DNA from: Pedobacter sp. Hv1
Lineage (GTDB): Bacteria; Bacteroidota; Bacteroidia; Sphingobacteriales; Sphingobacteriaceae
NCBI RefSeq assembly: GCF_001412215.1
Contig: NZ_LLWP01000009.1
Span: forward strand, 248,001 to 312,000
Length of the DNA stretch: 64,000 nt
Direction of reading: 5' to 3'
Shown here: piece by piece, positions 1 to 64,000 of the stretch
How the letters are laid out: the number at the start of each line of letters is the position of its first letter
Position numbering within the stretch: position 1 is the stretch's first letter
Notes under the pieces: generated by a model
Databases searched by the model: none
Seen by the model: the letters and a program-made list of their open reading frames with translations, nothing else
Told to the model about the DNA's origin: nothing
Made by a program: the position numbers and the translations under genes

Positions 1-218
1 AGGGCAAGTTTTGCCTGTTCTTCAAGCACGGTATGATTGCTCAGATCATAATAGTTCTGATGAAGAGGAATGTGGGGCTGGTAATGTCCTTTGAATTTTG
101 GTTGTGCTTTTTTTACGTTTGTCCATTCGGTAAAACCCTCTCCCCACCATTCGTTGTTCTCTTTTATCGCATGGTATTGTGGTAGATAAAAAGCAATCGG
201 CTTAATTTGTTTATTCAT
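1..218 (-). CDS. WbsX-type glycosyltransferase, N-terminal part
   Basis: Reading leftwards from an ATG at 216-218 gives an open frame of 72 codons that runs off the window edge. The translation holds [21 protein letters not shown] and a following GHYQP segment, the hallmark opening of the WbsX glycosyltransferase family (PF14307) found in O-antigen and capsule clusters. Its start overlaps the last 8 bases of the next gene upstream, so it is the fourth gene of a leftward operon. It probably transfers a sugar during surface polysaccharide assembly in the cytoplasm; the substrate cannot be inferred. The rest of the protein lies outside the window. Confidence 0.85.
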
Positions 219-1128
219 TATTCAGGTATTTGTGTGATCTGCTTTCATTAATCAGAAATTTAAATCTAGAAAAGATAGATTTTTTTCTGATATAGAGTAA
301 TTCGCGGCTATTTTCGAGTAAAAGTAAAAACAATTTAAATGAAAATGCCCGCGGTCTTTTATCCAAATATGCTGCCAGCAATTTTTGAAGTAAGTTTCTT
401 AGAGGCGCTGGAGTTGATGGATGTGCAATAAAAAGTTTTAAATGTTCTGGCCTTAATTGCTGTGGCTCTGTTTTATCGTTAGCTGTAGAACTTTCTTTAT
501 GGAGCCTATGGTTAACCAATACCTCATCTATATACGCTATTTTGCCATAGCAGGCAGCAGTATAAGCAAGCCACCAGTCGTAATAAAAGTTGGCAGGAAT
601 GGGATCAACCATTTGGAGAAATTCTTTACTAATTAAACAAGCATGTCCAGAAACACAATTAAAATAGACAAGATTGATGGCACAATTTCCATTTACAAAG
701 CGATGATGTGACCTTGTTGTTTTTCCAGTAGCCACATTGCGTTCGTCAATGTAGGCCGAGTTATGGTAAATTAAATAATTGTCTTTAATGTTGGCTTGGA
801 GTACCGCTATTTTACCTTCATGCCAAATGTCGTCTTGATCGGCAATAGCGATAAAATCTCCTTGGCATAAAGATAAACACTTTGTAAAATTGGCGTTAAA
901 ACCTAGGTTTTTTTCGTTTAGAAATAACTTGATCCTTGTATCTCTATTCTGGTATTCAGTTAAGATCGCAAAGGTTTGATCGGTTGAACAATCATCTAAA
1001 ATTATAATTTCTAGCGTTGTATAAGATTGCGACAAAATTGAATCGAGCTGCTGAGCAATGTACTTTTCACCATTGTAGGTACATAAGGCAATAGATACTA
1101 AAGGCAAATTGTACGCAGTCTCCACCAT
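211..1128 (-). CDS. Family 2 glycosyltransferase
   Basis: A 305-residue GT-A fold glycosyltransferase. Visible are the N-terminal strand [14 protein letters not shown] (residues 11-24), the nucleotide-binding DD at 46-47 in IILDDCSTD, and the metal-binding DxD-type motif ADQDD at 96-100. It resembles rhamnosyl and galactosyl transferases of O-antigen loci, but the sugar cannot be assigned. No membrane anchor is obvious. Its ATG shares a base with the stop of the upstream gene (TAATG overlap at 1126-1130), which suggests translational coupling with the upstream glycosyltransferase and the ABC exporter. Confidence 0.9.
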
Positions 1129-1928
1129 TAAAGCTTCTTTTTTACACTATTGAACATCCTAATGAAGAACAGAGCTAAAGGATTTCCTAGGAGAAATTTA
1201 ATAGGAGAACCAGAGAGGAAAAAAATGGTATTATTGGTTTGTATCCATCTGCTTCTAAAAAAAGAATCGTACTTTTTAACCAATTCTTTTTCGATCCTAT
1301 AAAATTCTTGATCTCTATTGCCAAAACTTTTATGGGTGAGGTTAAATGCAATGGCGTAAGCAGAAAAGCCATTCAGTGCTGCTTGTAAACAGAGATCTGT
1401 TCCATATAAATGAAATCCAGAAAGATCATTGGATACTTTTAACAAGGCATTGTTTTTTACCAATATAAAGTTTTCATCAATTGCAGCTACTTTTAAAGGG
1501 AAACGACCCTTACTCATTAGCCCCTTTTCTGGATAGGAAATATGATAAACAATATGATTTGGGCCTGCAGCACCAGAGTTGCTACAAATTGCCCAATTAG
1601 GGTCTTTAAGATCTAGCTCTTTTAATCTGTTTCTTAAATCCGAGATGTCATCTTCATTGATCAAAATATCTTGATGACAGATAATGATATATTTTCCCTT
1701 TGCTTGCCTTAAGAAAAGATTAAAAGCTTCAAAAGCATCAAATACATTGCCCTCAGTATTGTCAGCAAACAGATATTCACAAAGATCATTGGTAAAACCA
1801 CTGCTTTGAAATGACTGTAGCATTTCCTGATATTCTCCTTTGCGGGTAACTAATGTGCAGATGGAAAATTCAAAAGGATGATCAACCCTTGCGATTGAAG
1901 TTGCTTGAATAGACATGTCTCTACTCAT
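1128..1928 (-). CDS. Glycosyltransferase, GT2-like
   Basis: A 266-residue protein with a GT-A type layout. An N-terminal strand FSICTLVTRKGEY lies near residues 21-33, and the segment KGKYIIICHQDILI (78-91) sits where the DxD motif of GT2 enzymes is found, here in the HQD form seen in the Glyco_tranf_2_5 type families. The start at 1928 lies two bases after the stop of the ABC exporter; an in-frame ATG at 1916 is the alternative start. It probably acts on the same polysaccharide as its neighbours. Family membership is fairly sure, donor and acceptor unknown. Confidence 0.75.
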   Translation of the reverse strand: MSRDMSIQATSIARVDHPFEFSICTLVTRKGEYQEMLQSFQSSGFTNDLCEYLFADNTEGNVFDAFEAFNLFLRQAKGKYIIICHQDILINEDDISDLRNRLKELDLKDPNWAICSNSGAAGPNHIVYHISYPEKGLMSKGRFPLKVAAIDENFILVKNNALLKVSNDLSGFHLYGTDLCLQAALNGFSAYAIAFNLTHKSFGNRDQEFYRIEKELVKKYDSFFRSRWIQTNNTIFFLSGSPIKFLLGNPLALFFIRMFNSVKKKL

Positions 1929-1930
1929 TT

Positions 1931-3748
1931 TTAATCATTAAAAGCCTGCATATCTATTAAACGTTTGTAAAGGCCGTTTCGCGACATTAATTCGCTATGA
2001 CTTCCAGTTTCTACCACCTCACCTTTGTCAATTACCACAATTACATCTGCATGTTGGATGGTGCTTAAACGGTGAGCAATAACGATAGAAGTACGGTTCT
2101 GCATCAAATTATTTAAAGCATCCTGTACCAATTTTTCTGATTCTGTATCTAGTGCAGACGTCGCTTCGTCTAATAACATGATTGGTGGATTTGCCAATAC
2201 AGCTCTGGCAATACAGATTCTTTGTTTTTGTCCACCAGATAATTTATTTCCTCTATCGCCAACAAAAGATTGATATCCTTGCTCCGTATTCAAAATAAAT
2301 TCGTGCGCATTCGCAATTTTAGCGGCCTTAATTACTTCCTCTTCACTAGCTTCGGGCTTGCCAAAGGCGATATTGTTAAAGATCGTGTCGTTAAATAATA
2401 TACTTTCTTGGTTTACAGTACCTATTTGAGCTCTAATGCTCTCTACGGTTAAATCTTTGTAGTCGTATCCATCAATTTTAACAGCTCCAGATTTAGGATC
2501 ATGGAAACGTGGAATTAAATCCATCAATGTACTCTTTCCGCCACCAGAAGGGCCAACAAGTGCAACAGTAGATCCCTTTTTAACATTGATGTTGATGTCT
2601 TTTAGTACCTGTTTGTCTCCATAGTAAAAGTCAACATGCTCAAAGGTTAATTCTTTTTCAAATGTGGTTAGATTTTCTGCACCTGGTTTATTGACTAATT
2701 CTGGTTTGGTATCTATCAAGTCTAATACACGCTCACCAGCAGCAATTCCAGAATGGATGCCGCTAAAAGAATCTGTTAATGCTTTGATCGGTTGCATCAA
2801 TTGCGAAAAAGTAGCCAGATATACGATAAATTTATGCGGTTCTAAATCACCTGTTCCATCCAAAATTTGAATTCCCCCATATAAAAGGATAAATACAACT
2901 ACTAAAACGCCTAATGTTTGCGAAACTGGAGAGGCCAACTGCTGACGCCTAGCCATTTTACGGTTCAGTTTAGAGTAAAACTTGTTTTCTTCATCAAATT
3001 TTTCCTTGATCCTGAAAGTGGCATTAAAGGCTTTGATAATCTTAATGCCTCCCAAGGCTTCATCTAAGAAACCAATCATTTTGGCAAAAGACTGATGAGA
3101 TTGGGTAGATTGTTGTTTCAAGCGTTTTACAATTTTACTAATTACAAAACCAGAAATTGGAATAACCAACAAGGAGAATACGGTTAATTTAAGCGAGATG
3201 TTAATCAGTACACCAATAAAAAATAACAGCTGTACGGGCTCTTTAAAAACAACTTGTAAGGTGTTGGTAACAGAAAATTGTACCACCTGAACGTCTGAAG
3301 CTACTTTTGAAATGATATCTCCCTTACGCTCATTATTGAAATAGCCAACGTGAAGGTTCATTACATTATCAAATACTCTTTTTCTAAGATTGAGTAAGGT
3401 ATGTACCCTTAAGTCTTCCATGTAGCGCTGAGAGAAATAGCGGAAAAAATTAGCTAAGAATACCGTAATTACAATAACTACGCATATTATTTTTAGTGCA
3501 AATATTTTGTCGTCGGCTATAATGTTATTGATATAGCTGTCAAACTGCTCCATTGGGTTCCACGAACCGTTTGCTTGAGTTTTGGTAATGGTTTCACATT
3601 TCTCTAAAAAAATGGCCTGCATTAAAGGGCCAAGTAAAGTAAAAAGAAAGGTGTTAAAAGATATAGCTAACAACGTAGCGATAACGTATGGTATAGCAAA
3701 TTTTTCAATTGGCTTGGCAAACGACAATAATCGAAAATAGATTTTCAT
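1931..3748 (-). CDS. MsbA-like ABC exporter (membrane and ATPase domains fused)
   Basis: A 605-residue half transporter. The N-terminal membrane domain (about residues 15-330, six predicted helices) is followed by an ATPase domain with Walker A GPSGGGKST (about 400), signature LSGGQKQR (about 505) and Walker B IMLLDEATSALD (about 525), plus the H-loop in IVIAHRLST. This is the ABCB/MsbA layout, which as a homodimer flips lipid A core, lipid-linked glycans or drugs across the inner membrane. As first gene of an operon with three glycosyltransferases it may export a lipid-linked glycan, which is inference. The extracytoplasmic loop after helix 1 is long (about residues 48-80). A -7-like TAACTTTG reads leftwards at 3775-3768. 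Confidence 0.9.
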   Translation of the reverse strand: MKIYFRLLSFAKPIEKFAIPYVIATLLAISFNTFLFTLLGPLMQAIFLEKCETITKTQANGSWNPMEQFDSYINNIIADDKIFALKIICVVIVITVFLANFFRYFSQRYMEDLRVHTLLNLRKRVFDNVMNLHVGYFNNERKGDIISKVASDVQVVQFSVTNTLQVVFKEPVQLLFFIGVLINISLKLTVFSLLVIPISGFVISKIVKRLKQQSTQSHQSFAKMIGFLDEALGGIKIIKAFNATFRIKEKFDEENKFYSKLNRKMARRQQLASPVSQTLGVLVVVFILLYGGIQILDGTGDLEPHKFIVYLATFSQLMQPIKALTDSFSGIHSGIAAGERVLDLIDTKPELVNKPGAENLTTFEKELTFEHVDFYYGDKQVLKDININVKKGSTVALVGPSGGGKSTLMDLIPRFHDPKSGAVKIDGYDYKDLTVESIRAQIGTVNQESILFNDTIFNNIAFGKPEASEEEVIKAAKIANAHEFILNTEQGYQSFVGDRGNKLSGGQKQRICIARAVLANPPIMLLDEATSALDTESEKLVQDALNNLMQNRTSIVIAHRLSTIQHADVIVVIDKGEVVETGSHSELMSRNGLYKRLIDMQAFND

Positions 3749-3886
3749 TTAAATAATGTAATTACAGCAAAGTTACGATTTTTGTTGTTTGTTTTTTTGA
3801 GCGGCCAAATGCTTTACATTATGAAGCAGGAGATTGATGTTGTTTAGTAAAAAATACGTTTATTTGCGATCACATCCATTTTGCTA

Positions 3887-4786
3887 ATGAAATCATACGA
3901 AGTATTTAAAACAGGGATAGAAGAAGGAGATTTTAGGATCATTGCTAGAGCACTAACTTTAGTAGAAAATGATCTTGAACCTGCTGCTGCTTTGTTGAAG
4001 AATATGAAGATCAAGTATGAGGTGCCTGTGATTGGAATTACAGGGCCACCCGGAGCGGGTAAAAGTACCTTGGTAAATGCCATTACTGGAGAGTTGGTCT
4101 CGAAAGGGCATAAAATCGCTATTTTGGCTGTTGATCCTACTTCACCATTCAATTTTGGGTCGTTATTGGGCGATCGGATCAGAATGGCTCAACAATTCAA
4201 TAATCCAAATGTATTTATTAGGTCTATTGCTACCAGAGGGGCCTTAGGAGGTATTTCTGTTAAAACATTGGAAATGGTTGACCTATTGAGGGCTGCCAAT
4301 TTCGATTTAATTTTAGTAGAAACAGTAGGCGTTGGGCAATCGGAGGTGGAGATTGCAGGTTTGGCAGATCAAACTGTTGTGGTGTTGGTACCTGAATCTG
4401 GTGATGAAATTCAGAATATAAAATCTGGATTGATGGAAATTGCGCAAGCCTTTGTCGTAAATAAAGCTGATAGAGAGGGTGCTGATACATTTGCGAACAA
4501 CCTCAAAAAACTGGTGCATGAGCAACACCAACAAATACCGATCTTTAAAACAGTTGCGGATAAAAATGAAGGAATTGCTGCGCTATGTAAATGGCTATTA
4601 AAAGGAAATAAACAATTAAACGAGCGCAAAACACTTTTAATGGCAGAGAAAGCATTCCGGATTATCCAGCACCAACGTATGTTGGATATAGATAAAACAA
4701 AGCTCCGAGAAGCAGTAAACGAAGCTTTGTTAGATTCTAATTTTAATATTTATCGTTTTGTAGATTCATGGATTAAGCATTCATAA
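3887..4786 (+). CDS. meaB: MeaB/ArgK-type GTPase, methylmalonyl-CoA mutase chaperone
   Basis: A 299-residue SIMIBI-class G protein. It has the P-loop GPPGAGKST, the family block TSPFNFGSLLGDRIRM, the ETVGVGQSE switch segment and the NKAD guanine-specificity motif. MeaB loads and protects adenosylcobalamin in methylmalonyl-CoA mutase. The mutase itself is not in this window, so the partner is inferred from the family. I chose the ATG at 3887; a TTG two codons earlier is possible but less likely. The last 14 bases overlap the convergent aminopeptidase gene. Confidence 0.93.
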   Translation: MKSYEVFKTGIEEGDFRIIARALTLVENDLEPAAALLKNMKIKYEVPVIGITGPPGAGKSTLVNAITGELVSKGHKIAILAVDPTSPFNFGSLLGDRIRMAQQFNNPNVFIRSIATRGALGGISVKTLEMVDLLRAANFDLILVETVGVGQSEVEIAGLADQTVVVLVPESGDEIQNIKSGLMEIAQAFVVNKADREGADTFANNLKKLVHEQHQQIPIFKTVADKNEGIAALCKWLLKGNKQLNERKTLLMAEKAFRIIQHQRMLDIDKTKLREAVNEALLDSNFNIYRFVDSWIKHS

Positions 4787-6062
4787 GCGCTTCAATCTCT
4801 TCGGCGATAATTGGAATTTTTTCGGTTAAATCAATATTCCCTTCTTTGGTTACCAAAATATCGTTCTCCAATCTTACTCCAAAACCTTCCTCAGGAATAT
4901 AGATTCCAGGCTCACAGGTTAAAATGTTACCTGCTGCAAAAGGCGTATATCTGCCCGCAAAATCATGAACATCAATACCTAAATGGTGGGTATTACCATG
5001 CATGAAATATTTTTTATAGGCAGGGTATTTTGGATTTTGATTTTTAACATCGGTTACGGTAATTAACCCTAAATTAATCAACTGTTCGGTCATGATTTCT
5101 CCAACCTGTTCGTGATAACTGTTCCAAACCGCACCTGCAACCATTAATTTTTTAGATTCGTTCAATACCGTTAAAACTGCATTGTAAACCTCTTTTTGTC
5201 TTTTTGTAAACTTGCCATTTACCGGAATTGTTCGGGTTACATCTGCATTGTAATTGCCATACTCTGCCCCAAAGTCCATTAAAATGAGTTCTCCATCTTT
5301 ACATTCTTGGTTGTTATCGGTATAATGCAAAATATTAGCATTGTTACCAGCAGCAATTATTGGAGAATATCCGTGCCCCGTGGCTTTTTTGCTAATGAAC
5401 TCGTGAATAATCTCTGCTTCAATCTCATACTCCATCACCCCCGGTTTTACAAATTTTAACACACGTAAAAAGGCATCCTTGGTTAAATCACATGCTTTTT
5501 GAGTAAGCTCAATTTCTACAGTAGACTTTATGGCGCGTAACTCACGCATCAATGGGGCAGCCCTCTCAAAATGATGAAGCGGGTATTTTGTACGAAGCTG
5601 TTCTATAAATCGGATATCTCTATAAGTTACCGTATGCGCATAACGGTCATTTTCATTGGTGTTGAGGTAAATGTACTCGGCATAGTGAATGATGCTGTGA
5701 AGGATGTTGTCAAAATCTTCTAACCAATAGATATTTTCGATGCCAGACACCGATCTAGCTTGTTCTTTGGTATATTTATGGCCTTCCCATACCTTAATAT
5801 AATCATTTGTCTGTCTTAAAAAAAGGACTTCTCTGTATAAAGGATTAGGACAGTTGGGGAAAAGCAATAAAATAGATTGCTCTTGATCTATGCCAGATAA
5901 ATAGAAAAGATCGGGATTTTGTTTAAAAGGAAAATTCTGATCTCCACTTCTAGGAAACTCATCATTAGACTGAAATATTGCTAAAGCATTAGTCTTAAGG
6001 AGTTTCTCAAAATTTTTTCTGTTCTGAATGAACAATGAATTATTTATTTGATCGTATTTCAT
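4773..6062 (-). CDS. Xaa-Pro aminopeptidase, M24B family
   Basis: A 429-residue protein with the aminopeptidase P layout: an N-terminal creatinase-like domain (about 1-165) and a C-terminal pita-bread metallopeptidase domain. Expected dimetal ligands are visible in order: D in LMDFGAEYG, D in YNADVTRT, H in THHLGIDVHD, E in CEPGIYIPEEG and E in VRLENDILV. It should remove N-terminal residues that precede proline, in the cytoplasm, as no signal peptide is seen. A -7-like TACATTTG is read leftwards at 6102-6095, about 33 bases before the start. The 3' end overlaps meaB by 14 bases. Confidence 0.92.
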   Translation of the reverse strand: MKYDQINNSLFIQNRKNFEKLLKTNALAIFQSNDEFPRSGDQNFPFKQNPDLFYLSGIDQEQSILLLFPNCPNPLYREVLFLRQTNDYIKVWEGHKYTKEQARSVSGIENIYWLEDFDNILHSIIHYAEYIYLNTNENDRYAHTVTYRDIRFIEQLRTKYPLHHFERAAPLMRELRAIKSTVEIELTQKACDLTKDAFLRVLKFVKPGVMEYEIEAEIIHEFISKKATGHGYSPIIAAGNNANILHYTDNNQECKDGELILMDFGAEYGNYNADVTRTIPVNGKFTKRQKEVYNAVLTVLNESKKLMVAGAVWNSYHEQVGEIMTEQLINLGLITVTDVKNQNPKYPAYKKYFMHGNTHHLGIDVHDFAGRYTPFAAGNILTCEPGIYIPEEGFGVRLENDILVTKEGNIDLTEKIPIIAEEIEALMNA

Positions 6063-6150
6063 ACTTTTATTTAAATTTACAGCTACGAAGATGTCAAATG
6101 TACAAAAAGTTCAAAGCTTTATAAGTTTGGAACGGAGTTTGTATAGTATT

Positions 6151-6179
6151 TTGAGATTATAAAAAATTGTTTAATTTTG
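6151..6179 (+). promoter_or_regulatory. Bacteroidota promoter of the OmpA-like gene
   Basis: TTG at 6151-6153 and TAATTTTG at 6172-6179 are separated by 18 bases, matching the TTG/TAnnTTTG consensus of Bacteroidota primary sigma factor promoters. The predicted transcript starts near 6185, about 48 bases before the chosen ATG at 6233, which rules out the upstream TTG at 6167 as the start codon. Confidence 0.75.
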
Positions 6180-6232
6180 TTCTTACAAAAAATTATACAA
6201 TTAATATTTGTTTAACCTTAAAAAAGAAAATT

Positions 6233-7579
6233 ATGAATTATTCTACTTTAAAGAAGGGTCTTGTTGCCTCTCTAGTAGCATTGATGGGAGTAACGTCTCT
6301 AGCAAGTGCTCAAGATGCTACAGCTCCTTCATCATCTGCTAAGGTATTTGGCGGAAGAGGACAATACAGATCTTGGTCTATAGGGGTCAATGCTGGTGTT
6401 ACTACTCCTATCGTTCTTTTAGGCGGTAGAAACGATTTTACTAACTGGGATGTTAACTTAGGTTACGGTGTTTCATTGCGTAAGCAATTAGGACATGCAT
6501 TCGGTTTAGAAGCTAATGTAATGCGTGGTAAAGTTTCAGGATCTAACAAAGATGCAGCTGGCGGTGTTCAGAATGGCGTTAAAGATTTCGAAACTAAAAT
6601 GCAATATGCTGTTGACTTGAGAGGTGTTGTTAATGTAGCTACTGTAGATTTCTTACGTCGTGAGAACTCAGTAAACTTTATCTTATCTGCAGGTTACGGT
6701 TTAGTTGCTTATCAGCCAACTACAACTCGTGCTGATGGTACTAAAAACGAGCAAAAACCAATCAATGGTAATGATTACTACAAAGGTGCTTACATTCCTG
6801 TAGGTGCTGGTGTTAAATTTAAAGTGTCTGATCGTGTATCTTTCAACTTAAACTACACCATGAACTTTGTTGATGATTTTAACTTCAATGGTGTTCAATC
6901 TGGAAGCAGCATTACTTCTAACTTTGATAAATTTAGCTATGCATCTGCTGGTTTAGAATTCTCTTTAGGTTCTAAATCTAAACCAAACTTGGATTGGGTT
7001 AACCCACTTGCTTTAATGTATGATGAATTAAAAGATCCTTCATTACGTCAAGAAGTTGAAGCATTGAAAAACCGTGTTTCTAACGTAGAGAAATCTATCG
7101 AAGATTTGAAAAAAGATACTGACGGTGACGGTGTTGCTGATCAATTTGACAAATGTGCTGGTACTCCAGCTGGAACTAAAGTTGATGGTTCAGGATGTCC
7201 ACTTCCTCCTCCACCAGCACCAGTTGTTGTTACTCCTACAGCTCCAGTATTTTCAGGTTGGGAAACTATCCAGTTTGAATTCAACAGTTCAGTGTTAAAA
7301 ACTGAAGCTTATCCAGTTTTAGATAAATTATCTTCAACATTGCGTGAAAACGGTGGTAAAATAACTGCTAAAGGTTATGCTTCTAGCGAAGGTACTGCTG
7401 CATACAATATGAAATTATCTAAAGACAGAGCTAATTCTGTTAAAACTTACTTAGTAAACTCTGGTGTTAACGCTAGTCAAGTTACTGCTAAAGGTTTTGG
7501 TGAAGCTAATCCAATTGCTTCTAACGATACTGAAGAAGGTCGTATCCAAAATCGTCGTGTTGAGACTTCAAGAAACTAA
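6233..7579 (+). CDS. OmpA-family outer membrane protein
   Basis: A 448-residue protein with a cleavable signal peptide (about residues 1-27, ending SLASAQ). An N-terminal beta-barrel-like region of about 220 residues is followed by a short coiled stretch, a thrombospondin type 3-like calcium motif (DTDGDGVADQFDKC), a proline-rich linker and a C-terminal OmpA domain (about 335-448). That domain carries the peptidoglycan-binding pattern NMKLSKDRANSVKTYL and ends NRRVE. It should link outer membrane to peptidoglycan. The strong promoter, codon-rich clean frame and terminator fit an abundant envelope protein. The ATG at 6233 gives a proper signal peptide; the longer frame from 6167 starts inside the promoter. 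Confidence 0.93.
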   Translation: MNYSTLKKGLVASLVALMGVTSLASAQDATAPSSSAKVFGGRGQYRSWSIGVNAGVTTPIVLLGGRNDFTNWDVNLGYGVSLRKQLGHAFGLEANVMRGKVSGSNKDAAGGVQNGVKDFETKMQYAVDLRGVVNVATVDFLRRENSVNFILSAGYGLVAYQPTTTRADGTKNEQKPINGNDYYKGAYIPVGAGVKFKVSDRVSFNLNYTMNFVDDFNFNGVQSGSSITSNFDKFSYASAGLEFSLGSKSKPNLDWVNPLALMYDELKDPSLRQEVEALKNRVSNVEKSIEDLKKDTDGDGVADQFDKCAGTPAGTKVDGSGCPLPPPPAPVVVTPTAPVFSGWETIQFEFNSSVLKTEAYPVLDKLSSTLRENGGKITAKGYASSEGTAAYNMKLSKDRANSVKTYLVNSGVNASQVTAKGFGEANPIASNDTEEGRIQNRRVETSRN

Positions 7580-7597
7580 TCTTTCTTAATTCGATAT

Positions 7598-7634
7598 AAA
7601 AAGAGCCTCGAAATTTCGAGGCTCTTTTTTTTTA
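7598..7634 (+). terminator. Intrinsic terminator after the OmpA-like gene
   Basis: GAGCCTCGAAA (7603-7613) pairs perfectly with TTTCGAGGCTC (7614-7624), flanked by an A run and followed by nine T residues. A classical rho-independent terminator. Confidence 0.92.
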
Positions 7635-7649
7635 TACCTACATTTGTAT

Positions 7650-7793
7650 ATGTACTTTTTCAGAAAACCAGATCCAAAAAGACCTACGAATATTAACCTA
7701 AGGATAATGCATGTGATTAATGCTTTAGCCATCGTATTGTTTGTTGGTGGTATCATCTGGAAATTGATCCAATGGTTTATATTAAAAAATTAG
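7650..7793 (+). CDS. 47-residue single-span membrane protein
   Basis: An ATG at 7650 opens 47 codons ending in TAG at 7791-7793, directly abutting the ridA ATG at 7794. The product starts MYFFRKPDPKRPTN, a basic N-terminus, then has one hydrophobic helix (about residues 23-45, NALAIVLFVGGIIWKLIQWF). Short proteins with this opening and a single helix occur widely in Bacteroidota under domain-of-unknown-function names (I recall DUF6728, not verified). It lies between a terminator and ridA, so it is probably the first gene of the ridA transcript. No function can be assigned. Confidence 0.7.
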   Translation: MYFFRKPDPKRPTNINLRIMHVINALAIVLFVGGIIWKLIQWFILKN

Positions 7794-8174
7794 ATGAAAA
7801 CAATTATCAACACCAGCAATGCCCCTGCTCCAATTGGTCCTTATAGCCAAGCTGTAATTGCAAATGGTTTCTTATTTCTATCTGGTCAGGTAGCTATTAA
7901 TCCAGAAAATGGAGAACTGAACCTGACTTCTATTGCAGAAGAAACACATCAGGTAATGCGAAACATAAAAGCTGTGCTATTGGAAGCAGAGTATGAGTTT
8001 GAACACATTGTTAAAACAACTATTTTCTTGTCTGATATGGGCTTGTTTGCTGAAGTAAATGAAGTTTATGGTGCTTATTTTGAAACAGCCTATCCTGCTC
8101 GCGAAACGGTTGCTGTAAAAGGTTTGCCAAAAGGAGTAAATGTTGAAATCTCTGTAACTGCATTTAAAGCTTAG
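7794..8174 (+). CDS. ridA: RidA/YjgF family enamine/imine deaminase
   Basis: A 126-residue YjgF/YER057c/UK114 protein, the usual length. It has the opening INTSNAPAPIGPYSQAV, the SGQVAINPENGEL segment and the C-terminal signature YPARETVAVKGLPKGVNVEIS, including the arginine that binds the substrate carboxylate. The family hydrolyses reactive enamines and imines, such as 2-aminoacrylate from PLP enzymes, in the cytoplasm as a trimer. It follows the 47-residue membrane protein without a gap and precedes the permease by six bases, so these genes are probably cotranscribed. Confidence 0.95.
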   Translation: MKTIINTSNAPAPIGPYSQAVIANGFLFLSGQVAINPENGELNLTSIAEETHQVMRNIKAVLLEAEYEFEHIVKTTIFLSDMGLFAEVNEVYGAYFETAYPARETVAVKGLPKGVNVEISVTAFKA

Positions 8175-8180
8175 GTATCG

Positions 8181-9083
8181 TTGAAATCTAAATCACGTTA
8201 CTTATTAGCAGCATTTTTATCGGTTGCCATTTGGGGGTTCTTTTCTATTCCATTGCGAAATCTAAAAGCTTTTCCCTCAGAAGAAATATTGTATTATCGC
8301 ATATTTACATCTTTGATTGTGATATGGATTGCGATTCTGTTGTTTAGAAGGAAATACCTCAAACAAGATATTCAATATTTTAAGGCAGCTTTACCGAAAG
8401 AAAAAAAGATCATTATCTGGCAAATCATTGGGGCAACAGTTTTACTTACCCTAAACTGGTATACCTTTATTTATGCAGTAAATAATGTGAGTTTAAAGTC
8501 GGCTGCATTTGCTTACATGGTTTGCCCATTGATTACTGCATTTGGCGGCTTCTTGATTTTAAAAGAAGAACTTTCTAAAATAAAATTGCTCTCTCTGGCC
8601 GTTGCGCTATTGAGTATTGTAATGCTGGCTACAGGCTCTTTTAAAGAAGTTTTATGGTCGGTAATTATTGCAGCCTTATATGCATTTTACCTGATTATCC
8701 AACGGAAGATGCAACACTTGGATAAGTTGAATGTGTTGGCCTTACAAATTACCCTTGCGGTGGTCATCATGCTTCCTTTCTATATTGCCCACCATGCGGG
8801 CTTTCCAACTGGAATGTGGTTTTGGGGGCATATTGTTGCCATTGCAGTGGTGTTTACAATCATCCCACTTTTTTTAAGCCTGTATGCACTAATAGGGATT
8901 CCGTCTTCAACGCTAGGGATCATTATTTACGTAAACCCGATCATCGCATTTGCGGTTGCCGTTTTATATTTTAATGAACACATTAGTGCCAATCAGTTGC
9001 TGGCCTATCTTTTATTGCTGTTTGCAGTTTTTCTATTTAATTGGAACTTGATAAAAGATATCTTTACTTTGAAGAGAAAATAA
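8181..9083 (+). CDS. RarD-like EamA-family permease
   Basis: A 300-residue integral membrane protein with about ten hydrophobic helices in two EamA (DMT superfamily) repeats. The opening SRYLLAAFLSVAIWGFFSIPLRNL and the block FIYAVNNVSLKSAAFAYMVCPLITA are typical of RarD-like members. The natural substrate is not known for this family. Translation appears to start at a TTG at 8181, six bases after the ridA stop; no ATG lies nearby in frame. Its 3' end overlaps the longest possible recG frame. Confidence 0.85.
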   Translation: MKSKSRYLLAAFLSVAIWGFFSIPLRNLKAFPSEEILYYRIFTSLIVIWIAILLFRRKYLKQDIQYFKAALPKEKKIIIWQIIGATVLLTLNWYTFIYAVNNVSLKSAAFAYMVCPLITAFGGFLILKEELSKIKLLSLAVALLSIVMLATGSFKEVLWSVIIAALYAFYLIIQRKMQHLDKLNVLALQITLAVVIMLPFYIAHHAGFPTGMWFWGHIVAIAVVFTIIPLFLSLYALIGIPSSTLGIIIYVNPIIAFAVAVLYFNEHISANQLLAYLLLLFAVFLFNWNLIKDIFTLKRK

Positions 9084-9091
9084 GTTCAGTT

Positions 9092-11197
9092 TTGTTTGCC
9101 TCAAATTTAGATACAGCACTGGTTTACCTGAAAGGGGTTGGCCCCAAGCGTGCCGAACTTTTGCAAAAGGAGTTGGGCATTTCTACCTACGAGCAACTTT
9201 TAGACCACTATCCTTTTAGATATATTGACAGGACTCGGTTTTATAAAATCAATGAACTTCATCCAGATATGCCATTGGTACAGGTAATTGGTCGAATTAC
9301 TAGTAAAGAAACCATTGGCGAAAAACATAAAAAAAGGATCGTAGCTAAGTTTACCGATGATACGGGAACGATGGATCTGGTTTGGTTTCAGAGTTTAAAA
9401 TGGGTGGAAGACCATGTGATGAGGGGTAGTCTTTATATTGCGTTTGGCAAGCCCACTTTATTCAATAATGGTTTCAGTATTTCGCATCCAGATCTAGAAA
9501 ATTATCCCAGGCAAACTGGAATTACGGGTAACTTGACTTTACAGCCAATCTATAACTCTACCGAAAAACTTAAAAAGAGCTTTTTAGATAGTAAAGGAAT
9601 TCAGAAGTTGATCCACCATATCATTGAATTGCATATCAATGAAATTAGAGAAACTTTACCTGCCTATATTTTAGAAAAGTACAAACTGATCAGTAGAAAA
9701 GATGCACTGATCCACATTCACTTCCCTGCTAATGCATCGATGTTACAACATGCAGAAAGACGTTTGAAATTTGAAGAACTCTTCTTTATCCAATTGCAGT
9801 TGCTGCACAATAAACAATTGCGAAGTTTAAAGTTTAAAGGAGCTTTGTTTAATGCTGTAGGAGAACGTGTAAATACTTTCTATAACACAATGCTCCCCTT
9901 CGCGCTAACGAATGCGCAGAAGCGAGTAATTAAAGAGATTAGGCTAGATACCCAAAGAGGCAGCCAAATGAATAGACTCATTCAGGGCGATGTGGGGAGT
10001 GGCAAAACAGTGGTTGCGCTAATGAGTATGCTGTTGGCAAATGACAATGGATACCAAGCTTGTATGATGGCGCCTACAGAAATCTTGGCCCGTCAACATT
10101 ACCAATCTTTAGTAGATCTATTAAAAGGAGAGCTGGTTAATGTGGCCATTTTAACGGGCAATACCACAAAAAAACAAAGAACGATATTGCATCAACAATT
10201 AGAGGCTGGTGAGGTTGATATTTTGGTGGGTACCCACGCTTTAATTGAAGATAAGGTTCAATTTAAAAATTTGGGCCTTGTGGTGATCGATGAACAACAT
10301 CGTTTTGGGGTTGAGCAAAGGGCAAAGTTATGGCGTAAAAATGTGGTGCCGCCACATATTCTAGTGATGACAGCTACGCCAATTCCGAGAACATTGGCCA
10401 TGACCTTATATGGCGATTTAGATGTTTCGGTAATTGATGAACTTCCGGTTGGAAGAAAGCCAATTGAAACGCTGCATTTGTTTGAAGGACAGCGCTTGCG
10501 CATGTTTGGCTTTATGAAACAGGAAATAGCCAAAGGCCGCCAAGTTTATATCGTTTATCCATTGATTAGGGAAAGTGAAAAACTAGATCTTTTACATTTA
10601 GAGGCTGGTGTAGAACAGATGCGGCATCAATTTCCTTTGCCCGAATATCAGATCAGTATTGTGCATGGCCAAATGCCCAATGCAGATAAACAGTACGAGA
10701 TGCAGCGATTTATTGAAGGCAAGAGCCAAATTATGGTAGCTACCACAGTAATTGAAGTGGGTGTAAATGTACCCAATGCCTCGGTAATGATTATAGAGAA
10801 TGCAGAGCGATTTGGACTTTCGCAATTGCACCAATTAAGAGGACGGGTTGGTCGTGGGGCCGAACAGTCTTTCTGTATCTTAATGTCTGGCAATAAACTA
10901 GGACCAAACTCTAAATTGCGTTTAGATACCATGGTTAAAACCAACAATGGTTTCGAAATTTCTGAAATAGATTTGCAATTGCGTGGACCTGGAGATATTA
11001 CCGGAACCCAACAAAGCGGGGTACTAGAATTGAAAGTGGCCAATTTGGCCAAAGATCAAATTATTTTACAAGAAGCCAGAAATACGGTAATTGAGCTTTT
11101 TGAAAAAGATGCCATGCTTGAATTGCCCGAAAATGCTTTGCTTAAAAGATTCCTCGATAAAAAGAACCGAGGAATTGCCTTTGATAAGATTTCTTAA
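9092..11197 (+). CDS. recG: ATP-dependent DNA helicase RecG
   Basis: About 701 residues with the full RecG layout: the N-terminal wedge/OB region beginning LVYLKGVGPKRAELLQKELG, helicase motif I GDVGSGKT, motif Ia MAPTEILARQH, the DEQH box in VVIDEQHRFGVEQR, motif III MTATPIPRT, motif VI LHQLRGRVGRG and the C-terminal TRG region. It remodels stalled replication forks and branch-migrates Holliday junctions. The frame is open from a TTG at 9041 inside the permease gene, but homology starts only near 9100, so a TTG at 9092 fits better; neither has an ATG. The start is uncertain, the identity is not. Confidence 0.95.
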   Translation: MFASNLDTALVYLKGVGPKRAELLQKELGISTYEQLLDHYPFRYIDRTRFYKINELHPDMPLVQVIGRITSKETIGEKHKKRIVAKFTDDTGTMDLVWFQSLKWVEDHVMRGSLYIAFGKPTLFNNGFSISHPDLENYPRQTGITGNLTLQPIYNSTEKLKKSFLDSKGIQKLIHHIIELHINEIRETLPAYILEKYKLISRKDALIHIHFPANASMLQHAERRLKFEELFFIQLQLLHNKQLRSLKFKGALFNAVGERVNTFYNTMLPFALTNAQKRVIKEIRLDTQRGSQMNRLIQGDVGSGKTVVALMSMLLANDNGYQACMMAPTEILARQHYQSLVDLLKGELVNVAILTGNTTKKQRTILHQQLEAGEVDILVGTHALIEDKVQFKNLGLVVIDEQHRFGVEQRAKLWRKNVVPPHILVMTATPIPRTLAMTLYGDLDVSVIDELPVGRKPIETLHLFEGQRLRMFGFMKQEIAKGRQVYIVYPLIRESEKLDLLHLEAGVEQMRHQFPLPEYQISIVHGQMPNADKQYEMQRFIEGKSQIMVATTVIEVGVNVPNASVMIIENAERFGLSQLHQLRGRVGRGAEQSFCILMSGNKLGPNSKLRLDTMVKTNNGFEISEIDLQLRGPGDITGTQQSGVLELKVANLAKDQIILQEARNTVIELFEKDAMLELPENALLKRFLDKKNRGIAFDKIS

Positions 11198-11204
11198 TGT
11201 CCAA

Positions 11205-12284
11205 TTATTTGATATCCCATTTAAAGACATCAAAATTCTTTAAGTTCCTATCCCCAAAATCAACAGTGCGCTCTACCTGAGTGGTAGCCGTAAATCGCAT
11301 GTTTTTATGTTGACCTTTTTCTGCTGTAAATGTGGTGTTTTTGCTGCTATAAGCTAAAAGATAACTGTCGCTTTCTTTGGTGTATTTAAATTTATAGGTT
11401 TCGGTATCTATTTTAAACGTGGCCGATTTTGTATTGCTTAAATTGGTGTGTAGGTTTACAAAACGAGGTTTGTTATCTTTCAATCTACTCTCAAATTCAT
11501 AAATTCCAAAATCCTGTTTATCTACAATAAGGTACCCTTCAATACTAGACAAAAAATATTTCTTTTTCTGTTTAAACTCCAATCTGTAATAAGTTTCGCT
11601 CGCTACAATTTTGTAATCGAATAGTTCTTGGTGAAGAAAAAAATCATTGAAGTCGACACTATAATGGATCCCCAATGGGGTAAGAGAAAACAGATCCCAA
11701 AAATCGGCCTCTTTACCACCCCAACTGTAAACTTTTGAAATGTTCTCTTTAACTTGTACGTGTCTGAAATTTTTTACAATCTTGGTCTGATCGTTTATTT
11801 TAAAGTTGCCCTTTTCAAATGTAAATCGATTATTAAGGTAATGTAAGGTATCATTACCTGCCATAAATTTATTGTAAATCTGTAGATGATGTGGGATGCT
11901 ATAACTTAGTTTACCCTTTTTGGTTTTCGCTTCTTCAATAAAATCGCCAACTTGTTTGAGCAATTTTTCAGCGGTCATGGGGCTAACCACCACTTCATTC
12001 AGAAGGATGATCTTATTTTTAACCATCCATATTTTTTCGGTCAATTGGGTTTTAGGTAATACAATATCTTCATAGTCGTTTTTAACAAAAACCAAACTAT
12101 CTACATTGGTTAGCTGTAGGCTAGCTCTGCCCTCTTTGTTGGTTTCGCCTATTAAATTTGTTTTGTGGTAGATCAGCACATTGCCTAAAGGTTGGCCATC
12201 GGCAGCAGCCAACACAGTAATGGTTGTTTGCGCTTGAGTAATGCTAATCATCAAGAAAAATATCAATACATAGCCTAGTTTCAT
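11205..12284 (-). CDS. Secreted protein with a carboxypeptidase-regulatory-like domain
   Basis: A 359-residue protein with a signal peptide (about 1-18, ending ITQA). Residues 20-95 form a CarboxypepD_reg-like beta sandwich (TVLAAADGQPLGNVLIYHKTNLIG then GETNKEGRASL) of the kind found at the N-terminus of TonB-dependent receptors. The remaining 260 residues are beta-rich and resemble the outer-membrane-associated DUF5686-like proteins in style, but I do not recognise a named family. It lies tail to tail with recG and is followed upstream by a serine hydrolase gene 56 bases away. Role unknown; probably periplasmic or outer membrane. Confidence 0.7.
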   Translation of the reverse strand: MKLGYVLIFFLMISITQAQTTITVLAAADGQPLGNVLIYHKTNLIGETNKEGRASLQLTNVDSLVFVKNDYEDIVLPKTQLTEKIWMVKNKIILLNEVVVSPMTAEKLLKQVGDFIEEAKTKKGKLSYSIPHHLQIYNKFMAGNDTLHYLNNRFTFEKGNFKINDQTKIVKNFRHVQVKENISKVYSWGGKEADFWDLFSLTPLGIHYSVDFNDFFLHQELFDYKIVASETYYRLEFKQKKKYFLSSIEGYLIVDKQDFGIYEFESRLKDNKPRFVNLHTNLSNTKSATFKIDTETYKFKYTKESDSYLLAYSSKNTTFTAEKGQHKNMRFTATTQVERTVDFGDRNLKNFDVFKWDIK

Positions 12285-12340
12285 AACTGAAAACTAGCTA
12301 TTTATCAATTGAAAAAAGTACTAATTTATGTTAAAATAAG

Positions 12341-13573
12341 TTAATCTTCGTCGCTACCTGGCAATGAACCAGCACCTGTATATGCACCTTTTCTAATAAT
12401 CGGCATTTTTAGATATTTAAAGAGCTCGTCTAAGTGCATTAAACTTCCATTGGTTAAATTGCCTAAGAAGATCACTACAATATCTTTGTCCAAATCGCGG
12501 ATATAGATATGACGGAAACCATGCCACCAACCTGTATGGTAAACCACTTTGTCCATACCCTTGCCATCGAACATGCGCCAGCCATAACCATAATTAAAGT
12601 GGCCATTTACAGCCTTGTTTCGACCAACATAGGCAGAGTCTAAACTCTTTTTGCTCAATAATCGGCCATTTTTTAGGTATTTGTCATACAGTACCAAATC
12701 GTGTAGGGTACTGTAAATTCCTTTGTCGCCAACAGGTCCATCTAGAAAATTCTGAACTACAGAATAGCGCCAAGTGCGGTCGTGACCCACAACATCAACA
12801 GGAATTTTCGGGTAAACAGTGGTAGAATAAACATGTGTGTGTTTCATGCCTGCAGGTTTAAATACATGTTCCATCATGTATTCTGCATAGGTTTTGCCAG
12901 TTACTTTTTCTATAATGGCACCTAAAACCATAAAGTTAGAATTGTTGTAATGAAAAACCTTATTGGGCTTGGTATAAGGATTTGGTTTTTTATCGGCAAT
13001 TACGTTCATTACATCTTGGTTAGAGACGCCCTTTTTCATATCGCGTTTTTCTTTGCGCCAAATGTCGTCGATAAAATAAACATAGTTCATCATCCCACTA
13101 CGGTGAGACAATAACAACTCTACAGTAATGCCATCATAAGGAAAGTTGGGATAGAATTTCTTTACATTATCAGTTAGTTTCAATTTTCCAGCCTCTACCA
13201 ACTGCATAATGGCAACTCCTGTAAAGGTTTTGGTAATGGAAGCCAATTCGAATTCTGAGTTGATCTTTAAACTATCACGATGCAGGTAATCGGCCCAGCC
13301 AATTGCTTTTTCGTAGAGAATTTTACCCTTTCTAGCCACCAACATATTGCCATTGAAACCAGATTTTTTATGTAGGTTCTGTACAAAATCTGCAATCCAT
13401 TGGTCCCCTTTTTTAGGGTCGTAGGCAATCAATAAGCTGTCTGCCTTATCGTCTTCCTTGGTTCTTACTTTTTGATCAGCTGCTGCTTTTTTAGCTTTTT
13501 CTTCTTTACTGGTGCAGGATGAGAGCGATAAAATAGTGAGTGCAAATGCAAGGGTAAATAGACGAAACTTCAT
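12341..13573 (-). CDS. Beta-lactamase-fold serine hydrolase, lipoprotein
   Basis: A 410-residue class C beta-lactamase/PBP-like hydrolase. The SPII signal ends LSLSSC with C20 as lipidation site. Catalytic motifs are present: SITK (S112, K115), the YxN motif as YNN in FHYNNSNFM (about 210), and HTG in VYHTGWWHGF (about 355). A charged lysine- and aspartate-rich linker (24-45) follows the lipid anchor. Members act as D,D-peptidases, esterases or peptide hydrolases rather than true beta-lactamases, and the substrate cannot be told here. It is probably anchored in the periplasmic leaflet or on the surface. Confidence 0.88.
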   Translation of the reverse strand: MKFRLFTLAFALTILSLSSCTSKEEKAKKAAADQKVRTKEDDKADSLLIAYDPKKGDQWIADFVQNLHKKSGFNGNMLVARKGKILYEKAIGWADYLHRDSLKINSEFELASITKTFTGVAIMQLVEAGKLKLTDNVKKFYPNFPYDGITVELLLSHRSGMMNYVYFIDDIWRKEKRDMKKGVSNQDVMNVIADKKPNPYTKPNKVFHYNNSNFMVLGAIIEKVTGKTYAEYMMEHVFKPAGMKHTHVYSTTVYPKIPVDVVGHDRTWRYSVVQNFLDGPVGDKGIYSTLHDLVLYDKYLKNGRLLSKKSLDSAYVGRNKAVNGHFNYGYGWRMFDGKGMDKVVYHTGWWHGFRHIYIRDLDKDIVVIFLGNLTNGSLMHLDELFKYLKMPIIRKGAYTGAGSLPGSDED

Positions 13574-13732
13574 GTTTAAATTATGCGGGTTTAAAAGCTG
13601 GCAAAATAAGGATTATTGCCTTTCTAAGTGCAAAAGAGTTTTAAACATTATCAGTTACTCTACTTTTGCGCAGATTGTTCCACTAATTTTTATTCCTATT
13701 AAATATGTTACCACAAAGCGACCCAAAATCTT

Positions 13733-13740
13733 TAAATTTG
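13733..13740 (+). promoter_or_regulatory. Putative -7 element of fumC
   Basis: TAAATTTG matches TAnnTTTG and lies 20 bases before the fumC ATG. No TTG at the right distance is seen; TTA at 13708-13710 is the nearest substitute. Confidence 0.4.
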
Positions 13741-13759
13741 CCAAAAAAATAACAACATC

Positions 13760-15157
13760 ATGAGTTTCAGAATAGAACACGATACCATGGGCGAGGTACA
13801 AGTGCCTGCAGATAAATATTGGGGTGCACAAACCGAACGTTCACGTAATAATTTTAAAATTGGTCCGGAGGCTTCTATGCCAAAGGAAATTATACATGCT
13901 TTTGGATATTTGAAAAAAGCAGCGGCTTTGGCAAATACTGAACTGGGTGTTTTGTCTACAGAAAAGGCAACTTTAATTGCCAATGCTTGTGATGAGGTAA
14001 TTGCAGGTAAATTGGATGCAGAATTTCCATTGGTGATCTGGCAAACAGGTTCTGGTACGCAAAGTAATATGAATGCCAATGAGGTGATTGCCAATCGTGC
14101 CCATGTTTTAAATGGTGGAAGTTTGGCCGATGACCATAAAGTACTTCACCCTAATGATGATGTGAACAAATCACAATCTTCTAATGATACCTATCCAACT
14201 GCAATGCACATTGCTGCATATCAACAAGCAGTAGAAATTACCATCCCAGGATTGGAAAAATTAAGAAATACCTTAGCTCAAAAAGCAGCTTCTTGGAATG
14301 ATATCGTTAAAACTGGCCGTACTCACTTTATGGATGCCACGCCTTTAACTTTGGGTCAAGAATTTTCAGGATATGTACAACAGATAGATAATGGTTTAAG
14401 AGCCATTAAAAATGCTTTGCAAATGATCAGCGAGTTGGCCTTAGGTGGAACCGCAGTTGGTACAGGTTTAAATACGCCAAATGGATATGATGTTTTGGTG
14501 GCTAAAAAGATTGCTGAACTAACAGGTTTAGCTTTTGTAACTGCACCAAATAAATTTGAAGCACTAGCTGCTCACGATGCCATGGTTGAATTATCTGGCG
14601 CTTACAAACGTGTAGCAGTTTCTTTAATGAAAATTGCAAACGATATTAGAATGTTGAGTTCAGGACCACGTTGTGGAATTGGAGAAATCATCATTCCTGA
14701 TAACGAGCCAGGCTCTTCAATTATGCCGGGTAAAGTTAATCCAACACAACCAGAGGCTTTGACTATGGTATGTGCCCAAGTTATGGGTAACGATGTAACC
14801 GTTGGTATTGGAGGTAGCAATGGCCATTTTGAGCTGAATGTATTTAAACCAGTTATTGCAGCTAATGTATTGCAGTCGGGACGTTTGATTGGCGATGCTT
14901 GTGTGTCATTTAACGATAAATGTGCTGAAGGTATTGAGCCTAATAGACCTGTAATTAAACAACACATGGAAAACTCTTTGATGTTGGTTACAGCGTTAAA
15001 CCCACACATTGGTTACGAGAATGCAGCTAAAATTGCAAAAAAAGCCCATAAAGAAAATAAAACTTTACGCGAAGCTGCAGTTGAATTGGGTTTGCTAACC
15101 AGTGAACAATTTGATGAGTGGGTTCGTCCGGAAGAAATGGTAGGAAGTTTAAAATAA
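13760..15157 (+). CDS. fumC: Fumarate hydratase, class II
   Basis: A 465-residue member of the fumarase/aspartase superfamily, the normal class II length. It begins [26 protein letters not shown], has the [14 protein letters not shown] and [13 protein letters not shown] substrate-binding regions, and the signature loop [15 protein letters not shown] with the catalytic serine (about residue 318). It interconverts fumarate and malate in the TCA cycle without an iron-sulfur cluster. The ATG at 13760 is the first in frame. The lipoprotein gene downstream follows after 59 bases and is probably separate. Confidence 0.97.
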
Positions 15158-15216
15158 TTTAAAAGCTGAAAGTATAAAGTTAAAACAGCATGCTTTAATT
15201 GATAAATACTAAAAAT

Positions 15217-15726
15217 ATGATGTTTTATAAACGAATTTATACGTTGCTTTTTGCTTTCAGCTTTTTGCTTTTATACAGTGCCTGTACAAGACTACCAAAT
15301 GTACAAGGAAAAGGAGAGGCGCTTTTGCAAGGGATATGGAATCAAGATAGTATTGCCAATTCCGATCAATTGCTCAACTATACACAACACCGTTTTAAAA
15401 TAACTTGTGATTCATTTTATGTAGATTTAACTACTTATTCAAAAGTGAATTACTACGAGGATTCGTGTTTTAACAAGGGTGTTTGGAAAGAACACGCCAA
15501 AGGAACTTATGTTGTTAAGGGAGATACCTTAATATTGACAGGTACCTTTACCAAAGCCAATTACAAGCAGAAAGTTTCGGGTTGTTACCGTAATGGAAGG
15601 TATTTGAGTAGCTTTAAAATTAACTCGTCGAGCACGAATAACTTGGTGTTAGAGAGTTTAAATGACCACAAAGAATGTGCACTGGTATTAAAAGAAAAAA
15701 TTACCTGTGTGCCTAAAGAATTATAA
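15217..15726 (+). CDS. Small lipoprotein, unrecognised
   Basis: About 169 residues with an SPII signal ending LLLYSAC (the cysteine is about residue 23 from the ATG at 15217). The mature part holds eight further lysine-rich beta-like stretches with WNQDSIANSD and a GTYVVKGDTLILTGTF segment, suggestive of a lipocalin-like barrel, but I do not recognise the family. A TTG at 15199 would add six residues and weaken the signal. The gene stops two bases before the ATG of the S1/P1 nuclease, so the two are coupled. Confidence 0.75.
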   Translation: MMFYKRIYTLLFAFSFLLLYSACTRLPNVQGKGEALLQGIWNQDSIANSDQLLNYTQHRFKITCDSFYVDLTTYSKVNYYEDSCFNKGVWKEHAKGTYVVKGDTLILTGTFTKANYKQKVSGCYRNGRYLSSFKINSSSTNNLVLESLNDHKECALVLKEKITCVPKEL

Positions 15727-15727
15727 T

Positions 15728-16528
15728 ATGAAGAAGATATCAGTTTTAAAGAAAATCGTTATTGTATTGACATTGGCTTATCTGCCATTTACAGCAAGTG
15801 CTTGGGGTGTTTTAGGGCATCGCATTGTTGGCGAAGTAGCAGATCAATACCTACAAGCAAAAGCCCGTTTCGCTATTAAGCAGATTTTGGGTACGGAGAG
15901 TATGGCAATGGCGGCCAATTGGGCAGATTTTATCAAATCTGATACCAGTTATAATTACTTGAGCAATTGGCATTATGTAAACCTTCCAGCAGATTTATCA
16001 AAAACGGATGTGTATAGCTTTTTAGCTAACCAACCTGGTGCAAACATCTACAACAAAACAAACGAGATGATTGCGGTTTTAAAAAATGCAAAAAGTACAG
16101 CCACACAAAAGAAACTAGCACTAAGAATGTTGATTCACTTGGTTGGAGACCTGCATCAGCCAATGCATACTGCCAGAAAAGAAGATTTAGGAGGAAACAG
16201 GGTAACAGTAACCTGGTTTGGAGAAAAATCTAACCTCCATAGAGTTTGGGATGAAAGTTTGATCGATTTTCAGCAATTGAGCTATACAGAATATACCAAG
16301 GCAATTAACCATGCAACTACTCAACAAGTAATCAATTGGCAAAAAACAAGTTTACAAGACTGCGTATTTGAATCGTATGAGATCTGTAACAAAATCTATG
16401 CAACTGGTATTAAAAACGACGACAAATTAAGCTATAAATATAATTTCGATTGGATTGGCACTGTGAATGAACAATTGTTAAAAGGTGGAGTTCGTTTAGC
16501 CAAAATTTTAAACGATATTTATAAGTAA
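15728..16528 (+). CDS. S1/P1 nuclease, secreted
   Basis: About 266 residues. After a signal peptide the mature protein should begin with W26 of ASAWGVLGHRIVGEVA; in S1/P1 nucleases the amino group and carbonyl of this N-terminal tryptophan bind zinc. Further zinc-ligand motifs are WHYVN (about 80) and HLVGDLHQPMHT (about 138-149), then HRVWDESLI. The enzyme hydrolyses single-stranded DNA and RNA and may release 3'-nucleotides, probably in the periplasm to scavenge phosphate and nucleosides. The start at 15728 leaves a two-base gap after the lipoprotein stop. Confidence 0.92.
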   Translation: MKKISVLKKIVIVLTLAYLPFTASAWGVLGHRIVGEVADQYLQAKARFAIKQILGTESMAMAANWADFIKSDTSYNYLSNWHYVNLPADLSKTDVYSFLANQPGANIYNKTNEMIAVLKNAKSTATQKKLALRMLIHLVGDLHQPMHTARKEDLGGNRVTVTWFGEKSNLHRVWDESLIDFQQLSYTEYTKAINHATTQQVINWQKTSLQDCVFESYEICNKIYATGIKNDDKLSYKYNFDWIGTVNEQLLKGGVRLAKILNDIYK

Positions 16529-16541
16529 AATCTTATTGGCT

Positions 16542-16976
16542 ATGAAAAAGTTAGGCTTATTTCTCTGTATCTGTGCATTCATTAGTTGTCAAAAAGATGC
16601 AGCTAACCACATCACCAAATACCGTTGGGTTTTAGATCAAGCTGTGGTAACACCTGCAATGACAATTAATGGTAAAACGACTACTGATTATAAAAACATA
16701 CATGGTGCTGGTAGTTGCTTGGCCAGTAATTATACCTATGTTTTTTTAGCTACTGGTATCTATCAAGTTTCTTCTAATGGAGCACTGTGCGACATGGTGC
16801 GCAATTCTGATTCGCAAAAATGGACAAAAGATGGTGCTAAAATCACGTTAACGTATGGTTCTGGTGCAAGTACAGAAGCAACAGTTGATGGAGACAAAAT
16901 GGAGCAACTAATTACTTTTTCAGAAGGGGGTACAAACTACACTGTAAAATACACTTTCAAGGCCAAATCAAAATAA
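16542..16976 (+). CDS. Small lipoprotein, unrecognised
   Basis: About 144 residues with a short SPII signal, MKKLGLFLCICAFISCQ, lipidated at the cysteine near residue 16. The mature part begins with KYRWVLDQAVVTPAM and ends TVKYTFKAK, with alternating hydrophobic strands typical of the lipocalin-like small lipoproteins common in Bacteroidota. It lies 13 bases after the nuclease and 4 bases before the tyrosine phosphatase, so the four genes from 15217 to 17418 look like one operon. A TTG at 16536 would add two residues only. Confidence 0.75.
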   Translation: MKKLGLFLCICAFISCQKDAANHITKYRWVLDQAVVTPAMTINGKTTTDYKNIHGAGSCLASNYTYVFLATGIYQVSSNGALCDMVRNSDSQKWTKDGAKITLTYGSGASTEATVDGDKMEQLITFSEGGTNYTVKYTFKAKSK

Positions 16977-16980
16977 TATA

Positions 16981-17418
16981 TTGAAAATTTTAATGGTGTG
17001 TTTGGGCAATATCTGTCGGTCGCCTTTGGCTGAGGGAGTAATGCGTCATTTGGTGAATATGCAAGGATTGGACTGGAAAATTGCATCGGCAGGAACCGGC
17101 AATTGGCATATCGGACAAGCACCAGATCAACGAAGCGTGGCCGTTGCCAAAACCTATGGTTACGATATTTCTACACAAAGGGCAAGACATTTTACGGTAA
17201 ACTCATTTGACCAGTTTGACCATATTTTGGTGATGGATAAAAACAACTTGAAAGATGTTTTAAGTCTAGCAGTAAATGAAAAACAAAAACAAAAAGTGAG
17301 CCTTTTTCTGACTGAAGACGGCGAGGTTGCCGACCCCTATTATGACAATGGCTTGTTTGAACCTGTATTTAAAATTGTAGAAGCAAGATGTAAACAACTG
17401 ATAAAAGAGTTGAAGTAA
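16981..17418 (+). CDS. Low molecular weight protein tyrosine phosphatase
   Basis: A 145-residue LMW-PTP, the usual size. The catalytic P-loop is near the N-terminus: VCLGNICRSP, with nucleophile C7 and phosphate-binding R13, followed by the C-terminal general acid aspartate in VADPYYDNG. It dephosphorylates phosphotyrosine in the cytoplasm; in other bacteria such enzymes partner with exopolysaccharide tyrosine kinases, but none is seen here. Translation starts at a TTG at 16981, four bases after the upstream stop, which fits the conserved MKILMVCLGN opening. Confidence 0.93.
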   Translation: MKILMVCLGNICRSPLAEGVMRHLVNMQGLDWKIASAGTGNWHIGQAPDQRSVAVAKTYGYDISTQRARHFTVNSFDQFDHILVMDKNNLKDVLSLAVNEKQKQKVSLFLTEDGEVADPYYDNGLFEPVFKIVEARCKQLIKELK

Positions 17419-17513
17419 ATTCTAGTTTCAACCCCATTTACTATTCCCTATTTTCTATTCCCCTATTTCTAAATATTTTCCCTTAAATTTATCAGCACTG
17501 ATACAATAGAAGA

Positions 17514-18074
17514 ATGGAAACACCACAACTATTTATGATTTTATTAGGGGCTAAGCCTAAAGGGAGAAATATAGAACAACATGATATCTTCTTTGGCATT
17601 GGCACATCTATCCAAGCGTTATTGCCAGAAATTTTAAACTTTTGGCCAGAGGCTGATGGAAAAATACATGTAGATGCTTATCGAATTGTAAATAAGGTTG
17701 GCACTTATAAGGTAGAAGTGGTCAATAAAGCAGATGCCAATCAAACCGATTTGAATAGCCTATTTTTTATGAATTTAGGGGGCTATAAGAAAGAAGAATT
17801 TGAAGAATTTCACTATAAAATGTTAGTGGTATCCGACCAAAAAGCAATTGCTATTAAAGAGGCAAAAGAGACGGCATTTTACAAACATGTATGCTTTGAT
17901 GGAGCTACTTCACATATTGATGATAAATATGGTGTAGATGTAGATGATATCTTTGAGATTACTGATATTCTCTCTCCAGCTACAAAGCGCAGCTATGCGC
18001 TAAAGTTTTCAACAGGTGATCACCTACCAGAAGACGAAATGACATTGGGTTACCTACCCTTGTCTAAAATATAA
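17514..18074 (+). CDS. DUF1543 domain protein
   Basis: A 186-residue cytoplasmic protein beginning with LFMILLGAKPKGRNIEQHDIFFGIG, which I recognise as the DUF1543 pattern found in Bacteroidota and some Proteobacteria. The domain appears twice in weak form (the second half repeats a HVDA/DDKYGVDVDDIFEI style). No catalytic motif and no signal peptide are visible. Function is unknown. It stands alone on its strand, 95 bases after the phosphatase gene. Confidence 0.8.
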   Translation: METPQLFMILLGAKPKGRNIEQHDIFFGIGTSIQALLPEILNFWPEADGKIHVDAYRIVNKVGTYKVEVVNKADANQTDLNSLFFMNLGGYKKEEFEEFHYKMLVVSDQKAIAIKEAKETAFYKHVCFDGATSHIDDKYGVDVDDIFEITDILSPATKRSYALKFSTGDHLPEDEMTLGYLPLSKI

Positions 18075-18081
18075 AATGTTA

Positions 18082-18113
18082 TGCAGGGTAAACAGCCTTT
18101 TTCTGACCCTGCA
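18082..18113. terminator. Hairpin between convergent genes
   Basis: TGCAGGGT (18082-18089) pairs perfectly with ACCCTGCA (18106-18113) around a 16-base loop. There is no following T run in either direction, so it may be a weak or factor-assisted terminator between DUF1543 and the carboxymuconolactone-decarboxylase-like gene. Confidence 0.4.
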
Positions 18114-18133
18114 CAACTGTAATATGATTTATT

Positions 18134-18571
18134 TTAAGCAACCTGCTTTTGTGTAGCAACAGAAATTCTGTTCCACCCATTAATGGCAACCATAACCATT
18201 ATCAATTGAGCAATATATTGCTCATCAAATAGGGCTTTTGCTTTTTGATAAGTTTCATCAGAAAGTCCACCTTGTGCAATTAGGGTAACTTCTTCGGTTA
18301 AAGCCAAAACCACTTTTTCTTCTTCATTAAAGAGGTCCGTTTCTTTCCAGGCATTTAATAAATAGATGCGTTGCTCGGTTTCGCCATGTTTTCTGGCATC
18401 TTTAGTATGCATATCAATGCAAAAGGCACAGCCATTAATTTGCGAAGCTCTGATTTTGATCAATTCCTTGTGTGTTTTGCTCACCTTGATGGTAGCGATA
18501 TATTGCTCTAAACCCAACATGGCTTTATAAGCAGCAGGTTCAATTTCTTCGATGTTAATTCTCTTGTTCAT
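18134..18571 (-). CDS. Carboxymuconolactone decarboxylase-like (AhpD-like) protein
   Basis: About 145 residues. The CMD/AhpD core motif INGCAFCIDMHTKDARKHG carries the redox CxxC pair and the conserved histidine, followed by RIYLLNAWKETDLF. Members work as alkylhydroperoxidase-type thiol reductases. The ATG at 18571 is chosen over an upstream TTG because homology starts at MNKRINIEEI. It lies downstream of a Crp/Fnr regulator gene in the same direction, a pairing often seen in Bacteroidota, which suggests that the regulator controls it; this is inference from context. Confidence 0.88.
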   Translation of the reverse strand: MNKRINIEEIEPAAYKAMLGLEQYIATIKVSKTHKELIKIRASQINGCAFCIDMHTKDARKHGETEQRIYLLNAWKETDLFNEEEKVVLALTEEVTLIAQGGLSDETYQKAKALFDEQYIAQLIMVMVAINGWNRISVATQKQVA

Positions 18572-18647
18572 GTCAATTGTTTTAAATGATAAACAAAGGT
18601 AAAACACAACGAACAAAGAAAACTTAAGCTAGTTTAAGAAATGAAAA

Positions 18648-19220
18648 TCAACCATGTTTTTTTCTAAGTTCGCTTAAATATTCTGGTGTAAGACCTAAAT
18701 AAGAAGCAAGCATGTACTGAGGTATCCTTTGTACAAATTCTGGAAACAAAGACACAAAGAATCGGTAGTTTTCTTCTTTGGTATAATCATGGAAAAACTT
18801 AAATCTCCTTTGTGTAGCGGCATAGGCCCTTTGCATCATGATCCGAAAATAGCGTTCCATTTGTGGTAGTTCATCAAACAGCTCATCCTGCTTTTTAAAG
18901 TCAATGGCAATAATTTCAGCAGGTTCAATGGTTTGGATATAAAATGGAGATTTCGTTTGCATGGTTAAGCTCATATAGTCTGCAAGCCACCAGTTTTCTA
19001 AGGCAAATTGTACAATCTGTTCTGTACCTTTTTCATTGATAAAGAACATCCTCAAACAGCCGCTTTCTACAAAATAATTCGCTTTACAAATTTCTCCTTC
19101 TTGTAGCAGATATGCTTTCTTTTTGAGGGTTAAAGGCTTAATGTATTTTAAAAGAATTTGTTCTTCATCCTCGCTAAGCGAAATATATCTTTTTATATGT
19201 TGGATGAAATTTGGATACAT
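18648..19220 (-). CDS. Crp/Fnr-family transcriptional regulator
   Basis: A 190-residue regulator with an N-terminal cyclic-nucleotide-binding-like jelly roll (about 20-125, including LLQEGEICKANYFVESGCLRMFF and a PFYIQTIEPAEIIAID strand) and a C-terminal winged helix (about 145-190, YMLASYLGLTPEYLSELRKKHG). There is no Fnr-type cysteine cluster, and the cAMP-contacting arginine is not evident, so the ligand is unknown. The ATG at 19220 is used. It is followed after 76 bases by the AhpD-like gene, its likely target. Confidence 0.87.
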   Translation of the reverse strand: MYPNFIQHIKRYISLSEDEEQILLKYIKPLTLKKKAYLLQEGEICKANYFVESGCLRMFFINEKGTEQIVQFALENWWLADYMSLTMQTKSPFYIQTIEPAEIIAIDFKKQDELFDELPQMERYFRIMMQRAYAATQRRFKFFHDYTKEENYRFFVSLFPEFVQRIPQYMLASYLGLTPEYLSELRKKHG

Positions 19221-19298
19221 TGACAAAGCGCTGATGTTTTTAATTATCCAAATATACTAAAGCTTTCATTCCCAAATGTGCTCAAGAAATATAAACAG

Positions 19299-19329
19299 CA
19301 CAAAGCCCCAATTTAATCGAGGCTTTGTG
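19299..19329 (-). terminator. Putative terminator of cphA
   Basis: CACAAAGCC (19299-19307) pairs with GGCTTTGTG (19321-19329). Read leftwards the hairpin is followed by TGTTTATATTT, a broken T run, 25 bases beyond the cphA stop. Confidence 0.5.
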
Positions 19330-19353
19330 GTTAATAAAAGAATTTAATGCTTC

Positions 19354-21972
19354 TTATTTCTTATCCAATTCCTTATCTAAGTAATAAGTAGCTTTATGAA
19401 TGGCATTGTCAATTGTATCGCTCAAAATGGTGATAAATGATCCAGACTTAGCATTGGCAACCAATTTTTTCATACAATCTTCGCCGTTATTGTTAATGTC
19501 TACTTGAATGTCTGGTTTCACTTCTCTTAGGCCGGTTAATAAAAGATCGATCAATTCTTGTTGCTTTCTGCCACGCAGGTATTTTTCTTGACAGATCACC
19601 ACCCTATCGAACATCTGGGCCGCAATACGGGCAGTTTCTATAATATCTTCATCGCGTCTATCGCCAGTACCAGAAATGACACCCACATGCTCCGTAGCCT
19701 CAACAGTTTTCAGGTAATCTTTAATGCCATTGAAACCGTCAGGATTATGCGCAAAATCTACCAATATCTTAAACTCTTTAAACTTAAAGATATTCATCCT
19801 GCCAGGTGTATGAGCAGCAGAAGGGATGAAAGTTTCTAAAGACATTCGAATATCTTCCGTTTTATAGCCCCATAAGAAAGTAGTTAAAGTAGCTGCCAAA
19901 ACATTTTGGATCATGAAATCAACAGATCCATTAAAAGTTAAAGGAATATGCGTTGCTTTTTCAACACGGATTTTCCAATCGCCCTTTTTAATGGTTACAT
20001 ATCCGTTTTCGTAGATGGCCGCAATACCGCCTTTTTTACAATGCTCTTTAATTACTGGATTTTTTTCATCCATACTGAAGTAGGCAATGTTACAATCAGC
20101 AGTCGCTGCAATTTTTAAACAATAGGCATTATCGGCATTTAAAACACCCCAGCCATCTCGTTTTACCGCACCAATAATTACCGATTTTACACGGGTTAAA
20201 TCATCAAGATTGTGGATGTCTGATATACCCAAGTGGTCTTCCTGAATATTGGTAACCACTCCGATATCGCATTTGTTGAAACCCAAACCAGAGCGTAAAA
20301 TTCCACCTCTGGCAGTTTCCAAAACAGCTACTTCTACCGTTGGTTCTTTTAAAATAAATTCTGCACTAAATGGACCAGTAGTGTCACCCTTCATTAATAA
20401 GGTGTTTTGTACGTAGATACCATCAGAAGTAGTAAAGCCAACCCTACTGCCATTATTTTTTACAATGTGTGCAATTAAACGGGTGGTGGTTGTTTTCCCA
20501 TTTGTACCAGTAACCGCAATAATGGGAATACGTGCCGATTTACCCGGCGGATACAACATATCAATTACAGGTGCTGCAACGTTGCGAGGTAAACCTTCGC
20601 TTGGTGCCAAATGCATTCTGAAGCCAGGTGCCGCATTTACCTCTAAAATTACCCCTCCGTTTTCTGTTAAGGGCTCTGTTAAATTTTGGGCCATGATATC
20701 AATCCCACAAATATCTAAGCCAACTATACGAGAAATACGTTCGCAGTTGAAAACGTTTTGAGGGTGCACTTGGTCGGTTACATCAATAGAGGTACCACCT
20801 GTACTTAAATTGGCAGTAGATTTCAAGTAAACGATTTCACCTTTTGGCGCTATTGTTTCTAAAGTATATGCTTTCTTCTCTAATAGATCAAGTGTATCAC
20901 GGTCTACGGTAATTTCAGTCAGTACATTTTCATGTCCGTAACCACGTCTCGGATCCTCATTCTCTTTATCAATCAATTGTTGGATGGTACTTTTCCCATC
21001 GCCTTTTACATGTGCTGGTACACGCAAAGCCGCAGCAACCATTTTATGATCGATCACTAAAACCCTAAAATCGTGTCCAGTAATAAAGCTCTCCACAATA
21101 ATCCTTCTCGAATATTCTTTGGCATAATGAAAAGCAGCAACGGCTTCTTCTTCTGTTTTTACATTAATGGTTGCACCTTTGCCATGATTGCCATCTAATG
21201 GTTTAAATACCAATGGGAAGCCAACTCTTTTAATGGCATCATATACATCTTCAAGTGTAGAAGCGGTAAGGCCTTTTGCCACTGGAATAGCAGCATCGCT
21301 CAGTAAGCGTTTGGTTTCGTCTTTATTACCTGCAATATCAACGGCAATGCTGCTCGTTCTTTCGGTCATGGTAGCCCTAAAGCGCACCTGGTTTTTTCCG
21401 TAGCCCAATTGTACCAAAGAGCTTTTGTTTAACCTAATCCAAGGAATGTTTCTTGAAATGGCTTCGTCTACAATAGAACCAGTACTTGGTCCTAACCTTT
21501 CAGATTCTCTCAATTCACGCATCCGCTGGATATCGTGTTCCAGGTCGTATTCCTTTCCCTCTATTAAAGCTTCGGCAATACGAACGGCCGATTCTGCAGC
21601 ATAAACCCCAGCTTTTTCTTCCAGGTAACTGAAAACTACATTGTAAATGCCATCTGTTTTGGTTTGGCGTGTTCTGCCAAAACCAGTATCCATGCCAGCA
21701 AGGGTCTGTATTTCTAAGGCAATGTGCTCAATAACATGCCCCATCCAAGTTCCTTCCTCTACCCGGGCTAAAAAGCCCCCGGGCGCAGCTTTAGAACAGC
21801 GGTGTGTATATAAACTAGGGATCAGTTGTTCTATCCGCTCTCTAAATCCTTCAATTACATTCGTTGGTCTTTGCTCTAGCTCTTCTAGATCCAACCGCAT
21901 TTGGATTAGTTTTTTTCTGTTAATAGACCAGATGTTTGGTCCCCTCAGCACCTGTATGCCTAATATTTTCAT
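19354..21972 (-). CDS. cphA: Cyanophycin synthetase
   Basis: An 872-residue protein, matching the length of CphA1 enzymes. In order: an N-terminal domain (about 1-160, opening MKILGIQVLRGPNIWS), an ATP-grasp domain that adds aspartate (about 200-470, with VFKPLDGNHGKGATINV), and a Mur-ligase-like domain that adds arginine (about 480-872) with P-loop VTGTNGKTTTTRLI near 490 and DFAHNPDGF. It polymerises the poly-aspartate backbone with arginine side chains, a nitrogen store, in the cytoplasm. All three domains and the P-loop look intact. It diverges from cphB. A palindrome lies about 47-64 bases upstream of its ATG. Confidence 0.95.
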   Translation of the reverse strand: MKILGIQVLRGPNIWSINRKKLIQMRLDLEELEQRPTNVIEGFRERIEQLIPSLYTHRCSKAAPGGFLARVEEGTWMGHVIEHIALEIQTLAGMDTGFGRTRQTKTDGIYNVVFSYLEEKAGVYAAESAVRIAEALIEGKEYDLEHDIQRMRELRESERLGPSTGSIVDEAISRNIPWIRLNKSSLVQLGYGKNQVRFRATMTERTSSIAVDIAGNKDETKRLLSDAAIPVAKGLTASTLEDVYDAIKRVGFPLVFKPLDGNHGKGATINVKTEEEAVAAFHYAKEYSRRIIVESFITGHDFRVLVIDHKMVAAALRVPAHVKGDGKSTIQQLIDKENEDPRRGYGHENVLTEITVDRDTLDLLEKKAYTLETIAPKGEIVYLKSTANLSTGGTSIDVTDQVHPQNVFNCERISRIVGLDICGIDIMAQNLTEPLTENGGVILEVNAAPGFRMHLAPSEGLPRNVAAPVIDMLYPPGKSARIPIIAVTGTNGKTTTTRLIAHIVKNNGSRVGFTTSDGIYVQNTLLMKGDTTGPFSAEFILKEPTVEVAVLETARGGILRSGLGFNKCDIGVVTNIQEDHLGISDIHNLDDLTRVKSVIIGAVKRDGWGVLNADNAYCLKIAATADCNIAYFSMDEKNPVIKEHCKKGGIAAIYENGYVTIKKGDWKIRVEKATHIPLTFNGSVDFMIQNVLAATLTTFLWGYKTEDIRMSLETFIPSAAHTPGRMNIFKFKEFKILVDFAHNPDGFNGIKDYLKTVEATEHVGVISGTGDRRDEDIIETARIAAQMFDRVVICQEKYLRGRKQQELIDLLLTGLREVKPDIQVDINNNGEDCMKKLVANAKSGSFITILSDTIDNAIHKATYYLDKELDKK

Positions 21973-22018
21973 TATAAGTTTTGTTTTTAAATGGTAGTAA
22001 TCGGAGCGCTATACTCCA

Positions 22019-22036
22019 TTGAGAAAATATTCTCAA
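22019..22036. promoter_or_regulatory. Palindrome upstream of cphA, candidate operator
   Basis: TTGAGAAAATATTCTCAA has perfect 7-base arms (22019-22025 and 22030-22036) around AATA. It sits 47-64 bases before the cphA ATG, next to a -7-like TTTCTTTG read leftwards at 22041-22034, so it could be a repressor or activator site. No regulator is assigned. Confidence 0.45.
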
Positions 22037-22173
22037 AGAAAAAATTAAAGTATAAAAATTTTTCCAGAAAAGTAGTCAATTCAGAATTAAAAATTTGACA
22101 ATAATTTAAAGTAGAAAAAGGATTAAAACCGCTTAATTTGTTAATTAAAAGTATAATATTGATAAAAATAATG

Positions 22174-22203
22174 TTAAAAATTAGACTAATGCCCATATAT
22201 TTG
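22174..22203 (+). promoter_or_regulatory. Putative promoter of cphB
   Basis: TATATTTG at 22196-22203 matches TAnnTTTG; TTA at 22174-22176 is 19 bases upstream, a one-base deviation from TTG. The transcript would start near 22209, 24 bases before the ATG. Confidence 0.5.
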
Positions 22204-22232
22204 GCACTTTAGTGAAAACGTAAACGATTAGA

Positions 22233-23105
22233 ATGGCTCCAAAAGGTAAATTAATAATAATTGGCGGTGCGATAAATACTGGAAGTTTTGCCGAAACACA
22301 GTTCGGATTGCCACAAAACATGAACTTTTTTGAGCGTGGAATTTTAAAAAGGATCACTACAGAGTCTGCCAATGGCAACGATTCTAGATTCGAAATCATG
22401 ACCACCGCTTCTTTAATTCCAGAGAAAGTTGGCGAAGAATACATCAAAGCTTTTGCTCAATTAGATGTACATGATGTAGGTGTTTTGAATATCGGAAGTA
22501 GAGAAGAAGCGAATAGACAAGAATATGTCGAACGTATTAAAGCTGCAGATGTCATTATCTTTACAGGTGGCGATCAATTGCGTCTTTCTTCCATCTTTGG
22601 AGGTACAGAAATCCATCGTGTGTTATTAGAGAAATATCAGGATACAGCCATTGTAATTGCAGGGACCTCTGCAGGTGCTGCAGCGAGTTCGAAAAACATG
22701 ATCTACCAAGGAAGTAGTAAAGACGCTTTACTAAAAGGTGAAGTGAAAATTACTGGTGGATTAGGATTTATTGATGATGTAATTGTAGATACGCACTTTG
22801 TACAGAGAGGAAGGATTGGTCGTTTATTATATGCTACGGCAAGTAATCCTGGTATTTTAGGGATCGGCCTTGGAGAAGACACAGGATTATACATTCACGA
22901 TAATACCATGGAAGCCATTGGATCTGGTATGGTGATTTTGGTAGACGGCAGAAATATGGCAGATACCAATTTAACCGATGTTGAAATGGGACAGCCTGTT
23001 TCTATCAAAAATATGGTGGTGCATGTAATGTGCGATGGAGATATTTATGATCTAAAAACTCATCAATTGGTTATCCATCACCCTAAAGCTGTGCCAACAG
23101 ATTAA
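22233..23105 (+). CDS. cphB: Cyanophycinase
   Basis: A 290-residue peptidase of family S51. The nucleophile elbow GTSAGA (S146) and the upstream TGGDQLRL (D114) fit cyanophycinase, as do RGRIGRLLYA and GIGLGEDTGLYI. It is an exo-type serine peptidase that cuts cyanophycin to beta-Asp-Arg dipeptides. No signal peptide is seen, so it should act on the intracellular granule. It is transcribed away from cphA, and the isoaspartyl peptidase that would finish breakdown starts 115 bases downstream. Confidence 0.95.
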   Translation: MAPKGKLIIIGGAINTGSFAETQFGLPQNMNFFERGILKRITTESANGNDSRFEIMTTASLIPEKVGEEYIKAFAQLDVHDVGVLNIGSREEANRQEYVERIKAADVIIFTGGDQLRLSSIFGGTEIHRVLLEKYQDTAIVIAGTSAGAAASSKNMIYQGSSKDALLKGEVKITGGLGFIDDVIVDTHFVQRGRIGRLLYATASNPGILGIGLGEDTGLYIHDNTMEAIGSGMVILVDGRNMADTNLTDVEMGQPVSIKNMVVHVMCDGDIYDLKTHQLVIHHPKAVPTD

Positions 23106-23171
23106 TTGAGTTTGGAGTTGAGCGTTTTTAAGTCCTTTCAATGAACTAATGATACCAATGAACCAATGACT

Positions 23172-23197
23172 TTGTCAGTCTGAGCTTATCGAAGACA
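23172..23197. repeat. Short dispersed repeat with inverted ends
   Basis: TTGTC (23172-23176) and GACAA (23193-23197) flank a core with CTGAGCTTATC (23180-23190). A related copy with CTGAGCTTGTC lies at 40390-40410. It sits between cphB and the isoaspartyl peptidase gene and resembles small palindromic intergenic repeats of Bacteroidota genomes. Confidence 0.5.
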
Positions 23198-23220
23198 ATG
23201 ACACCACTGAACCAATTGAA

Positions 23221-24063
23221 ATGAAAGTGATTATACATGGTGGTTTTTTTAGTGAATCGGCCACCAATCAAGAAACAAAAAAAGCCAAACAAGATGCTTT
23301 GGCTGAAATTGTAACCAAAGCACATCAATTTTTGGCTAGCCATACTGCTTTAGAAACCGTTGTTTATGCAGTGAGTTTATTAGAAGACAATGAACTTTTC
23401 AATGCTGGCATTGGCTCGCAAATACAAAGTGATGGCAAGGTGCGTTTAAGTGCCGCTTTAATGGATGGGCATACCCAAAAATTTAGTGGGGTAATTAACC
23501 TAGAGGATGTTAAAAATCCGATAGCAGTTGCACAGCAACTACTCGATTACGACGATAGGGTATTAAGTGGTGAAGGTGCTTTGACCTTTGCCAGAAGTAA
23601 TGGCTTCGATTATTTTAATCCAATCACCGAACAAAGACAAGCAGAATATCAAGCTAAAATAAACCAACAAGGAAGAAAAGGAACAGTGGGTTGCGTGGCA
23701 TTAGATGCAGAAGGAAATCTTGCTGCGGCCACTTCAACAGGAGGCAAAGGCTTTGAAATTCCTTGTCGTGTAAGCGATTCGGCCACGGTAGCAGGTAATT
23801 TCGCCAATAATTTTGCTGGCATTTCTTGCACTGGTGTTGGCGAAGATATTGTAAGTGGTGCCCTGGCCGCAAAAATTGTAACCCGTGTAACCGATGGCTT
23901 TACATTACAGGCTGCCTGCGATAAATCTTTTACAGAACTTAAACCTTTTGATGGTTTTGCTGGGGTGATCGGTATCACAACAGCAGGCGAAATTTATCAT
24001 TGCGATTCTCACCCTTACATGGTTTGGGCATCTTTCGACGTTAATTTACAGGTATTTAACTAA
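23221..24063 (+). CDS. Isoaspartyl peptidase/L-asparaginase, Ntn type
   Basis: A 280-residue plant-type asparaginase. The opening VIIHGGFF holds the family glycines, NAGIGSQIQSDGKVRLSA is conserved, and the nucleophile is T155 in GRKGTVGCVALD, exposed by autocleavage, followed by AAATSTGGKGFEIPCRVSDSATVAG. Such enzymes hydrolyse beta-aspartyl dipeptides. Next to cphB its probable substrate is beta-Asp-Arg, giving aspartate and arginine; this is inference from context. The gene lies 115 bases after cphB, with a dispersed repeat between them. Confidence 0.92.
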   Translation: MKVIIHGGFFSESATNQETKKAKQDALAEIVTKAHQFLASHTALETVVYAVSLLEDNELFNAGIGSQIQSDGKVRLSAALMDGHTQKFSGVINLEDVKNPIAVAQQLLDYDDRVLSGEGALTFARSNGFDYFNPITEQRQAEYQAKINQQGRKGTVGCVALDAEGNLAAATSTGGKGFEIPCRVSDSATVAGNFANNFAGISCTGVGEDIVSGALAAKIVTRVTDGFTLQAACDKSFTELKPFDGFAGVIGITTAGEIYHCDSHPYMVWASFDVNLQVFN

Positions 24064-24082
24064 AATTTTATACCTTTATAAG

Positions 24083-24772
24083 ATGAACAAAATCTATCTT
24101 GGACTTGTTTGCTTATTTTTAACTGCGGAAGCAATGGCACAAAATGCCAATACAGCCCCGCAAGAAGGAGTTCCATCTAGTACTGCCATTAACATTGCGG
24201 TATCTAGAATGGGAGATACAGATGGTGATGAATACTTTGCAGATGCAGAGAAAAACGAACGAAAAGGAGATTTAAATGAAGCATTGACCTTATTTGGCAA
24301 AGCTGCTTTTGAATACAATAGTGATAAAAAATTTAGCAGATATGCAGCCTCATTATTGAGAATGAGCAATGTGCATTTATTGCTTTTACACTATACTGAA
24401 GCCGAACAGGTGATTCTTAATGCGGCATTAAAAACCTATACCAAAATTGGAAGCCGATCTGGCCAAATGGCTTCTTATAGTCAGTTAGGTAGGATCTACT
24501 TTGCAGCCAACAAACTAACGCAATCTTTATGGTTTTATACACAGCAAGGAATTTTGGCTCAACAGCTCAAAAATAATACAGCTTATATCGAATCTGTACT
24601 TGGAATAGCCGCTGTAAAAATCAAAAAGAAAGAATACGCCATGGCTACTAAAGATGTAAACAGAGCAGAATTGTTGGCAAAAAATGCAAACATTACGCAG
24701 TTTGCACAACAGATTAAATCAAGCAGGGCCACCATTGCCGATCGGCAGTTGCCAAAGGGCAAAACACGTTAA
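24083..24772 (+). CDS. Secreted tetratricopeptide protein
   Basis: A 229-residue protein with a signal peptide (1-19, ending AEAMAQ) and three to four TPR-like helical pairs (about 50-210): DALTLFGKAAFEYN-type, YTEAEQVILNAALKTYTKIG, SQLGRIYFAANKLTQSLWFYTQQG. The TPR array resembles those in the sensor halves of the two histidine kinases downstream, so it may be a periplasmic partner or a sensor fragment. The gap to the first kinase is 50 bases. No enzymatic motif. Function unknown. Confidence 0.8.
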   Translation: MNKIYLGLVCLFLTAEAMAQNANTAPQEGVPSSTAINIAVSRMGDTDGDEYFADAEKNERKGDLNEALTLFGKAAFEYNSDKKFSRYAASLLRMSNVHLLLLHYTEAEQVILNAALKTYTKIGSRSGQMASYSQLGRIYFAANKLTQSLWFYTQQGILAQQLKNNTAYIESVLGIAAVKIKKKEYAMATKDVNRAELLAKNANITQFAQQIKSSRATIADRQLPKGKTR

Positions 24773-24822
24773 AATCCGTATTTCTGGGTATTTATTAAAT
24801 CTTTATAATAAACGAACTTAGA

Positions 24823-26643
24823 ATGGTGCCTCCAATCAAACCCAAACAACTTATTCATTTACTAATTGCGCCACTCTTCTTGTTGGGATTATTGAGTCTA
24901 TCTTTCAATTCTATTGCACAACAAAATCCATTATTAGACTCTGCCAAACATATTTTTAGGTCTAGGCCTGAAGAAGCCATTTTACTTTTAAAGCGTGTAA
25001 AAAGCGAAGCTGTAAGCGCAAAAGATAACCCCGCTTTGATCCAGGCCGAACTGATGAATGGTAATATTGCCTATTTTAAGGGAAAGCATGATGAAGCATT
25101 AAAAATGTATATCAATGCTTTAAAAATTGCCGAACAAGCTAAACTTCATTTACAAATTGCAGCAGTTTGCAACGAGATCGGTACCCTTTTAAAAAAGAAC
25201 AAAGATTTACCTAAAGCACTCGAATATTATACCAGGGCATTAAATGAAGCACTTTTAGCTCGCCACGATGGACAAGTTGCCAATGCCTACAATAATATTG
25301 GTTTGGTTTATGAAGAAGAAGGTAATTATGCCAAAGCGCTCAAACAATATCAAAAATCTTTGGCCACCTACCAAAAAGCAAAGGATAAACTAGGCGAATC
25401 GTATAGCTTGGAATATATCGGTTATGTTTATGGATTAATGAAAAACTACGATTTGGCGGTAGAGAACCTGCAACAAAGTTTATCATTACGTATTGAAGTG
25501 AAAGACAATTATGGGATTGCCATTTGTTTAATTGAGCTTGCCGAAGTTTTTAGAGATAAAAAAGATTATCAGCTGGCAGCAAGTTATGCAAAAAGAACGG
25601 TGAGCTTTAGTAATGAAATCAATTATCCAGATATGCTTCAGAAAGGATATGCATTATTGGCTGAAATTTATGAAAGAGAACAAAATTTTGCTGCGGCTTA
25701 TCGTGCCCATCAACAATACACAGCAGTAAAGGATTCCATATTCAACATCGAAAAGAGTAAACAAATTACCGAGCAGCAAACCAAATATGAAAGCACAAAA
25801 AAGCAACAACAGATTGATCTTTTAAACAAAGAAAATACCATTCAAAAATTAAAACTGACCCAGCGTGATGGCATTATCGGAATCATTTCTTTTGCCTTTC
25901 TAATTTTCTCTTTCATCACTTACCTTTTATATAACCGTTATCGATTAAAGCAACAAACCAAATTACAGGCAGAGGTAATGCTGCAACAAGACTTGGCTAC
26001 CAAAGCAGTTTTAACTGCTGAAGAAAACGAGCGCATGCGCATTGCTGGAGAACTACATGATGGTTTAGGACAACTATTTTCGGCTGTAAAATTAAACCTA
26101 TCCGCCATCAGCGAAAATTTGACATTTAAAGATGAGCATAATGAAAGGATGTTTGATAAGACCCTACATCTGGTTGATGAAAGCTGTAAAGAAGTAAGGG
26201 CAATTTCACATCAAATGACACCGAATGTTTTATTAAAGGCGGGGTTAACAAGTGCCGTAAGAGATTTTATTGATAAGATTGATGCTCGAAAACTAAAGGT
26301 GAATCTGGCCACATTTGGCTTGCAAGATCGTTTAGACCACAATATAGAAATTGTGTTATATCGAGTAATACAAGAGACAGTAAACAATGTAATTAAACAT
26401 GCACAAGCCAGTTCGTTGGATATTCAATTGAGCAAAGATGTGGAAGGGATAAATGTAATGATTGAAGACAATGGGACAGGTTTCAATATTGCGCAGCTTG
26501 GAAAGTTTGATGGCATTGGGCTAAAAAATATTCAAACCAGGGTAGCTTATTTAAAAGGAACAGTAGATTTTTCTTCTCGCCTTGGCGAAGGTACTTTGAT
26601 CGCTATTTTTATCCCTTTTTTAAACAAAAAAAATACCCAATAG
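24823..26643 (+). CDS. TPR sensor histidine kinase 1 (NarL-type partner)
   Basis: A 606-residue membrane kinase. A signal peptide (about 1-32) is followed by a periplasmic array of about six TPR repeats (40-300), a coiled coil, one transmembrane helix (about 348-368), and a HisKA_3 dimerisation domain with GELHDGLGQLFSAVKLNLS (phosphorylated H412). The HATPase domain has the N box VIQETVNNVIKHA, G1 IEDNGTGF and G2 GIGLKNIQTRV. This layout is common in Bacteroidota; the ligand of the TPR domain is unknown. It should phosphorylate the NarL-type regulator encoded at 28972. A half-site CTGGGTA lies at 24784-24790 before the start. Confidence 0.93.
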   Translation: MVPPIKPKQLIHLLIAPLFLLGLLSLSFNSIAQQNPLLDSAKHIFRSRPEEAILLLKRVKSEAVSAKDNPALIQAELMNGNIAYFKGKHDEALKMYINALKIAEQAKLHLQIAAVCNEIGTLLKKNKDLPKALEYYTRALNEALLARHDGQVANAYNNIGLVYEEEGNYAKALKQYQKSLATYQKAKDKLGESYSLEYIGYVYGLMKNYDLAVENLQQSLSLRIEVKDNYGIAICLIELAEVFRDKKDYQLAASYAKRTVSFSNEINYPDMLQKGYALLAEIYEREQNFAAAYRAHQQYTAVKDSIFNIEKSKQITEQQTKYESTKKQQQIDLLNKENTIQKLKLTQRDGIIGIISFAFLIFSFITYLLYNRYRLKQQTKLQAEVMLQQDLATKAVLTAEENERMRIAGELHDGLGQLFSAVKLNLSAISENLTFKDEHNERMFDKTLHLVDESCKEVRAISHQMTPNVLLKAGLTSAVRDFIDKIDARKLKVNLATFGLQDRLDHNIEIVLYRVIQETVNNVIKHAQASSLDIQLSKDVEGINVMIEDNGTGFNIAQLGKFDGIGLKNIQTRVAYLKGTVDFSSRLGEGTLIAIFIPFLNKKNTQ

Positions 26644-26649
26644 AGGGTA
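26634..26649. promoter_or_regulatory. 7-2-7 inverted repeat, candidate response-regulator operator
   Basis: TACCCAATAGAGGGTA has the 7-2-7 layout and TACC/GGTA ends of NarL-type sites. Its centre (26641.5) is 38.5 bases before the end of the -7-like TAAATTTG at 26673-26680, and no TTG element is present, as in activator-dependent promoters. It overlaps the stop of kinase 1 and precedes kinase 2. Confidence 0.5.
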
Positions 26650-26672
26650 TATAATTAATGCGTATTTCCCTA

Positions 26673-26680
26673 TAAATTTG
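26673..26680 (+). promoter_or_regulatory. Putative -7 element of kinase 2
   Basis: TAAATTTG matches TAnnTTTG, 18 bases before the ATG at 26698. No upstream TTG at 17-23 bases is visible. Confidence 0.45.
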
Positions 26681-26697
26681 ATGTTTAAACCATCTCT

Positions 26698-28962
26698 ATG
26701 AAACGCTCATTCTGCCTTTTACTGTTATGTTTAGGTCTCTGCTATGTCTCAAATGCCCAAAATAAGGCAGTTATTGATAGTTTAAATAAGATCATTTCTT
26801 CAAAAACAGCAAAGGATACAACCTATATTAAGGCATTAAATGACCTGGCATGGCTTTATTCGAAAACAGATTCGGCAAAAGCAATGGGTTATGCGCTTGG
26901 CGCCAAAAATGCGGCAATGAAAAAGCAATATGTAACGGGTCTTGCAGAAGCCTATAAATCGATAGGGCATGTCAATTCTTATAAAAATCATACTGCTCTA
27001 GCCATTCAGAACTTTAATATTTCTAATGATTACTACACCAAATTAAATAACAAAAGAGAAATTGGCGGTAATTACAATAACATGGGTACCGCCTATAAAC
27101 TAGTAGGTAATTTAAACGATGCCTTGGTTTATTTTCTAAAAGCCGAAAAAATACATCGTGGTATCAATGACCTAGAGGCCCTAGGTGCAGACCTTAATAA
27201 TATTGGAACCGTTTATAATGATCTGGGTGATCTTAATAAAGCCATTGATTATTACCTGCAAGCTACAAGGATAACCGAAAAGGGCAAAATACCAAGAAAT
27301 AATGCCCAAACTTTTATCAATATTGGTAATATCCTGCGCTTGCAGAAAAACTATAAAGAGGGTGTTTTGTATTACGATAAGGCCATTAAGATTTTGATAG
27401 ATTTTAACGACCAACTGAATTTGGGCATTGCCTATATCAATTATGCAAATATTTATATCGATCAATCAGCTTATGATAAGGCCATCCACCTGATTGATCA
27501 AAGTGTAATTGCATTTACCAAAGCTAACTTTAAACGAGGCTTACAGGTCTGTTACAATAACCTGGGGGCATTGTATATTAGACAAGAAAAATATAAGGAA
27601 GCCGTTCCAATTTTAGAAAAATCCATTAAAATAGCTGAAGAATCTAAAAACTTTGCAGGACTAGCACTGGTGCAGCAGAATATTGCTTTTTCTTATACCA
27701 AGATGGGTGCATTTAAACAGGCAGAAGAGTGGTTTGACAAGGCAGAGGCAGCAGCATTGAAATACAATAAGGCAGATGTGGGTACATTTGCCGAGATCTA
27801 TAACCATCGGTCTTCTCTAGATTCTGCAATAGGCGATTTTAAACGGGCTTTTTTTAGCAGAGACCGATACCGGCTGATTAAAGATAGTTTGTTAAATGAA
27901 AAGTTGAGCAAACAGATCAATGAACTCAATACCAAGTACCAAACTGAAAAGAAACAAAACCAAATTTCTCTTTTAAGTACACAGAACCAGATTCAAGGGC
28001 TACAATTGAATAAAAGCAAGCTTGAAATTTTGAATAAGAACCTCATTTTAGATAAAAATAACCTACAGATCAATACGCAAAGTCTCTTGCTAGAAAGAAA
28101 TCGTTCTGAGCTCAATCAGAAAAAATCGGAAACGATAGTAAAAGAACAAAAAATTAAACTCCTCAATACCGAAAACGAGATCCAAAAACTAGAACTGCTT
28201 AAAAGAAATATCACCATCATCATTATTGCAGCCATACTGTTTTTCAGTATCCTTATCGGATTTCTATTTTACAATAAGTACAAGTTAAAACAAGAGGCTA
28301 GGTTACAAGGTGAGGTAATTAAACAGCAAGATTTGTCTACCCGTGCAGTTTTAAATGCGGAGGAGAATGAGCGTAAACGAATTTCAGGCGAATTGCATGA
28401 TGGTTTAGGTCAGCTATTTTCAGCGGTTAAGATGAACCTTTCGGCCCTAACCGAAAATGTTGATTTTAAAGACAAACACGGAGAAGAAATGTTTCATAAA
28501 ACCATGAGTTTGGTTGATGAGAGTTGTAAGGAAGTTCGCTTAATTTCCCATCAAATGGCGCCAAATGTTTTATTAAAATCTGGTCTTACTGCTGCGGTGA
28601 GAGATTTTATCAGTAAAATAGATGCCAGAAAATTGAAGATCAATTTAGAGACATTTGGTTTGCAGAACAGGTTAGATCAAAATATAGAAACCGTTTTATA
28701 TCGTGTAATCCAAGAAACAGTAAACAATGTCATCAAACATTCTGGAGCCAATGTCTTAGATATCCAACTCACAAAAGATGAAGAAGGGATCAATGTAATG
28801 ATAGAAGACAATGGTAAAGGCTTTGACACTTCATCTTTAGAGAAATTTGAAGGTATTGGCCTAAAGAATATTAAAAGTAGGGTTGGGTACCTCAAAGGAT
28901 CGGTAGATTTTTCTTCAAACCTTGGTTCAGGTACACTTGTGGCAATCCATATTCCTTTGTAG
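26698..28962 (+). CDS. TPR sensor histidine kinase 2 (NarL-type partner)
   Basis: A 754-residue paralog of the preceding kinase. Signal peptide (1-20, ending VSNAQ), seven or so TPR repeats (about 40-400), a longer asparagine- and glutamine-rich coiled coil (about 400-500), one transmembrane helix (about 505-525), HisKA_3 with GELHDGLGQLFSAVKMNLS (H567) and HATPase with VIQETVNNVIKHSG, IEDNGKGF and GIGLKNIKSRV. The cytoplasmic half is nearly the same as in kinase 1 while the sensor half differs, so the two probably feed one regulator with different inputs. The regulator gene follows after nine bases. Confidence 0.93.
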   Translation: MKRSFCLLLLCLGLCYVSNAQNKAVIDSLNKIISSKTAKDTTYIKALNDLAWLYSKTDSAKAMGYALGAKNAAMKKQYVTGLAEAYKSIGHVNSYKNHTALAIQNFNISNDYYTKLNNKREIGGNYNNMGTAYKLVGNLNDALVYFLKAEKIHRGINDLEALGADLNNIGTVYNDLGDLNKAIDYYLQATRITEKGKIPRNNAQTFINIGNILRLQKNYKEGVLYYDKAIKILIDFNDQLNLGIAYINYANIYIDQSAYDKAIHLIDQSVIAFTKANFKRGLQVCYNNLGALYIRQEKYKEAVPILEKSIKIAEESKNFAGLALVQQNIAFSYTKMGAFKQAEEWFDKAEAAALKYNKADVGTFAEIYNHRSSLDSAIGDFKRAFFSRDRYRLIKDSLLNEKLSKQINELNTKYQTEKKQNQISLLSTQNQIQGLQLNKSKLEILNKNLILDKNNLQINTQSLLLERNRSELNQKKSETIVKEQKIKLLNTENEIQKLELLKRNITIIIIAAILFFSILIGFLFYNKYKLKQEARLQGEVIKQQDLSTRAVLNAEENERKRISGELHDGLGQLFSAVKMNLSALTENVDFKDKHGEEMFHKTMSLVDESCKEVRLISHQMAPNVLLKSGLTAAVRDFISKIDARKLKINLETFGLQNRLDQNIETVLYRVIQETVNNVIKHSGANVLDIQLTKDEEGINVMIEDNGKGFDTSSLEKFEGIGLKNIKSRVGYLKGSVDFSSNLGSGTLVAIHIPL

Positions 28963-28971
28963 TTTAGTGAG

Positions 28972-29607
28972 ATGGAAAATGTGCCTAAAATAAATCTCTT
29001 TATTGTTGACGACCATCAATTGGTTGTAGACGGTTTAAGTTCTTTGCTCAATAACGAAGAACGATACGCATTGGTGGGGTTTTGTCATCAACCCAAAGAA
29101 GTAATGGCCATGTTAGAAGAATTGGAAGTTGATATCTTACTAACAGACATCAATATGCCAGAAATGTCTGGGGTAGAATTGACCAGAAATGTCAAGAAAA
29201 GATTCCCGAACATTAAAGTTTTGGCCCTTTCTATGTTTGGCGAACGTCAAGTGATCAAAGAAATGATAGATGCTGGTGTGTCTGGCTATATCTTAAAAAA
29301 TACAGGAAAGCAAGAGTTGATCGCCGCTTTGGATAAGCTGGCCAGTGGGCAAACTTTTTTTGGCGATGAAGTAACCCAAGAACTCATGAAGGCTTTTAAA
29401 CGCAATGAGGAAGAGTCGCATTTAACCAATCGTGAAATAGAGATTATCCGTTTGATTGAGCGTGAATTGAGCAATAAAAAAATTGCAGACCTGTTGTTCA
29501 TCAGCGAGCGTACTGTAGAAACCCACCGTAAAAATATATTCAGAAAAACGGGTACACAAAGTATCGTTGGATTGCTAAAATATGCTTACGACCATAAGAT
29601 TATTTAA
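28972..29607 (+). CDS. NarL/FixJ-family response regulator
   Basis: A 211-residue regulator. The receiver domain (about 5-120) has acidic residues D13/D14, phosphoacceptor D59 in LTDINMPEMSG and lysine in GYILKNTGK. The C-terminal LuxR-type helix-turn-helix (about 145-205) contains LTNREIEIIRLIERELSNKKIADLLFISERTVETHRKNIFRKTG. It should be activated by the two kinases upstream and bind as a dimer. Two 7-2-7 sites lie right after its stop codon, before the stand-alone HTH gene. Confidence 0.94.
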   Translation: MENVPKINLFIVDDHQLVVDGLSSLLNNEERYALVGFCHQPKEVMAMLEELEVDILLTDINMPEMSGVELTRNVKKRFPNIKVLALSMFGERQVIKEMIDAGVSGYILKNTGKQELIAALDKLASGQTFFGDEVTQELMKAFKRNEEESHLTNREIEIIRLIERELSNKKIADLLFISERTVETHRKNIFRKTGTQSIVGLLKYAYDHKII

Positions 29608-29612
29608 TGGTG

Positions 29613-29628
29613 TACCTACCAATGGGTA
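29613..29628. promoter_or_regulatory. 7-2-7 inverted repeat, distal site
   Basis: TACCTACCAATGGGTA reads as TACCTAC-CA-ATGGGTA, a 7-2-7 pattern. Its centre lies 24 bases upstream of the second site at 29637-29652, in front of the stand-alone LuxR-type gene. Confidence 0.45.
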
Positions 29629-29636
29629 GATGAATA

Positions 29637-29652
29637 TACCCTGAACTTGGTA
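29637..29652. promoter_or_regulatory. 7-2-7 inverted repeat, proximal site
   Basis: TACCCTGAACTTGGTA reads as TACCCTG-AA-CTTGGTA. Its centre (29644.5) is 38.5 bases before the end of a -7-like AATTTTTG at 29676-29683, the same distance as at kinase 2. A TTG at 29653-29655 lies 20 bases before that element. Confidence 0.5.
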
Positions 29653-29729
29653 TTGTGCCTCGTCATGTTTTTTTCAATTTTTGTTTCCATCAACAATCAT
29701 CTACAATAAGATGGACCAACACTTTGTAC

Positions 29730-29951
29730 ATGAAGAATAATACAATAAGAGTTATTGATGTTTTAAGTAGACGAGAGGTGGAGATTATTAAGCTCATTAC
29801 CCAAGAGTATAGTAATGAGGAAATAGCTGCTCATTTGGCCATTAGTAGGCGTACCGTAGAAACGCATCGAAAAAATATTTTTAAGAAAACAAAAGTAAAA
29901 AGCATTGTTGGATTAGTGTTGTTGGCCATTAAAAGCAAGTTAGTTTCTTAA
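29730..29951 (+). CDS. Stand-alone LuxR-type helix-turn-helix protein
   Basis: About 73 residues from the ATG at 29730, consisting of little more than a LuxR/NarL DNA-binding domain: VLSRREVEIIKLITQEYSNEEIAAHLAISRRTVETHRKNIFKKTKVKSIVGLV. It matches the C-terminal domain of the upstream response regulator closely but has no receiver. It may compete with or replace the regulator at its sites. A GTG at 29655 would add 25 residues of no recognisable fold, overlapping the putative promoter, so I reject it. Confidence 0.8.
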   Translation: MKNNTIRVIDVLSRREVEIIKLITQEYSNEEIAAHLAISRRTVETHRKNIFKKTKVKSIVGLVLLAIKSKLVS

Positions 29952-29979
29952 TTTAAAGTATTATATTTATAAACTTTAC

Positions 29980-30014
29980 AAAAAAGATACACTTAAAAGC
30001 TGTATCTTTTTTGT
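29980..30014 (+). terminator. Intrinsic terminator after the stand-alone HTH gene
   Basis: AAAAAGATACA (29981-29991) pairs with TGTATCTTTTT (30001-30011) around a nine-base loop, running into a T tract. Confidence 0.85.
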
Positions 30015-30058
30015 TTATTTAAGAAATTGGTATCATATTGGATGCTGATTTACACGAA

Positions 30059-32290
30059 ATGGATTTTAAACTGTTTAAAGAGATGTTGAGAAGAATATTA
30101 ATGATAACATTCACTGCCGCAGCGTTGGCATGTAGTGCTTCACCAAAGGCCCAAAAAATGGTTGATGGTGTACAGAATATCAAACCAGATGAGCAACAAA
30201 GCTTGGTTTGTAGAGAGGTTGTTCAACTGATAGAGAATTATAATTACAAAAAGATAAAACTAAACGACTCGATCTCATCTGTCATTTTCGACAGGTACAT
30301 TAAAGCATTAGATCCATCAAGATATTATTTTTTGGCTAGCGATATTAAAGAATTTGAAAAATATAGAAATACGTTAGATGACGATTTCAGAATTGGAGAC
30401 TTATCTGCACCATTCTATATCTTTAATGTTTATTTAAAAAGATACAATGAGCGTGTGAATTTTTCATTGGCTCAGATTAAAGAAAAGTATGATTTTAATC
30501 AAAATGACACTTATACCTATGATAGAGAGAAAATGCCGTGGCTAGCTACTAGTACCGCATTAGATGATGTTTGGAAAAAAAGGGTGAAATACGAGTTGGT
30601 AAACCTAAAAATTGCAGGTACAGATCAAGCAAAAAATATCGAAACATTGACTAAACGTTATGAGAACTTAAAATCTCAAGCTGCGAAATTCAATAATCAG
30701 GATGTATTTCAGATCTTAATGGATTCATTTACTGAAGCCATTGATCCACATACCAATTATTTTAATCCTAGAAATGCAGAAACATTTAACCAAGAAATGT
30801 CACGTTCTATTGAAGGGATCGGGGCAACTTTACAGTTAGAAAATGAGGTAACTAAAATTGTATCGGTAGTACCAGGCGGACCTGCCTTTAAAAGCAAACA
30901 AATTAATGCTGGCGATAGAATTGTTGCGGTAGCACAAGGAGTAAACGGAGAATTTGAAGACATTATTGGTTGGAGAATTGATAACGCCGTAGCTAAAATC
31001 AAAGGACCAAAAGGTACAACTGTAAGATTGAAAGTTATTCCGGTAGGACAAGAGCTTTCTTCTAAACCAGTGGTAATTACACTGGTAAGAGAGAAAGTAA
31101 TTTTAGCAGATCAGTCTGCTAAAAAATCTGTTAAAACGATCCAATCTGATGGTAAACCATTTAAAATTGGGATCATAGATGTACCAGCATTCTACGCAGA
31201 TTTTAAAGCTGCAAACGCAGGAGATCCTAATTATAAAAGCACCACACGTGATGTGCGTTTATTAATCGATACCTTAAAAAATATTGATAAAGTAGACGCC
31301 ATTGTAATGGACTTACGTGCAAACGGAGGTGGATCATTGGTGGAAGCTATTGACCTAACAGGTTTATTTATTGATAAAGGACCAGTTGTACAGGTAAAAG
31401 ATTTAAGAGGTTCTGTTGAAGTTGATGAAGATAAAAATGCAGGTGTTGCATGGTCTGGCCCATTTGGGGTAATGATTGATCGTTTAAGTGCATCAGCATC
31501 TGAGATTTTTGCTGGAGCGATACAAGACTATGGTAGAGGTGTGGTAATGGGTACACAAAGTTATGGTAAAGGAACAGTACAGTCTTCTATCGATTTAAAT
31601 AGACTGGTAGAGCCTTCGTTATTACAGAAAATGGCTGCGGTGTTCAAAAAATCACAGCCAGATAACCAACCAGGTGCAAAACAAGGAGCCCCTGCTTCTT
31701 CGAGTTCAATTGTTGTGGATAAAGATGGCACGCCTCAATTGGGTGTAATCAATTTAACCATGGGTAAATTTTATCGTATCAACGGTAACAGTACACAACA
31801 CAAAGGTGTTATTCCTGATTTTAACTTCCCATCAATTTATCCATTAGATAAAATTGGCGAAGATACAGAACCATCTGCGCTACCATTTGATATGGTGAAA
31901 CCTTCTAACTTTAAATTGGTTGCAGATTTAAGCGATGTAAAAATGAAGTTGTTAAAGCTACACAACGAAAGAATGCAAAACTCTGTAGCTTATAAAATAT
32001 TACAAGAAGATATTGCAGACTCTAAGAAACGTGATGGAGAAACATCTATTTCGCTGAATGAGGCAAAATTGAAAGCAGAGCGTGATCAACTGGAAACAAA
32101 ATCATTAGCTCGTTTAAATCAATTGAGGGTATCTAGAGGTTTAGCTCCAGTTAAAAAAGGAGATAAAACAACCAAAGATGAGGCTTTTGATTTTGTACAA
32201 GATGAAAGCTTGAAGATTATGGTTGATTTAATGAAGTTGACCAATGTTGATGGAAAATTAACCAATGTAATTCCTCCATTTAATAAATAA
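30059..32290 (+). CDS. prc: Carboxy-terminal processing (tail-specific) protease
   Basis: About 743 residues (735 if translation starts at the ATG at 30083, which places a lipoprotein-like signal FTAAALACS right at the N-terminus). A PDZ domain (about 240-320, GIGATLQLENEVTKIVSVVPGGPAFKS) is inserted before the S41 catalytic core with the serine in SASASEIFAGAIQDYG and the general-base lysine in SYGKGTVQ. A C-terminal DUF3340-like helical part follows (about 620-740). It trims or degrades periplasmic and tagged proteins. Its length and order match Prc of E. coli. The choice between 30059 and 30083 is open. Confidence 0.93.
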   Translation: MDFKLFKEMLRRILMITFTAAALACSASPKAQKMVDGVQNIKPDEQQSLVCREVVQLIENYNYKKIKLNDSISSVIFDRYIKALDPSRYYFLASDIKEFEKYRNTLDDDFRIGDLSAPFYIFNVYLKRYNERVNFSLAQIKEKYDFNQNDTYTYDREKMPWLATSTALDDVWKKRVKYELVNLKIAGTDQAKNIETLTKRYENLKSQAAKFNNQDVFQILMDSFTEAIDPHTNYFNPRNAETFNQEMSRSIEGIGATLQLENEVTKIVSVVPGGPAFKSKQINAGDRIVAVAQGVNGEFEDIIGWRIDNAVAKIKGPKGTTVRLKVIPVGQELSSKPVVITLVREKVILADQSAKKSVKTIQSDGKPFKIGIIDVPAFYADFKAANAGDPNYKSTTRDVRLLIDTLKNIDKVDAIVMDLRANGGGSLVEAIDLTGLFIDKGPVVQVKDLRGSVEVDEDKNAGVAWSGPFGVMIDRLSASASEIFAGAIQDYGRGVVMGTQSYGKGTVQSSIDLNRLVEPSLLQKMAAVFKKSQPDNQPGAKQGAPASSSSIVVDKDGTPQLGVINLTMGKFYRINGNSTQHKGVIPDFNFPSIYPLDKIGEDTEPSALPFDMVKPSNFKLVADLSDVKMKLLKLHNERMQNSVAYKILQEDIADSKKRDGETSISLNEAKLKAERDQLETKSLARLNQLRVSRGLAPVKKGDKTTKDEAFDFVQDESLKIMVDLMKLTNVDGKLTNVIPPFNK

Positions 32291-32309
32291 GCTCAATTAT
32301 AAAACATAA

Positions 32310-32343
32310 AAAAAGTCCAGACACTTAGTGCTGGACTTTTTTT
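32310..32343. terminator. Bidirectional terminator between prc and the SPFH gene
   Basis: AAAAAGTCCAG (32310-32320) pairs with CTGGACTTTTT (32331-32341), with an inner CAC/GTG pair in the loop. T runs occur on both strands. Confidence 0.88.
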
Positions 32344-32361
32344 ATGGAATATTTATTTATT

Positions 32362-33285
32362 CTATTTCTTTTCTTTAGCCATTTGCATAGACATCATCTC
32401 TTTCATGGTTTTATTCATACCTTCTGTAGAGCCATCTAAGAAAATCACATTGCCATCGCTATTCTCGGCAAAATGTTTAATAGACTCAGTCCACATGGTG
32501 AATAAAATAACAGAGATATCTAAATTGGCCTGCTCCATTTCCTGGGCAGCTTTTGTCATACCATGCGCTACTTCAGCACGGAACAAAGCAATACCCTGTC
32601 CACGCAATTGAGCAGCTTCACGCTCTGCAGCAGCAGCAATTTTAATGGCATTACCATCAGCCTCTGCCCCTTTTGTTTTGGTAATTAATAAAGCTTGGCC
32701 TTCGTTTTCTGCAGCAGCTTTTAAGTTATTAGAAGCAACTACCCTGCTCATGGAGCGCATAATTTCTTCATCAAAAGTGATATCGTTCAATTGAAGATCT
32801 TGTAAGTGGTAACCCCAGCTTTCCAATACCTGATCGATCTGGTGTTTCACATGGTCTACAATTTCATTTCTTTGGGCCAATACATTCGCTTGCTTTTGTG
32901 TAGCTACATAAGCCCTAATCGAGCCTTCAATGGTACGAATTAAAGCCTGCATCAAATTGTTGGCATCAACAAATTTAAAGGCAACATTTTTAATGGTCTC
33001 TTCATCGTGGTTTAAAACAGAATAAAGTAACATCGCCTTAAAATAAACATTGGCCTGATCATGTGTTACTGCTTGGAATGAAAGTTCTACAGAACGATTT
33101 TGGATAGAAATCCTAGAGTGGATCTGCTCTATCAAAGGGATTTTTAAACTTAAACCCGGACTGAGCTGTCTGCGGTATTTGCCAAATATGGTAATTACTG
33201 CAATTGTACCCTGTTTTACAGTTACAAAAGAGCTAAGTAGGACAATCAGTCCAAAAAAAAGGAAGACATAAGGAACGTAAATCAT
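32362..33285 (-). CDS. SPFH/Band 7 (stomatin-like) membrane protein
   Basis: A 307-residue protein with one N-terminal transmembrane helix (about 3-21), a Band 7 domain (about 22-190, GTIAVITIFGKYRRQLSPGLSLKIPLIEQ) and an alanine- and glutamate-rich coiled coil (about 190-260, AAAEREAAQLRGQGIALFRAEVAHG) typical of oligomerising SPFH proteins. Members form ring-like scaffolds in membrane microdomains. There is no NfeD partner next to it, so a role with protease or lipid domains is not indicated by context. Confidence 0.9.
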   Translation of the reverse strand: MIYVPYVFLFFGLIVLLSSFVTVKQGTIAVITIFGKYRRQLSPGLSLKIPLIEQIHSRISIQNRSVELSFQAVTHDQANVYFKAMLLYSVLNHDEETIKNVAFKFVDANNLMQALIRTIEGSIRAYVATQKQANVLAQRNEIVDHVKHQIDQVLESWGYHLQDLQLNDITFDEEIMRSMSRVVASNNLKAAAENEGQALLITKTKGAEADGNAIKIAAAAEREAAQLRGQGIALFRAEVAHGMTKAAQEMEQANLDISVILFTMWTESIKHFAENSDGNVIFLDGSTEGMNKTMKEMMSMQMAKEKK

Positions 33286-33378
33286 GGTTTCATTTTGTTA
33301 AATTCTAATCAATATTACTAATAAATTGATTTTCTATGTAGCTTTATTTTAAATATTTTATTTTTTAATCAAACATGT

Positions 33379-35412
33379 ATGAAACTAAAATTTGGTTTAC
33401 CATTAATTGGCATGGCTTTAATTATAGCCTGTCAAAGTAAAAACACCAGTACCGAAAAACGGACAGTGTTTCTTGATACTGCCGGAATGGATACTTCGGT
33501 TAATCCTGGAGACAATTTCTTTATGTATGCAAATGGGAAGTGGATGAAGAATACGGTTATTCCCGACGATCAGAGTGGTTGGGGCAGCTTTTATACATTA
33601 TATGAAGACAATCTTAAAAAGTTGAAAGGGATTGTAGAAGAAGCAGAGAAAGAAAATGCAGCTAAAGGGAGTATCAAACAAAAAGTTGGCGATTATTACG
33701 CCAGCGGAATGGATACCGTTACGATAGAAAAATTAGGAGCCGAACCACTTAAACCTGTTCTGGCTAAGATAGATGCCGCAAAAGACTATAAAGAATTGGT
33801 TAGTTTATTGGCCGAGCTATCTAAAACAGATGAAGCAGGTCTATTAGGCATGGGCGTTGGTGCAGACGAGAAAAATAGCACTAAAAATATAGCTTCCTTC
33901 TATCAATCAGGCTTATCATTGCCAGAAAAGGATTATTATTTTAAAACAGATAGTACCACTAAAGTGGCGAGAGCGGGTTTTGTTACCTATGCGGCCAAAC
34001 TATTTAATTTAACAGGTGTGGATGCGGCAACAGCTACTAAAAATGCAAACGACATATTGGCTTTGGAAACGGAAATTGCCAAATCGCATCGTAGCCCAGA
34101 GGAGCTAAGAGACCCACAAAAGAACTACAATAAAATGAGCGTTGCACAATTGGAACAGTTGGCGCCAAACCTTGGTGTTGCTGCACTTTTTGCAACAATG
34201 AAAGTCAAAACAGACAGTGTAAATGTGGGGCAACCTACCTATTTCAAAGCATTGAGTACTTTGTTGGCAAGTCAGCCGATAGCCGTTTGGAAAACGAAGT
34301 TCAAGTACGATTACATGGCTAGAAATGCAGGTTTTTTAAGTAAATCGTTTGTAGATGCCTCTTTCAATTTCAATAAGATCTTTAATGGGCAGAAGAAACA
34401 GTCTGAAAGATGGAAAAAATTGATCAATGGAATAGATGGAAATTTGGGCGATCTTTTAGGGCAGCTTTATGTAGAAAAATATTTTACTCCAGAAGCTAAG
34501 AAACGTATGGACGAATTGGTAAATAACCTACAAAAGGTATTTGCTACACGCATTGCGAAGTTAGATTGGATGAGTGCCGAAACAAAAACAAAGGCTACAG
34601 AAAAACTAAATATCTTCTTAAAGAAAATAGGCTATACTACAAAATGGAAGAATTTTGATGATGTAACCATTAGCAAAGGCGATTACCTAGGCAATGCCCG
34701 TAACGCAAGAATGCACGGTTATAACGAAATGATTGGGAAAATTGGTAAACCTGTTGATAAAACAGAATGGGTAATGACCCCGCCAACGGTAAATGCGTAT
34801 TACAATCCCACATTTAATGAAATTGTGTTCCCTGCCGGAATTTTGCAGTTCCCATTTTTTGATGCCAATGCTGATGATGCCATTAACTATGGTGCAATTG
34901 GTGCGGTAATAGGTCACGAAATGACCCATGGATTTGATGACCAAGGACGTCAATATGATGCCGCAGGAAACATGAAAGATTGGTGGACAAAAGCCGATGC
35001 CGATCAGTTTAAAACCAAAGCAGACAAAGTTGCTGCCATGTATAGCGGGTTTACTTTGTTAGACAATCAACATGTAAATGGCAATTTAACCTTGGGAGAG
35101 AACTTGGCTGATATTGGTGGTTTAGCTATCGCTTACGATGCCTTTAAACTAACCGAACAAGGTAAAGAAGCCGCCAAGAAAATAGATGGTTTTACACCAG
35201 ACCAAAGATTCTTCTTGGCCTTTGCTCAAGTATGGAGAATTAAAGATAGAGACGAAAATATGCGTGTTCGTATCAAAACAGATCCACACTCGCCAGAAAT
35301 GTTTAGGGTAAATGGGCCTGTGTATAGCATGGAAGCATTTTACAAAGCATTCAATGTTCCTGCTACAGCTAAAATGTACATTGCCCCAGCAAATAGGTTA
35401 GGGGTTTGGTAA
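33379..35412 (+). CDS. M13 (neprilysin-like) metallopeptidase, lipoprotein
   Basis: A 677-residue PepO/neprilysin family zinc peptidase. SPII signal ends LIIACQ (C18). The peptidase domain has HEMTH (H513, E514, H517), the downstream third ligand E574 in ENLADIGGLA, and the NAYYNP substrate-binding motif. Its length and helical N-terminal half (about 40-400) are normal for the family. It cleaves peptides, probably in the periplasm or on the surface, anchored by lipid. It stands alone between divergent and convergent neighbours. Confidence 0.94.
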   Translation: MKLKFGLPLIGMALIIACQSKNTSTEKRTVFLDTAGMDTSVNPGDNFFMYANGKWMKNTVIPDDQSGWGSFYTLYEDNLKKLKGIVEEAEKENAAKGSIKQKVGDYYASGMDTVTIEKLGAEPLKPVLAKIDAAKDYKELVSLLAELSKTDEAGLLGMGVGADEKNSTKNIASFYQSGLSLPEKDYYFKTDSTTKVARAGFVTYAAKLFNLTGVDAATATKNANDILALETEIAKSHRSPEELRDPQKNYNKMSVAQLEQLAPNLGVAALFATMKVKTDSVNVGQPTYFKALSTLLASQPIAVWKTKFKYDYMARNAGFLSKSFVDASFNFNKIFNGQKKQSERWKKLINGIDGNLGDLLGQLYVEKYFTPEAKKRMDELVNNLQKVFATRIAKLDWMSAETKTKATEKLNIFLKKIGYTTKWKNFDDVTISKGDYLGNARNARMHGYNEMIGKIGKPVDKTEWVMTPPTVNAYYNPTFNEIVFPAGILQFPFFDANADDAINYGAIGAVIGHEMTHGFDDQGRQYDAAGNMKDWWTKADADQFKTKADKVAAMYSGFTLLDNQHVNGNLTLGENLADIGGLAIAYDAFKLTEQGKEAAKKIDGFTPDQRFFLAFAQVWRIKDRDENMRVRIKTDPHSPEMFRVNGPVYSMEAFYKAFNVPATAKMYIAPANRLGVW

Positions 35413-35441
35413 TTGAAGTTAAAAGATAAATAAAGAATAAG

Positions 35442-35475
35442 AAGCGGCATCCTTAATTTGGTGCCGCTTTTTTAA
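35442..35475. terminator. Terminator between the M13 peptidase and the CapA-like gene
   Basis: AAGCGGCA (35442-35449) pairs with TGCCGCTT (35462-35469), followed by a T run on the plus strand. Confidence 0.85.
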
Positions 35476-35481
35476 TAAGAT

Positions 35482-36582
35482 TTAATCTCTTAGAGAGATC
35501 CTATTGTGCTCAAATTTTAACTGATGATCTTTAAAATCAACATCAGTTAAGCTTTGGATCTTTTTAAAAGCGGTAAAATTCTCATCAAGTGTTAAACGAT
35601 TAATTTTATCCTGTTTTACTGAAACTACATCGGCATAGAGGAAATCGCCTTTGGCATTGATCTTTAATTGAAGCAAGGGTGCAAAACCATTCGGACCTTT
35701 TAAGCTAAACATGCCATAGGTACAGAAATTACCTAAACTATAAGCAATGAATTTGTTTTTGTAAACTTCAACGGCTCGGGTTACATGTGGCCCATGACCT
35801 AAAACCACATCGGCGCCTGCATCAATTACGCCATGGGCAAAAGCATATACATTACCTCGGTTCTCTTTGTAAAAAATCTCTGTTTGTCGGGTTACATGTT
35901 CAAAATTGGCACCTTCGCCACCGCCATGAAAGGACACAATTACAATGTCTACCTGCTTTTTTAAGGCAGCAACTAGCTTCTTGGCACTGTCTATATCTTT
36001 AATGGAAACGGTATTCTCATTAGGCGCAAAAGCGCAAAATGCATATTTTACACTATCTTTTTCGAAGATATCGAAAGGTTTGTTCAGTTGTCCGGCATAT
36101 TTGATCTGCAATGAATCTAAGATCCTTGCTGTATTCTTTCGGCCTCTACTGTCAAAATCACCAACGTGGTTATTCGCAATGCTAAGTACATTAAATCCAG
36201 CTTTTTTAAAAATCTCACCATAGCGATCGGGCATCCGAAAGGCATAACAGCTGTTGGGGTTGGCGCCTTTACATTTAGAAGAATTGCCGTTATTTAAAAA
36301 ACAACCTTCTAAATTCCCAAAAACAATATCTCCCTTTAAAAATGAATCAACTGCTTTAAAACTGTTGATGGCATCATCAGGTGGAAGATTGAGCTTACTT
36401 GGAAATGCAGATCCCAACATGATATCGCCTACTGCAACAATGCTAATGGTATCTTTTATTTGATGTAAACTATCCTGACTTGAATTGGGTTGTTGGATAG
36501 CTGTAGTTGTTTTACTTTGACAGCTCAATAAAAAATAAGCAACAAGTAGGGTGAAACTAGCAAGAGCGAAAAATCTTTTCAT
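35482..36582 (-). CDS. CapA-family (PGA_cap) lipoprotein
   Basis: A 366-residue protein with an SPII signal ending FLLSCQ (C21). The calcineurin-like CapA domain spans about 45-300: VAVGDIMLGSAF, FGNLEGCFLN, LSIANNHVGDFDSRG, IVSFHGGGEG and VLGHGPHV, the metal-site motifs of a phosphatase-like fold. The family is named from CapA of poly-gamma-glutamate capsule synthesis, but no capB or capC lies nearby, so a capsule role is not supported; many members act on cell-wall or other envelope glycans. Located in the envelope by the lipid anchor. Confidence 0.88.
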   Translation of the reverse strand: MKRFFALASFTLLVAYFLLSCQSKTTTAIQQPNSSQDSLHQIKDTISIVAVGDIMLGSAFPSKLNLPPDDAINSFKAVDSFLKGDIVFGNLEGCFLNNGNSSKCKGANPNSCYAFRMPDRYGEIFKKAGFNVLSIANNHVGDFDSRGRKNTARILDSLQIKYAGQLNKPFDIFEKDSVKYAFCAFAPNENTVSIKDIDSAKKLVAALKKQVDIVIVSFHGGGEGANFEHVTRQTEIFYKENRGNVYAFAHGVIDAGADVVLGHGPHVTRAVEVYKNKFIAYSLGNFCTYGMFSLKGPNGFAPLLQLKINAKGDFLYADVVSVKQDKINRLTLDENFTAFKKIQSLTDVDFKDHQLKFEHNRISLRD

Positions 36583-36592
36583 TGGTGAGGTA

Positions 36593-36624
36593 TAAAAAAA
36601 TCCCCCTGGGTTGATAGGAGGATT
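36593..36624 (-). terminator. Terminator of the NlpC/P60 gene
   Basis: Read leftwards, AATCCTCCT (36624-36616) pairs with AGGGGGATT (36607-36599), one mismatch, followed by a run of T residues (36600-36594). It lies between the NlpC/P60 stop and the CapA-like start. Confidence 0.75.
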
Positions 36625-36655
36625 ATAATATTTTTAGTGAATTAGAAAAGTTGAA

Positions 36656-37231
36656 CTATTCTTCAACAAAGTCCTTTTTGCCCGATTCGATGATTCGGCC
36701 ACCCTTAAAAAAGATCCGGGCGTAATAAGGTTCGTTAAGGTTGCTGATTACCACACCACGTGATGATGAAGCATGAGCAAAACGATTATCGCCTAAGTAA
36801 ACACCCACGTGCGAAATTTTACGTCCATTACCTCTAAAGAATACCAAATCACCTTCTTTCAATTCGTCTTTAGACAATGGAACAGTCATTCCGAAAATAT
36901 CGCCAGAGTTGCGTAGAATATTGGTATTGAAAACTTTATCGTAAATGGTTTTTGCAAAGGCTGAACAATCAATTCCTTTTTTGGTATTACCTGCAAAACG
37001 GTAAGGAGTTCCAATCCACTCGTATATAAATTTATATAGCTTTAAGTTCGAAGTTGCATCTACGGCAACACCCATTACTTGCGAGAAATATTGTGAAGCT
37101 AAGTTATCTGGATCTTCTACCTTGGTCTCTTTTGCCTTGCTTTGAACTTCTTTTGTCTTTTTGCTTTGGGCAAATGTAGCAGAGTAGCTACAAGTGATGA
37201 TCAATAGGGAGAACAAAAACTTTTTAATCAT
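36656..37231 (-). CDS. NlpC/P60 cell-wall hydrolase
   Basis: A 191-residue C40-family cysteine peptidase with a signal peptide (1-21, ending ATFAQ). The catalytic motif KKGIDCSAFAKT has C89; the histidines are H141 in ISHVGVYLGD and H153 in RFAHASS. It should cut peptidoglycan stem peptides (D-Glu to diamino acid bond) in the periplasm. The N-terminal linker is charged. A Bacteroidota promoter is visible at 37306-37336 and a terminator follows the gene, so it is transcribed alone. Confidence 0.92.
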   Translation of the reverse strand: MIKKFLFSLLIITCSYSATFAQSKKTKEVQSKAKETKVEDPDNLASQYFSQVMGVAVDATSNLKLYKFIYEWIGTPYRFAGNTKKGIDCSAFAKTIYDKVFNTNILRNSGDIFGMTVPLSKDELKEGDLVFFRGNGRKISHVGVYLGDNRFAHASSSRGVVISNLNEPYYARIFFKGGRIIESGKKDFVEE

Positions 37232-37305
37232 GTTATACTGTTAAGTTTGGGTAAAAATGACACTTACACTTAAACGTACACCACTAGGGCTTATTGTTAG
37301 GGTAG

Positions 37306-37336
37306 CAAAAATATGTTATTTGAATATGTTATCCAA
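37306..37336 (-). promoter_or_regulatory. Promoter of the NlpC/P60 gene
   Basis: On the minus strand TTG (37336-37334) is followed after 20 bases by TATTTTTG (37313-37306), matching the Bacteroidota consensus. The transcript should start near 37300, leaving a leader of about 70 bases. Confidence 0.65.
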
Positions 37337-37679
37337 ATGTTTTTCAGTCATTTGTAAAAGTTATTAACATTTGTTGCGTTTTTACCTGCGCTAACGTATC
37401 ATTTTAATTGTTTTTCTGTTAACAAAATCAAAATTAGACTTCTAGTAAATAGGCCCATCTATAAATATGACTAACAGAATAATATTTCCCTGTTTTTTTT
37501 AATTCATTCTAAAATTTATCGCGAATTGGCGAAAGCAAGAAATATTAATCCCAAGTATTGTCAAATTGCAAAAAAATAAAAAGGCAACAAATTGATTAAA
37601 AGGCTTAAAATCTAATAGTTTAGCAGCTCCACAAAGATAATTTTACATTAAATGATGTCAGAAATTGCATAAAAAAAAT

Positions 37680-37687
37680 TAGATTTG
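37680..37687 (+). promoter_or_regulatory. Putative -7 element of pdhA
   Basis: TAGATTTG matches TAnnTTTG, 29 bases before the ATG. There is no TTG at 17-23 bases upstream; the one at 37665-37667 is too close. Confidence 0.4.
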
Positions 37688-37716
37688 CTCTCATAAATAA
37701 AAATCAATACCTCAAC

Positions 37717-38709
37717 ATGAGTGCAGTAGAAATAAATAAGGATACCTATTTGAAGTGGTTTGAGTCGATGTTGCTGATGCGCAAGTTCGAAGAAAAAACC
37801 GGACAGTTATACGGACAGCAAAAGATACGTGGTTTTTGCCACCTATACATCGGCCAAGAGGCAGTAGTTGCAGGCGCAATCTCTGCAATGGGACCAGACG
37901 ATTCTATGATTACAGCTTACCGTGATCACGCACATGCTTTGGCATTAGGTGTAAGTGCAAACAGTATCATGGCAGAAATGTATGGTAAAATAACTGGTTG
38001 CTCTAAAGGTAAAGGTGGTTCAATGCACATCTTTAGTAAAGAACATAACTTTTACGGTGGACACGGTATTGTAGGTGGTCAAATTCCATTAGGTGCAGGT
38101 ATTGCATTTGCTGAGAAATATAAAGGCACTAAAAATGTAAATATTTGTTACATGGGCGACGGAGCAGTTCGTCAGGGTGCTTTAAACGAAGCCTTTAACA
38201 TGGCCATGTTATGGAAACTACCTGTAATTTTTGTTTGCGAAAACAATGGTTATGCCATGGGAACTTCTGTAGAACGTACCACCAACATGACAGATATCTA
38301 TAAAATTGGTTTAGGTTTCGATATGCCTTGTGCACCAGTTGATGGAATGGATCCTGTTGCAGTACACAATGCAATGGACGAAGCTATTCAACGTGCTCGT
38401 AGTGGCGAAGGACCTACTTTCTTAGAAATGAGAACTTACCGTTACCGTGGTCACTCGATGTCTGATCCAGCAAAATACCGTTCAAAAGACGAGTTGGAAG
38501 AATACAAATCAAAAGATCCAATTGAGCAAGTAAGAGAAGTTATTCTGGCAGAAAAATATGCCGATGATAAATGGATAGCTGAGATTGAAGAAAAAGTAAA
38601 AGCAATAGTTGATGAATCAGTGAAATTTGCTGAAGAATCTCCTTGGCCAGACGCATCAGAGCTTTATAAAGATGTTTATGTACAAGCAGACTATCCATAC
38701 CAAGATTAA
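37717..38709 (+). CDS. pdhA: Pyruvate dehydrogenase E1 component, alpha subunit
   Basis: A 330-residue E1 alpha subunit. The thiamine diphosphate motif GDGAVRQGALNEAFNM to CENN spans about 148-178, after HGIVGGQIPLGAG, and the phosphorylation-loop-type segment YRYRGHSMSDPAKYR is present. It decarboxylates pyruvate and passes the acetyl group to E2 lipoate, with the beta subunit. The ATG at 37717 follows an AT-rich leader. The next gene, E2, starts 34 bases downstream. The beta subunit is not in this window, so E1 alpha and beta are unlinked here. Confidence 0.95.
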   Translation: MSAVEINKDTYLKWFESMLLMRKFEEKTGQLYGQQKIRGFCHLYIGQEAVVAGAISAMGPDDSMITAYRDHAHALALGVSANSIMAEMYGKITGCSKGKGGSMHIFSKEHNFYGGHGIVGGQIPLGAGIAFAEKYKGTKNVNICYMGDGAVRQGALNEAFNMAMLWKLPVIFVCENNGYAMGTSVERTTNMTDIYKIGLGFDMPCAPVDGMDPVAVHNAMDEAIQRARSGEGPTFLEMRTYRYRGHSMSDPAKYRSKDELEEYKSKDPIEQVREVILAEKYADDKWIAEIEEKVKAIVDESVKFAEESPWPDASELYKDVYVQADYPYQD

Positions 38710-38743
38710 TTTTTTAGAACGCATTTTCAATAGATTTATATAA

Positions 38744-40378
38744 ATGGCTGATATAGTAAAAATGCCCAAAATGAGCGATACCATGACCGAAGGGGTAATG
38801 GCGAAGTGGCATAAAAAAGTAGGCGATAAAGTTAAGAGCGGCGATGTTTTGGCCGAAGTAGAAACCGATAAGGCGACTATGGATTTAGAGTCTTACTGGG
38901 ACGGAACGCTATTGTTTGTTGGCGTTGAAGAAGGTAAAGCTGTTCCGGTTGATGCTGTAATTGCAGTAATCGGTAAAGAAGGTGAAGATTACAAAGCAGC
39001 ACTTGAGGCTGAAGGTGGTGCAGCTAAAGCAGATGCACCGAAAGCTGAAGAAGCACCAAAAGAAGAAGCTAAAGCACCAGCACAAGGTGGTGGCTTAAGT
39101 GAAGAAGAACTGAGCAAAAAAGGAGTAACGGTAATCCGTATGCCTTTATTAAGTGATACCATGACCGAAGGCGTTATTGCCGAATGGCATAAAAAAGTAG
39201 GTGATAAAGTTAAGGATGATGATGTTTTAGCTGATGTAGAAACCGATAAGGCTACTATGGAAGTAATGGGCTATGCAACTGGAACTTTATTGCATATTGG
39301 CGTAAACAAGGGTGAAGCTGCCAAAGTAAACGGCATTATCGCTATTGTTGGGCCGGAAGGAACAGATATCTCTGCTATTTTAGCACAAGGTGATGCACCG
39401 GCTAAAGCTGCAAGTTCAGCACCGGCTGAAGGCCCTAAAGCTGAAGCAGCAAAAGAAGAAGCAAAACCTCAAGTAGCTGCCAATGCAAATACTGGTCGTA
39501 TCATTGCCTCGCCTTTGGCTAAAAAAATTGCCAAAGAAAAAGGGATAGATCTTGCTCAGGTTGCTGGTAGTGCAGATGGTGGTCGTATCATTAAAAAAGA
39601 TATCGAGAACTTTAAACCTGCTGCTGCGGCTCCAGTTACTACTGCTGCTCCTGCTGCAGAAAAAGTAGCTCCTGCAATTCCTTCATTTGTTGGCGAAGAG
39701 AAATTTAGCGAAAGACCAGTTACCCAAATGCGTAAAGCAATTAGCAGACGTTTATCTGAAAGCTTGTTTACTGCACCGCATTTCTATGTAACCATGAGTA
39801 TTGATATGGACCAAGCGATTGCGGCCCGTACCAAAATGAATGAATATGCTCCAGTTAAAATTTCTTTCAACGATCTAGTGTTAAAAGCAGTAGCGATTGC
39901 CTTAAAACAACACCCTGCTATCAATTCATCTTTCTTGGGCGATACCATCCGTACCAATGAACATGTACACATTGGTGTAGCTGTTGCGGTTGATGAAGGT
40001 TTATTGGTGCCTGTAATCCGTTTTGCTGATGGCAAATCATTAAGCCATATCTCTGCTGAGGTAAAAGAGTACGCTCAAAAAGCAAAATCTAAAAAACTAC
40101 AACCTGCCGAAATGGAAGGCTCAACATTCACTATCTCTAATTTAGGAATGTTTGGCGTGGATGAATTTACAGCAATTATCAATACGCCAAATGCTTGTAT
40201 CCTTGCCGTAAGCGGTATTGCACAAGTACCAGTGGTTAAAAATGGTGCTGTTGTACCAGGTAATGTAATGAAAGTGACTTTAAGCTGCGATCACCGTGTG
40301 GTTGATGGTGCTACAGGCGCTGCTTTCTTACAAACCTTAAAAGCGTTATTAGAAGAACCAGTAAGGTTATTGGTTTAA
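38744..40378 (+). CDS. Dihydrolipoyllysine acetyltransferase (pyruvate dehydrogenase E2)
   Basis: A 544-residue E2. Two lipoyl domains carry lipoyl lysines in ETDKATMDLES (K43) and ETDKATMEVMG (about K168), separated by alanine-, proline- and lysine-rich linkers. A peripheral-subunit-binding domain follows (about 250-285, RIIASPLAKKIAKEKGID), then the catalytic domain (about 315-544) with the active-site motif CDHRVVDGATG. It moves acetyl groups to CoA and forms the complex core. Both lipoyl domains seem functional. It lies downstream of pdhA in the same operon and ends before a clear terminator. Confidence 0.95.
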   Translation: MADIVKMPKMSDTMTEGVMAKWHKKVGDKVKSGDVLAEVETDKATMDLESYWDGTLLFVGVEEGKAVPVDAVIAVIGKEGEDYKAALEAEGGAAKADAPKAEEAPKEEAKAPAQGGGLSEEELSKKGVTVIRMPLLSDTMTEGVIAEWHKKVGDKVKDDDVLADVETDKATMEVMGYATGTLLHIGVNKGEAAKVNGIIAIVGPEGTDISAILAQGDAPAKAASSAPAEGPKAEAAKEEAKPQVAANANTGRIIASPLAKKIAKEKGIDLAQVAGSADGGRIIKKDIENFKPAAAAPVTTAAPAAEKVAPAIPSFVGEEKFSERPVTQMRKAISRRLSESLFTAPHFYVTMSIDMDQAIAARTKMNEYAPVKISFNDLVLKAVAIALKQHPAINSSFLGDTIRTNEHVHIGVAVAVDEGLLVPVIRFADGKSLSHISAEVKEYAQKAKSKKLQPAEMEGSTFTISNLGMFGVDEFTAIINTPNACILAVSGIAQVPVVKNGAVVPGNVMKVTLSCDHRVVDGATGAAFLQTLKALLEEPVRLLV

Positions 40379-40389
40379 CATAATTGACG

Positions 40390-40410
40390 ATCCTGAGCTT
40401 GTCTGAGGAT
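40390..40410. repeat. Short dispersed repeat with inverted ends, copy 2
   Basis: ATCCT (40390-40394) and AGGAT (40406-40410) flank a core containing CTGAGCTTGTC (40393-40403), one base different from the core at 23180-23190. Confidence 0.45.
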
Positions 40411-40415
40411 TTAAT

Positions 40416-40446
40416 AAAAAGGCTACCTGTTTGGGTAGCCTTTTTT
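40416..40446 (+). terminator. Terminator of the pdhA-E2 operon
   Basis: GGCTACC (40421-40427) pairs with GGTAGCC (40434-40440), extended by A and T runs on either side. Confidence 0.9.
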
Positions 40447-40516
40447 GTTAGCGTGAATTTGCAACAAAAATAAAATAATGATAAACGATACTCTTCTTTT
40501 TGTTGTTGATGATAAA

Positions 40517-41200
40517 TTAGTTGGTGTAGAATATATAAACTCCCGAGTCTGAAGTATTTCCTTTACTATCCCTAGTAATCACCTTCCAATAATAGGTCGT
40601 GCCTGTATTTATAGCTACATCAGCTAATGTAAGCCCCACCTGGTTGCTTTTTAATAATGTAGGAGTATTAGTAGTGCCTAGATAAATGTCATAATTTACA
40701 ATGTCGTTATCTGCATCGCTACCAGTCCATTGTAAGGTCGTTTTTCCAGCGTTTGGCGTAATGCGCTGTCCCATTGTTGGACTAATCATTTCGGCAGGGA
40801 AAGGGCTATAAAAGCTAAGTGCATCTCCAGCATTAAAGAACTTCCAAACTTCACTTTTTGCGGTTGTGCTGGTTTTTGATGATTTAGCAGTTACAAACCA
40901 CGAATAGGGAGTATTTCTCGTTAATGTTATAGGTAATTCGATATTGGCAGTAGTTTGACTAGTAGTTACCCCACTTTCGAGATTTTTTACAGTAATTTCA
41001 TATGAATCGGCATTTTGAGATGCCGTCCATTTAAATAGAATAGAACTTAAAGTTGGTGAAATTATAGTTCCACTTATGCAAGCTTCGTTATTGTTCGGAA
41101 GCGACAATACTGCTTTAGTAGGTGGATCTATTACCTCTGGGGTTTTCTCACAGCTTAATATTGTTAAACATGCTAGGCATAGAAATAAATATCTTTTCAT
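40517..41200 (-). CDS. Lipoprotein with two fibronectin III-like domains
   Basis: A 227-residue protein with an SPII signal ending LTILSC (C17). Two beta-sandwich repeats of fibronectin type III style follow: about 45-125 (FKWTASQNADSYEITVKNL to YSWFVTAKS) and 135-227 (LQWTGSDADNDIVNYDIYLG to YYWKVITRDSKG). Such lipoproteins often bind glycans or proteins on the surface. It is the last gene of a leftward operon, 10 bases after the large sorting-domain protein, and may be a partner of it. No enzymatic motif. Confidence 0.8.
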   Translation of the reverse strand: MKRYLFLCLACLTILSCEKTPEVIDPPTKAVLSLPNNNEACISGTIISPTLSSILFKWTASQNADSYEITVKNLESGVTTSQTTANIELPITLTRNTPYSWFVTAKSSKTSTTAKSEVWKFFNAGDALSFYSPFPAEMISPTMGQRITPNAGKTTLQWTGSDADNDIVNYDIYLGTTNTPTLLKSNQVGLTLADVAINTGTTYYWKVITRDSKGNTSDSGVYIFYTN

Positions 41201-41209
41201 TGTTTATTC

Positions 41210-44119
41210 TTAATCTTTTATAATCTTGTGGATAGTTTTTGTATTGCCAATAGACAGGGTAAGTACATGTAAGCCTTTACTTAGTTTGGAAAGATTGACA
41301 CCTATTCTTCCATATTCTGAAATATGCTGGCTAGTATGTACCAATCTTCCATCTAGCGAATGAACTTCTATTTTGGCCTGATTTGATTCTGTACTCCCAG
41401 TAGAAATGTAAAGCATATCTTTTACTGGATTCGGGTAGAGTGAAATACGATTTGTAGTGATAAATGTTTTTTCCACTATGCCTTGGCAGAGCTTATCTGA
41501 AGATATCTTAACAATGTTATTTCCATTGATTAATGGAAGTGAAATTTCTTGATCAGTTGTTGTAAATACTTTACCATTTAATTCAATTCTATAAAAATTG
41601 CTACCCTCTAGTTTCAGCACTACTGTATTCCCGCCATCTTTTAGGTTTGAATAAACAGCTAAGTCTTTAGGCTCCTTAATTGCTAAATCAAAACATTGTT
41701 TATAGCCTGCTTGCCCGGCAATGGTAATACAAACATTATAAGTTCCAGCAGGGAGGTTATTTAAAGCCAAAACACTATTGAATGGGTGTGTGGTGGTTTT
41801 ATTATTCCCAATAATAGTTGCTGTATAGTTTAGGGCTTGTGTGGCGGTAATCTGAATAGCACCATTATTGCTACCTTTACAAGTTACATCGGTTGATTTA
41901 ACAGTGAAATTACTTACTGGCAAGGTAAATACAACATCTAAAATTTGAGTTACTTCTGTTGCAGCATTAAAATTTGTATTTCCTGTTTGTGATGCAATAA
42001 TTGTTGTAGAGCCTGATGCAATGAGATGGACTTTATTACCTATAATGGTAGCTACCGAAGGATTTGAACTTCTATAGTTAACAGACAATCCTGAACTTGC
42101 TGTAGCAGTTAAATCAAAATCTGCATCATTGTAATTTTTAACCATTAGGTTAGGGAAAGTAATCGTCTGATTGGCTTTATTTACTACCAATTCGACCTCT
42201 TTGGTTGCTGAAGCAAATTCTGTATTTCCTACCTGTAAAGCAGTAATTGTAGTCGATCCTGCACCCACAATATGAACCTTATTATTTACAATGGTTGCTA
42301 CCGCTGGATTTGAGCTATTGTAAGTGATGGCCAATCCCGAGCTTGCAGAAGCGCCCGGATCAAAATCTAGGCTGTTCAGTTCCTTTGCGCTAAGGTTAGG
42401 GAAGGTAATGGTTTGCAAAAACTTACTAATAGTTAAGCTATTGGATACTTGTGTCGCCGCACTGTAATTGTTATTCCCATTCTGGATTGCTGTAATAGTT
42501 GTGCTTCCTGCCCCAACAATATGTGCCTTATATCCTATAATACTTACGACGCTTGGGTTAGAACTGGTAAAACTAACTTCCAATCCAGAGCTTGCAACAG
42601 CATTGAGGTCAAAATCAGGATCAGAAATCCTTTTAGCTGGTATAGTAGGAAAGTCTATATTTTGAATAGCCTTGCTTACAAACAGGTTAAGGTTTACAAT
42701 CGCAGGACTATAGGTAGCGTTACCAACCTGTGTTGCAGTAATGATAGCAGAACCAGCCCCAACCATATGTACTTTGTTATTTACGATGGTCGCAACTAAT
42801 GGATTACTACTGGTATAAGTAATGGGTAGTCCGGTATTTGCTGTAACGCCAGGATCAAAATCTATATCACCGTAGGTTTTTACAGGTATTGCATTATAGG
42901 TAAAAACTTGAGGTAATTTACTGATGAAGATAAACCCAGTTGCTGCAGCCACTCCTCCTGGCCCACTTACATTTACCTCTCCAGAAGCACCATCATTTGA
43001 GATTACGGCTGTAATAGTTGTTGGCGAAACTACTGTGAAAGAAGCAGCTGGCACACCACCAAAGGTTATCTTAGTAGCGCCAGTAAAATTTGTCCCTGTT
43101 ATGGTTATTACTTCACCACTTCTTGCTGTAGTTGGACTAAAGGAATTGATAAAGCTATAAGCTGGGGCACAACTTCCTGGCGATAAAGGAATCATAGGAG
43201 GCTCAATGCCTGAAGCAATTTGGCTTAGGTTTACCATATACCTCCCCGCATTAATATCATTGGTATTGAGTGTCCTTTTTTCAGTTTCTGTTACCTGACG
43301 ACCCCAGTACATCACATCATTTTGATTGATAACAACCCCTAAATTCAGTGCTTTGCCTAAACTATGTAAGGCGACACTTTCAAAGTCATATAATCCAGGT
43401 TCACCTGAATTGAATTTGAACCAGTGATTTAATTTGCTAAAAGTGATATTGACACCAACGAGGTACCAAGTATTTCCCCTGAGCACATGAATAGTTGAAG
43501 TCTGAGCTGCAGCCCCTACATCCATCTCTTCATCATCTACAATCCGAATAATGTTACCTCCCCATCGAGAACTAGTCGGTTCTCCAATTTTCCAATTTAC
43601 ACCTGTTGCACATTTCCACGTTTCAAAAGCATTCAAAAAAGCAGCTTTGGCTTTATTGTTTGAGTTGAGACTGGTATGTAAATTAAAAGTATAACCTCCA
43701 GAACCATTGTCATCATATAGTTTTGTCTCCTTGCCGGAAACATTGTAAATATCATAATCAATAATCAACCATGGATGTATGGCTTTTACAGTTCCGTTAT
43801 CCATTTTTATATAAATTGGTCCATCTCCAGCACCCGAAGGTACTTTTACTTCAATTCTTGTATCAGACCATAATAGATAATCGCTTTCTAAAGGTCTAGC
43901 TATTCCTTGGCTAGCTCTACCAATATAGAAATACACAGAGTTATTAGCGGTTTTGTGCGGCCCAAAGCCTGATCCTGTAATAGTTAATACACTTCCTGTC
44001 CCTGCAGTGATATGGGATGGGCTAAAAGTATCCACCTGACTAAAAGCCGTTGAAGAAAGAATAAAAGCAAAAAATAAAAAGCAACAGATGAAGCGGAAAT
44101 TTAGGGTTTTCTTAATCAT
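41210..44119 (-). CDS. Large secreted protein: IPT/TIG, degenerate matrixin, Ig-like repeats, type IX sorting domain
   Basis: A 969-residue exported protein. Signal peptide 1-28; a TIG-like domain (about 29-120); a region like M10 matrixins (about 120-300) with the tell-tale VALHSLGKALNLGVV and VMYWGR; a second IPT/TIG domain (about 320-400); four tandem Ig-like repeats of about 80 residues (405-725, each with SSNPxVATI and KVHIVGAGSTTITA); a SprB-like stretch (about 725-885); and a C-terminal type A sorting domain (about 890-969, LYPNPVKDML and LSKGLHVLTL). In active matrixins the zinc motif is HExxHxxGxxH; here it reads H252 S253, K256 and V262, so peptidase activity is probably lost. Surface-displayed by type IX secretion. 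Confidence 0.88.
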   Translation of the reverse strand: MIKKTLNFRFICCFLFFAFILSSTAFSQVDTFSPSHITAGTGSVLTITGSGFGPHKTANNSVYFYIGRASQGIARPLESDYLLWSDTRIEVKVPSGAGDGPIYIKMDNGTVKAIHPWLIIDYDIYNVSGKETKLYDDNGSGGYTFNLHTSLNSNNKAKAAFLNAFETWKCATGVNWKIGEPTSSRWGGNIIRIVDDEEMDVGAAAQTSTIHVLRGNTWYLVGVNITFSKLNHWFKFNSGEPGLYDFESVALHSLGKALNLGVVINQNDVMYWGRQVTETEKRTLNTNDINAGRYMVNLSQIASGIEPPMIPLSPGSCAPAYSFINSFSPTTARSGEVITITGTNFTGATKITFGGVPAASFTVVSPTTITAVISNDGASGEVNVSGPGGVAAATGFIFISKLPQVFTYNAIPVKTYGDIDFDPGVTANTGLPITYTSSNPLVATIVNNKVHMVGAGSAIITATQVGNATYSPAIVNLNLFVSKAIQNIDFPTIPAKRISDPDFDLNAVASSGLEVSFTSSNPSVVSIIGYKAHIVGAGSTTITAIQNGNNNYSAATQVSNSLTISKFLQTITFPNLSAKELNSLDFDPGASASSGLAITYNSSNPAVATIVNNKVHIVGAGSTTITALQVGNTEFASATKEVELVVNKANQTITFPNLMVKNYNDADFDLTATASSGLSVNYRSSNPSVATIIGNKVHLIASGSTTIIASQTGNTNFNAATEVTQILDVVFTLPVSNFTVKSTDVTCKGSNNGAIQITATQALNYTATIIGNNKTTTHPFNSVLALNNLPAGTYNVCITIAGQAGYKQCFDLAIKEPKDLAVYSNLKDGGNTVVLKLEGSNFYRIELNGKVFTTTDQEISLPLINGNNIVKISSDKLCQGIVEKTFITTNRISLYPNPVKDMLYISTGSTESNQAKIEVHSLDGRLVHTSQHISEYGRIGVNLSKLSKGLHVLTLSIGNTKTIHKIIKD
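41945..42905 (-). repeat. Four tandem repeats coding Ig-like domains
   Basis: Four units of roughly 240-250 bases encode about 80-residue domains with the shared core SSNPxVATI(I/V)xNKVHIVGAGSTTITA. They diverge at the DNA level but keep the repeat length. Boundaries are approximate. Confidence 0.8.
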
Positions 44120-44697
44120 TGTAGCTCAATTTTAAAAGGTGCTTTTTGAATAGTTTTAAAATTGGATTTAGTTTGATCAACAATTTTCGAATGAAGCTCT
44201 TTAGGGATGTTTTTATAATTATTAAATACATCATTTGCTGTCGCATTTGTTGTATCATAGGCTATAAAGCCTTGAATTCCGGCATAAGCTTTCAACTTTG
44301 TGAGCTGTGTTGTGGTATTTATTTTAGCTTTATTTGGAATAGTTGTAAAAACGCCAGCATCACCAACTTTCAATTCTAATGTGTTGCTAATTCGCTCCAT
44401 TCTATCTCCCACAATCCCTCCACGGGTAATAATTTCTACTTGCTTTGCCGTAAGTTGTCCTTTAAATACTTTATACACCTCAACAGTATTGGCTGTATAA
44501 ATATGTGTTTGGGTTTCATCCCAATAGGCTGCTTGACTGATTACCTTGCCTTCAAGAATAATGGTTGCATTTTCAATCCGTTCTTTTAAAGAAATCGGAA
44601 CCAATTGACCGAAGGAAGGACAAGCGTAACAAAGTAGGAGGAAGAACCCTGCCGTTCGAAGAAATTTCATTGTTTTTTGAGTAGAGGTTAATTTCAT
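44116..44697 (-). CDS. Exported protein of unknown function
   Basis: A 193-residue protein with a signal peptide (MKFLRTAGFFLLLCYACPSFGQ if translation starts at the ATG at 44670, nine codons inside the longer frame). The mature part holds LKERIENATIILEGKVISQAAYWDETQTHIYTANTVEVYKVFKG, resembling an OB-like or adhesion module often found beside sorting-domain proteins. I do not recognise a named family. Its stop overlaps the start of the 969-residue protein by four bases, so the two are translationally coupled. Confidence 0.72.
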   Translation of the reverse strand: MKLTSTQKTMKFLRTAGFFLLLCYACPSFGQLVPISLKERIENATIILEGKVISQAAYWDETQTHIYTANTVEVYKVFKGQLTAKQVEIITRGGIVGDRMERISNTLELKVGDAGVFTTIPNKAKINTTTQLTKLKAYAGIQGFIAYDTTNATANDVFNNYKNIPKELHSKIVDQTKSNFKTIQKAPFKIELQ

Positions 44698-45001
44698 AGA
44701 TGAAGCGTTAATTAAAAACTTAGTTGATAAATTTTTTGAAGATAATAGATTTATTTAGAATGAGATGTGCTTATTTTTAAATTATTTGAAAATCAGAATC
44801 TTAAGATTTTTAAGGTGCGGAAAACTGTAGAGTTTCTGACAGGAAATGAAATTTGTATGTATAAAAGCAGTATCTTTAATTAAGTCTTAAACTTGATAAA
44901 ATAGCGCATATTCCCAATCATAGAACTCAACTTAACCAAGCCATAGAACATACTGAGTCTGTCTTTAAAAAACCAACTTTATAAATTTATATAACTGAAC
45001 A
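44698..45001. other. 304-base divergent intergenic region
   Basis: It must hold promoters for the leftward sorting-domain operon and for the rightward DUF885 gene, but I find no full TTG/TAnnTTTG match on either strand. It is AT-rich, with no RNA gene or clear repeat. Confidence 0.5.
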
Positions 45002-46777
45002 ATGAAAAAACTAGCTTTTGCTTTATTGATTGTAACCACAATCAGTGCTTGTAAACAATCAGGTAAGCCTACCACCGAAGCCAATAAAAACTTTGCAGCT
45101 TTATGCGAGCAATATTATGAGGATGGCTTGAAACTCAATCCCATTAACGCCACGTTTATTGGCGATGAAAGATACAATGACCTTTTACCCAATGATGGGT
45201 CGGTAGCTTATATCAAGGAATATGGAGACTTTAATAAACGCTTTCTGGATAGTTTGACCAAATACGACAGGGAAAGCTTAAATGCAAACGATAAACTGTC
45301 GTATGATTTTTTAAAGGATCAGTTAGACATGAACATAGAAGGGCTTAAATACCACTCAGAATATTTGCCGTTTAACCAAATGTTTGCCTTGCCTTTAACC
45401 ATTGGTCAATTAGGGTCTGGAACAGGAGCGCAACCCTTTAAAACGGTAAAGAATTACGAAGATTGGTTGAAACGTGTTACTGCATTTTCCGTTTGGGCAG
45501 ATACAGCCATTGGCAATTTTAAAAAGGGGATGCAAAAAGACATTGTGTTACCTAAAGCATTGGTGGTTAAAATGGTTCCACAAATGCAGAGCATGGTGGT
45601 GGCAAACCCAGAGCAGAGCTTGTTTTATGGACCAATTAAACTGATGCCTAAAGACTTTTCTCCAGCAGATCAGAAAAGATTAACTGAAGCATATAAAAAA
45701 ACCATTCAAACCGTAATTGTGCCTACCTATAAAAAATTAGGCGACTTTTTGCAGAATGAATACCTCCCTAAAGCCAGAACAACTTCGGGCATGTCGGCTA
45801 TGCCAGGTGGTGCCGAATGGTATGCCTATTTAGTGCGTCAGCAGACCACTACCAAAAAAACACCAGAAGAGATTTATCAGACAGGTTTGAAAGAGGTGGC
45901 CCGAATTAAGGCACAGATGGATAGCATCAAAAATCTGGTAGGTTTTAAAGGCGATCTTAAAGCATTTTTCGAATACATGAAAACAGACCCTAAGTTTATG
46001 CCTTACAAAACACCAAAAGAAGTATTGGCTGCTTTTGAAGATATTCACCAAAGGATGAAACCGAACTTGAAAAAAATGTTCGACCATGAGCCTAAAACAC
46101 CTTTTGAAATTAGACAAACCGAAGCTTTTAGAGCAGCATCTGCCAGTGCCGAGTACAACCAAGGTTCTGCAGATGGCAAAAGACCAGGGATATTTTATGT
46201 GCCTATTTTAGATGCCACAAAGTTCAACATCACATCTGGTATGGAATCGTTGTTTTTGCATGAGGCTATCCCAGGGCACCACTATCAGATTTCTTTAACA
46301 CAAGAAAATACTTCATTGCCTAAATTTCGCAGGTTTGGTTTCCACAATGCTTATGTAGAGGGTTGGGCTTTGTATTGCGAATCATTGGGTAAAGAGTTGG
46401 GCCTATATCAAGATCCGTATCAACACATGGGTGCTTTGGGCGATGAGATGCACCGTGCCATCCGCTTAGTGGTTGATGTGGCCATCCATACCAAAAACAT
46501 GAGCAGAGAAGAAGCCATCAAATACATGATGGACAATGAGGCGATAAGTGAAGAAGGTGCCACTGCAGAAATTGAGCGTTACATGGGTATCCCGGCTCAG
46601 GCATTGGGTTACAAAACAGGAGCCATGAAAATAAGAGAACTGAGAGCTAAGTACGAAAAAGAATTGGGTGCTAAATTCAAACTTTCTGCTTTCCATACCG
46701 AAGTTTTAAAAGATGGTTCTTTACCATTAAGCGTATTTGAAGCTAAAATGGATGCTTGGGCGGCAACTCAAAAATAA
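45002..46777 (+). CDS. DUF885 putative zinc peptidase, lipoprotein
   Basis: A 591-residue lipoprotein with an SPII signal ending TISAC (C17) and the DUF885 signature. The likely zinc site is FLHEAIPGHHYQ (H420, E421, H426), a variant HExxxGH arrangement, with a downstream glutamate in YVEGWALYCE (about 455) as possible third ligand. Members are thought to be peptidases related in fold to M3/M2-type helical enzymes; the substrate is unknown. It is transcribed alone and ends at a hairpin terminator. Confidence 0.88.
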   Translation: MKKLAFALLIVTTISACKQSGKPTTEANKNFAALCEQYYEDGLKLNPINATFIGDERYNDLLPNDGSVAYIKEYGDFNKRFLDSLTKYDRESLNANDKLSYDFLKDQLDMNIEGLKYHSEYLPFNQMFALPLTIGQLGSGTGAQPFKTVKNYEDWLKRVTAFSVWADTAIGNFKKGMQKDIVLPKALVVKMVPQMQSMVVANPEQSLFYGPIKLMPKDFSPADQKRLTEAYKKTIQTVIVPTYKKLGDFLQNEYLPKARTTSGMSAMPGGAEWYAYLVRQQTTTKKTPEEIYQTGLKEVARIKAQMDSIKNLVGFKGDLKAFFEYMKTDPKFMPYKTPKEVLAAFEDIHQRMKPNLKKMFDHEPKTPFEIRQTEAFRAASASAEYNQGSADGKRPGIFYVPILDATKFNITSGMESLFLHEAIPGHHYQISLTQENTSLPKFRRFGFHNAYVEGWALYCESLGKELGLYQDPYQHMGALGDEMHRAIRLVVDVAIHTKNMSREEAIKYMMDNEAISEEGATAEIERYMGIPAQALGYKTGAMKIRELRAKYEKELGAKFKLSAFHTEVLKDGSLPLSVFEAKMDAWAATQK

Positions 46778-46782
46778 AATGG

Positions 46783-46826
46783 AAAATGTAAGATGGAAGA
46801 GGGAATTGCTTTCATCTTACATTTTT
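46783..46826 (+). terminator. Hairpin terminator after the DUF885 gene
   Basis: AAAATGTAAGATG (46783-46795) pairs perfectly with CATCTTACATTTT (46813-46825), followed by T. Its left arm belongs to a 20-base element repeated at 59601-59620 with one difference. Confidence 0.75.
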
Positions 46827-46878
46827 AAATAGGCTGACTGATCGTTATTAAATTCTAATTTATTGTGACTTGATTTTT

Positions 46879-46911
46879 TTGCTCGAACGAAAGTCAAAAA
46901 GCTTATTTTTG
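46879..46911 (+). promoter_or_regulatory. Putative promoter of the Dabb gene
   Basis: TTG at 46879-46881 and TATTTTTG at 46904-46911 are 22 bases apart, at the long end of the accepted range. The transcript would begin near 46917, about 14 bases before the ATG. Confidence 0.5.
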
Positions 46912-46930
46912 GGCTATAAAATTAAAAACC

Positions 46931-47227
46931 ATGATCGCCCATCACGTATTATTTTGGCTAAAAGCCGACACCACAGCAGCACAATTAACAGCCTTCCGTA
47001 AAGGATTAGATTCTTTAGAGCAAATTGCTGTTGTAAAATATTTTCATATTGGTACACCAGCTCCAATAGAACGAGCGGTGGTAGATACCACATACACTTT
47101 TAGCCTCGTTTTGTTTTTTGAAGATATGGCCGGTCATGATGTTTACCAAAGCCACCCTATCCATCAGGCATTTTTGGATGAGTTTAGGATCTTTTTTGAA
47201 AAGGTAATCATCTACGATGCCGAATAG
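46931..47227 (+). CDS. Dabb-family (stress-responsive A/B barrel) protein
   Basis: A 98-residue protein, the normal single-domain length. It starts MIAHHVLFWLKADTTAAQLTAFRKGLDSL, the conserved Dabb opening, and contains YTFSLVLFFEDMAGHDVYQSHPIHQAFLDEF. These ferredoxin-like dimeric barrels include stress-induced proteins and cofactor-free enzymes. No signal peptide, so cytoplasmic. Function of this member unknown. Confidence 0.88.
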   Translation: MIAHHVLFWLKADTTAAQLTAFRKGLDSLEQIAVVKYFHIGTPAPIERAVVDTTYTFSLVLFFEDMAGHDVYQSHPIHQAFLDEFRIFFEKVIIYDAE

Positions 47228-47295
47228 GAAGAAACTCTGATCAACTGAGAATTACCAACTGAAAACTGAGAACTGAAAACTGCCATCTTTTTTAG

Positions 47296-47303
47296 TATTT
47301 TTG
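47296..47303 (+). promoter_or_regulatory. Putative -7 element right at the hisS start
   Basis: TATTTTTG matches TAnnTTTG and ends five bases before the hisS ATG at 47308. If used, the transcript would begin at or next to the ATG. Only CTG (47273-47275) stands at 20 bases upstream in place of TTG. Confidence 0.4.
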
Positions 47304-47307
47304 CCCC

Positions 47308-48705
47308 ATGTCTATTACCAAGCCCAGTTTACCAAAAGGAACAAGAGATTTTTCGCCACAAGAAATGGTGAAACGCAATTATATTTTTGATACCATTAAA
47401 ACGGTTTTCAAAAAATATGGTTATGCCGAAATACAAACACCAAGTATGGAGAACTTGTCTACCTTAACTGGTAAATATGGTGATGAAGGGGACAAATTGA
47501 TCTTCAAGATTTTAAATAGCGGAGATTTTTTAAAAGAAGCAGACAATAAAAAGCAGAAGGATCAAAGTTTTGAATACAATTCGAAGAACTTGTTGCCTTT
47601 GGTTTCGGAAAAAGCATTGCGCTATGATCTAACTGTGCCATTTGCCCGCTACGTGGTGATGCACCAGAGTGAAATTTCATTTCCTTTTAAGCGTTTTCAG
47701 GTACAGCCAGTTTGGCGTGCAGATCGACCGCAAAAAGGCCGCTATAGAGAGTTTTATCAGTGCGATGCCGATGTAGTTGGCTCGCCTTCTTTACTCAACG
47801 AAGCAGAGTTTGTGTTGATCTATCATGAAGCGCTGAGCAATTTGGGCCTAAAAGATTTTAACATCAAAATCAATAACCGGAAAATTTTATCAGGCATAGC
47901 CGAAATTATCGGTAAACCAGAGTTGATTGTAGACATGACAGTTGCCATTGATAAATTGGATAAAATTGGTTTTGATGGCGTAACAAAAGAATTAATAGAG
48001 CGTGGATTTACCACTGCCGATATTGATCAGTTAAAACCAGTCATTTTATTAGAAGGTACAAACAGTGAAAAACTGCAAAGCCTGAAATCTGTTTTAGCCA
48101 ACTCTACAATCGGTTTAAAAGGAATTGAAGAAATTGAAACAGTCTTCAACTATATCTCCAATCTTAAATCTCCAATCTCAAATCTTTCAACAGTAGTTGA
48201 ATTAGATATTACGCTGGCCCGAGGTCTAAATTATTATACAGGTTGTATTTTCGAAGTGAAAACCAATGAGGTAGCCATGGGAAGTATTGGCGGCGGCGGT
48301 CGTTATGATGATTTAACAGGCATGTTCGGTTTAAAAGATTTGACAGGTGTTGGTATCTCTTTCGGCGCAGACCGGATTTACGATGTGTTGGAAGAGTTGA
48401 ACCTTTTCCCAACGGCTACTGCACAAGGTACAACAGTGTTGATCAGTAATTTTGATGAAGCAGCTGAATTGTATGCCTTACCCATCTTACAACAGTTAAG
48501 AACAGCTAATATTTCGGCAGAGTTATATCCATCGGCAGCGAAGCTTAAAAAGCAGATGAGTTATGCTGATGCCAAACGAATCCCTTATGTACTTTTAATT
48601 GGTGGAGATGAAGTGCAAAGCGGAATGCTGACACTTAAAAACATGGAAAGTGGCGATCAGCAAAAGCTGGATGTTAATGCCATTGTCACTTATCTAAGTA
48701 AATAA
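47308..48705 (+). CDS. hisS: Histidine-tRNA ligase
   Basis: A 465-residue class IIa synthetase. It begins [14 protein letters not shown], has the motif 2 region [26 protein letters not shown], the histidine-binding [13 protein letters not shown] (about 310), motif 3 [16 protein letters not shown] with [15 protein letters not shown], and a C-terminal anticodon-binding domain (about 375-465, ending with LLIGGDEV). It charges tRNA-His. Downstream of the ATG at 47308 the first residues are already conserved, so no later start is possible. It is convergent with the NTF2-like gene with a one-base gap. Confidence 0.96.
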
Positions 48706-48706
48706 T

Positions 48707-49174
48707 TTACTTCTTGGTCATAAAGCTGCTCAGGTTTTTCATGGCCTGAGTACTTATCTTTTTGCGCAAAAAACCTGTCCACCCAAACAAAATGCCATTA
48801 ATGCCCAAGGCTTGTTTAGCCCAGGTATAAAAGTTGAAATGGTCGATATGTTTGACAATTTTACCATTTTCTATTTCAAAAGTAGCATCAATTCTATTGA
48901 TTACTTGGTTGCCTGTTAGGGAAAAAGTATAGTAGGCATCCCAATGGGCTTTTACCGCATTCTCATTGGCAGCAATCTGACCAAATTCTACACGCATGTC
49001 TTTCCCTTTTAAAATCAACATCTCCCACATTGCCTTCACCTGAGCTGCGTCTAGATTTTTAAAAACAGCATCGCTAAAAGTAGTATTATCTGCATAACAG
49101 GCCTGCATTCCTTTATAATCTTTTTGCTGAAAGCAGGTATAAAAATGATGGATCAATTGTTCGTTGGCATTCAT
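48707..49174 (-). CDS. NTF2-like (SnoaL-type) protein
   Basis: A 155-residue NTF2-fold protein. The cone-shaped domain shows as LIHHFYTCFQQKDYKGMQACYADNTTFSDAVF, then VKAHWDAYYTF and KIVKHIDHFNFYTWAKQALG, typical of the SnoaL-like group that binds small ligands. No signal peptide, and no catalytic pair can be assigned. It is the last gene before the accessory patch and is read towards hisS. Confidence 0.85.
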   Translation of the reverse strand: MNANEQLIHHFYTCFQQKDYKGMQACYADNTTFSDAVFKNLDAAQVKAMWEMLILKGKDMRVEFGQIAANENAVKAHWDAYYTFSLTGNQVINRIDATFEIENGKIVKHIDHFNFYTWAKQALGINGILFGWTGFLRKKISTQAMKNLSSFMTKK

Positions 49175-49183
49175 TTGATGGAG

Positions 49184-49203
49184 TTTTCTTAAATGTAAGA
49201 AAA
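49184..49203. other. Perfect hairpin in the NTF2-like gene leader
   Basis: TTTTCTTA (49184-49191) and TAAGAAAA (49196-49203) form an 8-base stem with AATG in the loop. It lies 10-29 bases before the ATG, at or just after the predicted transcription start, so it may be an operator or a leader hairpin. Confidence 0.4.
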
Positions 49204-49209
49204 TTTAAG

Positions 49210-49240
49210 CAAACCTATTTAAGGTTTGTGCTCTATTCAA
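49210..49240 (-). promoter_or_regulatory. Promoter of the NTF2-like gene
   Basis: On the minus strand TTG (49240-49238) precedes TAGGTTTG (49217-49210) by 20 bases. Start near 49204. Confidence 0.6.
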
Positions 49241-49309
49241 CTGTAAAAAGGTCTCGGATAAAGAATTGGTCGTTTCGTACAAAGTATATGGCTCTCTGGA
49301 CAAGGTAAC

Positions 49310-49339
49310 TTGTATAAAGCATGTGCAAAAATAACTTTG
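49310..49339 (+). promoter_or_regulatory. Promoter of the HExxH lipoprotein gene
   Basis: TTG (49310-49312) and TAACTTTG (49332-49339) are 19 bases apart, a full match to the Bacteroidota consensus. The leader would be about 75 bases. Confidence 0.7.
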
Positions 49340-49421
49340 CTGAAAGTTTAAAAAAACAAACATAGTTCCTTAACACTAACAGCTATGTAAACAATTAATT
49401 TTTTACCACATTCATTTACCA

Positions 49422-50858
49422 ATGATTACACCAAATAAGAAAAACAAAACTATTTTATGGGGCATGCTGGCAGTTGTACTGCTGGTTATCAGCTCGTGTG
49501 CAAAGGACAAAATTACCAATGAGGAGACCAACAAATTGCTACCTTTAGAAAATGCCAAACTGAACAGCTTGAAACAATCGTACGGCCGACAAGAAAGCCT
49601 AGTACTTAACAACGACAATTGGATCAATTCTCTTTCTCCAGATTGGGCCAAGATCAATGTAAACATAGTTGACGGCAGTAAAGTTTATGAAGTTAGCCTT
49701 AAAAACCCCAAACGTGTATTTGCCACAACCACAGTTGTTGATAAAAGAAATGCCGAGCAATTGGTGAACAGCAGTTTAACCAAGTTGCTGATATTTGAAG
49801 ATTTGAAAGGTAACCTTAAAACCTGTTTTATGGAATTGATTGCATTTAACCACCCCGAAAAATTGCAGCAGTTGCGCTATAAAAACTATCAAGACTTTGA
49901 TGGGATCGTTAATTTTTACGAAATGGACGGAACCTTGGCCAAAGGATGGATCATTACAAAAGGAAAAGTTACCGCAGGCACCAAAGCTTCAATTGTAAAT
50001 GGCCTTAGTAAAGCTAAAAATTCGGGTCTGCAAACCCAGGCAATGGCACCATGTGGTACCATAAATGTTTTAAAATGGAGAGAAAAATGTGTTTCTACAA
50101 CGGGTATAGAAGGCTATGGTGGTGGCGGCTATATGGAATGTACTTGGGAACAATATAATGAAACGCAAACCAGGTATTGCGATGTGCCGCAAGAGGAAGA
50201 AGAGGGAGGCTATATTCCAGGGCCTGCTGGGAATGGTGGTGATCCTGAACCTGAGCCAGGGGAAATTATGAATGAATTGGATGGATATCCTTGCGCAAAA
50301 TCTCTTGTTGAAAATATGCCTAGTTTAAAGGGGGATATTGCAGATAAAATAAATAAGATGTTTGGGAAAAAAGATGATATCAAAATAAATTTTTATGCTG
50401 ATCCTTCATTAAATGCTCAAACTGATGGTGAATTGAATAAATTCGGGTTCATCATGGGAAAAAATATCTATGGCCTTGGATTGAATACAACTATGCTTGG
50501 TAAAGCAAGTAAGGAATATATCTTAGTTACTATGTACCACGAGGCCATGCATGCTTATTTGGCGCATAAGAAGAAGGTATTAGGAGATGTCGAATTTCAA
50601 AGACAATTTAATGGATTTGAAGTAAACGGAGGTAGATTAATGGGGGCTGTTGATCCACAGCACGCCACAATGGCTCACCAAGATTTTATTAGTGGTCTGG
50701 CAGGAGTAATAAAGTCTTTCAACTCTAGTTTTAGTACTGAAAGAGCTACAGCCCTTGCAAAGCTTGGTATAGTGAACCTTACCCCTGCTGAAATAGTAAT
50801 AAATGCGCAAGAAAGAGATACTACAGTACCAGGGTATACAGGAACTAAATGCCCTTAA
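49422..50858 (+). CDS. Lipoprotein with C-terminal HExxH metallopeptidase-like domain
   Basis: A 478-residue protein not in a family I can name. SPII signal ends LVISSC (C26). The N-terminal half (about 30-205) is mixed alpha/beta, then comes a cysteine-containing region with glycine runs (about 208-255), a glutamate-, glycine- and proline-rich linker (about 255-285), and a C-terminal domain (about 290-478) with MYHEAMHAYLAHKKK (H373, E374, H377). A possible third ligand is in DPQHATMAHQDF (about 415-425). The modular layout with a flexible linker resembles surface or effector proteins. Likely zinc peptidase on the outside of the cell; substrate unknown. Strong own promoter at 49310-49339. 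Confidence 0.8.
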   Translation: MITPNKKNKTILWGMLAVVLLVISSCAKDKITNEETNKLLPLENAKLNSLKQSYGRQESLVLNNDNWINSLSPDWAKINVNIVDGSKVYEVSLKNPKRVFATTTVVDKRNAEQLVNSSLTKLLIFEDLKGNLKTCFMELIAFNHPEKLQQLRYKNYQDFDGIVNFYEMDGTLAKGWIITKGKVTAGTKASIVNGLSKAKNSGLQTQAMAPCGTINVLKWREKCVSTTGIEGYGGGGYMECTWEQYNETQTRYCDVPQEEEEGGYIPGPAGNGGDPEPEPGEIMNELDGYPCAKSLVENMPSLKGDIADKINKMFGKKDDIKINFYADPSLNAQTDGELNKFGFIMGKNIYGLGLNTTMLGKASKEYILVTMYHEAMHAYLAHKKKVLGDVEFQRQFNGFEVNGGRLMGAVDPQHATMAHQDFISGLAGVIKSFNSSFSTERATALAKLGIVNLTPAEIVINAQERDTTVPGYTGTKCP

Positions 50859-50868
50859 ATATATAATT

Positions 50869-51828
50869 ATGAAAAGATTTGTAATAGCATTAATATTATT
50901 AACATTAGGGACAATTACGAAACTAAATGCGCAAAGTAAGATAGCTTATTTTCTATTGGAAAAAGGCAAGGAAAAAGGTTTCAGATTTAATCATATCAAG
51001 TGTGCTGATGGCAATTATAAGGCCGAACTTTTCAACGTTTTTTTTGATGCAGATACCAATATGTTTACTCTTTTTACAGCATTACCAGATTTGGGATATA
51101 GGGAGCCAAAGTGGCAAGAGGTTAAATTAGATACTATAAGGCATAAATTGATTGCGCCTGATACAGTTTATAACCAATACAGGGCAGCAGGAACGAGATT
51201 TGGATTGTCGTATTTTAGAAGTGGGATAAATAGGGATTTAGAGGCCTCATTAATGAAGAGTGAATCCATTAAGCCGATTATCAAAAGAGATGGTAAGTAT
51301 TATACCCCTTTATCTCCAACTTTGATGGAACATTTTTTATTGGTTAAAATTCAGGCTGATAACTCTGAAATGCATGTGATAAACATGTTTCCAAACCTAA
51401 GTCAGTTTTTTGAGATTAATGTTGATGTTCCTATTTTTCCATTGAAAAAATTTGAGGAAGAGTATACAAAACGATTTAACCATCCTTCTTTTAATGCTGG
51501 CGATGGGCCGGATTTTTACAATGCCTATTATGCCTACAATCAGCCCATACTGCTTAGAGATAAAAGTATTATGATTAATGGAGAAACGGCTTATAAATTT
51601 TGGACTTTGGCTTCGTGGAAAATCGATGGAAAAAATAATGAAAGAGGGATAGATAGGTTTGCCTACATACCTGGCACTGGCATTGTAAGTGGGGCTTTTA
51701 GCTATCATTTCCGTTATAACAATAAAGGACAGATCAATACCCCGCCACGAGATCTTTTACTTGCCAATTATTTAGCCGACATACAACTAATGCCTTATGA
51801 GATTGATGGCAAGCCAGTTAAAAAATAG
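50869..51828 (+). CDS. Secreted protein of unknown function
   Basis: About 319 residues from the ATG at 50869, with a signal peptide (1-22, ending LNAQ). The mature part has scattered aromatic residues and GINGETAYKFWTLASWK-style beta segments; I recognise no family or catalytic motif. The longer frame from 50803 overlaps the end of the HExxH lipoprotein and lacks a proper signal, so the later start is preferred. The gap to the lipoprotein gene is 10 bases, so the two are cotranscribed and perhaps act together. Confidence 0.75.
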   Translation: MKRFVIALILLTLGTITKLNAQSKIAYFLLEKGKEKGFRFNHIKCADGNYKAELFNVFFDADTNMFTLFTALPDLGYREPKWQEVKLDTIRHKLIAPDTVYNQYRAAGTRFGLSYFRSGINRDLEASLMKSESIKPIIKRDGKYYTPLSPTLMEHFLLVKIQADNSEMHVINMFPNLSQFFEINVDVPIFPLKKFEEEYTKRFNHPSFNAGDGPDFYNAYYAYNQPILLRDKSIMINGETAYKFWTLASWKIDGKNNERGIDRFAYIPGTGIVSGAFSYHFRYNNKGQINTPPRDLLLANYLADIQLMPYEIDGKPVKK

Positions 51829-51894
51829 AGGCAATAGACCAGATGTAATGTTCTATTAATGTGGTTATGTAATTTCGTATAAGAGAATGTTAAT

Positions 51895-52356
51895 ATGAAA
51901 AATAATAGATTAATTTTGTTGATTACGGTACTGTTGTTTAACGTAGCTGTCACTTTCAGTCAGAGTAGAAGAGAAGCTGAAATTTCTACCGTAGAGCACT
52001 TTGTAAAGGCTATTTTTTTAGAGAAGAATACTCTAGGGTCTGTAGTTGATAACTTTATCTATTTTGAGCCCGTTGACAATGCAAAATACACCAGGTCCGC
52101 TCGGATAAAAATTTTGGCGAAGCATTTAAAAAAGATAAAAAAGGAAAAGAGTGTATTATTTGATCCAAAAGATTTTCATATTGTAGCATACAACAATTAT
52201 GAAAACAATAAGGTTAGGTTTTCGAAAATGACTAAGGATGTTTTCATTTTGGTAAGCAAAAATAAACCAGTAATGTATTTCTATTTAAAAAACGCTAGAA
52301 TACTTTCTTTTGATTACATTATTAAAGGAGATGAAGGTTTATTCATAACGTATTAG
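51895..52356 (+). CDS. Small secreted protein of unknown function
   Basis: A 153-residue protein with a signal peptide (about 1-22, ending VTFSQ). The mature part begins SRREAEISTVEHFVKAIFLEKNTLG and is rich in lysine and asparagine (KHLKKIKKEKSVLFDPKDF). The overall layout recalls periplasmic NTF2-like or immunity-like small proteins, but no match can be claimed. It lies 66 bases after the previous gene, same strand. Confidence 0.68.
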   Translation: MKNNRLILLITVLLFNVAVTFSQSRREAEISTVEHFVKAIFLEKNTLGSVVDNFIYFEPVDNAKYTRSARIKILAKHLKKIKKEKSVLFDPKDFHIVAYNNYENNKVRFSKMTKDVFILVSKNKPVMYFYLKNARILSFDYIIKGDEGLFITY

Positions 52357-52417
52357 ATATTATTTCATCATTAAAAAACAGTTAATCTAAGCAGCATCAA
52401 ATGTAATGAGGTAGTTT

Positions 52418-52603
52418 ATGAAAAATAGAAAAAACTTTGGATCATACTTGTCTCTATTATCGTTGTGTCTAACATACCACCATTTTCAGAAATTTTCAGA
52501 TTTTTCCTTGATCAAAAACTTTACAGATACAGTAACAGCGACGGAACAAGTACCTTCTATGAATTTATGAGTCGTGGTTTTGAGATGGCAAAAAAGAGGC
52601 ACA
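52418..52603 (+). pseudogene. Truncated, frameshifted copy of the 127-residue membrane-anchored protein
   Basis: This stretch matches the start of the gene at 53728 with about fifteen mismatches over 186 bases. The A run after codon 4 has six A residues here against seven at 53728, a one-base loss that shifts the frame and gives a stop after 49 codons. Homology stops near 52603, after codons equivalent to about 60 of 127, so the C-terminal half is absent. It is a decayed duplicate, not a working gene. Confidence 0.85.
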
Positions 52604-52634
52604 TAGCAAACTTAAACATTCAGCTCATTAAATT

Positions 52635-53135
52635 ATGAAATCAAAAATTGTATGTATACTAGGCGTTTTGGTTCCATTTTCATTGGTTCATTTTTGGCAT
52701 GAAGATGAAGACAAGTTCCCAACAGCATTGAGTTTGTCCATCATATTTGCCCTCATTTATTTGATTTGTTTTTTTATAGGTGTTTTCAAAAAGAGAGTAA
52801 TCCTAATTCTATCATTGCCGGTCTACATTGTTAGTTTTATATTGTTATTTCAGCTAGTTAATTATCAAACAGATAGAAATGAACTTAATGCAGAAAAACT
52901 GATTAAATCATTAGAGCAATACAAATTAAAAACAGGGGAGTATCCTGACTCTTTAACCGAACTAAAGCCATATTACATATCAAATATACCAAAAGTGTGG
53001 TTTGGCATGTATTCAAAGGAGTATGGTTATTCATTTAATCAAAAGAATGAGAGCTATTCGTTAAGTATACAGATAGGCACTCAACCCTATAAGATTTGGG
53101 AAAGCAGTATGGGAGTCTGGCAATTTTTTGATTAA
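52635..53135 (+). CDS. Membrane protein with a pseudopilin-like C-terminal segment
   Basis: A 166-residue protein with three hydrophobic helices (about 3-20, 28-50, 55-76) and a soluble C-terminal part. The latter starts RNELNAEKLIKSLEQYKLKTGEYPDSLTELKPYYI, a pattern seen in type II pseudopilin (GspG-like) proteins and in many small Bacteroidota proteins. No prepilin cleavage site is apparent. It lies directly after the truncated paralog and before the next family member; insertion of this gene may have caused the truncation. Function unknown. Confidence 0.7.
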   Translation: MKSKIVCILGVLVPFSLVHFWHEDEDKFPTALSLSIIFALIYLICFFIGVFKKRVILILSLPVYIVSFILLFQLVNYQTDRNELNAEKLIKSLEQYKLKTGEYPDSLTELKPYYISNIPKVWFGMYSKEYGYSFNQKNESYSLSIQIGTQPYKIWESSMGVWQFFD

Positions 53136-53171
53136 AGGAAATGGACCAGAGAGTACAACATGTAATTAAAA

Positions 53172-53561
53172 ATGAAAACACGAACAAAAATTTTGATAGG
53201 GGTATTTGCTTTTTGCATCATTTCTAATTTCTCTATATTCAGAACCCTTTTTCACATATTTACAGATGAAGGTTATTATAGATATAGTAATTATAACGGA
53301 AGTAGTACTACTGAAGAACCTGTATTTAAAGGAGCAGGATTGGGTAGGCCAAAAGCGGCACATCGTGATTGTTTAATTGCTTATCCAAACCAACCAGATA
53401 AAAAGCTATATCGATTATTTTGGAAGAACCCTCTAGCATTTTGGCGTTGGAGAAGCTACTTTGTAGATGAGAGATACAAACTACCCTACAAAAGCTGGAA
53501 AGAAATTGAGAAATTAAGAGAAAAAAGTACAGATACTTTGGACTGTACCAGAGATTTCTAA
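53172..53561 (+). CDS. Small membrane-anchored protein, family member A
   Basis: A 129-residue protein with an N-terminal helix (about 8-26) and a basic, aromatic soluble part. It shares YRYSN, the core NPLAFWRWRSYFVDERYKLPYKSWKEIEK (about 84-112) and a C-terminal cysteine with the protein encoded at 53728, so the two are paralogs despite low identity in the middle. No known family. It should face the periplasm or stay on the cytoplasmic side as a membrane-tethered domain. Part of a three-copy tandem set. Confidence 0.75.
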   Translation: MKTRTKILIGVFAFCIISNFSIFRTLFHIFTDEGYYRYSNYNGSSTTEEPVFKGAGLGRPKAAHRDCLIAYPNQPDKKLYRLFWKNPLAFWRWRSYFVDERYKLPYKSWKEIEKLREKSTDTLDCTRDF

Positions 53562-53727
53562 CAAAAGAATTGTATTGTAGACAATTTTTGAATGATACTG
53601 TTTAAAAACAAGTTTATAACATATTCGATTAAGTCTATTGAACATTTACAGTTGATAAACTGATATAATCTTGTACCCCTTTGTTCAAATAATGGGTTCA
53701 GGGTGCCAAAATGTAGCTAAATAATGT

Positions 53728-54111
53728 ATGAAAAATAGAAAAAAACTTTGGATCATACTTGTGTCCATTATCATTGTGTCTAACATACCACCATTTACTG
53801 GAATTTTCAGATTTTTCCTTGATCAAAAACATTATAGGTACAGCAATAGCGACGGAACAAGTACCTTCTATGAATTTATGAGTCGTGATTTTGAAATGGC
53901 AAAAAGGAGACAGGCACATTGTTTGCTAAAAAAGCCAGATTTAAAAGATAGAAAGCACTATCGTTTGTTCTCAAAAAATCCATTGGCTTTTTGGCGATGG
54001 AGACTTTATTTTTTCGACGAAAGATACAAATTGCCATATAAAAACTGGGAGGAAATAGAAAAGACAAGGAAAAGTGCAGCTGGGGTATCTGGCTGTATTA
54101 CTGAGTTTTAG
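53728..54111 (+). CDS. Small membrane-anchored protein, family member B
   Basis: A 127-residue paralog of the preceding protein: N-terminal helix (about 6-24), then NPLAFWRWRLYFFDERYKLPYKNWEEIEK (about 82-110) and a C-terminal cysteine in SGCITEF. A near-identical but broken copy of its first half lies at 52418. Tandem amplification of a small membrane-anchored protein next to an exported protease-like protein is the usual look of immunity or inhibitor genes; this is inference only. It ends before a terminator hairpin. Confidence 0.75.
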   Translation: MKNRKKLWIILVSIIIVSNIPPFTGIFRFFLDQKHYRYSNSDGTSTFYEFMSRDFEMAKRRQAHCLLKKPDLKDRKHYRLFSKNPLAFWRWRLYFFDERYKLPYKNWEEIEKTRKSAAGVSGCITEF

Positions 54112-54138
54112 TTAAGTGTGTTAACACCTAAATTAATT

Positions 54139-54169
54139 GCCCCATTTACGGGGCGTTTAATATTTTTAT
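54139..54169 (+). terminator. Terminator after paralog B
   Basis: GCCCC (54139-54143) pairs with GGGGC (54150-54154), followed by an imperfect T-rich tail. Confidence 0.6.
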
Positions 54170-54228
54170 AACACTTGAGGATATGTACCCATTACGTAAT
54201 GATTATGCAATTAATAAAATAGACAAAG

Positions 54229-54711
54229 ATGAAATCATCAGCTATCGATCAACAAATACAACAATTTAAGCAACCACTATTGGTGATTAATGCAATTAGT
54301 GTCATTATGAGTATTGTCTTTATTTACAAGCACTATTTTAATCATGATGGAAAAGGTGTAGATGATATGCTTTGTGCTTTTTCAATTTTTACGTTGCAGA
54401 GTTTTTTTGGATTGATTGCACTAACAAAAGCAAACAGCTCAAAGCCTAACAAAATATGGTGGTTTATTGCAATCGTCTATACGGTATTGGCAACCCTATT
54501 TATAGAGATTGAACTGTTTAAAGGTGTATACTTTATTGCTGTAATCCCTATTATAGCATACGGGCTACAGTTGTTTCCGGATAAAGAAATGAAAATGCTA
54601 AAATTTGCGAACGTTGCATTTGTTTTGGGATATATAACGTCAATCGTACCGATCTTTGCGTTTATCATGTCAATTGTAACGTTGATAATTGGCATTTTTA
54701 ACCCCGCATAA
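54229..54711 (+). CDS. Four-helix membrane protein of unknown function
   Basis: A 160-residue integral membrane protein with four hydrophobic helices (about 20-35, 48-65, 76-96, 98-115) and possibly a fifth near the C-terminus (130-158). No conserved motif is recognised. It is the last gene of the accessory patch, 117 bases after paralog B and behind a terminator, so it is probably transcribed on its own. Confidence 0.7.
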   Translation: MKSSAIDQQIQQFKQPLLVINAISVIMSIVFIYKHYFNHDGKGVDDMLCAFSIFTLQSFFGLIALTKANSSKPNKIWWFIAIVYTVLATLFIEIELFKGVYFIAVIPIIAYGLQLFPDKEMKMLKFANVAFVLGYITSIVPIFAFIMSIVTLIIGIFNPA

Positions 54712-54758
54712 TTGGAGTGTAAATTTGTGAAAAGGTTATTATAGTTAAACTAAAATAA

Positions 54759-55154
54759 CTATGAATAAGTTTTTCCGGCTAAAATGCCTTCAATTTTATC
54801 TAAAAGGTCATCAATGTCAAAAGGTTTAGCTAAAAAGCCGTTGGGTTTATGATCGCCATGTTGCACCGTTTGGGCAGTATATTTGGCAGAAATCATCAAT
54901 ACAGGGATAGTTGCCGTTTTGGTATTGGTACGGATTTGGCTCAACAGCTCTCTTCCATCGCCATCAGGCAGCATAATGTCCAAAATCATCAGGTCGGGTT
55001 GGAAGCTGTCTATATGCTGCATCATTTCCGCACTTTTATTTAGGCCTGCTACTTTGTATGCTTCGCTTTGCAATATCAAAGTTATAACATCTAAAATGGC
55101 ATGGTTATCTTCTATAACCAATATATTTTTGTATTTCTTAGTGTTTTTTGACAA
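54759..55154 (-). CDS. Single-domain response regulator (CheY-like)
   Basis: A 131-residue receiver domain with no output domain. The acidic pocket is E15/D16 in VIEDNHA, the phosphoacceptor is D59 in MILDIMLPDGDG, and the conserved lysine sits in FLAKPFD. Such proteins act through protein contacts with other kinases or phosphorelays. No kinase gene lies nearby, so it is an orphan. It ends in a convergent direction with the four-helix membrane protein gene. Confidence 0.92.
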   Translation of the reverse strand: MSKNTKKYKNILVIEDNHAILDVITLILQSEAYKVAGLNKSAEMMQHIDSFQPDLMILDIMLPDGDGRELLSQIRTNTKTATIPVLMISAKYTAQTVQHGDHKPNGFLAKPFDIDDLLDKIEGILAGKTYS

Positions 55155-55255
55155 GATGTTATAACATTTAATTTACTACAAATATATTTAATGAGATGAT
55201 ATTATAAGCATAATTTGTTTGTAAGAAATATGATGTAAATTTATTGTCAGATAAT

Positions 55256-55279
55256 AGTTACAGCCAAACAATTGTAACT
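55256..55279. promoter_or_regulatory. Inverted repeat upstream of osmC-like gene
   Basis: AGTTACA (55256-55262) and TGTAACT (55273-55279) are perfect 7-base arms around a ten-base spacer, 36-59 bases before the ATG at 55315. Candidate operator; no regulator can be named. Confidence 0.4.
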
Positions 55280-55314
55280 CCAAATTACTTTCATTAAATA
55301 AAAAAACAATCGAT

Positions 55315-55731
55315 ATGAAAAGAAATGCAACTGCCGTTTGGAATGGCACCGGAAAAGATGGAAAAGGAACGTTGACCACACAAAGTGGAACATTAAATCA
55401 AACCCAATATTCTTTCAAAAGCCGTTTTGAAGAAGGTGTAGGCACAAACCCCGAAGAGCTTGTTGCTGCGGCCCATGCTGGTTGTTTTACCATGAAATTG
55501 AGTTTTAACATTTCGGCAGAAAATATTACGCCTGAAGAATTGACCACCAAAGCAATTGTAAACCTTAATCCAGAAAAGGGAGAAATTGTAGATATCCATT
55601 TAGAAGTGAAGGTAAAAGCAGAAGGACTATCAAAAGAAAAGTTTGATGAGTTGGTAGCCGATGCCAAAGCCAATTGCCCAATTTCTAAACTATTAAATAC
55701 CACCATTACCATTGAAGCAGAATTATTGTAA
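55315..55731 (+). CDS. OsmC-family peroxiredoxin
   Basis: A 138-residue OsmC-type hydroperoxide reductase. The two redox cysteines sit in the usual places: HAGCFTMKL (about residue 58) and ANCPISKLL (about 122). The N-terminal strand MKRNATAVWNGTGKDGKGTLTTQSG and the EEGVGTNPEELVAAAHA block are typical. It reduces organic peroxides. It is transcribed alone, between an inverted repeat upstream and a terminator downstream. Confidence 0.94.
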   Translation: MKRNATAVWNGTGKDGKGTLTTQSGTLNQTQYSFKSRFEEGVGTNPEELVAAAHAGCFTMKLSFNISAENITPEELTTKAIVNLNPEKGEIVDIHLEVKVKAEGLSKEKFDELVADAKANCPISKLLNTTITIEAELL

Positions 55732-55749
55732 TTGAGCAACTGGAATTTG

Positions 55750-55784
55750 ATGCCGCTTAAATGAGTTTGAGCGGCATTTTTATT
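55750..55784 (+). terminator. Terminator of the osmC-like gene
   Basis: ATGCCGCT (55750-55757) pairs with AGCGGCAT (55770-55777); four more pairs (one G-U) extend the stem inward to a TGAG tetraloop. T run follows. Confidence 0.88.
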
Positions 55785-55858
55785 TCACAGTTTTTAACAT
55801 TAAAGCAGTTGAAATATTATTAACTTTGAATCTCACCCTGTGTGTGATGACTAATATT

Positions 55859-57169
55859 ATGAAGAAAACCTTTTTATTGCTTGTTCTACTTTTTGTAAGT
55901 ACTGCTTCTTTTTCGCAAAATGTGTTAAGCCTGTTTAGTAAAGCAAATCAGTTTTTTATCTATATGGCTGAAGAGAAATTTACTGAAGCCCATCAACTTT
56001 TTGATGAGACGGAGCAAGCAAAGATTACTCCAGATAACCTTAAGCAACTTTGGGAGAACATTACCACCAAGTTAGGTAAGCCTGTAACCTTAGATGCAAT
56101 TCAAAGCAAGCTACAGGGAGAATATTATGCCGTTACCGTAGAAGGAGAATTTGAAAAGGATAAACAAAATTTTGTGGTCTTTTTTGGAAAGGGTGAAAAA
56201 ATAATAGGTTTCATCATGCCTCCAAATGCTTCTGTTTATGCCAAGCCTATTTATGCAGATACCAACTTGTATCAAGAAAAATCGGTATACCTCCAAACGC
56301 CTGGTCACCAGTTAGCTGCGGTAATTACTACGCCAAAAAATGTAAAAAACTTTCCAATGGTGGTTTTGCTGCATGGTTCAGGTCCGAGTGATATGGATGC
56401 AACAGTTGGCCCAAATAAACCTTTTAAAGATTTAGCTTCTGGACTGGCTTCTAAAGGCATTGGAACCATTCGTTATGTAAAAAGAACTTTGGTTTATGCC
56501 CGTGAGTTTGGTGGTGCATTTACGGTAAAAGAAGAAGTTATAGATGATGCGCTTGCTGCCATAGCAATGGCCAAAACCGTTGCAGGAGTTAATCCCAAAG
56601 GTATTTACCTACTTGGACATAGCTTAGGCGGAATGTTGGCGCCAAGAATTGCTACATTAACGCCTGATCTTGCTGGCCTTATATTGGCAGAGGCCCCGGC
56701 TGTAAAGTTGGGAGATGTTATTCTTGACCAAAATAAATACATGTTCTCTTTGGCAAATGATACCACAGTGGCTGGGAAGAAGCTATTAGAAGATGCCGTA
56801 ACAGAAATTGGTAGAAGCAAGTTGACCAAATTGAATGCAATTAAAGCAGACTCTTTGATTATTGGTTTACCTGCCGCATATTGGATAGATTTGAACCTTT
56901 ATGACCAGATCGCAACAGCAAAAAAACTCACCAAACAACGTATTTTTATTGTCCAAGGGGGTAATGATATTCAGGTTGCGGAAGCAAATTATAAACTATG
57001 GGAGACAGGTTTGGCCAAAAAGCCAAATGTAACTTTTAAGCTCTATCCAGAACTGAACCACTTGTTAAGCCCGCAAACTGAAAAAAGTAATGGTACCCAA
57101 TATCAAGTTCCAGTTAATGTGTCTGAAACCTTGATCAATGATATCGTTAATTGGATTAAAGGGAAATAA
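55859..57169 (+). CDS. Secreted alpha/beta hydrolase with N-terminal DUF3887-like domain
   Basis: About 436 residues. Signal peptide (1-20, ending ASFSQ), then a cystatin-like domain of DUF3887 type (about 22-125, KFTEAHQLFDETEQAKITPDNLKQLWE) and an alpha/beta hydrolase domain (about 130-436). Catalytic residues are S in GHSLGGM (about 255), D in QGGNDIQVA (about 372) and H in PELNHLLSP (about 406). Likely an esterase or acyl-peptide-type hydrolase in the periplasm. A TTG at 55826 overlaps the -7-like TAACTTTG (55821-55828), so the ATG at 55859 is the start. Confidence 0.9.
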   Translation: MKKTFLLLVLLFVSTASFSQNVLSLFSKANQFFIYMAEEKFTEAHQLFDETEQAKITPDNLKQLWENITTKLGKPVTLDAIQSKLQGEYYAVTVEGEFEKDKQNFVVFFGKGEKIIGFIMPPNASVYAKPIYADTNLYQEKSVYLQTPGHQLAAVITTPKNVKNFPMVVLLHGSGPSDMDATVGPNKPFKDLASGLASKGIGTIRYVKRTLVYAREFGGAFTVKEEVIDDALAAIAMAKTVAGVNPKGIYLLGHSLGGMLAPRIATLTPDLAGLILAEAPAVKLGDVILDQNKYMFSLANDTTVAGKKLLEDAVTEIGRSKLTKLNAIKADSLIIGLPAAYWIDLNLYDQIATAKKLTKQRIFIVQGGNDIQVAEANYKLWETGLAKKPNVTFKLYPELNHLLSPQTEKSNGTQYQVPVNVSETLINDIVNWIKGK

Positions 57170-57224
57170 CTCACTTACTGCAGAAGATAGTTGAGCCACT
57201 CTTAGAATTTTGCTTAAAAAAGTG

Positions 57225-57232
57225 TACCTTTG
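57225..57232 (+). promoter_or_regulatory. Putative -7 element of the J-KTSC gene
   Basis: TACCTTTG fits TAnnTTTG exactly, 78 bases before the ATG at 57310. A TTG at 57210-57212 is only 12 bases upstream; TTA at 57202-57204 is at 20. Confidence 0.45.
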
Positions 57233-57309
57233 CACAAAAATTGTTTCCCTGAAGGCTGTGCTTTAAAATTTTGCAATCATTTCATAAACAAATACATATA
57301 AAAGAATTT

Positions 57310-57756
57310 ATGAAAAAGGTTGGAGATTACAGAAAAATTTTAGGTGTTACTAAAGCTACAGAGCTGAAAGAAATCAAGAGCATTTATAGAGGCTTGATGA
57401 AAGATTGGCACCCTGATAAATTTAGCGAAAGTGCAGAAAGCCAATTGGCAGCAGAAGAAAAAAGCAAAGAAATTATCGAAGCTTATACTTTCTTGGTAAG
57501 TATTGCTCCAGAAACTTTAGAACATGCTAAAGAGGAGTATATCCAAACTACTACTTTATCTAATATTCAAGATTTTCAATACAAAGACCAAATTTTACGC
57601 ATCGATTTTTTTGATGGTAGCGGGTATGAATATTTTGATGTGCCAAGAGCAATGTATATCAAATTGGTCAATGCAGATTCGCCAGGTAGATTTGCCAGAA
57701 GACATATCTTTAATGCATTCCCTTATCGTAATGTAAGTAAATTGGCAACGGCTTAA
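57310..57756 (+). CDS. J-domain and KTSC-domain fusion protein
   Basis: About 148 residues. An N-terminal J domain (about 5-65) has helix II LKEIKSIYRGLMKDW and the invariant HPD (34-36) needed to stimulate DnaK ATPase. The C-terminal KTSC domain (about 95-140) shows LRIDFFDGSGYEYFDVPRAMYIKLVNADSPGRFARRHI. KTSC domains bind peptides or nucleic acids in lysyl-tRNA synthetase-linked and other settings. A DnaK co-chaperone with a KTSC substrate reader is a reasonable guess. It converges with the next gene with a 4-base overlap. Confidence 0.85.
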   Translation: MKKVGDYRKILGVTKATELKEIKSIYRGLMKDWHPDKFSESAESQLAAEEKSKEIIEAYTFLVSIAPETLEHAKEEYIQTTTLSNIQDFQYKDQILRIDFFDGSGYEYFDVPRAMYIKLVNADSPGRFARRHIFNAFPYRNVSKLATA

Positions 57757-58595
57757 GCTCCGTTTGCTATCCAATTATCCCAATTGTTAATTTTAAACTG
57801 ATATCCTAAAATAGTGGGCACATTGCTGCTGTCTATTTGTTTCCAAGATAAAAGTTCACTTACAAATTCAGGCTGAGCTAAACCACTGGTTTCACAAGCT
57901 GAGGTATAAAATGCTGCCCTTGTGGGGTGGTCTGGAACAACCGCATGGTAAGTGTTGCCAAAAGCTTTTTGTTTGATAATGGATAAGGTAATGCCTAAAC
58001 AATCGTCAAGATGAATGAGGTTGATGGGTGCCAACCCGTTTGGAATAGCAATTCTACCTGCAAAGTGTTTGGCTAAATTCCTATCGGGACCAATTAACCC
58101 AGCAAAGCGGATAATGGTTGTTGTTAACGATGTTGTTTCATTTAAGAGCTGTTCTGCGGCGAACATGGCTTTTCCAGAATCGGTATCTGGTTCAGGAACG
58201 ATCGTTTCATCAACCCTAAAATTGCCATCTTGGTAAACACCAGTTGAACTGATGAAAATGAGCTGCTTCACTCCCTTTTTCTCCGCTTCGGTAACAATAG
58301 CTTTAATTTTAGTAGGGAAATCTTTTAAGTTAGGCGAACTTCTTTTGGGTGGAATACTGACGATTAAAATGTCACAATCAAAAAAGGAGTCATCAAAAGC
58401 CATATTTTCCAGTTCGAAATTGACAAGGTAGGGCTCAATACAAGCTTCTTTTAAAGGAGCCAACTTGTTTTCGCTAGTAGTTGATCCTTTAACTTTGTAG
58501 CCACTATCCCTTAACTTTTTGGCTAGGGCAAACCCATACCATCCGCACCCTAAAATGGCAATTGTTTCTTGTGCTGCTCCTTTTACTGTATTCAT
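57753..58595 (-). CDS. NAD(P)-dependent epimerase/reductase-like protein (YeeZ-like)
   Basis: A 280-residue Rossmann-fold protein. The nucleotide-binding motif is ILGCGWYGFALAKKL (about 13-27), a variant GxGxxG with a tryptophan and tyrosine, as in the YeeZ/YlbE-like extended SDR group. LIFISSTGVYQDG (about 110) and TIIRFAGLIGPDRN follow, lacking a full YxxxK. It probably acts on a nucleotide sugar or small molecule; substrate unknown. The start at 58595 gives a short N-terminal extension before the Rossmann strand. Confidence 0.83.
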   Translation of the reverse strand: MNTVKGAAQETIAILGCGWYGFALAKKLRDSGYKVKGSTTSENKLAPLKEACIEPYLVNFELENMAFDDSFFDCDILIVSIPPKRSSPNLKDFPTKIKAIVTEAEKKGVKQLIFISSTGVYQDGNFRVDETIVPEPDTDSGKAMFAAEQLLNETTSLTTTIIRFAGLIGPDRNLAKHFAGRIAIPNGLAPINLIHLDDCLGITLSIIKQKAFGNTYHAVVPDHPTRAAFYTSACETSGLAQPEFVSELLSWKQIDSSNVPTILGYQFKINNWDNWIANGA

Positions 58596-58733
58596 GGTTA
58601 ATTTTAGGCAAGTTAAGGCAATTCAACTGTAAGTTTAAAGATTGCTTTTTTCTTGACACAGCCCTGTATTTTAACTGTATTAAATATGTAGGGATATGCT
58701 TAATTTTAAACCGAAAACTTAAAATAAAAAAAA

Positions 58734-59582
58734 ATGAAATTAACAATCAAAACTATTTTATTGCTTTTAGTAGTATTGGGAATGCAACTAGAGGTAAATG
58801 CCCAAGGGGTTAAACTACCTCAAGCAAGTAGTGGCCAAACGCTGATCCAAGATTTTGGATTAGGAAAAATCACCATCACTTATTCTCGTCCAAATACAAA
58901 AGGCCGTAAAATATTTGGCGGAATGGAACCTTATGGTGCTGTTTGGCGTACAGGTGCCAACTCGGCAACAGTTATTAAATTGACAGAGTCGGTAAACCTG
59001 AATGGAAAAATTGTTCCGGCCGGAGAATATGGCTTGTTTACCATCCCTAACCCAACTGAATGGACTGTTATTTTGAGTAAAACAGCACAACAATGGGGTG
59101 CTTATACCTACAAAGAATCTGATGATGTTTTACGTTTTAAAGTAAAACCAACAGTGTTAAAAGACAAAGTTGAAACCTTTACCATTCAATTTGCCAATGT
59201 ATTGCCAACTTCTGCACAATTACAGTTGATGTGGGAAAATACTGCGTTATCAATTGACTTAACGACCTCTATCGACGAGAAAGTAATGGCCAATATTGAT
59301 GAAGCCATGAAAGGGGAGAGAAAACCTTATATGCAATCGGCAATTTACTATTTTGAAAATGGTAAAAGCTTAAAAACAGCTTTGATCTGGATGAACGAAG
59401 CTGAAAAAGGCGATCCAAAAGCACCATGGGTGAAATTATGGAAAGGTCGTATATTGTTGAAATTAGGTGATAAAGAAGCTGCTCAGGCAACCGCAAAAGA
59501 AGGAATTACTTTAGCTACCGAAGTTAAAAACGATGAGTATATCCGTTTAAATTCTCAACTTTTGGCTGAGGCTAAAAAATAG
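58734..59582 (+). CDS. DUF2911 protein with C-terminal TPR-like part
   Basis: A 282-residue secreted protein with a signal peptide (1-23, ending EVNAQ). DUF2911 (about 28-170) is marked by ITYSRPNTKGRKIFGGMEPYGAVWRTGANSAT and by GEYGLFTIPNPTEWTVILSK. A helical tail (about 185-282, ALIWMNEAEKGDPKAPWVKLWKGRILLKLGDKEAA) resembles TPR pairs. Function unknown; the family is common in Bacteroidota. The terminator of its transcript is inside the convergent symporter gene. Confidence 0.9.
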   Translation: MKLTIKTILLLLVVLGMQLEVNAQGVKLPQASSGQTLIQDFGLGKITITYSRPNTKGRKIFGGMEPYGAVWRTGANSATVIKLTESVNLNGKIVPAGEYGLFTIPNPTEWTVILSKTAQQWGAYTYKESDDVLRFKVKPTVLKDKVETFTIQFANVLPTSAQLQLMWENTALSIDLTTSIDEKVMANIDEAMKGERKPYMQSAIYYFENGKSLKTALIWMNEAEKGDPKAPWVKLWKGRILLKLGDKEAAQATAKEGITLATEVKNDEYIRLNSQLLAEAKK

Positions 59583-59719
59583 GTTGGGGTAAGATGGGAG
59601 ATGGAAAATGTAATATGGAATAGCGTTATATTTTCACCTGTCATTTGATCAATTTCAAGAGTATAATCGAGTTGAATTTATCTTCCATGCTTTGGTAAAC
59701 TCAACCATGATAAGAATTT

Positions 59720-61429
59720 TTAAACCGCTGGAATTTCTTCAGCGGTTTTTTTGTTTCTGAACTGTTGGATGAGCAAGGCAAATATCACCACCAATAAACA
59801 ACCAATTACATTTAACCATAAGTAGGCTACCACTTGTAAATAACCACAGATACAAACTACAATTTCTGTAAGAATAGCAGCGTAAAATACGGCTTTTCCG
59901 TCTATCTTCTTTAAGTAGAAAGCTACGATAAAAACACCCAAAATGGTTCCATAAATGAAAGAACCCAAAATGTTAACAGCCTCGATCAAATTACCAATCT
60001 TACTGGTGTATAAAGCCATTAAGATACATACTACACCCCAAATAATGGTTGCCCAGCGAGATGCATTTACATATTGTTGATCTGTCGCATCTTTATTGAT
60101 CAATCTTTTGTAGATGTCGATTACACTGGTAGAAGCTAAAGAGTTTAAAGCACTTGCAGTAGAGCCCATAGAAGCTAAAAAGATAATGGCAATTAACAAA
60201 CCGATCAATCCTTTTGGAAGGTATTGGGTAACAAAGCTCAAAAAGATATAGTTGTTGTCATTAGTAGCGGCTTTCTTGTCGTTCTTTAACATCAACTCTG
60301 TTAAATCCTTTCTAATGCTCTTGTTTTGCTCATCAGCCTTTTTAACGGCAATTCGCTGTTGATCTATGGCCTTTTGATCATTCGCATCTAAGGCCTTGTC
60401 GAGCTTGTTTACCTCTATTTGTTTACTTTCGAAAGATTGGTCGTAATCACTTTGTATTTTTTTCAGCTCTGCTTTATAAGGGCTCTGCTCTAATTTATTC
60501 AGCTCGTAACTGTTAAAAAATAGCGGTGCTTTGTTGTATTGATAAAAGGTAAAAACCAATACGCCAATCAGTAAAATAAGAAATTGCATCGGAATTTTAA
60601 CCAAACCATTCATCAGTAAACCCAAGCGACTTTGATTGATGGAAGCTCCGGTTAAATAACGGCCTACCTGGCTTTGGTCTGTTCCGAAATAAGAAAGCTG
60701 AAGGAAAAAACCACCTATCAAACCACTCCAAACCGTATATTGGTTGTTCCAGTCGAAACTAAAATCAATGGCGTTGGTTCTGCCCATTTTACCAGCTATA
60801 GAAATGGCTTTGCTAAAACCCATATTGCCAGGCAAGAGATGTACCACCATGATACCTGCCGCAAATAGCCCACAAAAAATAATGCTCATTTGCAGCAATT
60901 GGGTATAAGAAACAGCTTTTGTACCCCCGTAAACGGTATAAAAAATAACCAAACTACCAATAAATAAAGTAGTGTAGGTGGTATCGATGTTTAAAATGGT
61001 AGATAAGATAATAGACGGGGCATAAATGGTAATTCCGGTAGAAAGGCCCCGCTGAATAAGGAATAGAAACGCAGTTAAAGCCCTTGTTTTAAGGTCGAAA
61101 CGTTGCTCCGAATATTCGTATGCGGTATATACTTTTAATCGATGGAAGATGGGTACAAAGGTAATACAGAGTACAATCATTGCTAATGGCAAGCCAAAAT
61201 AGAATTGTACAAAACTCATTCCTGAGGTATAGGCTAAACCTGGCGCAGAAAGAAAGGTAATTGCACTGGCCTGTGTAGCCATTACCGAAAGGCAAACGGT
61301 ATACCAAGGTAAACTTTGGTTGCCCAATAAATAGGCTTGCATGCTTTGTGCACCACGACTTTTATAAACGCCATAACCCACAATAAGCAATAAAGTTGCA
61401 ATTAGTACGCCCCAATCAATGTAGCTCAT
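59720..61429 (-). CDS. Sodium:solute symporter (SSS family)
   Basis: A 569-residue transporter with about 13 hydrophobic helices in the SSS/SGLT layout; GLAYTSGMSFVQFYFGLPLAM, VYGGTKAVSYTQLLQM and FLASMGSTASALNSLASTSVIDIYKRL are family-like and include sodium-site serines. Between two central helices, residues about 305-390 form a charged, coiled-coil-like insertion (LNKLEQSPYKAELKKIQSDY to NDKKAATNDN), absent from the shortest homologs. The substrate is unknown; the upstream PIG-L gene suggests a sugar or acid from glycan breakdown. Its ATG overlaps the stop of a 43-residue membrane protein by four bases. Confidence 0.88.
   Translation of the reverse strand: MSYIDWGVLIATLLLIVGYGVYKSRGAQSMQAYLLGNQSLPWYTVCLSVMATQASAITFLSAPGLAYTSGMSFVQFYFGLPLAMIVLCITFVPIFHRLKVYTAYEYSEQRFDLKTRALTAFLFLIQRGLSTGITIYAPSIILSTILNIDTTYTTLFIGSLVIFYTVYGGTKAVSYTQLLQMSIIFCGLFAAGIMVVHLLPGNMGFSKAISIAGKMGRTNAIDFSFDWNNQYTVWSGLIGGFFLQLSYFGTDQSQVGRYLTGASINQSRLGLLMNGLVKIPMQFLILLIGVLVFTFYQYNKAPLFFNSYELNKLEQSPYKAELKKIQSDYDQSFESKQIEVNKLDKALDANDQKAIDQQRIAVKKADEQNKSIRKDLTELMLKNDKKAATNDNNYIFLSFVTQYLPKGLIGLLIAIIFLASMGSTASALNSLASTSVIDIYKRLINKDATDQQYVNASRWATIIWGVVCILMALYTSKIGNLIEAVNILGSFIYGTILGVFIVAFYLKKIDGKAVFYAAILTEIVVCICGYLQVVAYLWLNVIGCLLVVIFALLIQQFRNKKTAEEIPAV
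59723..59752 (+). terminator. Plus-strand terminator within the symporter 3' end
   Basis: AACCGCTG (59723-59730) pairs with CAGCGGTT (59740-59747), followed by a T run on the plus strand. It serves the DUF2911 transcript yet codes the last residues of the convergent symporter. Confidence 0.7.
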
Positions 61430-61557
61430 TCGAAATATTTAGTAAAAGCATAAAACAAAGCAATGAGTAAAATAAGCCAGATAATGAGCAGGCCATAAAA
61501 CTGTTTCCAACTTTTTACGAAAGGTGGTAAATCCTTTTCTGGTTGCTGCGTTTTCAT
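61426..61557 (-). CDS. 43-residue single-span membrane protein
   Basis: An ATG at 61557-61555 opens 43 codons ending TGA at 61428-61426. The product starts MKTQQPEKDLPPFVKSWKQF, then has one helix (about 21-38, YGLLIIWLILLIALFYAF) and ends TKYFE. Its stop overlaps the symporter ATG (ATGA) and its ATG is one base from the PIG-L stop. This coupling suggests a small accessory subunit of the symporter, like the small partner subunits of other SSS-type transporters. The role is inferred; the frame itself is clear. Confidence 0.75.
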   Translation of the reverse strand: MKTQQPEKDLPPFVKSWKQFYGLLIIWLILLIALFYAFTKYFE

Positions 61558-61558
61558 A

Positions 61559-63979
61559 TTAAGGTTGTTTTGGTGCTAATAAGTTAGCAAACAAACGGTA
61601 GGCACCAGGTACACCGGCAGGCAATTCTCTAAAGAATACCAAAGAGGTGTAAACGAATTTCCCTTTTCCATAATCAGCAATCAATAATGATCCGTCACTA
61701 GCAGTTTCGCCAGTATCGTTCATGCTAAAAATAGTGGTGTATTTAGGGTCTATATCTGTGGCAAAATAAATACCTCGTTCTTGTACCCAACCTTCAAAAT
61801 CTTTGGCTGTGATTTGGTTCGGATAGTTCAATGCCGGATGCGTAGGTGCTAAAAACGTTACTTTGGCGTCCTCTTCTGTAACTCTTTTGTTGGCCAATTT
61901 GAAAGGATATGGGCCAATATTCTGCATTTTTAGGCCATTGTTTACATTGTATTGGATCAACAAAGTTCCGCCGTTCTGCACATAGCTCAATAACTTTGGT
62001 TGAATGCTTTTAACCTCGTCATTGATGTTGTATAAGCGTACACCAGTTACAATGGCATCATAAGTTGAAAGATCGTTAGTTAAAACCTGAGCTGGGCTAA
62101 GTCGGGTTACCTCGTACCCAATCTGTTTCAATGCATCGGCCACCAGATCGCCAGCACCATCAATATAGGCAATACGTTTGCCTACAATCTTTAAATCAAT
62201 TTTTTCTACTCTGGCAGATGCCTGCGGAAAAATAGTGATGTTAGGGATATGCTCATAGCTAATGGTTCTTAACCCCTTATTATCGATTGCTCCATTTACG
62301 TTTACTTGTAAATCCAGATTGCCACTATTGGTTTCATTGCCAGGAGTAATGGTAAAACTAATGGTCTGCTCATCGCCTTTGCGGGTTAAATTGAAATTTA
62401 TTTTTTCGGGATTGCTTTTCCATCCTTTTGGCAATTGTGGAGTGACAGCGCCTGAGCTATTGTTTCTGAAACTTTTAAGTTGAACAGTAACCGTCTTGGC
62501 ATTGGTGCCATTAAACATAAAAGCCTTTTCACTTAACGTTGCCGTAACTGTAGGAGCCAGTACTAAAGGTTGGTATTGCTCGCCACGAATGGGATCTGTT
62601 GATTTATATACAATTGGTTGGTCAAGTTCAATTTTTTCTCCATTAATGGTCAATTGGAGTTTAATACTTAACGATTTTGGATTCTCAGGATAACCTACTT
62701 CTTGTTGCGAAGCGATAACGAACTGTCCAATTGGATGGTTTTTGGCCAGCCAATAAGGTTGTGTAAGGTCACTGGCCGAAGAGCTAACCTTAGCTTCGGT
62801 AACCGACAATTTATTTGGGGTTAATGAAATGGTATTTTTATTTCCGATGTTCAATGTAACAGACAAAGGGAATGTTGCAGCTACTCTTGAAATGGCCTGA
62901 ACTCTTACAGGAATAGTATCGCCAGCGGCATAGCTATTTTCTGGGGCATTGGCCTCTACCCAAATTCCAGCGCAAGCTAAAATAAGCTCATCTACCAACT
63001 GATGGTTAAATGAAGTATTTTGTGTTAACTTTTTAAGTTTTAATAAATTTGGTAAAGCTAACCAAGGGGCATTGCTGCGGTAGTTAGATTGAATCTGGTT
63101 CAAGAGTGTGGCTACTTCTTTGTTGTCAATTGCCGTATTTACGCCATCTAATAAATCGTTTTTTGCCGGATCGCCAGCTACATGACTAAAGTATTCTAAA
63201 GCCTCGCCACGTTGTAAGGTAGAACCAAAACCTTGGCTTTTGTGGTTGGTACGGCTAATTGCTGCAATTTCGCCATAACTTTTGCCTAATAATGGGTTAA
63301 ATAGGCCAACATCCATTTTAAGCTGATCGGCAGCAGTGGTATTGGTACTGCCAAAATTAAAGGTATTCCACACTATTCTTTTGGCTTGCCAAACTTGTAC
63401 ATATTTTAACTGTTCAGGAAAACGTTTCGGATCGGCGGCGGCACTAAAGGCTTCTCTGGCCAAAATTGCAGAACCAGCATGATGCCCATGACCTGCTCTA
63501 GCATCTTCTGGAAAACGGGTAATAATTACATCGGGCCTAAACTTGCGAATGACCCAAACCACATCGGCTAAGATTTGTTCCTTGCCCCAAATCTTAAAAC
63601 TCTCATCAGAGGTTTTAGAAAAACCAAAATCATTTGCACGGGTAAAAAACTGCTCGGCGCCATCAATGTTACGGGCAGCTAGGAGTTCTTGGGTTCTAAT
63701 TAAGCCTAACAATTCTGCCTGTTCATTGCCAATTAAGTTCTGACCACCATCACCCCTGGTTAAAGAGAGGTAGCCAGTTCTTACTTTTGCTTCCTTAGCT
63801 AAATAAGCCAGCAAACGTGTATTTTCATCGTCTGGGTGGGCGGCAATGTATAAAACACTTCCCTTAACACCTAGTTTAGCCAGGCCTAAAGCAATTTCTG
63901 CAGCATTCATTTGTTGCATCTGTGCTTTTAAAAAACAAGGGAATAACAATAAAATAAAAAAAGAGATCCGAGAGTTCAT
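61559..63979 (-). CDS. PIG-L family deacetylase with a C-terminal amidotransferase-like domain
   Basis: An 806-residue secreted protein. Signal peptide 1-20; PIG-L/LmbE domain (about 35-260) with the zinc motif AAHPDDE (46-52) and the second histidine motif GHGHHAG (about 163-169). A long beta-rich middle part follows (about 340-580). The C-terminal region (about 590-800, DLVADALKQIGYEVTRLSP to GGTLLIQYN) resembles class I glutamine amidotransferase-like domains lacking an evident catalytic cysteine. PIG-L enzymes deacetylate N-acetylglucosaminyl groups. Located in the periplasm or outside; it is the first gene of an operon with the small protein and symporter. Confidence 0.88.
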   Translation of the reverse strand: MNSRISFFILLLFPCFLKAQMQQMNAAEIALGLAKLGVKGSVLYIAAHPDDENTRLLAYLAKEAKVRTGYLSLTRGDGGQNLIGNEQAELLGLIRTQELLAARNIDGAEQFFTRANDFGFSKTSDESFKIWGKEQILADVVWVIRKFRPDVIITRFPEDARAGHGHHAGSAILAREAFSAAADPKRFPEQLKYVQVWQAKRIVWNTFNFGSTNTTAADQLKMDVGLFNPLLGKSYGEIAAISRTNHKSQGFGSTLQRGEALEYFSHVAGDPAKNDLLDGVNTAIDNKEVATLLNQIQSNYRSNAPWLALPNLLKLKKLTQNTSFNHQLVDELILACAGIWVEANAPENSYAAGDTIPVRVQAISRVAATFPLSVTLNIGNKNTISLTPNKLSVTEAKVSSSASDLTQPYWLAKNHPIGQFVIASQQEVGYPENPKSLSIKLQLTINGEKIELDQPIVYKSTDPIRGEQYQPLVLAPTVTATLSEKAFMFNGTNAKTVTVQLKSFRNNSSGAVTPQLPKGWKSNPEKINFNLTRKGDEQTISFTITPGNETNSGNLDLQVNVNGAIDNKGLRTISYEHIPNITIFPQASARVEKIDLKIVGKRIAYIDGAGDLVADALKQIGYEVTRLSPAQVLTNDLSTYDAIVTGVRLYNINDEVKSIQPKLLSYVQNGGTLLIQYNVNNGLKMQNIGPYPFKLANKRVTEEDAKVTFLAPTHPALNYPNQITAKDFEGWVQERGIYFATDIDPKYTTIFSMNDTGETASDGSLLIADYGKGKFVYTSLVFFRELPAGVPGAYRLFANLLAPKQP

Positions 63980-64000
63980 ACCGTATTTTAATGGTGTAAA

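Follow-up and report, generated by a model that had tools for sequence, protein, structure and literature searches.

The closest described systems are those of NarL, which binds 16-base sites of 7-2-7 layout as a dimer; an engineered narG site used with this protein, TACCCCTAAAGGGGTA, has the form TACC-N8-GGTA (PMC4549865, in excerpt). At ogt, two NarL sites are centred at -44.5 and -77.5, and yeaR carries one site just upstream of the -35 element (PMC7419079, in excerpt). The fragment NarL-C, residues 147-216 and about 70 residues in length, binds a 7-2-7 site as a dimer, and in the excerpted text output-domain constructs repress frdA constitutively, reportedly activate napF fully and yeaR partly, and do not activate narG (PMC4549865). 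For the promoter of Bacteroidota, a -7 element TAnnTTTG and a -33 element TTTG are given, the -33 motif not being found in Flavobacterium johnsoniae (PMC7366714, in excerpt). Do operators of the NarL type also occur with promoters of this kind? Among the titles and abstract beginnings of the open-access matches listed, no such operators were described in this phylum.

The window (the whole 64-kb stretch of DNA that was analysed) belongs to a genome of 4.9 Mb in 23 contigs. It holds a cluster in the order TPR protein, kinase 1, site, kinase 2, regulator, site pair and 73-aa HTH protein, with the following features.

24083..24772, + strand: TPR protein, first cluster gene (from the open reading frame list; weak TPR_MalT match; signal-peptide-like start, judged by eye)
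24823..26643, + strand: TPR histidine kinase 1 (Pfam domains TPR, HisKA_3 and HATPase_c)
26634..26649, + strand: single candidate operator before kinase 2, TACCCAATAGAGGGTA, overlapping the last codons of kinase 1 (end 26643)
26673..26680, + strand: putative -7 element TAAATTTG, 23 bases after the kinase 2 operator, fitting TAnnTTTG
26698..28962, + strand: TPR histidine kinase 2 (Pfam domains TPR, HisKA_3 and HATPase_c)
28972..29607, + strand: NarL-family response regulator (receiver and GerE/LuxR HTH), the proposed binder
29613..29628, + strand: distal candidate operator of the tandem pair, TACCTACCAATGGGTA, 5 bases past the regulator stop
29637..29652, + strand: proximal candidate operator of the tandem pair, TACCCTGAACTTGGTA, 24 bases downstream of the distal one and in register
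29653..29655, + strand: TTG abutting the proximal operator (GGTATTG), invariant in the nine-locus alignment, putatively -33-like
29676..29683, + strand: putative -7 element AATTTTTG, 23 bases after the proximal operator, one base off TAnnTTTG
29730..29951, + strand: stand-alone GerE/LuxR HTH protein of 73 aa (Pfam)

Both kinases carry HisKA_3 together with HATPase_c and are thus HisKA_3 histidine kinases, and the regulator, with PF00072 (9.7e-27) and PF00196 (4.7e-17), belongs to the NarL family. Compared with solved structures, it matches chains of VraR, DevR and NarL, those of VraR and DevR being the highest-scoring full-length matches; VraR and DevR come from other phyla. The first-gene TPR protein is kept beside the cluster in relatives and is found beside HTH genes elsewhere too. 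For the HTH gene, comparison with relatives favours the ATG at 29730 over the GTG of the open reading frame list, at 29655. Regulator and HTH protein have the helix RTVETHRKNIF(R/K)KT in common; its TVETHRKNIF part differs from the helix of NarL. At least nine other regulators with the same kind of DNA-binding domain are encoded in the same genome.

It is likely that the regulator, phosphorylated by the kinases, binds TACC-N8-GGTA as a dimer and activates promoters of the housekeeping sigma factor before kinase 2 and before a set of output genes. The sites, their spacing, their conservation and their co-occurrence with the regulator are observed in the sequences; binding, activation, phosphorylation and the sign of any feedback by the HTH protein are predictions.

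The earlier note had described three 16-base inverted repeats of the NarL-type 7-2-7 layout, and all three are present in the sequence where it had placed them. The equal distance that it had pointed out is there as well: at both promoters, 38.5 bases separate the centre of the proximal site from the last base of the -7 element, i.e. 23 bases lie between site and -7 octamer. Of the 7-2-7 layout, the sites show the 16-base frame and the outer TACC and GGTA, but only five of the seven arm positions pair in each site, and the common core is TACC-N8-GGTA. The second -7 element had been taken for TAnnTTTG, which it is not, as 29676-29683 reads AATTTTTG, with A as its first base. No TTG stands behind the operator at the kinase 2 promoter, and no strict operator precedes kinase 1 of the window. 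A restriction of the repeats to the regions before kinase 2 and the HTH gene is correct for the cluster but not for the window, where TACC-N8-GGTA is also found at 13783 and 36988.

Could these be chance inverted repeats in AT-rich DNA? The bare 16-mer is indeed at chance density, with 130 occurrences in the 4.9 Mb genome compared with 154 for the reversed control. Since there is no enrichment, the meaning of the sites lies in their geometry and conservation. At the genome density, 0.08 sites would be expected in the 3050 bases concerned, and the probability of three or more is 8e-5. A strict fixed-distance scan of the same genome yields three promoters only. Random scattering over the genome, which had been named as an outcome that would speak against the earlier interpretation, is half true: it applies to the bare 16-mer, but not to the 16-mer at a fixed distance from the -7 element. 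A scan of the window with one mismatch allowed (37 sites with 13.8 expected, a number reached in 0 of 100 shuffles) was set aside, as it counts near-palindromes on both strands. Chance is an extremely improbable explanation, contradicted by conservation in nine of nine loci, a spacing peak, a tandem register and co-occurrence with the regulator, all of which are taken up below.

Kinase 2 was searched against 119 genomes of the genus, and 20 regions were hand-chosen from the matches; in nine loci, counting the window, the HTH gene comes after the regulator gene. Every one of them has the pair, 4-5 bases past the stop codon of the regulator and with its sites 24 bases apart. TACC, TGGGTAG, AATATACCC, GGTATTG, TTTT, AA and TTTG are invariant in the alignment of these loci and the intervening bases vary; the A at the first base of the -7 element of the pair promoter is present in the eight aligned relatives also. 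In the loci compared (window included), ten kinase genes have a strict site 35-48 bases upstream, and none of the other kinase genes listed has one. Nine of these ten genes are from relatives: six have a gap of 22 to TAnnTTTG, one has a gap of 23 to GATATTTG, and two, the first kinases of L046 and L047, have no scored -7 element. Exact equality of the distances at the two promoters is thus not conserved in relatives, where the gaps at kinase genes are 22-23 and the pair keeps 23. Eight cluster loci have the regulator without the HTH gene. Behind the regulator of one (L063) is a strict site, before another small gene, and behind that of another (L049) a one-mismatch site at gap 23 from AAAATTTG; in the remaining six, neither a strict nor a one-mismatch site was found behind the regulator gene. 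A relative of kinase 2 (L048, G005:C4), 66% identical, is situated apart from the regulator and has no strict operator before the gene.

What does the pair precede? Between the pair and the listed HTH start, seven of the nine loci have about 490-650 bases, which code for a lipoprotein of 155-172 aa whose start codon is ~50 bases behind the proximal site. The copy from L047, the single one checked, matches DUF6252 (E 4e-9), on which no paper was found in the open-access literature. Only in the window and in G039 is the lipoprotein gene absent from this place, with the HTH gene directly following the pair, and tblastn gave no meaningful match to the lipoprotein elsewhere in the 64-kb window. The presence of the gene in seven of nine loci suggests that it was lost in the window and in G039.

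The distance between operator and -7 element was analysed in 26 hand-chosen genomes, 18 with a kinase match and 8 from those without one. TACC-N8-GGTA with NANNTTTG at gap 23 gives 65 matches in these genomes, compared with 16 for the reversed control. When the gap to TAnnTTTG is left free between 8 and 38, there are 130 places; gaps 22 and 23 account for 17 and 27 of them (44/130 together), and the other 29 of the 31 gaps have 3.0 matches each on average. Summed over all gaps, the 130 places compare with 144 in the reversed control, and the signal is confined to gaps 22 and 23. With gap 22-23 and a T required after GGTA, 145 genomes of the genus give 208 matches (27 in the control). A scan of the phylum with a stricter form of the pattern, in 296 genomes, gives 64 matches in 33 genomes (6 in the control): 25 of 73 genomes of the class to which the window belongs have a match (51 matches, 4 control), as do 8 of 223 genomes outside it (13 matches, 2 control). 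By these counts, a putative promoter class is well supported inside this taxonomic class, and support is thin beyond. Position relative to genes was followed with 45 distinct promoters in 50 loci, drawn from the 65 gap-23 matches. A frame of at least 60 aa starts 10-60 bases downstream of 30 of the 45; when the position was shifted in six ways, the number was between 1 and 17 of 45. Many of the downstream proteins are signal-peptide- or lipoprotein-like at the start, as judged by eye, and some matches are inside genes. In L217 (4369-4582, G065:C12), two promoters of the class are found in series, 167 bases apart, before what looks by eye like a sugar-transferase gene.

The loci examined provided 102 non-redundant promoters, which are not a random sample. 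The four bases before TACC are A in 74, 85, 68 and 81% of them, and GGTAT is followed by T in 68% and then by T or G in 82%. Do the inner bases of the 16-mer pair? Complementarity exceeds that in shuffles at positions 5/12 (43 with 29 expected) and 6/11 (56 with 37 expected), with no clear excess at 7/10 (33 with 26 expected; 0.07) or 8/9 (31 with 33 expected). This supports a dimer site with six-base arms, for which a 7-2-7 layout is indistinguishable from 6-4-6. With TACC fixed by the search, position 5 is C or T in 68% and position 6 is A or C in 72% of the 102 promoters; the NarL heptamer consensus is TACYYMT.

Ten of the 102 promoters have GGGTA at a distance of exactly 8 bases upstream of TACC, and it is found at none of 49 other offsets. 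The 24-base register and the linker NNNNAAWA were noticed first and counted afterwards, and the counts are not blind tests. GGGTA-N8-TACC-N8-GGTA was scanned for in 145 genomes, with regulator carriers defined by E <= 1e-62. Tandem sites are found at 29 distinct places in 15 of 17 carriers and at 25 places in 23 of 128 other genomes (Fisher p 1.5e-8; the genomes are related, so that this and the other p-values overstate independence). Among the 29 places are the nine pairs of the cluster loci, for which the pattern also matches on the opposite strand. The linker is present at 28 of the 29 carrier places and at 1 of the 25 others, the latter in G080 with no scored -7 element behind the site. 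Two carriers, G065 and G086, are without a tandem; the one in G070 is chance-like, and G039 has the cluster pair only.

The consensus of 22 distinct tandem promoters that have a -7-like NANNTTT at gap 23 is TMSGTRCTRTTGGGTA-KRTRAAWA-TACC-N8-GGTA. Behind the tandem promoters, recurring families can be recognized by eye: the lipoprotein or HTH gene, an exported protein of 133 aa in G000, G104, G022 and G007, a protein with FGIGLEGALP in six genomes, a NPAEVTDSKTLSLDELK-type protein in at least seven and, in G005, a larger protein. The 133-aa family is found in 4 of 145 genomes, all among the 17 carriers (p 1.3e-4), and each time behind a tandem promoter. FGIGLEGALP homologs at L224 and L228 have sites (L106, L098); for nine distant homologs (L232-L240), the gene start was located in two, with no site there, and was not located in seven. 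The third strict promoter in the genome of the window (G000:C9:170484-170543) is a tandem; the gene behind it, at G000:C9:170569, codes for an exported protein of 133 aa that matches no Pfam family.

Which protein reads the sites, the regulator or the HTH protein? By match thresholds, the regulator occurs without the HTH gene in eight genomes, and the HTH gene without the regulator in six. By bare presence, a tandem is found in 6 of the 8 and in 2 of the 6 (p 0.16); the linker-type tandem is found in 5 of the 8 and in 0 of the 6 (p 0.028). As the linker-type tandem is kept in regulator-only genomes and absent from HTH-only ones, the regulator is the likelier binder. The distribution of sites points to the cluster regulator as their probable, predicted binder.

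The alternative is that the stand-alone HTH protein is the main reader and exerts GerE-like control over itself and the kinase. Its recognition helix is nearly identical to that of the regulator, all 15 HTH carriers have at least two fixed-distance promoters, and the six without a regulator ortholog have 24, an average of 4.0. There are also six loci (L202-L207, from G106, G121, G055, G144, G114 and G017) where a TPR gene is directly followed by the HTH gene and the regulator is not adjoining; in G106 and G055, two of the six HTH-only genomes, the HTH gene is behind an operator with TAATTTTA at gap 22, recognized by eye because the automatic scan required TTTG. No operators were seen between the TPR and HTH genes of G121, G144, G114 and G017. 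Clusters without the HTH gene, for their part, are mostly without sites behind the regulator. The linker-type tandem, with its 5 of 8 and 0 of 6, speaks against the HTH protein as main reader, as do two other promoter-flanked TPR-kinase/regulator pairs (G119 L209 and G003 L220), around which no HTH gene was found in stretches of 12 kb. We consider this alternative unlikely.

These two pairs were picked for carrying several matches. Their regulators are 47 and 50% identical, a promoter of the class lies 110-116 bases before the kinase start, and the site of a second such promoter begins 4 bases behind the regulator gene; RTVETHRKNIFRKT is common to the cluster regulator and the regulators of both pairs. 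In L209 (4574-7418), a divergent promoter faces a MORN-repeat-like protein and the last promoter a PQQ-repeat-like protein, both identified by eye. The other pair, in L220 (5272-7981), is likewise flanked by promoters of the class.

Is the cluster then one node in a cross-talking network, where several NarL-family regulators with one recognition helix read the operators? The 122 genomes with neither gene have 130 fixed-distance promoters compared with 24 in the control, and other regulators must therefore read such sites. The phylum sample, with its 64 matches to 6 mainly in the one class, agrees with a network, as do the two additional kinase/regulator pairs, which have such promoters and the same helix, and a paralog in the same genome (L117) that also has RTVETHRKN. 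The linker-type tandem, however, is nearly confined to carriers of one regulator, and among ten paralog loci of the same genome (L117-L126, ~1.5 kb on each side) the strict 16-mer is found in two, in one of them inside the regulator match itself. A network of this sort is a genuine possibility, although we lean against it. Carriers of either gene have a mean of 3.4 fixed-distance promoters per genome compared with 1.07 (p 7e-10), and with the cluster sites removed the carrier mean is 2.6 (p 7e-7).

The earlier proposal that the regulator controls its own kinase and the HTH protein is supported in part: fixed-distance sites and a tandem that tracks the regulator favour it, but the HTH gene is usually behind the lipoprotein gene. 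Would the regulator activate or repress? Dimers on the -33 region could hold the promoters off; the proximal operator abuts a -33-like TTG, where bound protein could block the polymerase, and NarL itself represses frdA (PMC4549865, in excerpt). Repressor sites, however, would presumably not have to keep a set distance to the -7 element, and the fixed distance seen here, the kinase site without TTG and the departure of the pair promoter from TAnnTTTG suit promoters that depend on an activator. Repression through these sites is improbable.

Activation by the cluster regulator, the reading preferred here, may proceed as follows. The TPR kinases would phosphorylate the NarL-family response regulator of the cluster, and a dimer would occupy the proximal site, its centre some 38 bases upstream of where the -7 element ends, or roughly at -42 to -44 if the -7 element has its usual location. 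The bound regulator would activate transcription that uses the housekeeping sigma factor. A single dimer site would suffice before kinase 2 and would result in positive feedback on the sensor; by analogy, the regulator would act as an activator from a fixed position and feed back positively on kinase 2. Output promoters would have a second, asymmetric site 24 bases upstream and in register. Exported proteins, usually small ones, would make up most of their products: in the majority of relatives the lipoprotein and then the HTH protein, and here the HTH protein alone together with one further gene elsewhere in the genome. The HTH protein, a twin of the regulator with almost the same recognition helix but without the receiver, would probably bind the same sites regardless of phosphorylation and feed back; it may compete with the regulator or replace it.

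A broader proposal can be offered tentatively, with confidence somewhat short of even. In this taxonomic class of Bacteroidota, and thinly outside it, there may exist a response-regulator-dependent promoter class in which TACC-N8-GGTA, 22-23 bases from the -7 element, replaces the -33 contact. One branch would have added the asymmetric site 24 bases upstream, which would mark the regulon of a single TPR-kinase regulator, together with a receiver-less twin that is produced from the same promoter and competes or co-occupies as feedback. An operator at a fixed distance from the -7 element, with a tandem form marking the targets of one regulator, would let regulons be read from sequence. The fixed-distance and tandem sites also give a small set of promoters for direct testing.

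How does the locus compare with known systems? The E. coli NarL operators (yeaR, ogt and napF) likewise consist of inverted heptamers within 16 bases. In the present case, six arm positions pair more often than by chance in the class as a whole, and five of seven do so in the three sites before kinase 2 and the HTH gene; the promoter is of the Bacteroidota type, and the tandem register is 24 bases in contrast to 33 at ogt. NarL-C would have its natural counterpart in the 73-aa HTH protein, a predicted binder, which is encoded by a separate natural gene; such a receiver-less twin would be a natural version of the output domain on its own, previously studied in the form of constructs. VraR and DevR work with other sensors and promoters than those found here. 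With the Bacteroidota housekeeping promoter, the candidate promoters here and in relatives share the -7 element, except for the first base at the pair; they differ in that an operator, at a fixed distance, adjoins the -33 element or takes its place. Control of the NarL type is known; what appears to be new is its fixed geometry with this type of promoter, the 24-base tandem form and the twin protein.
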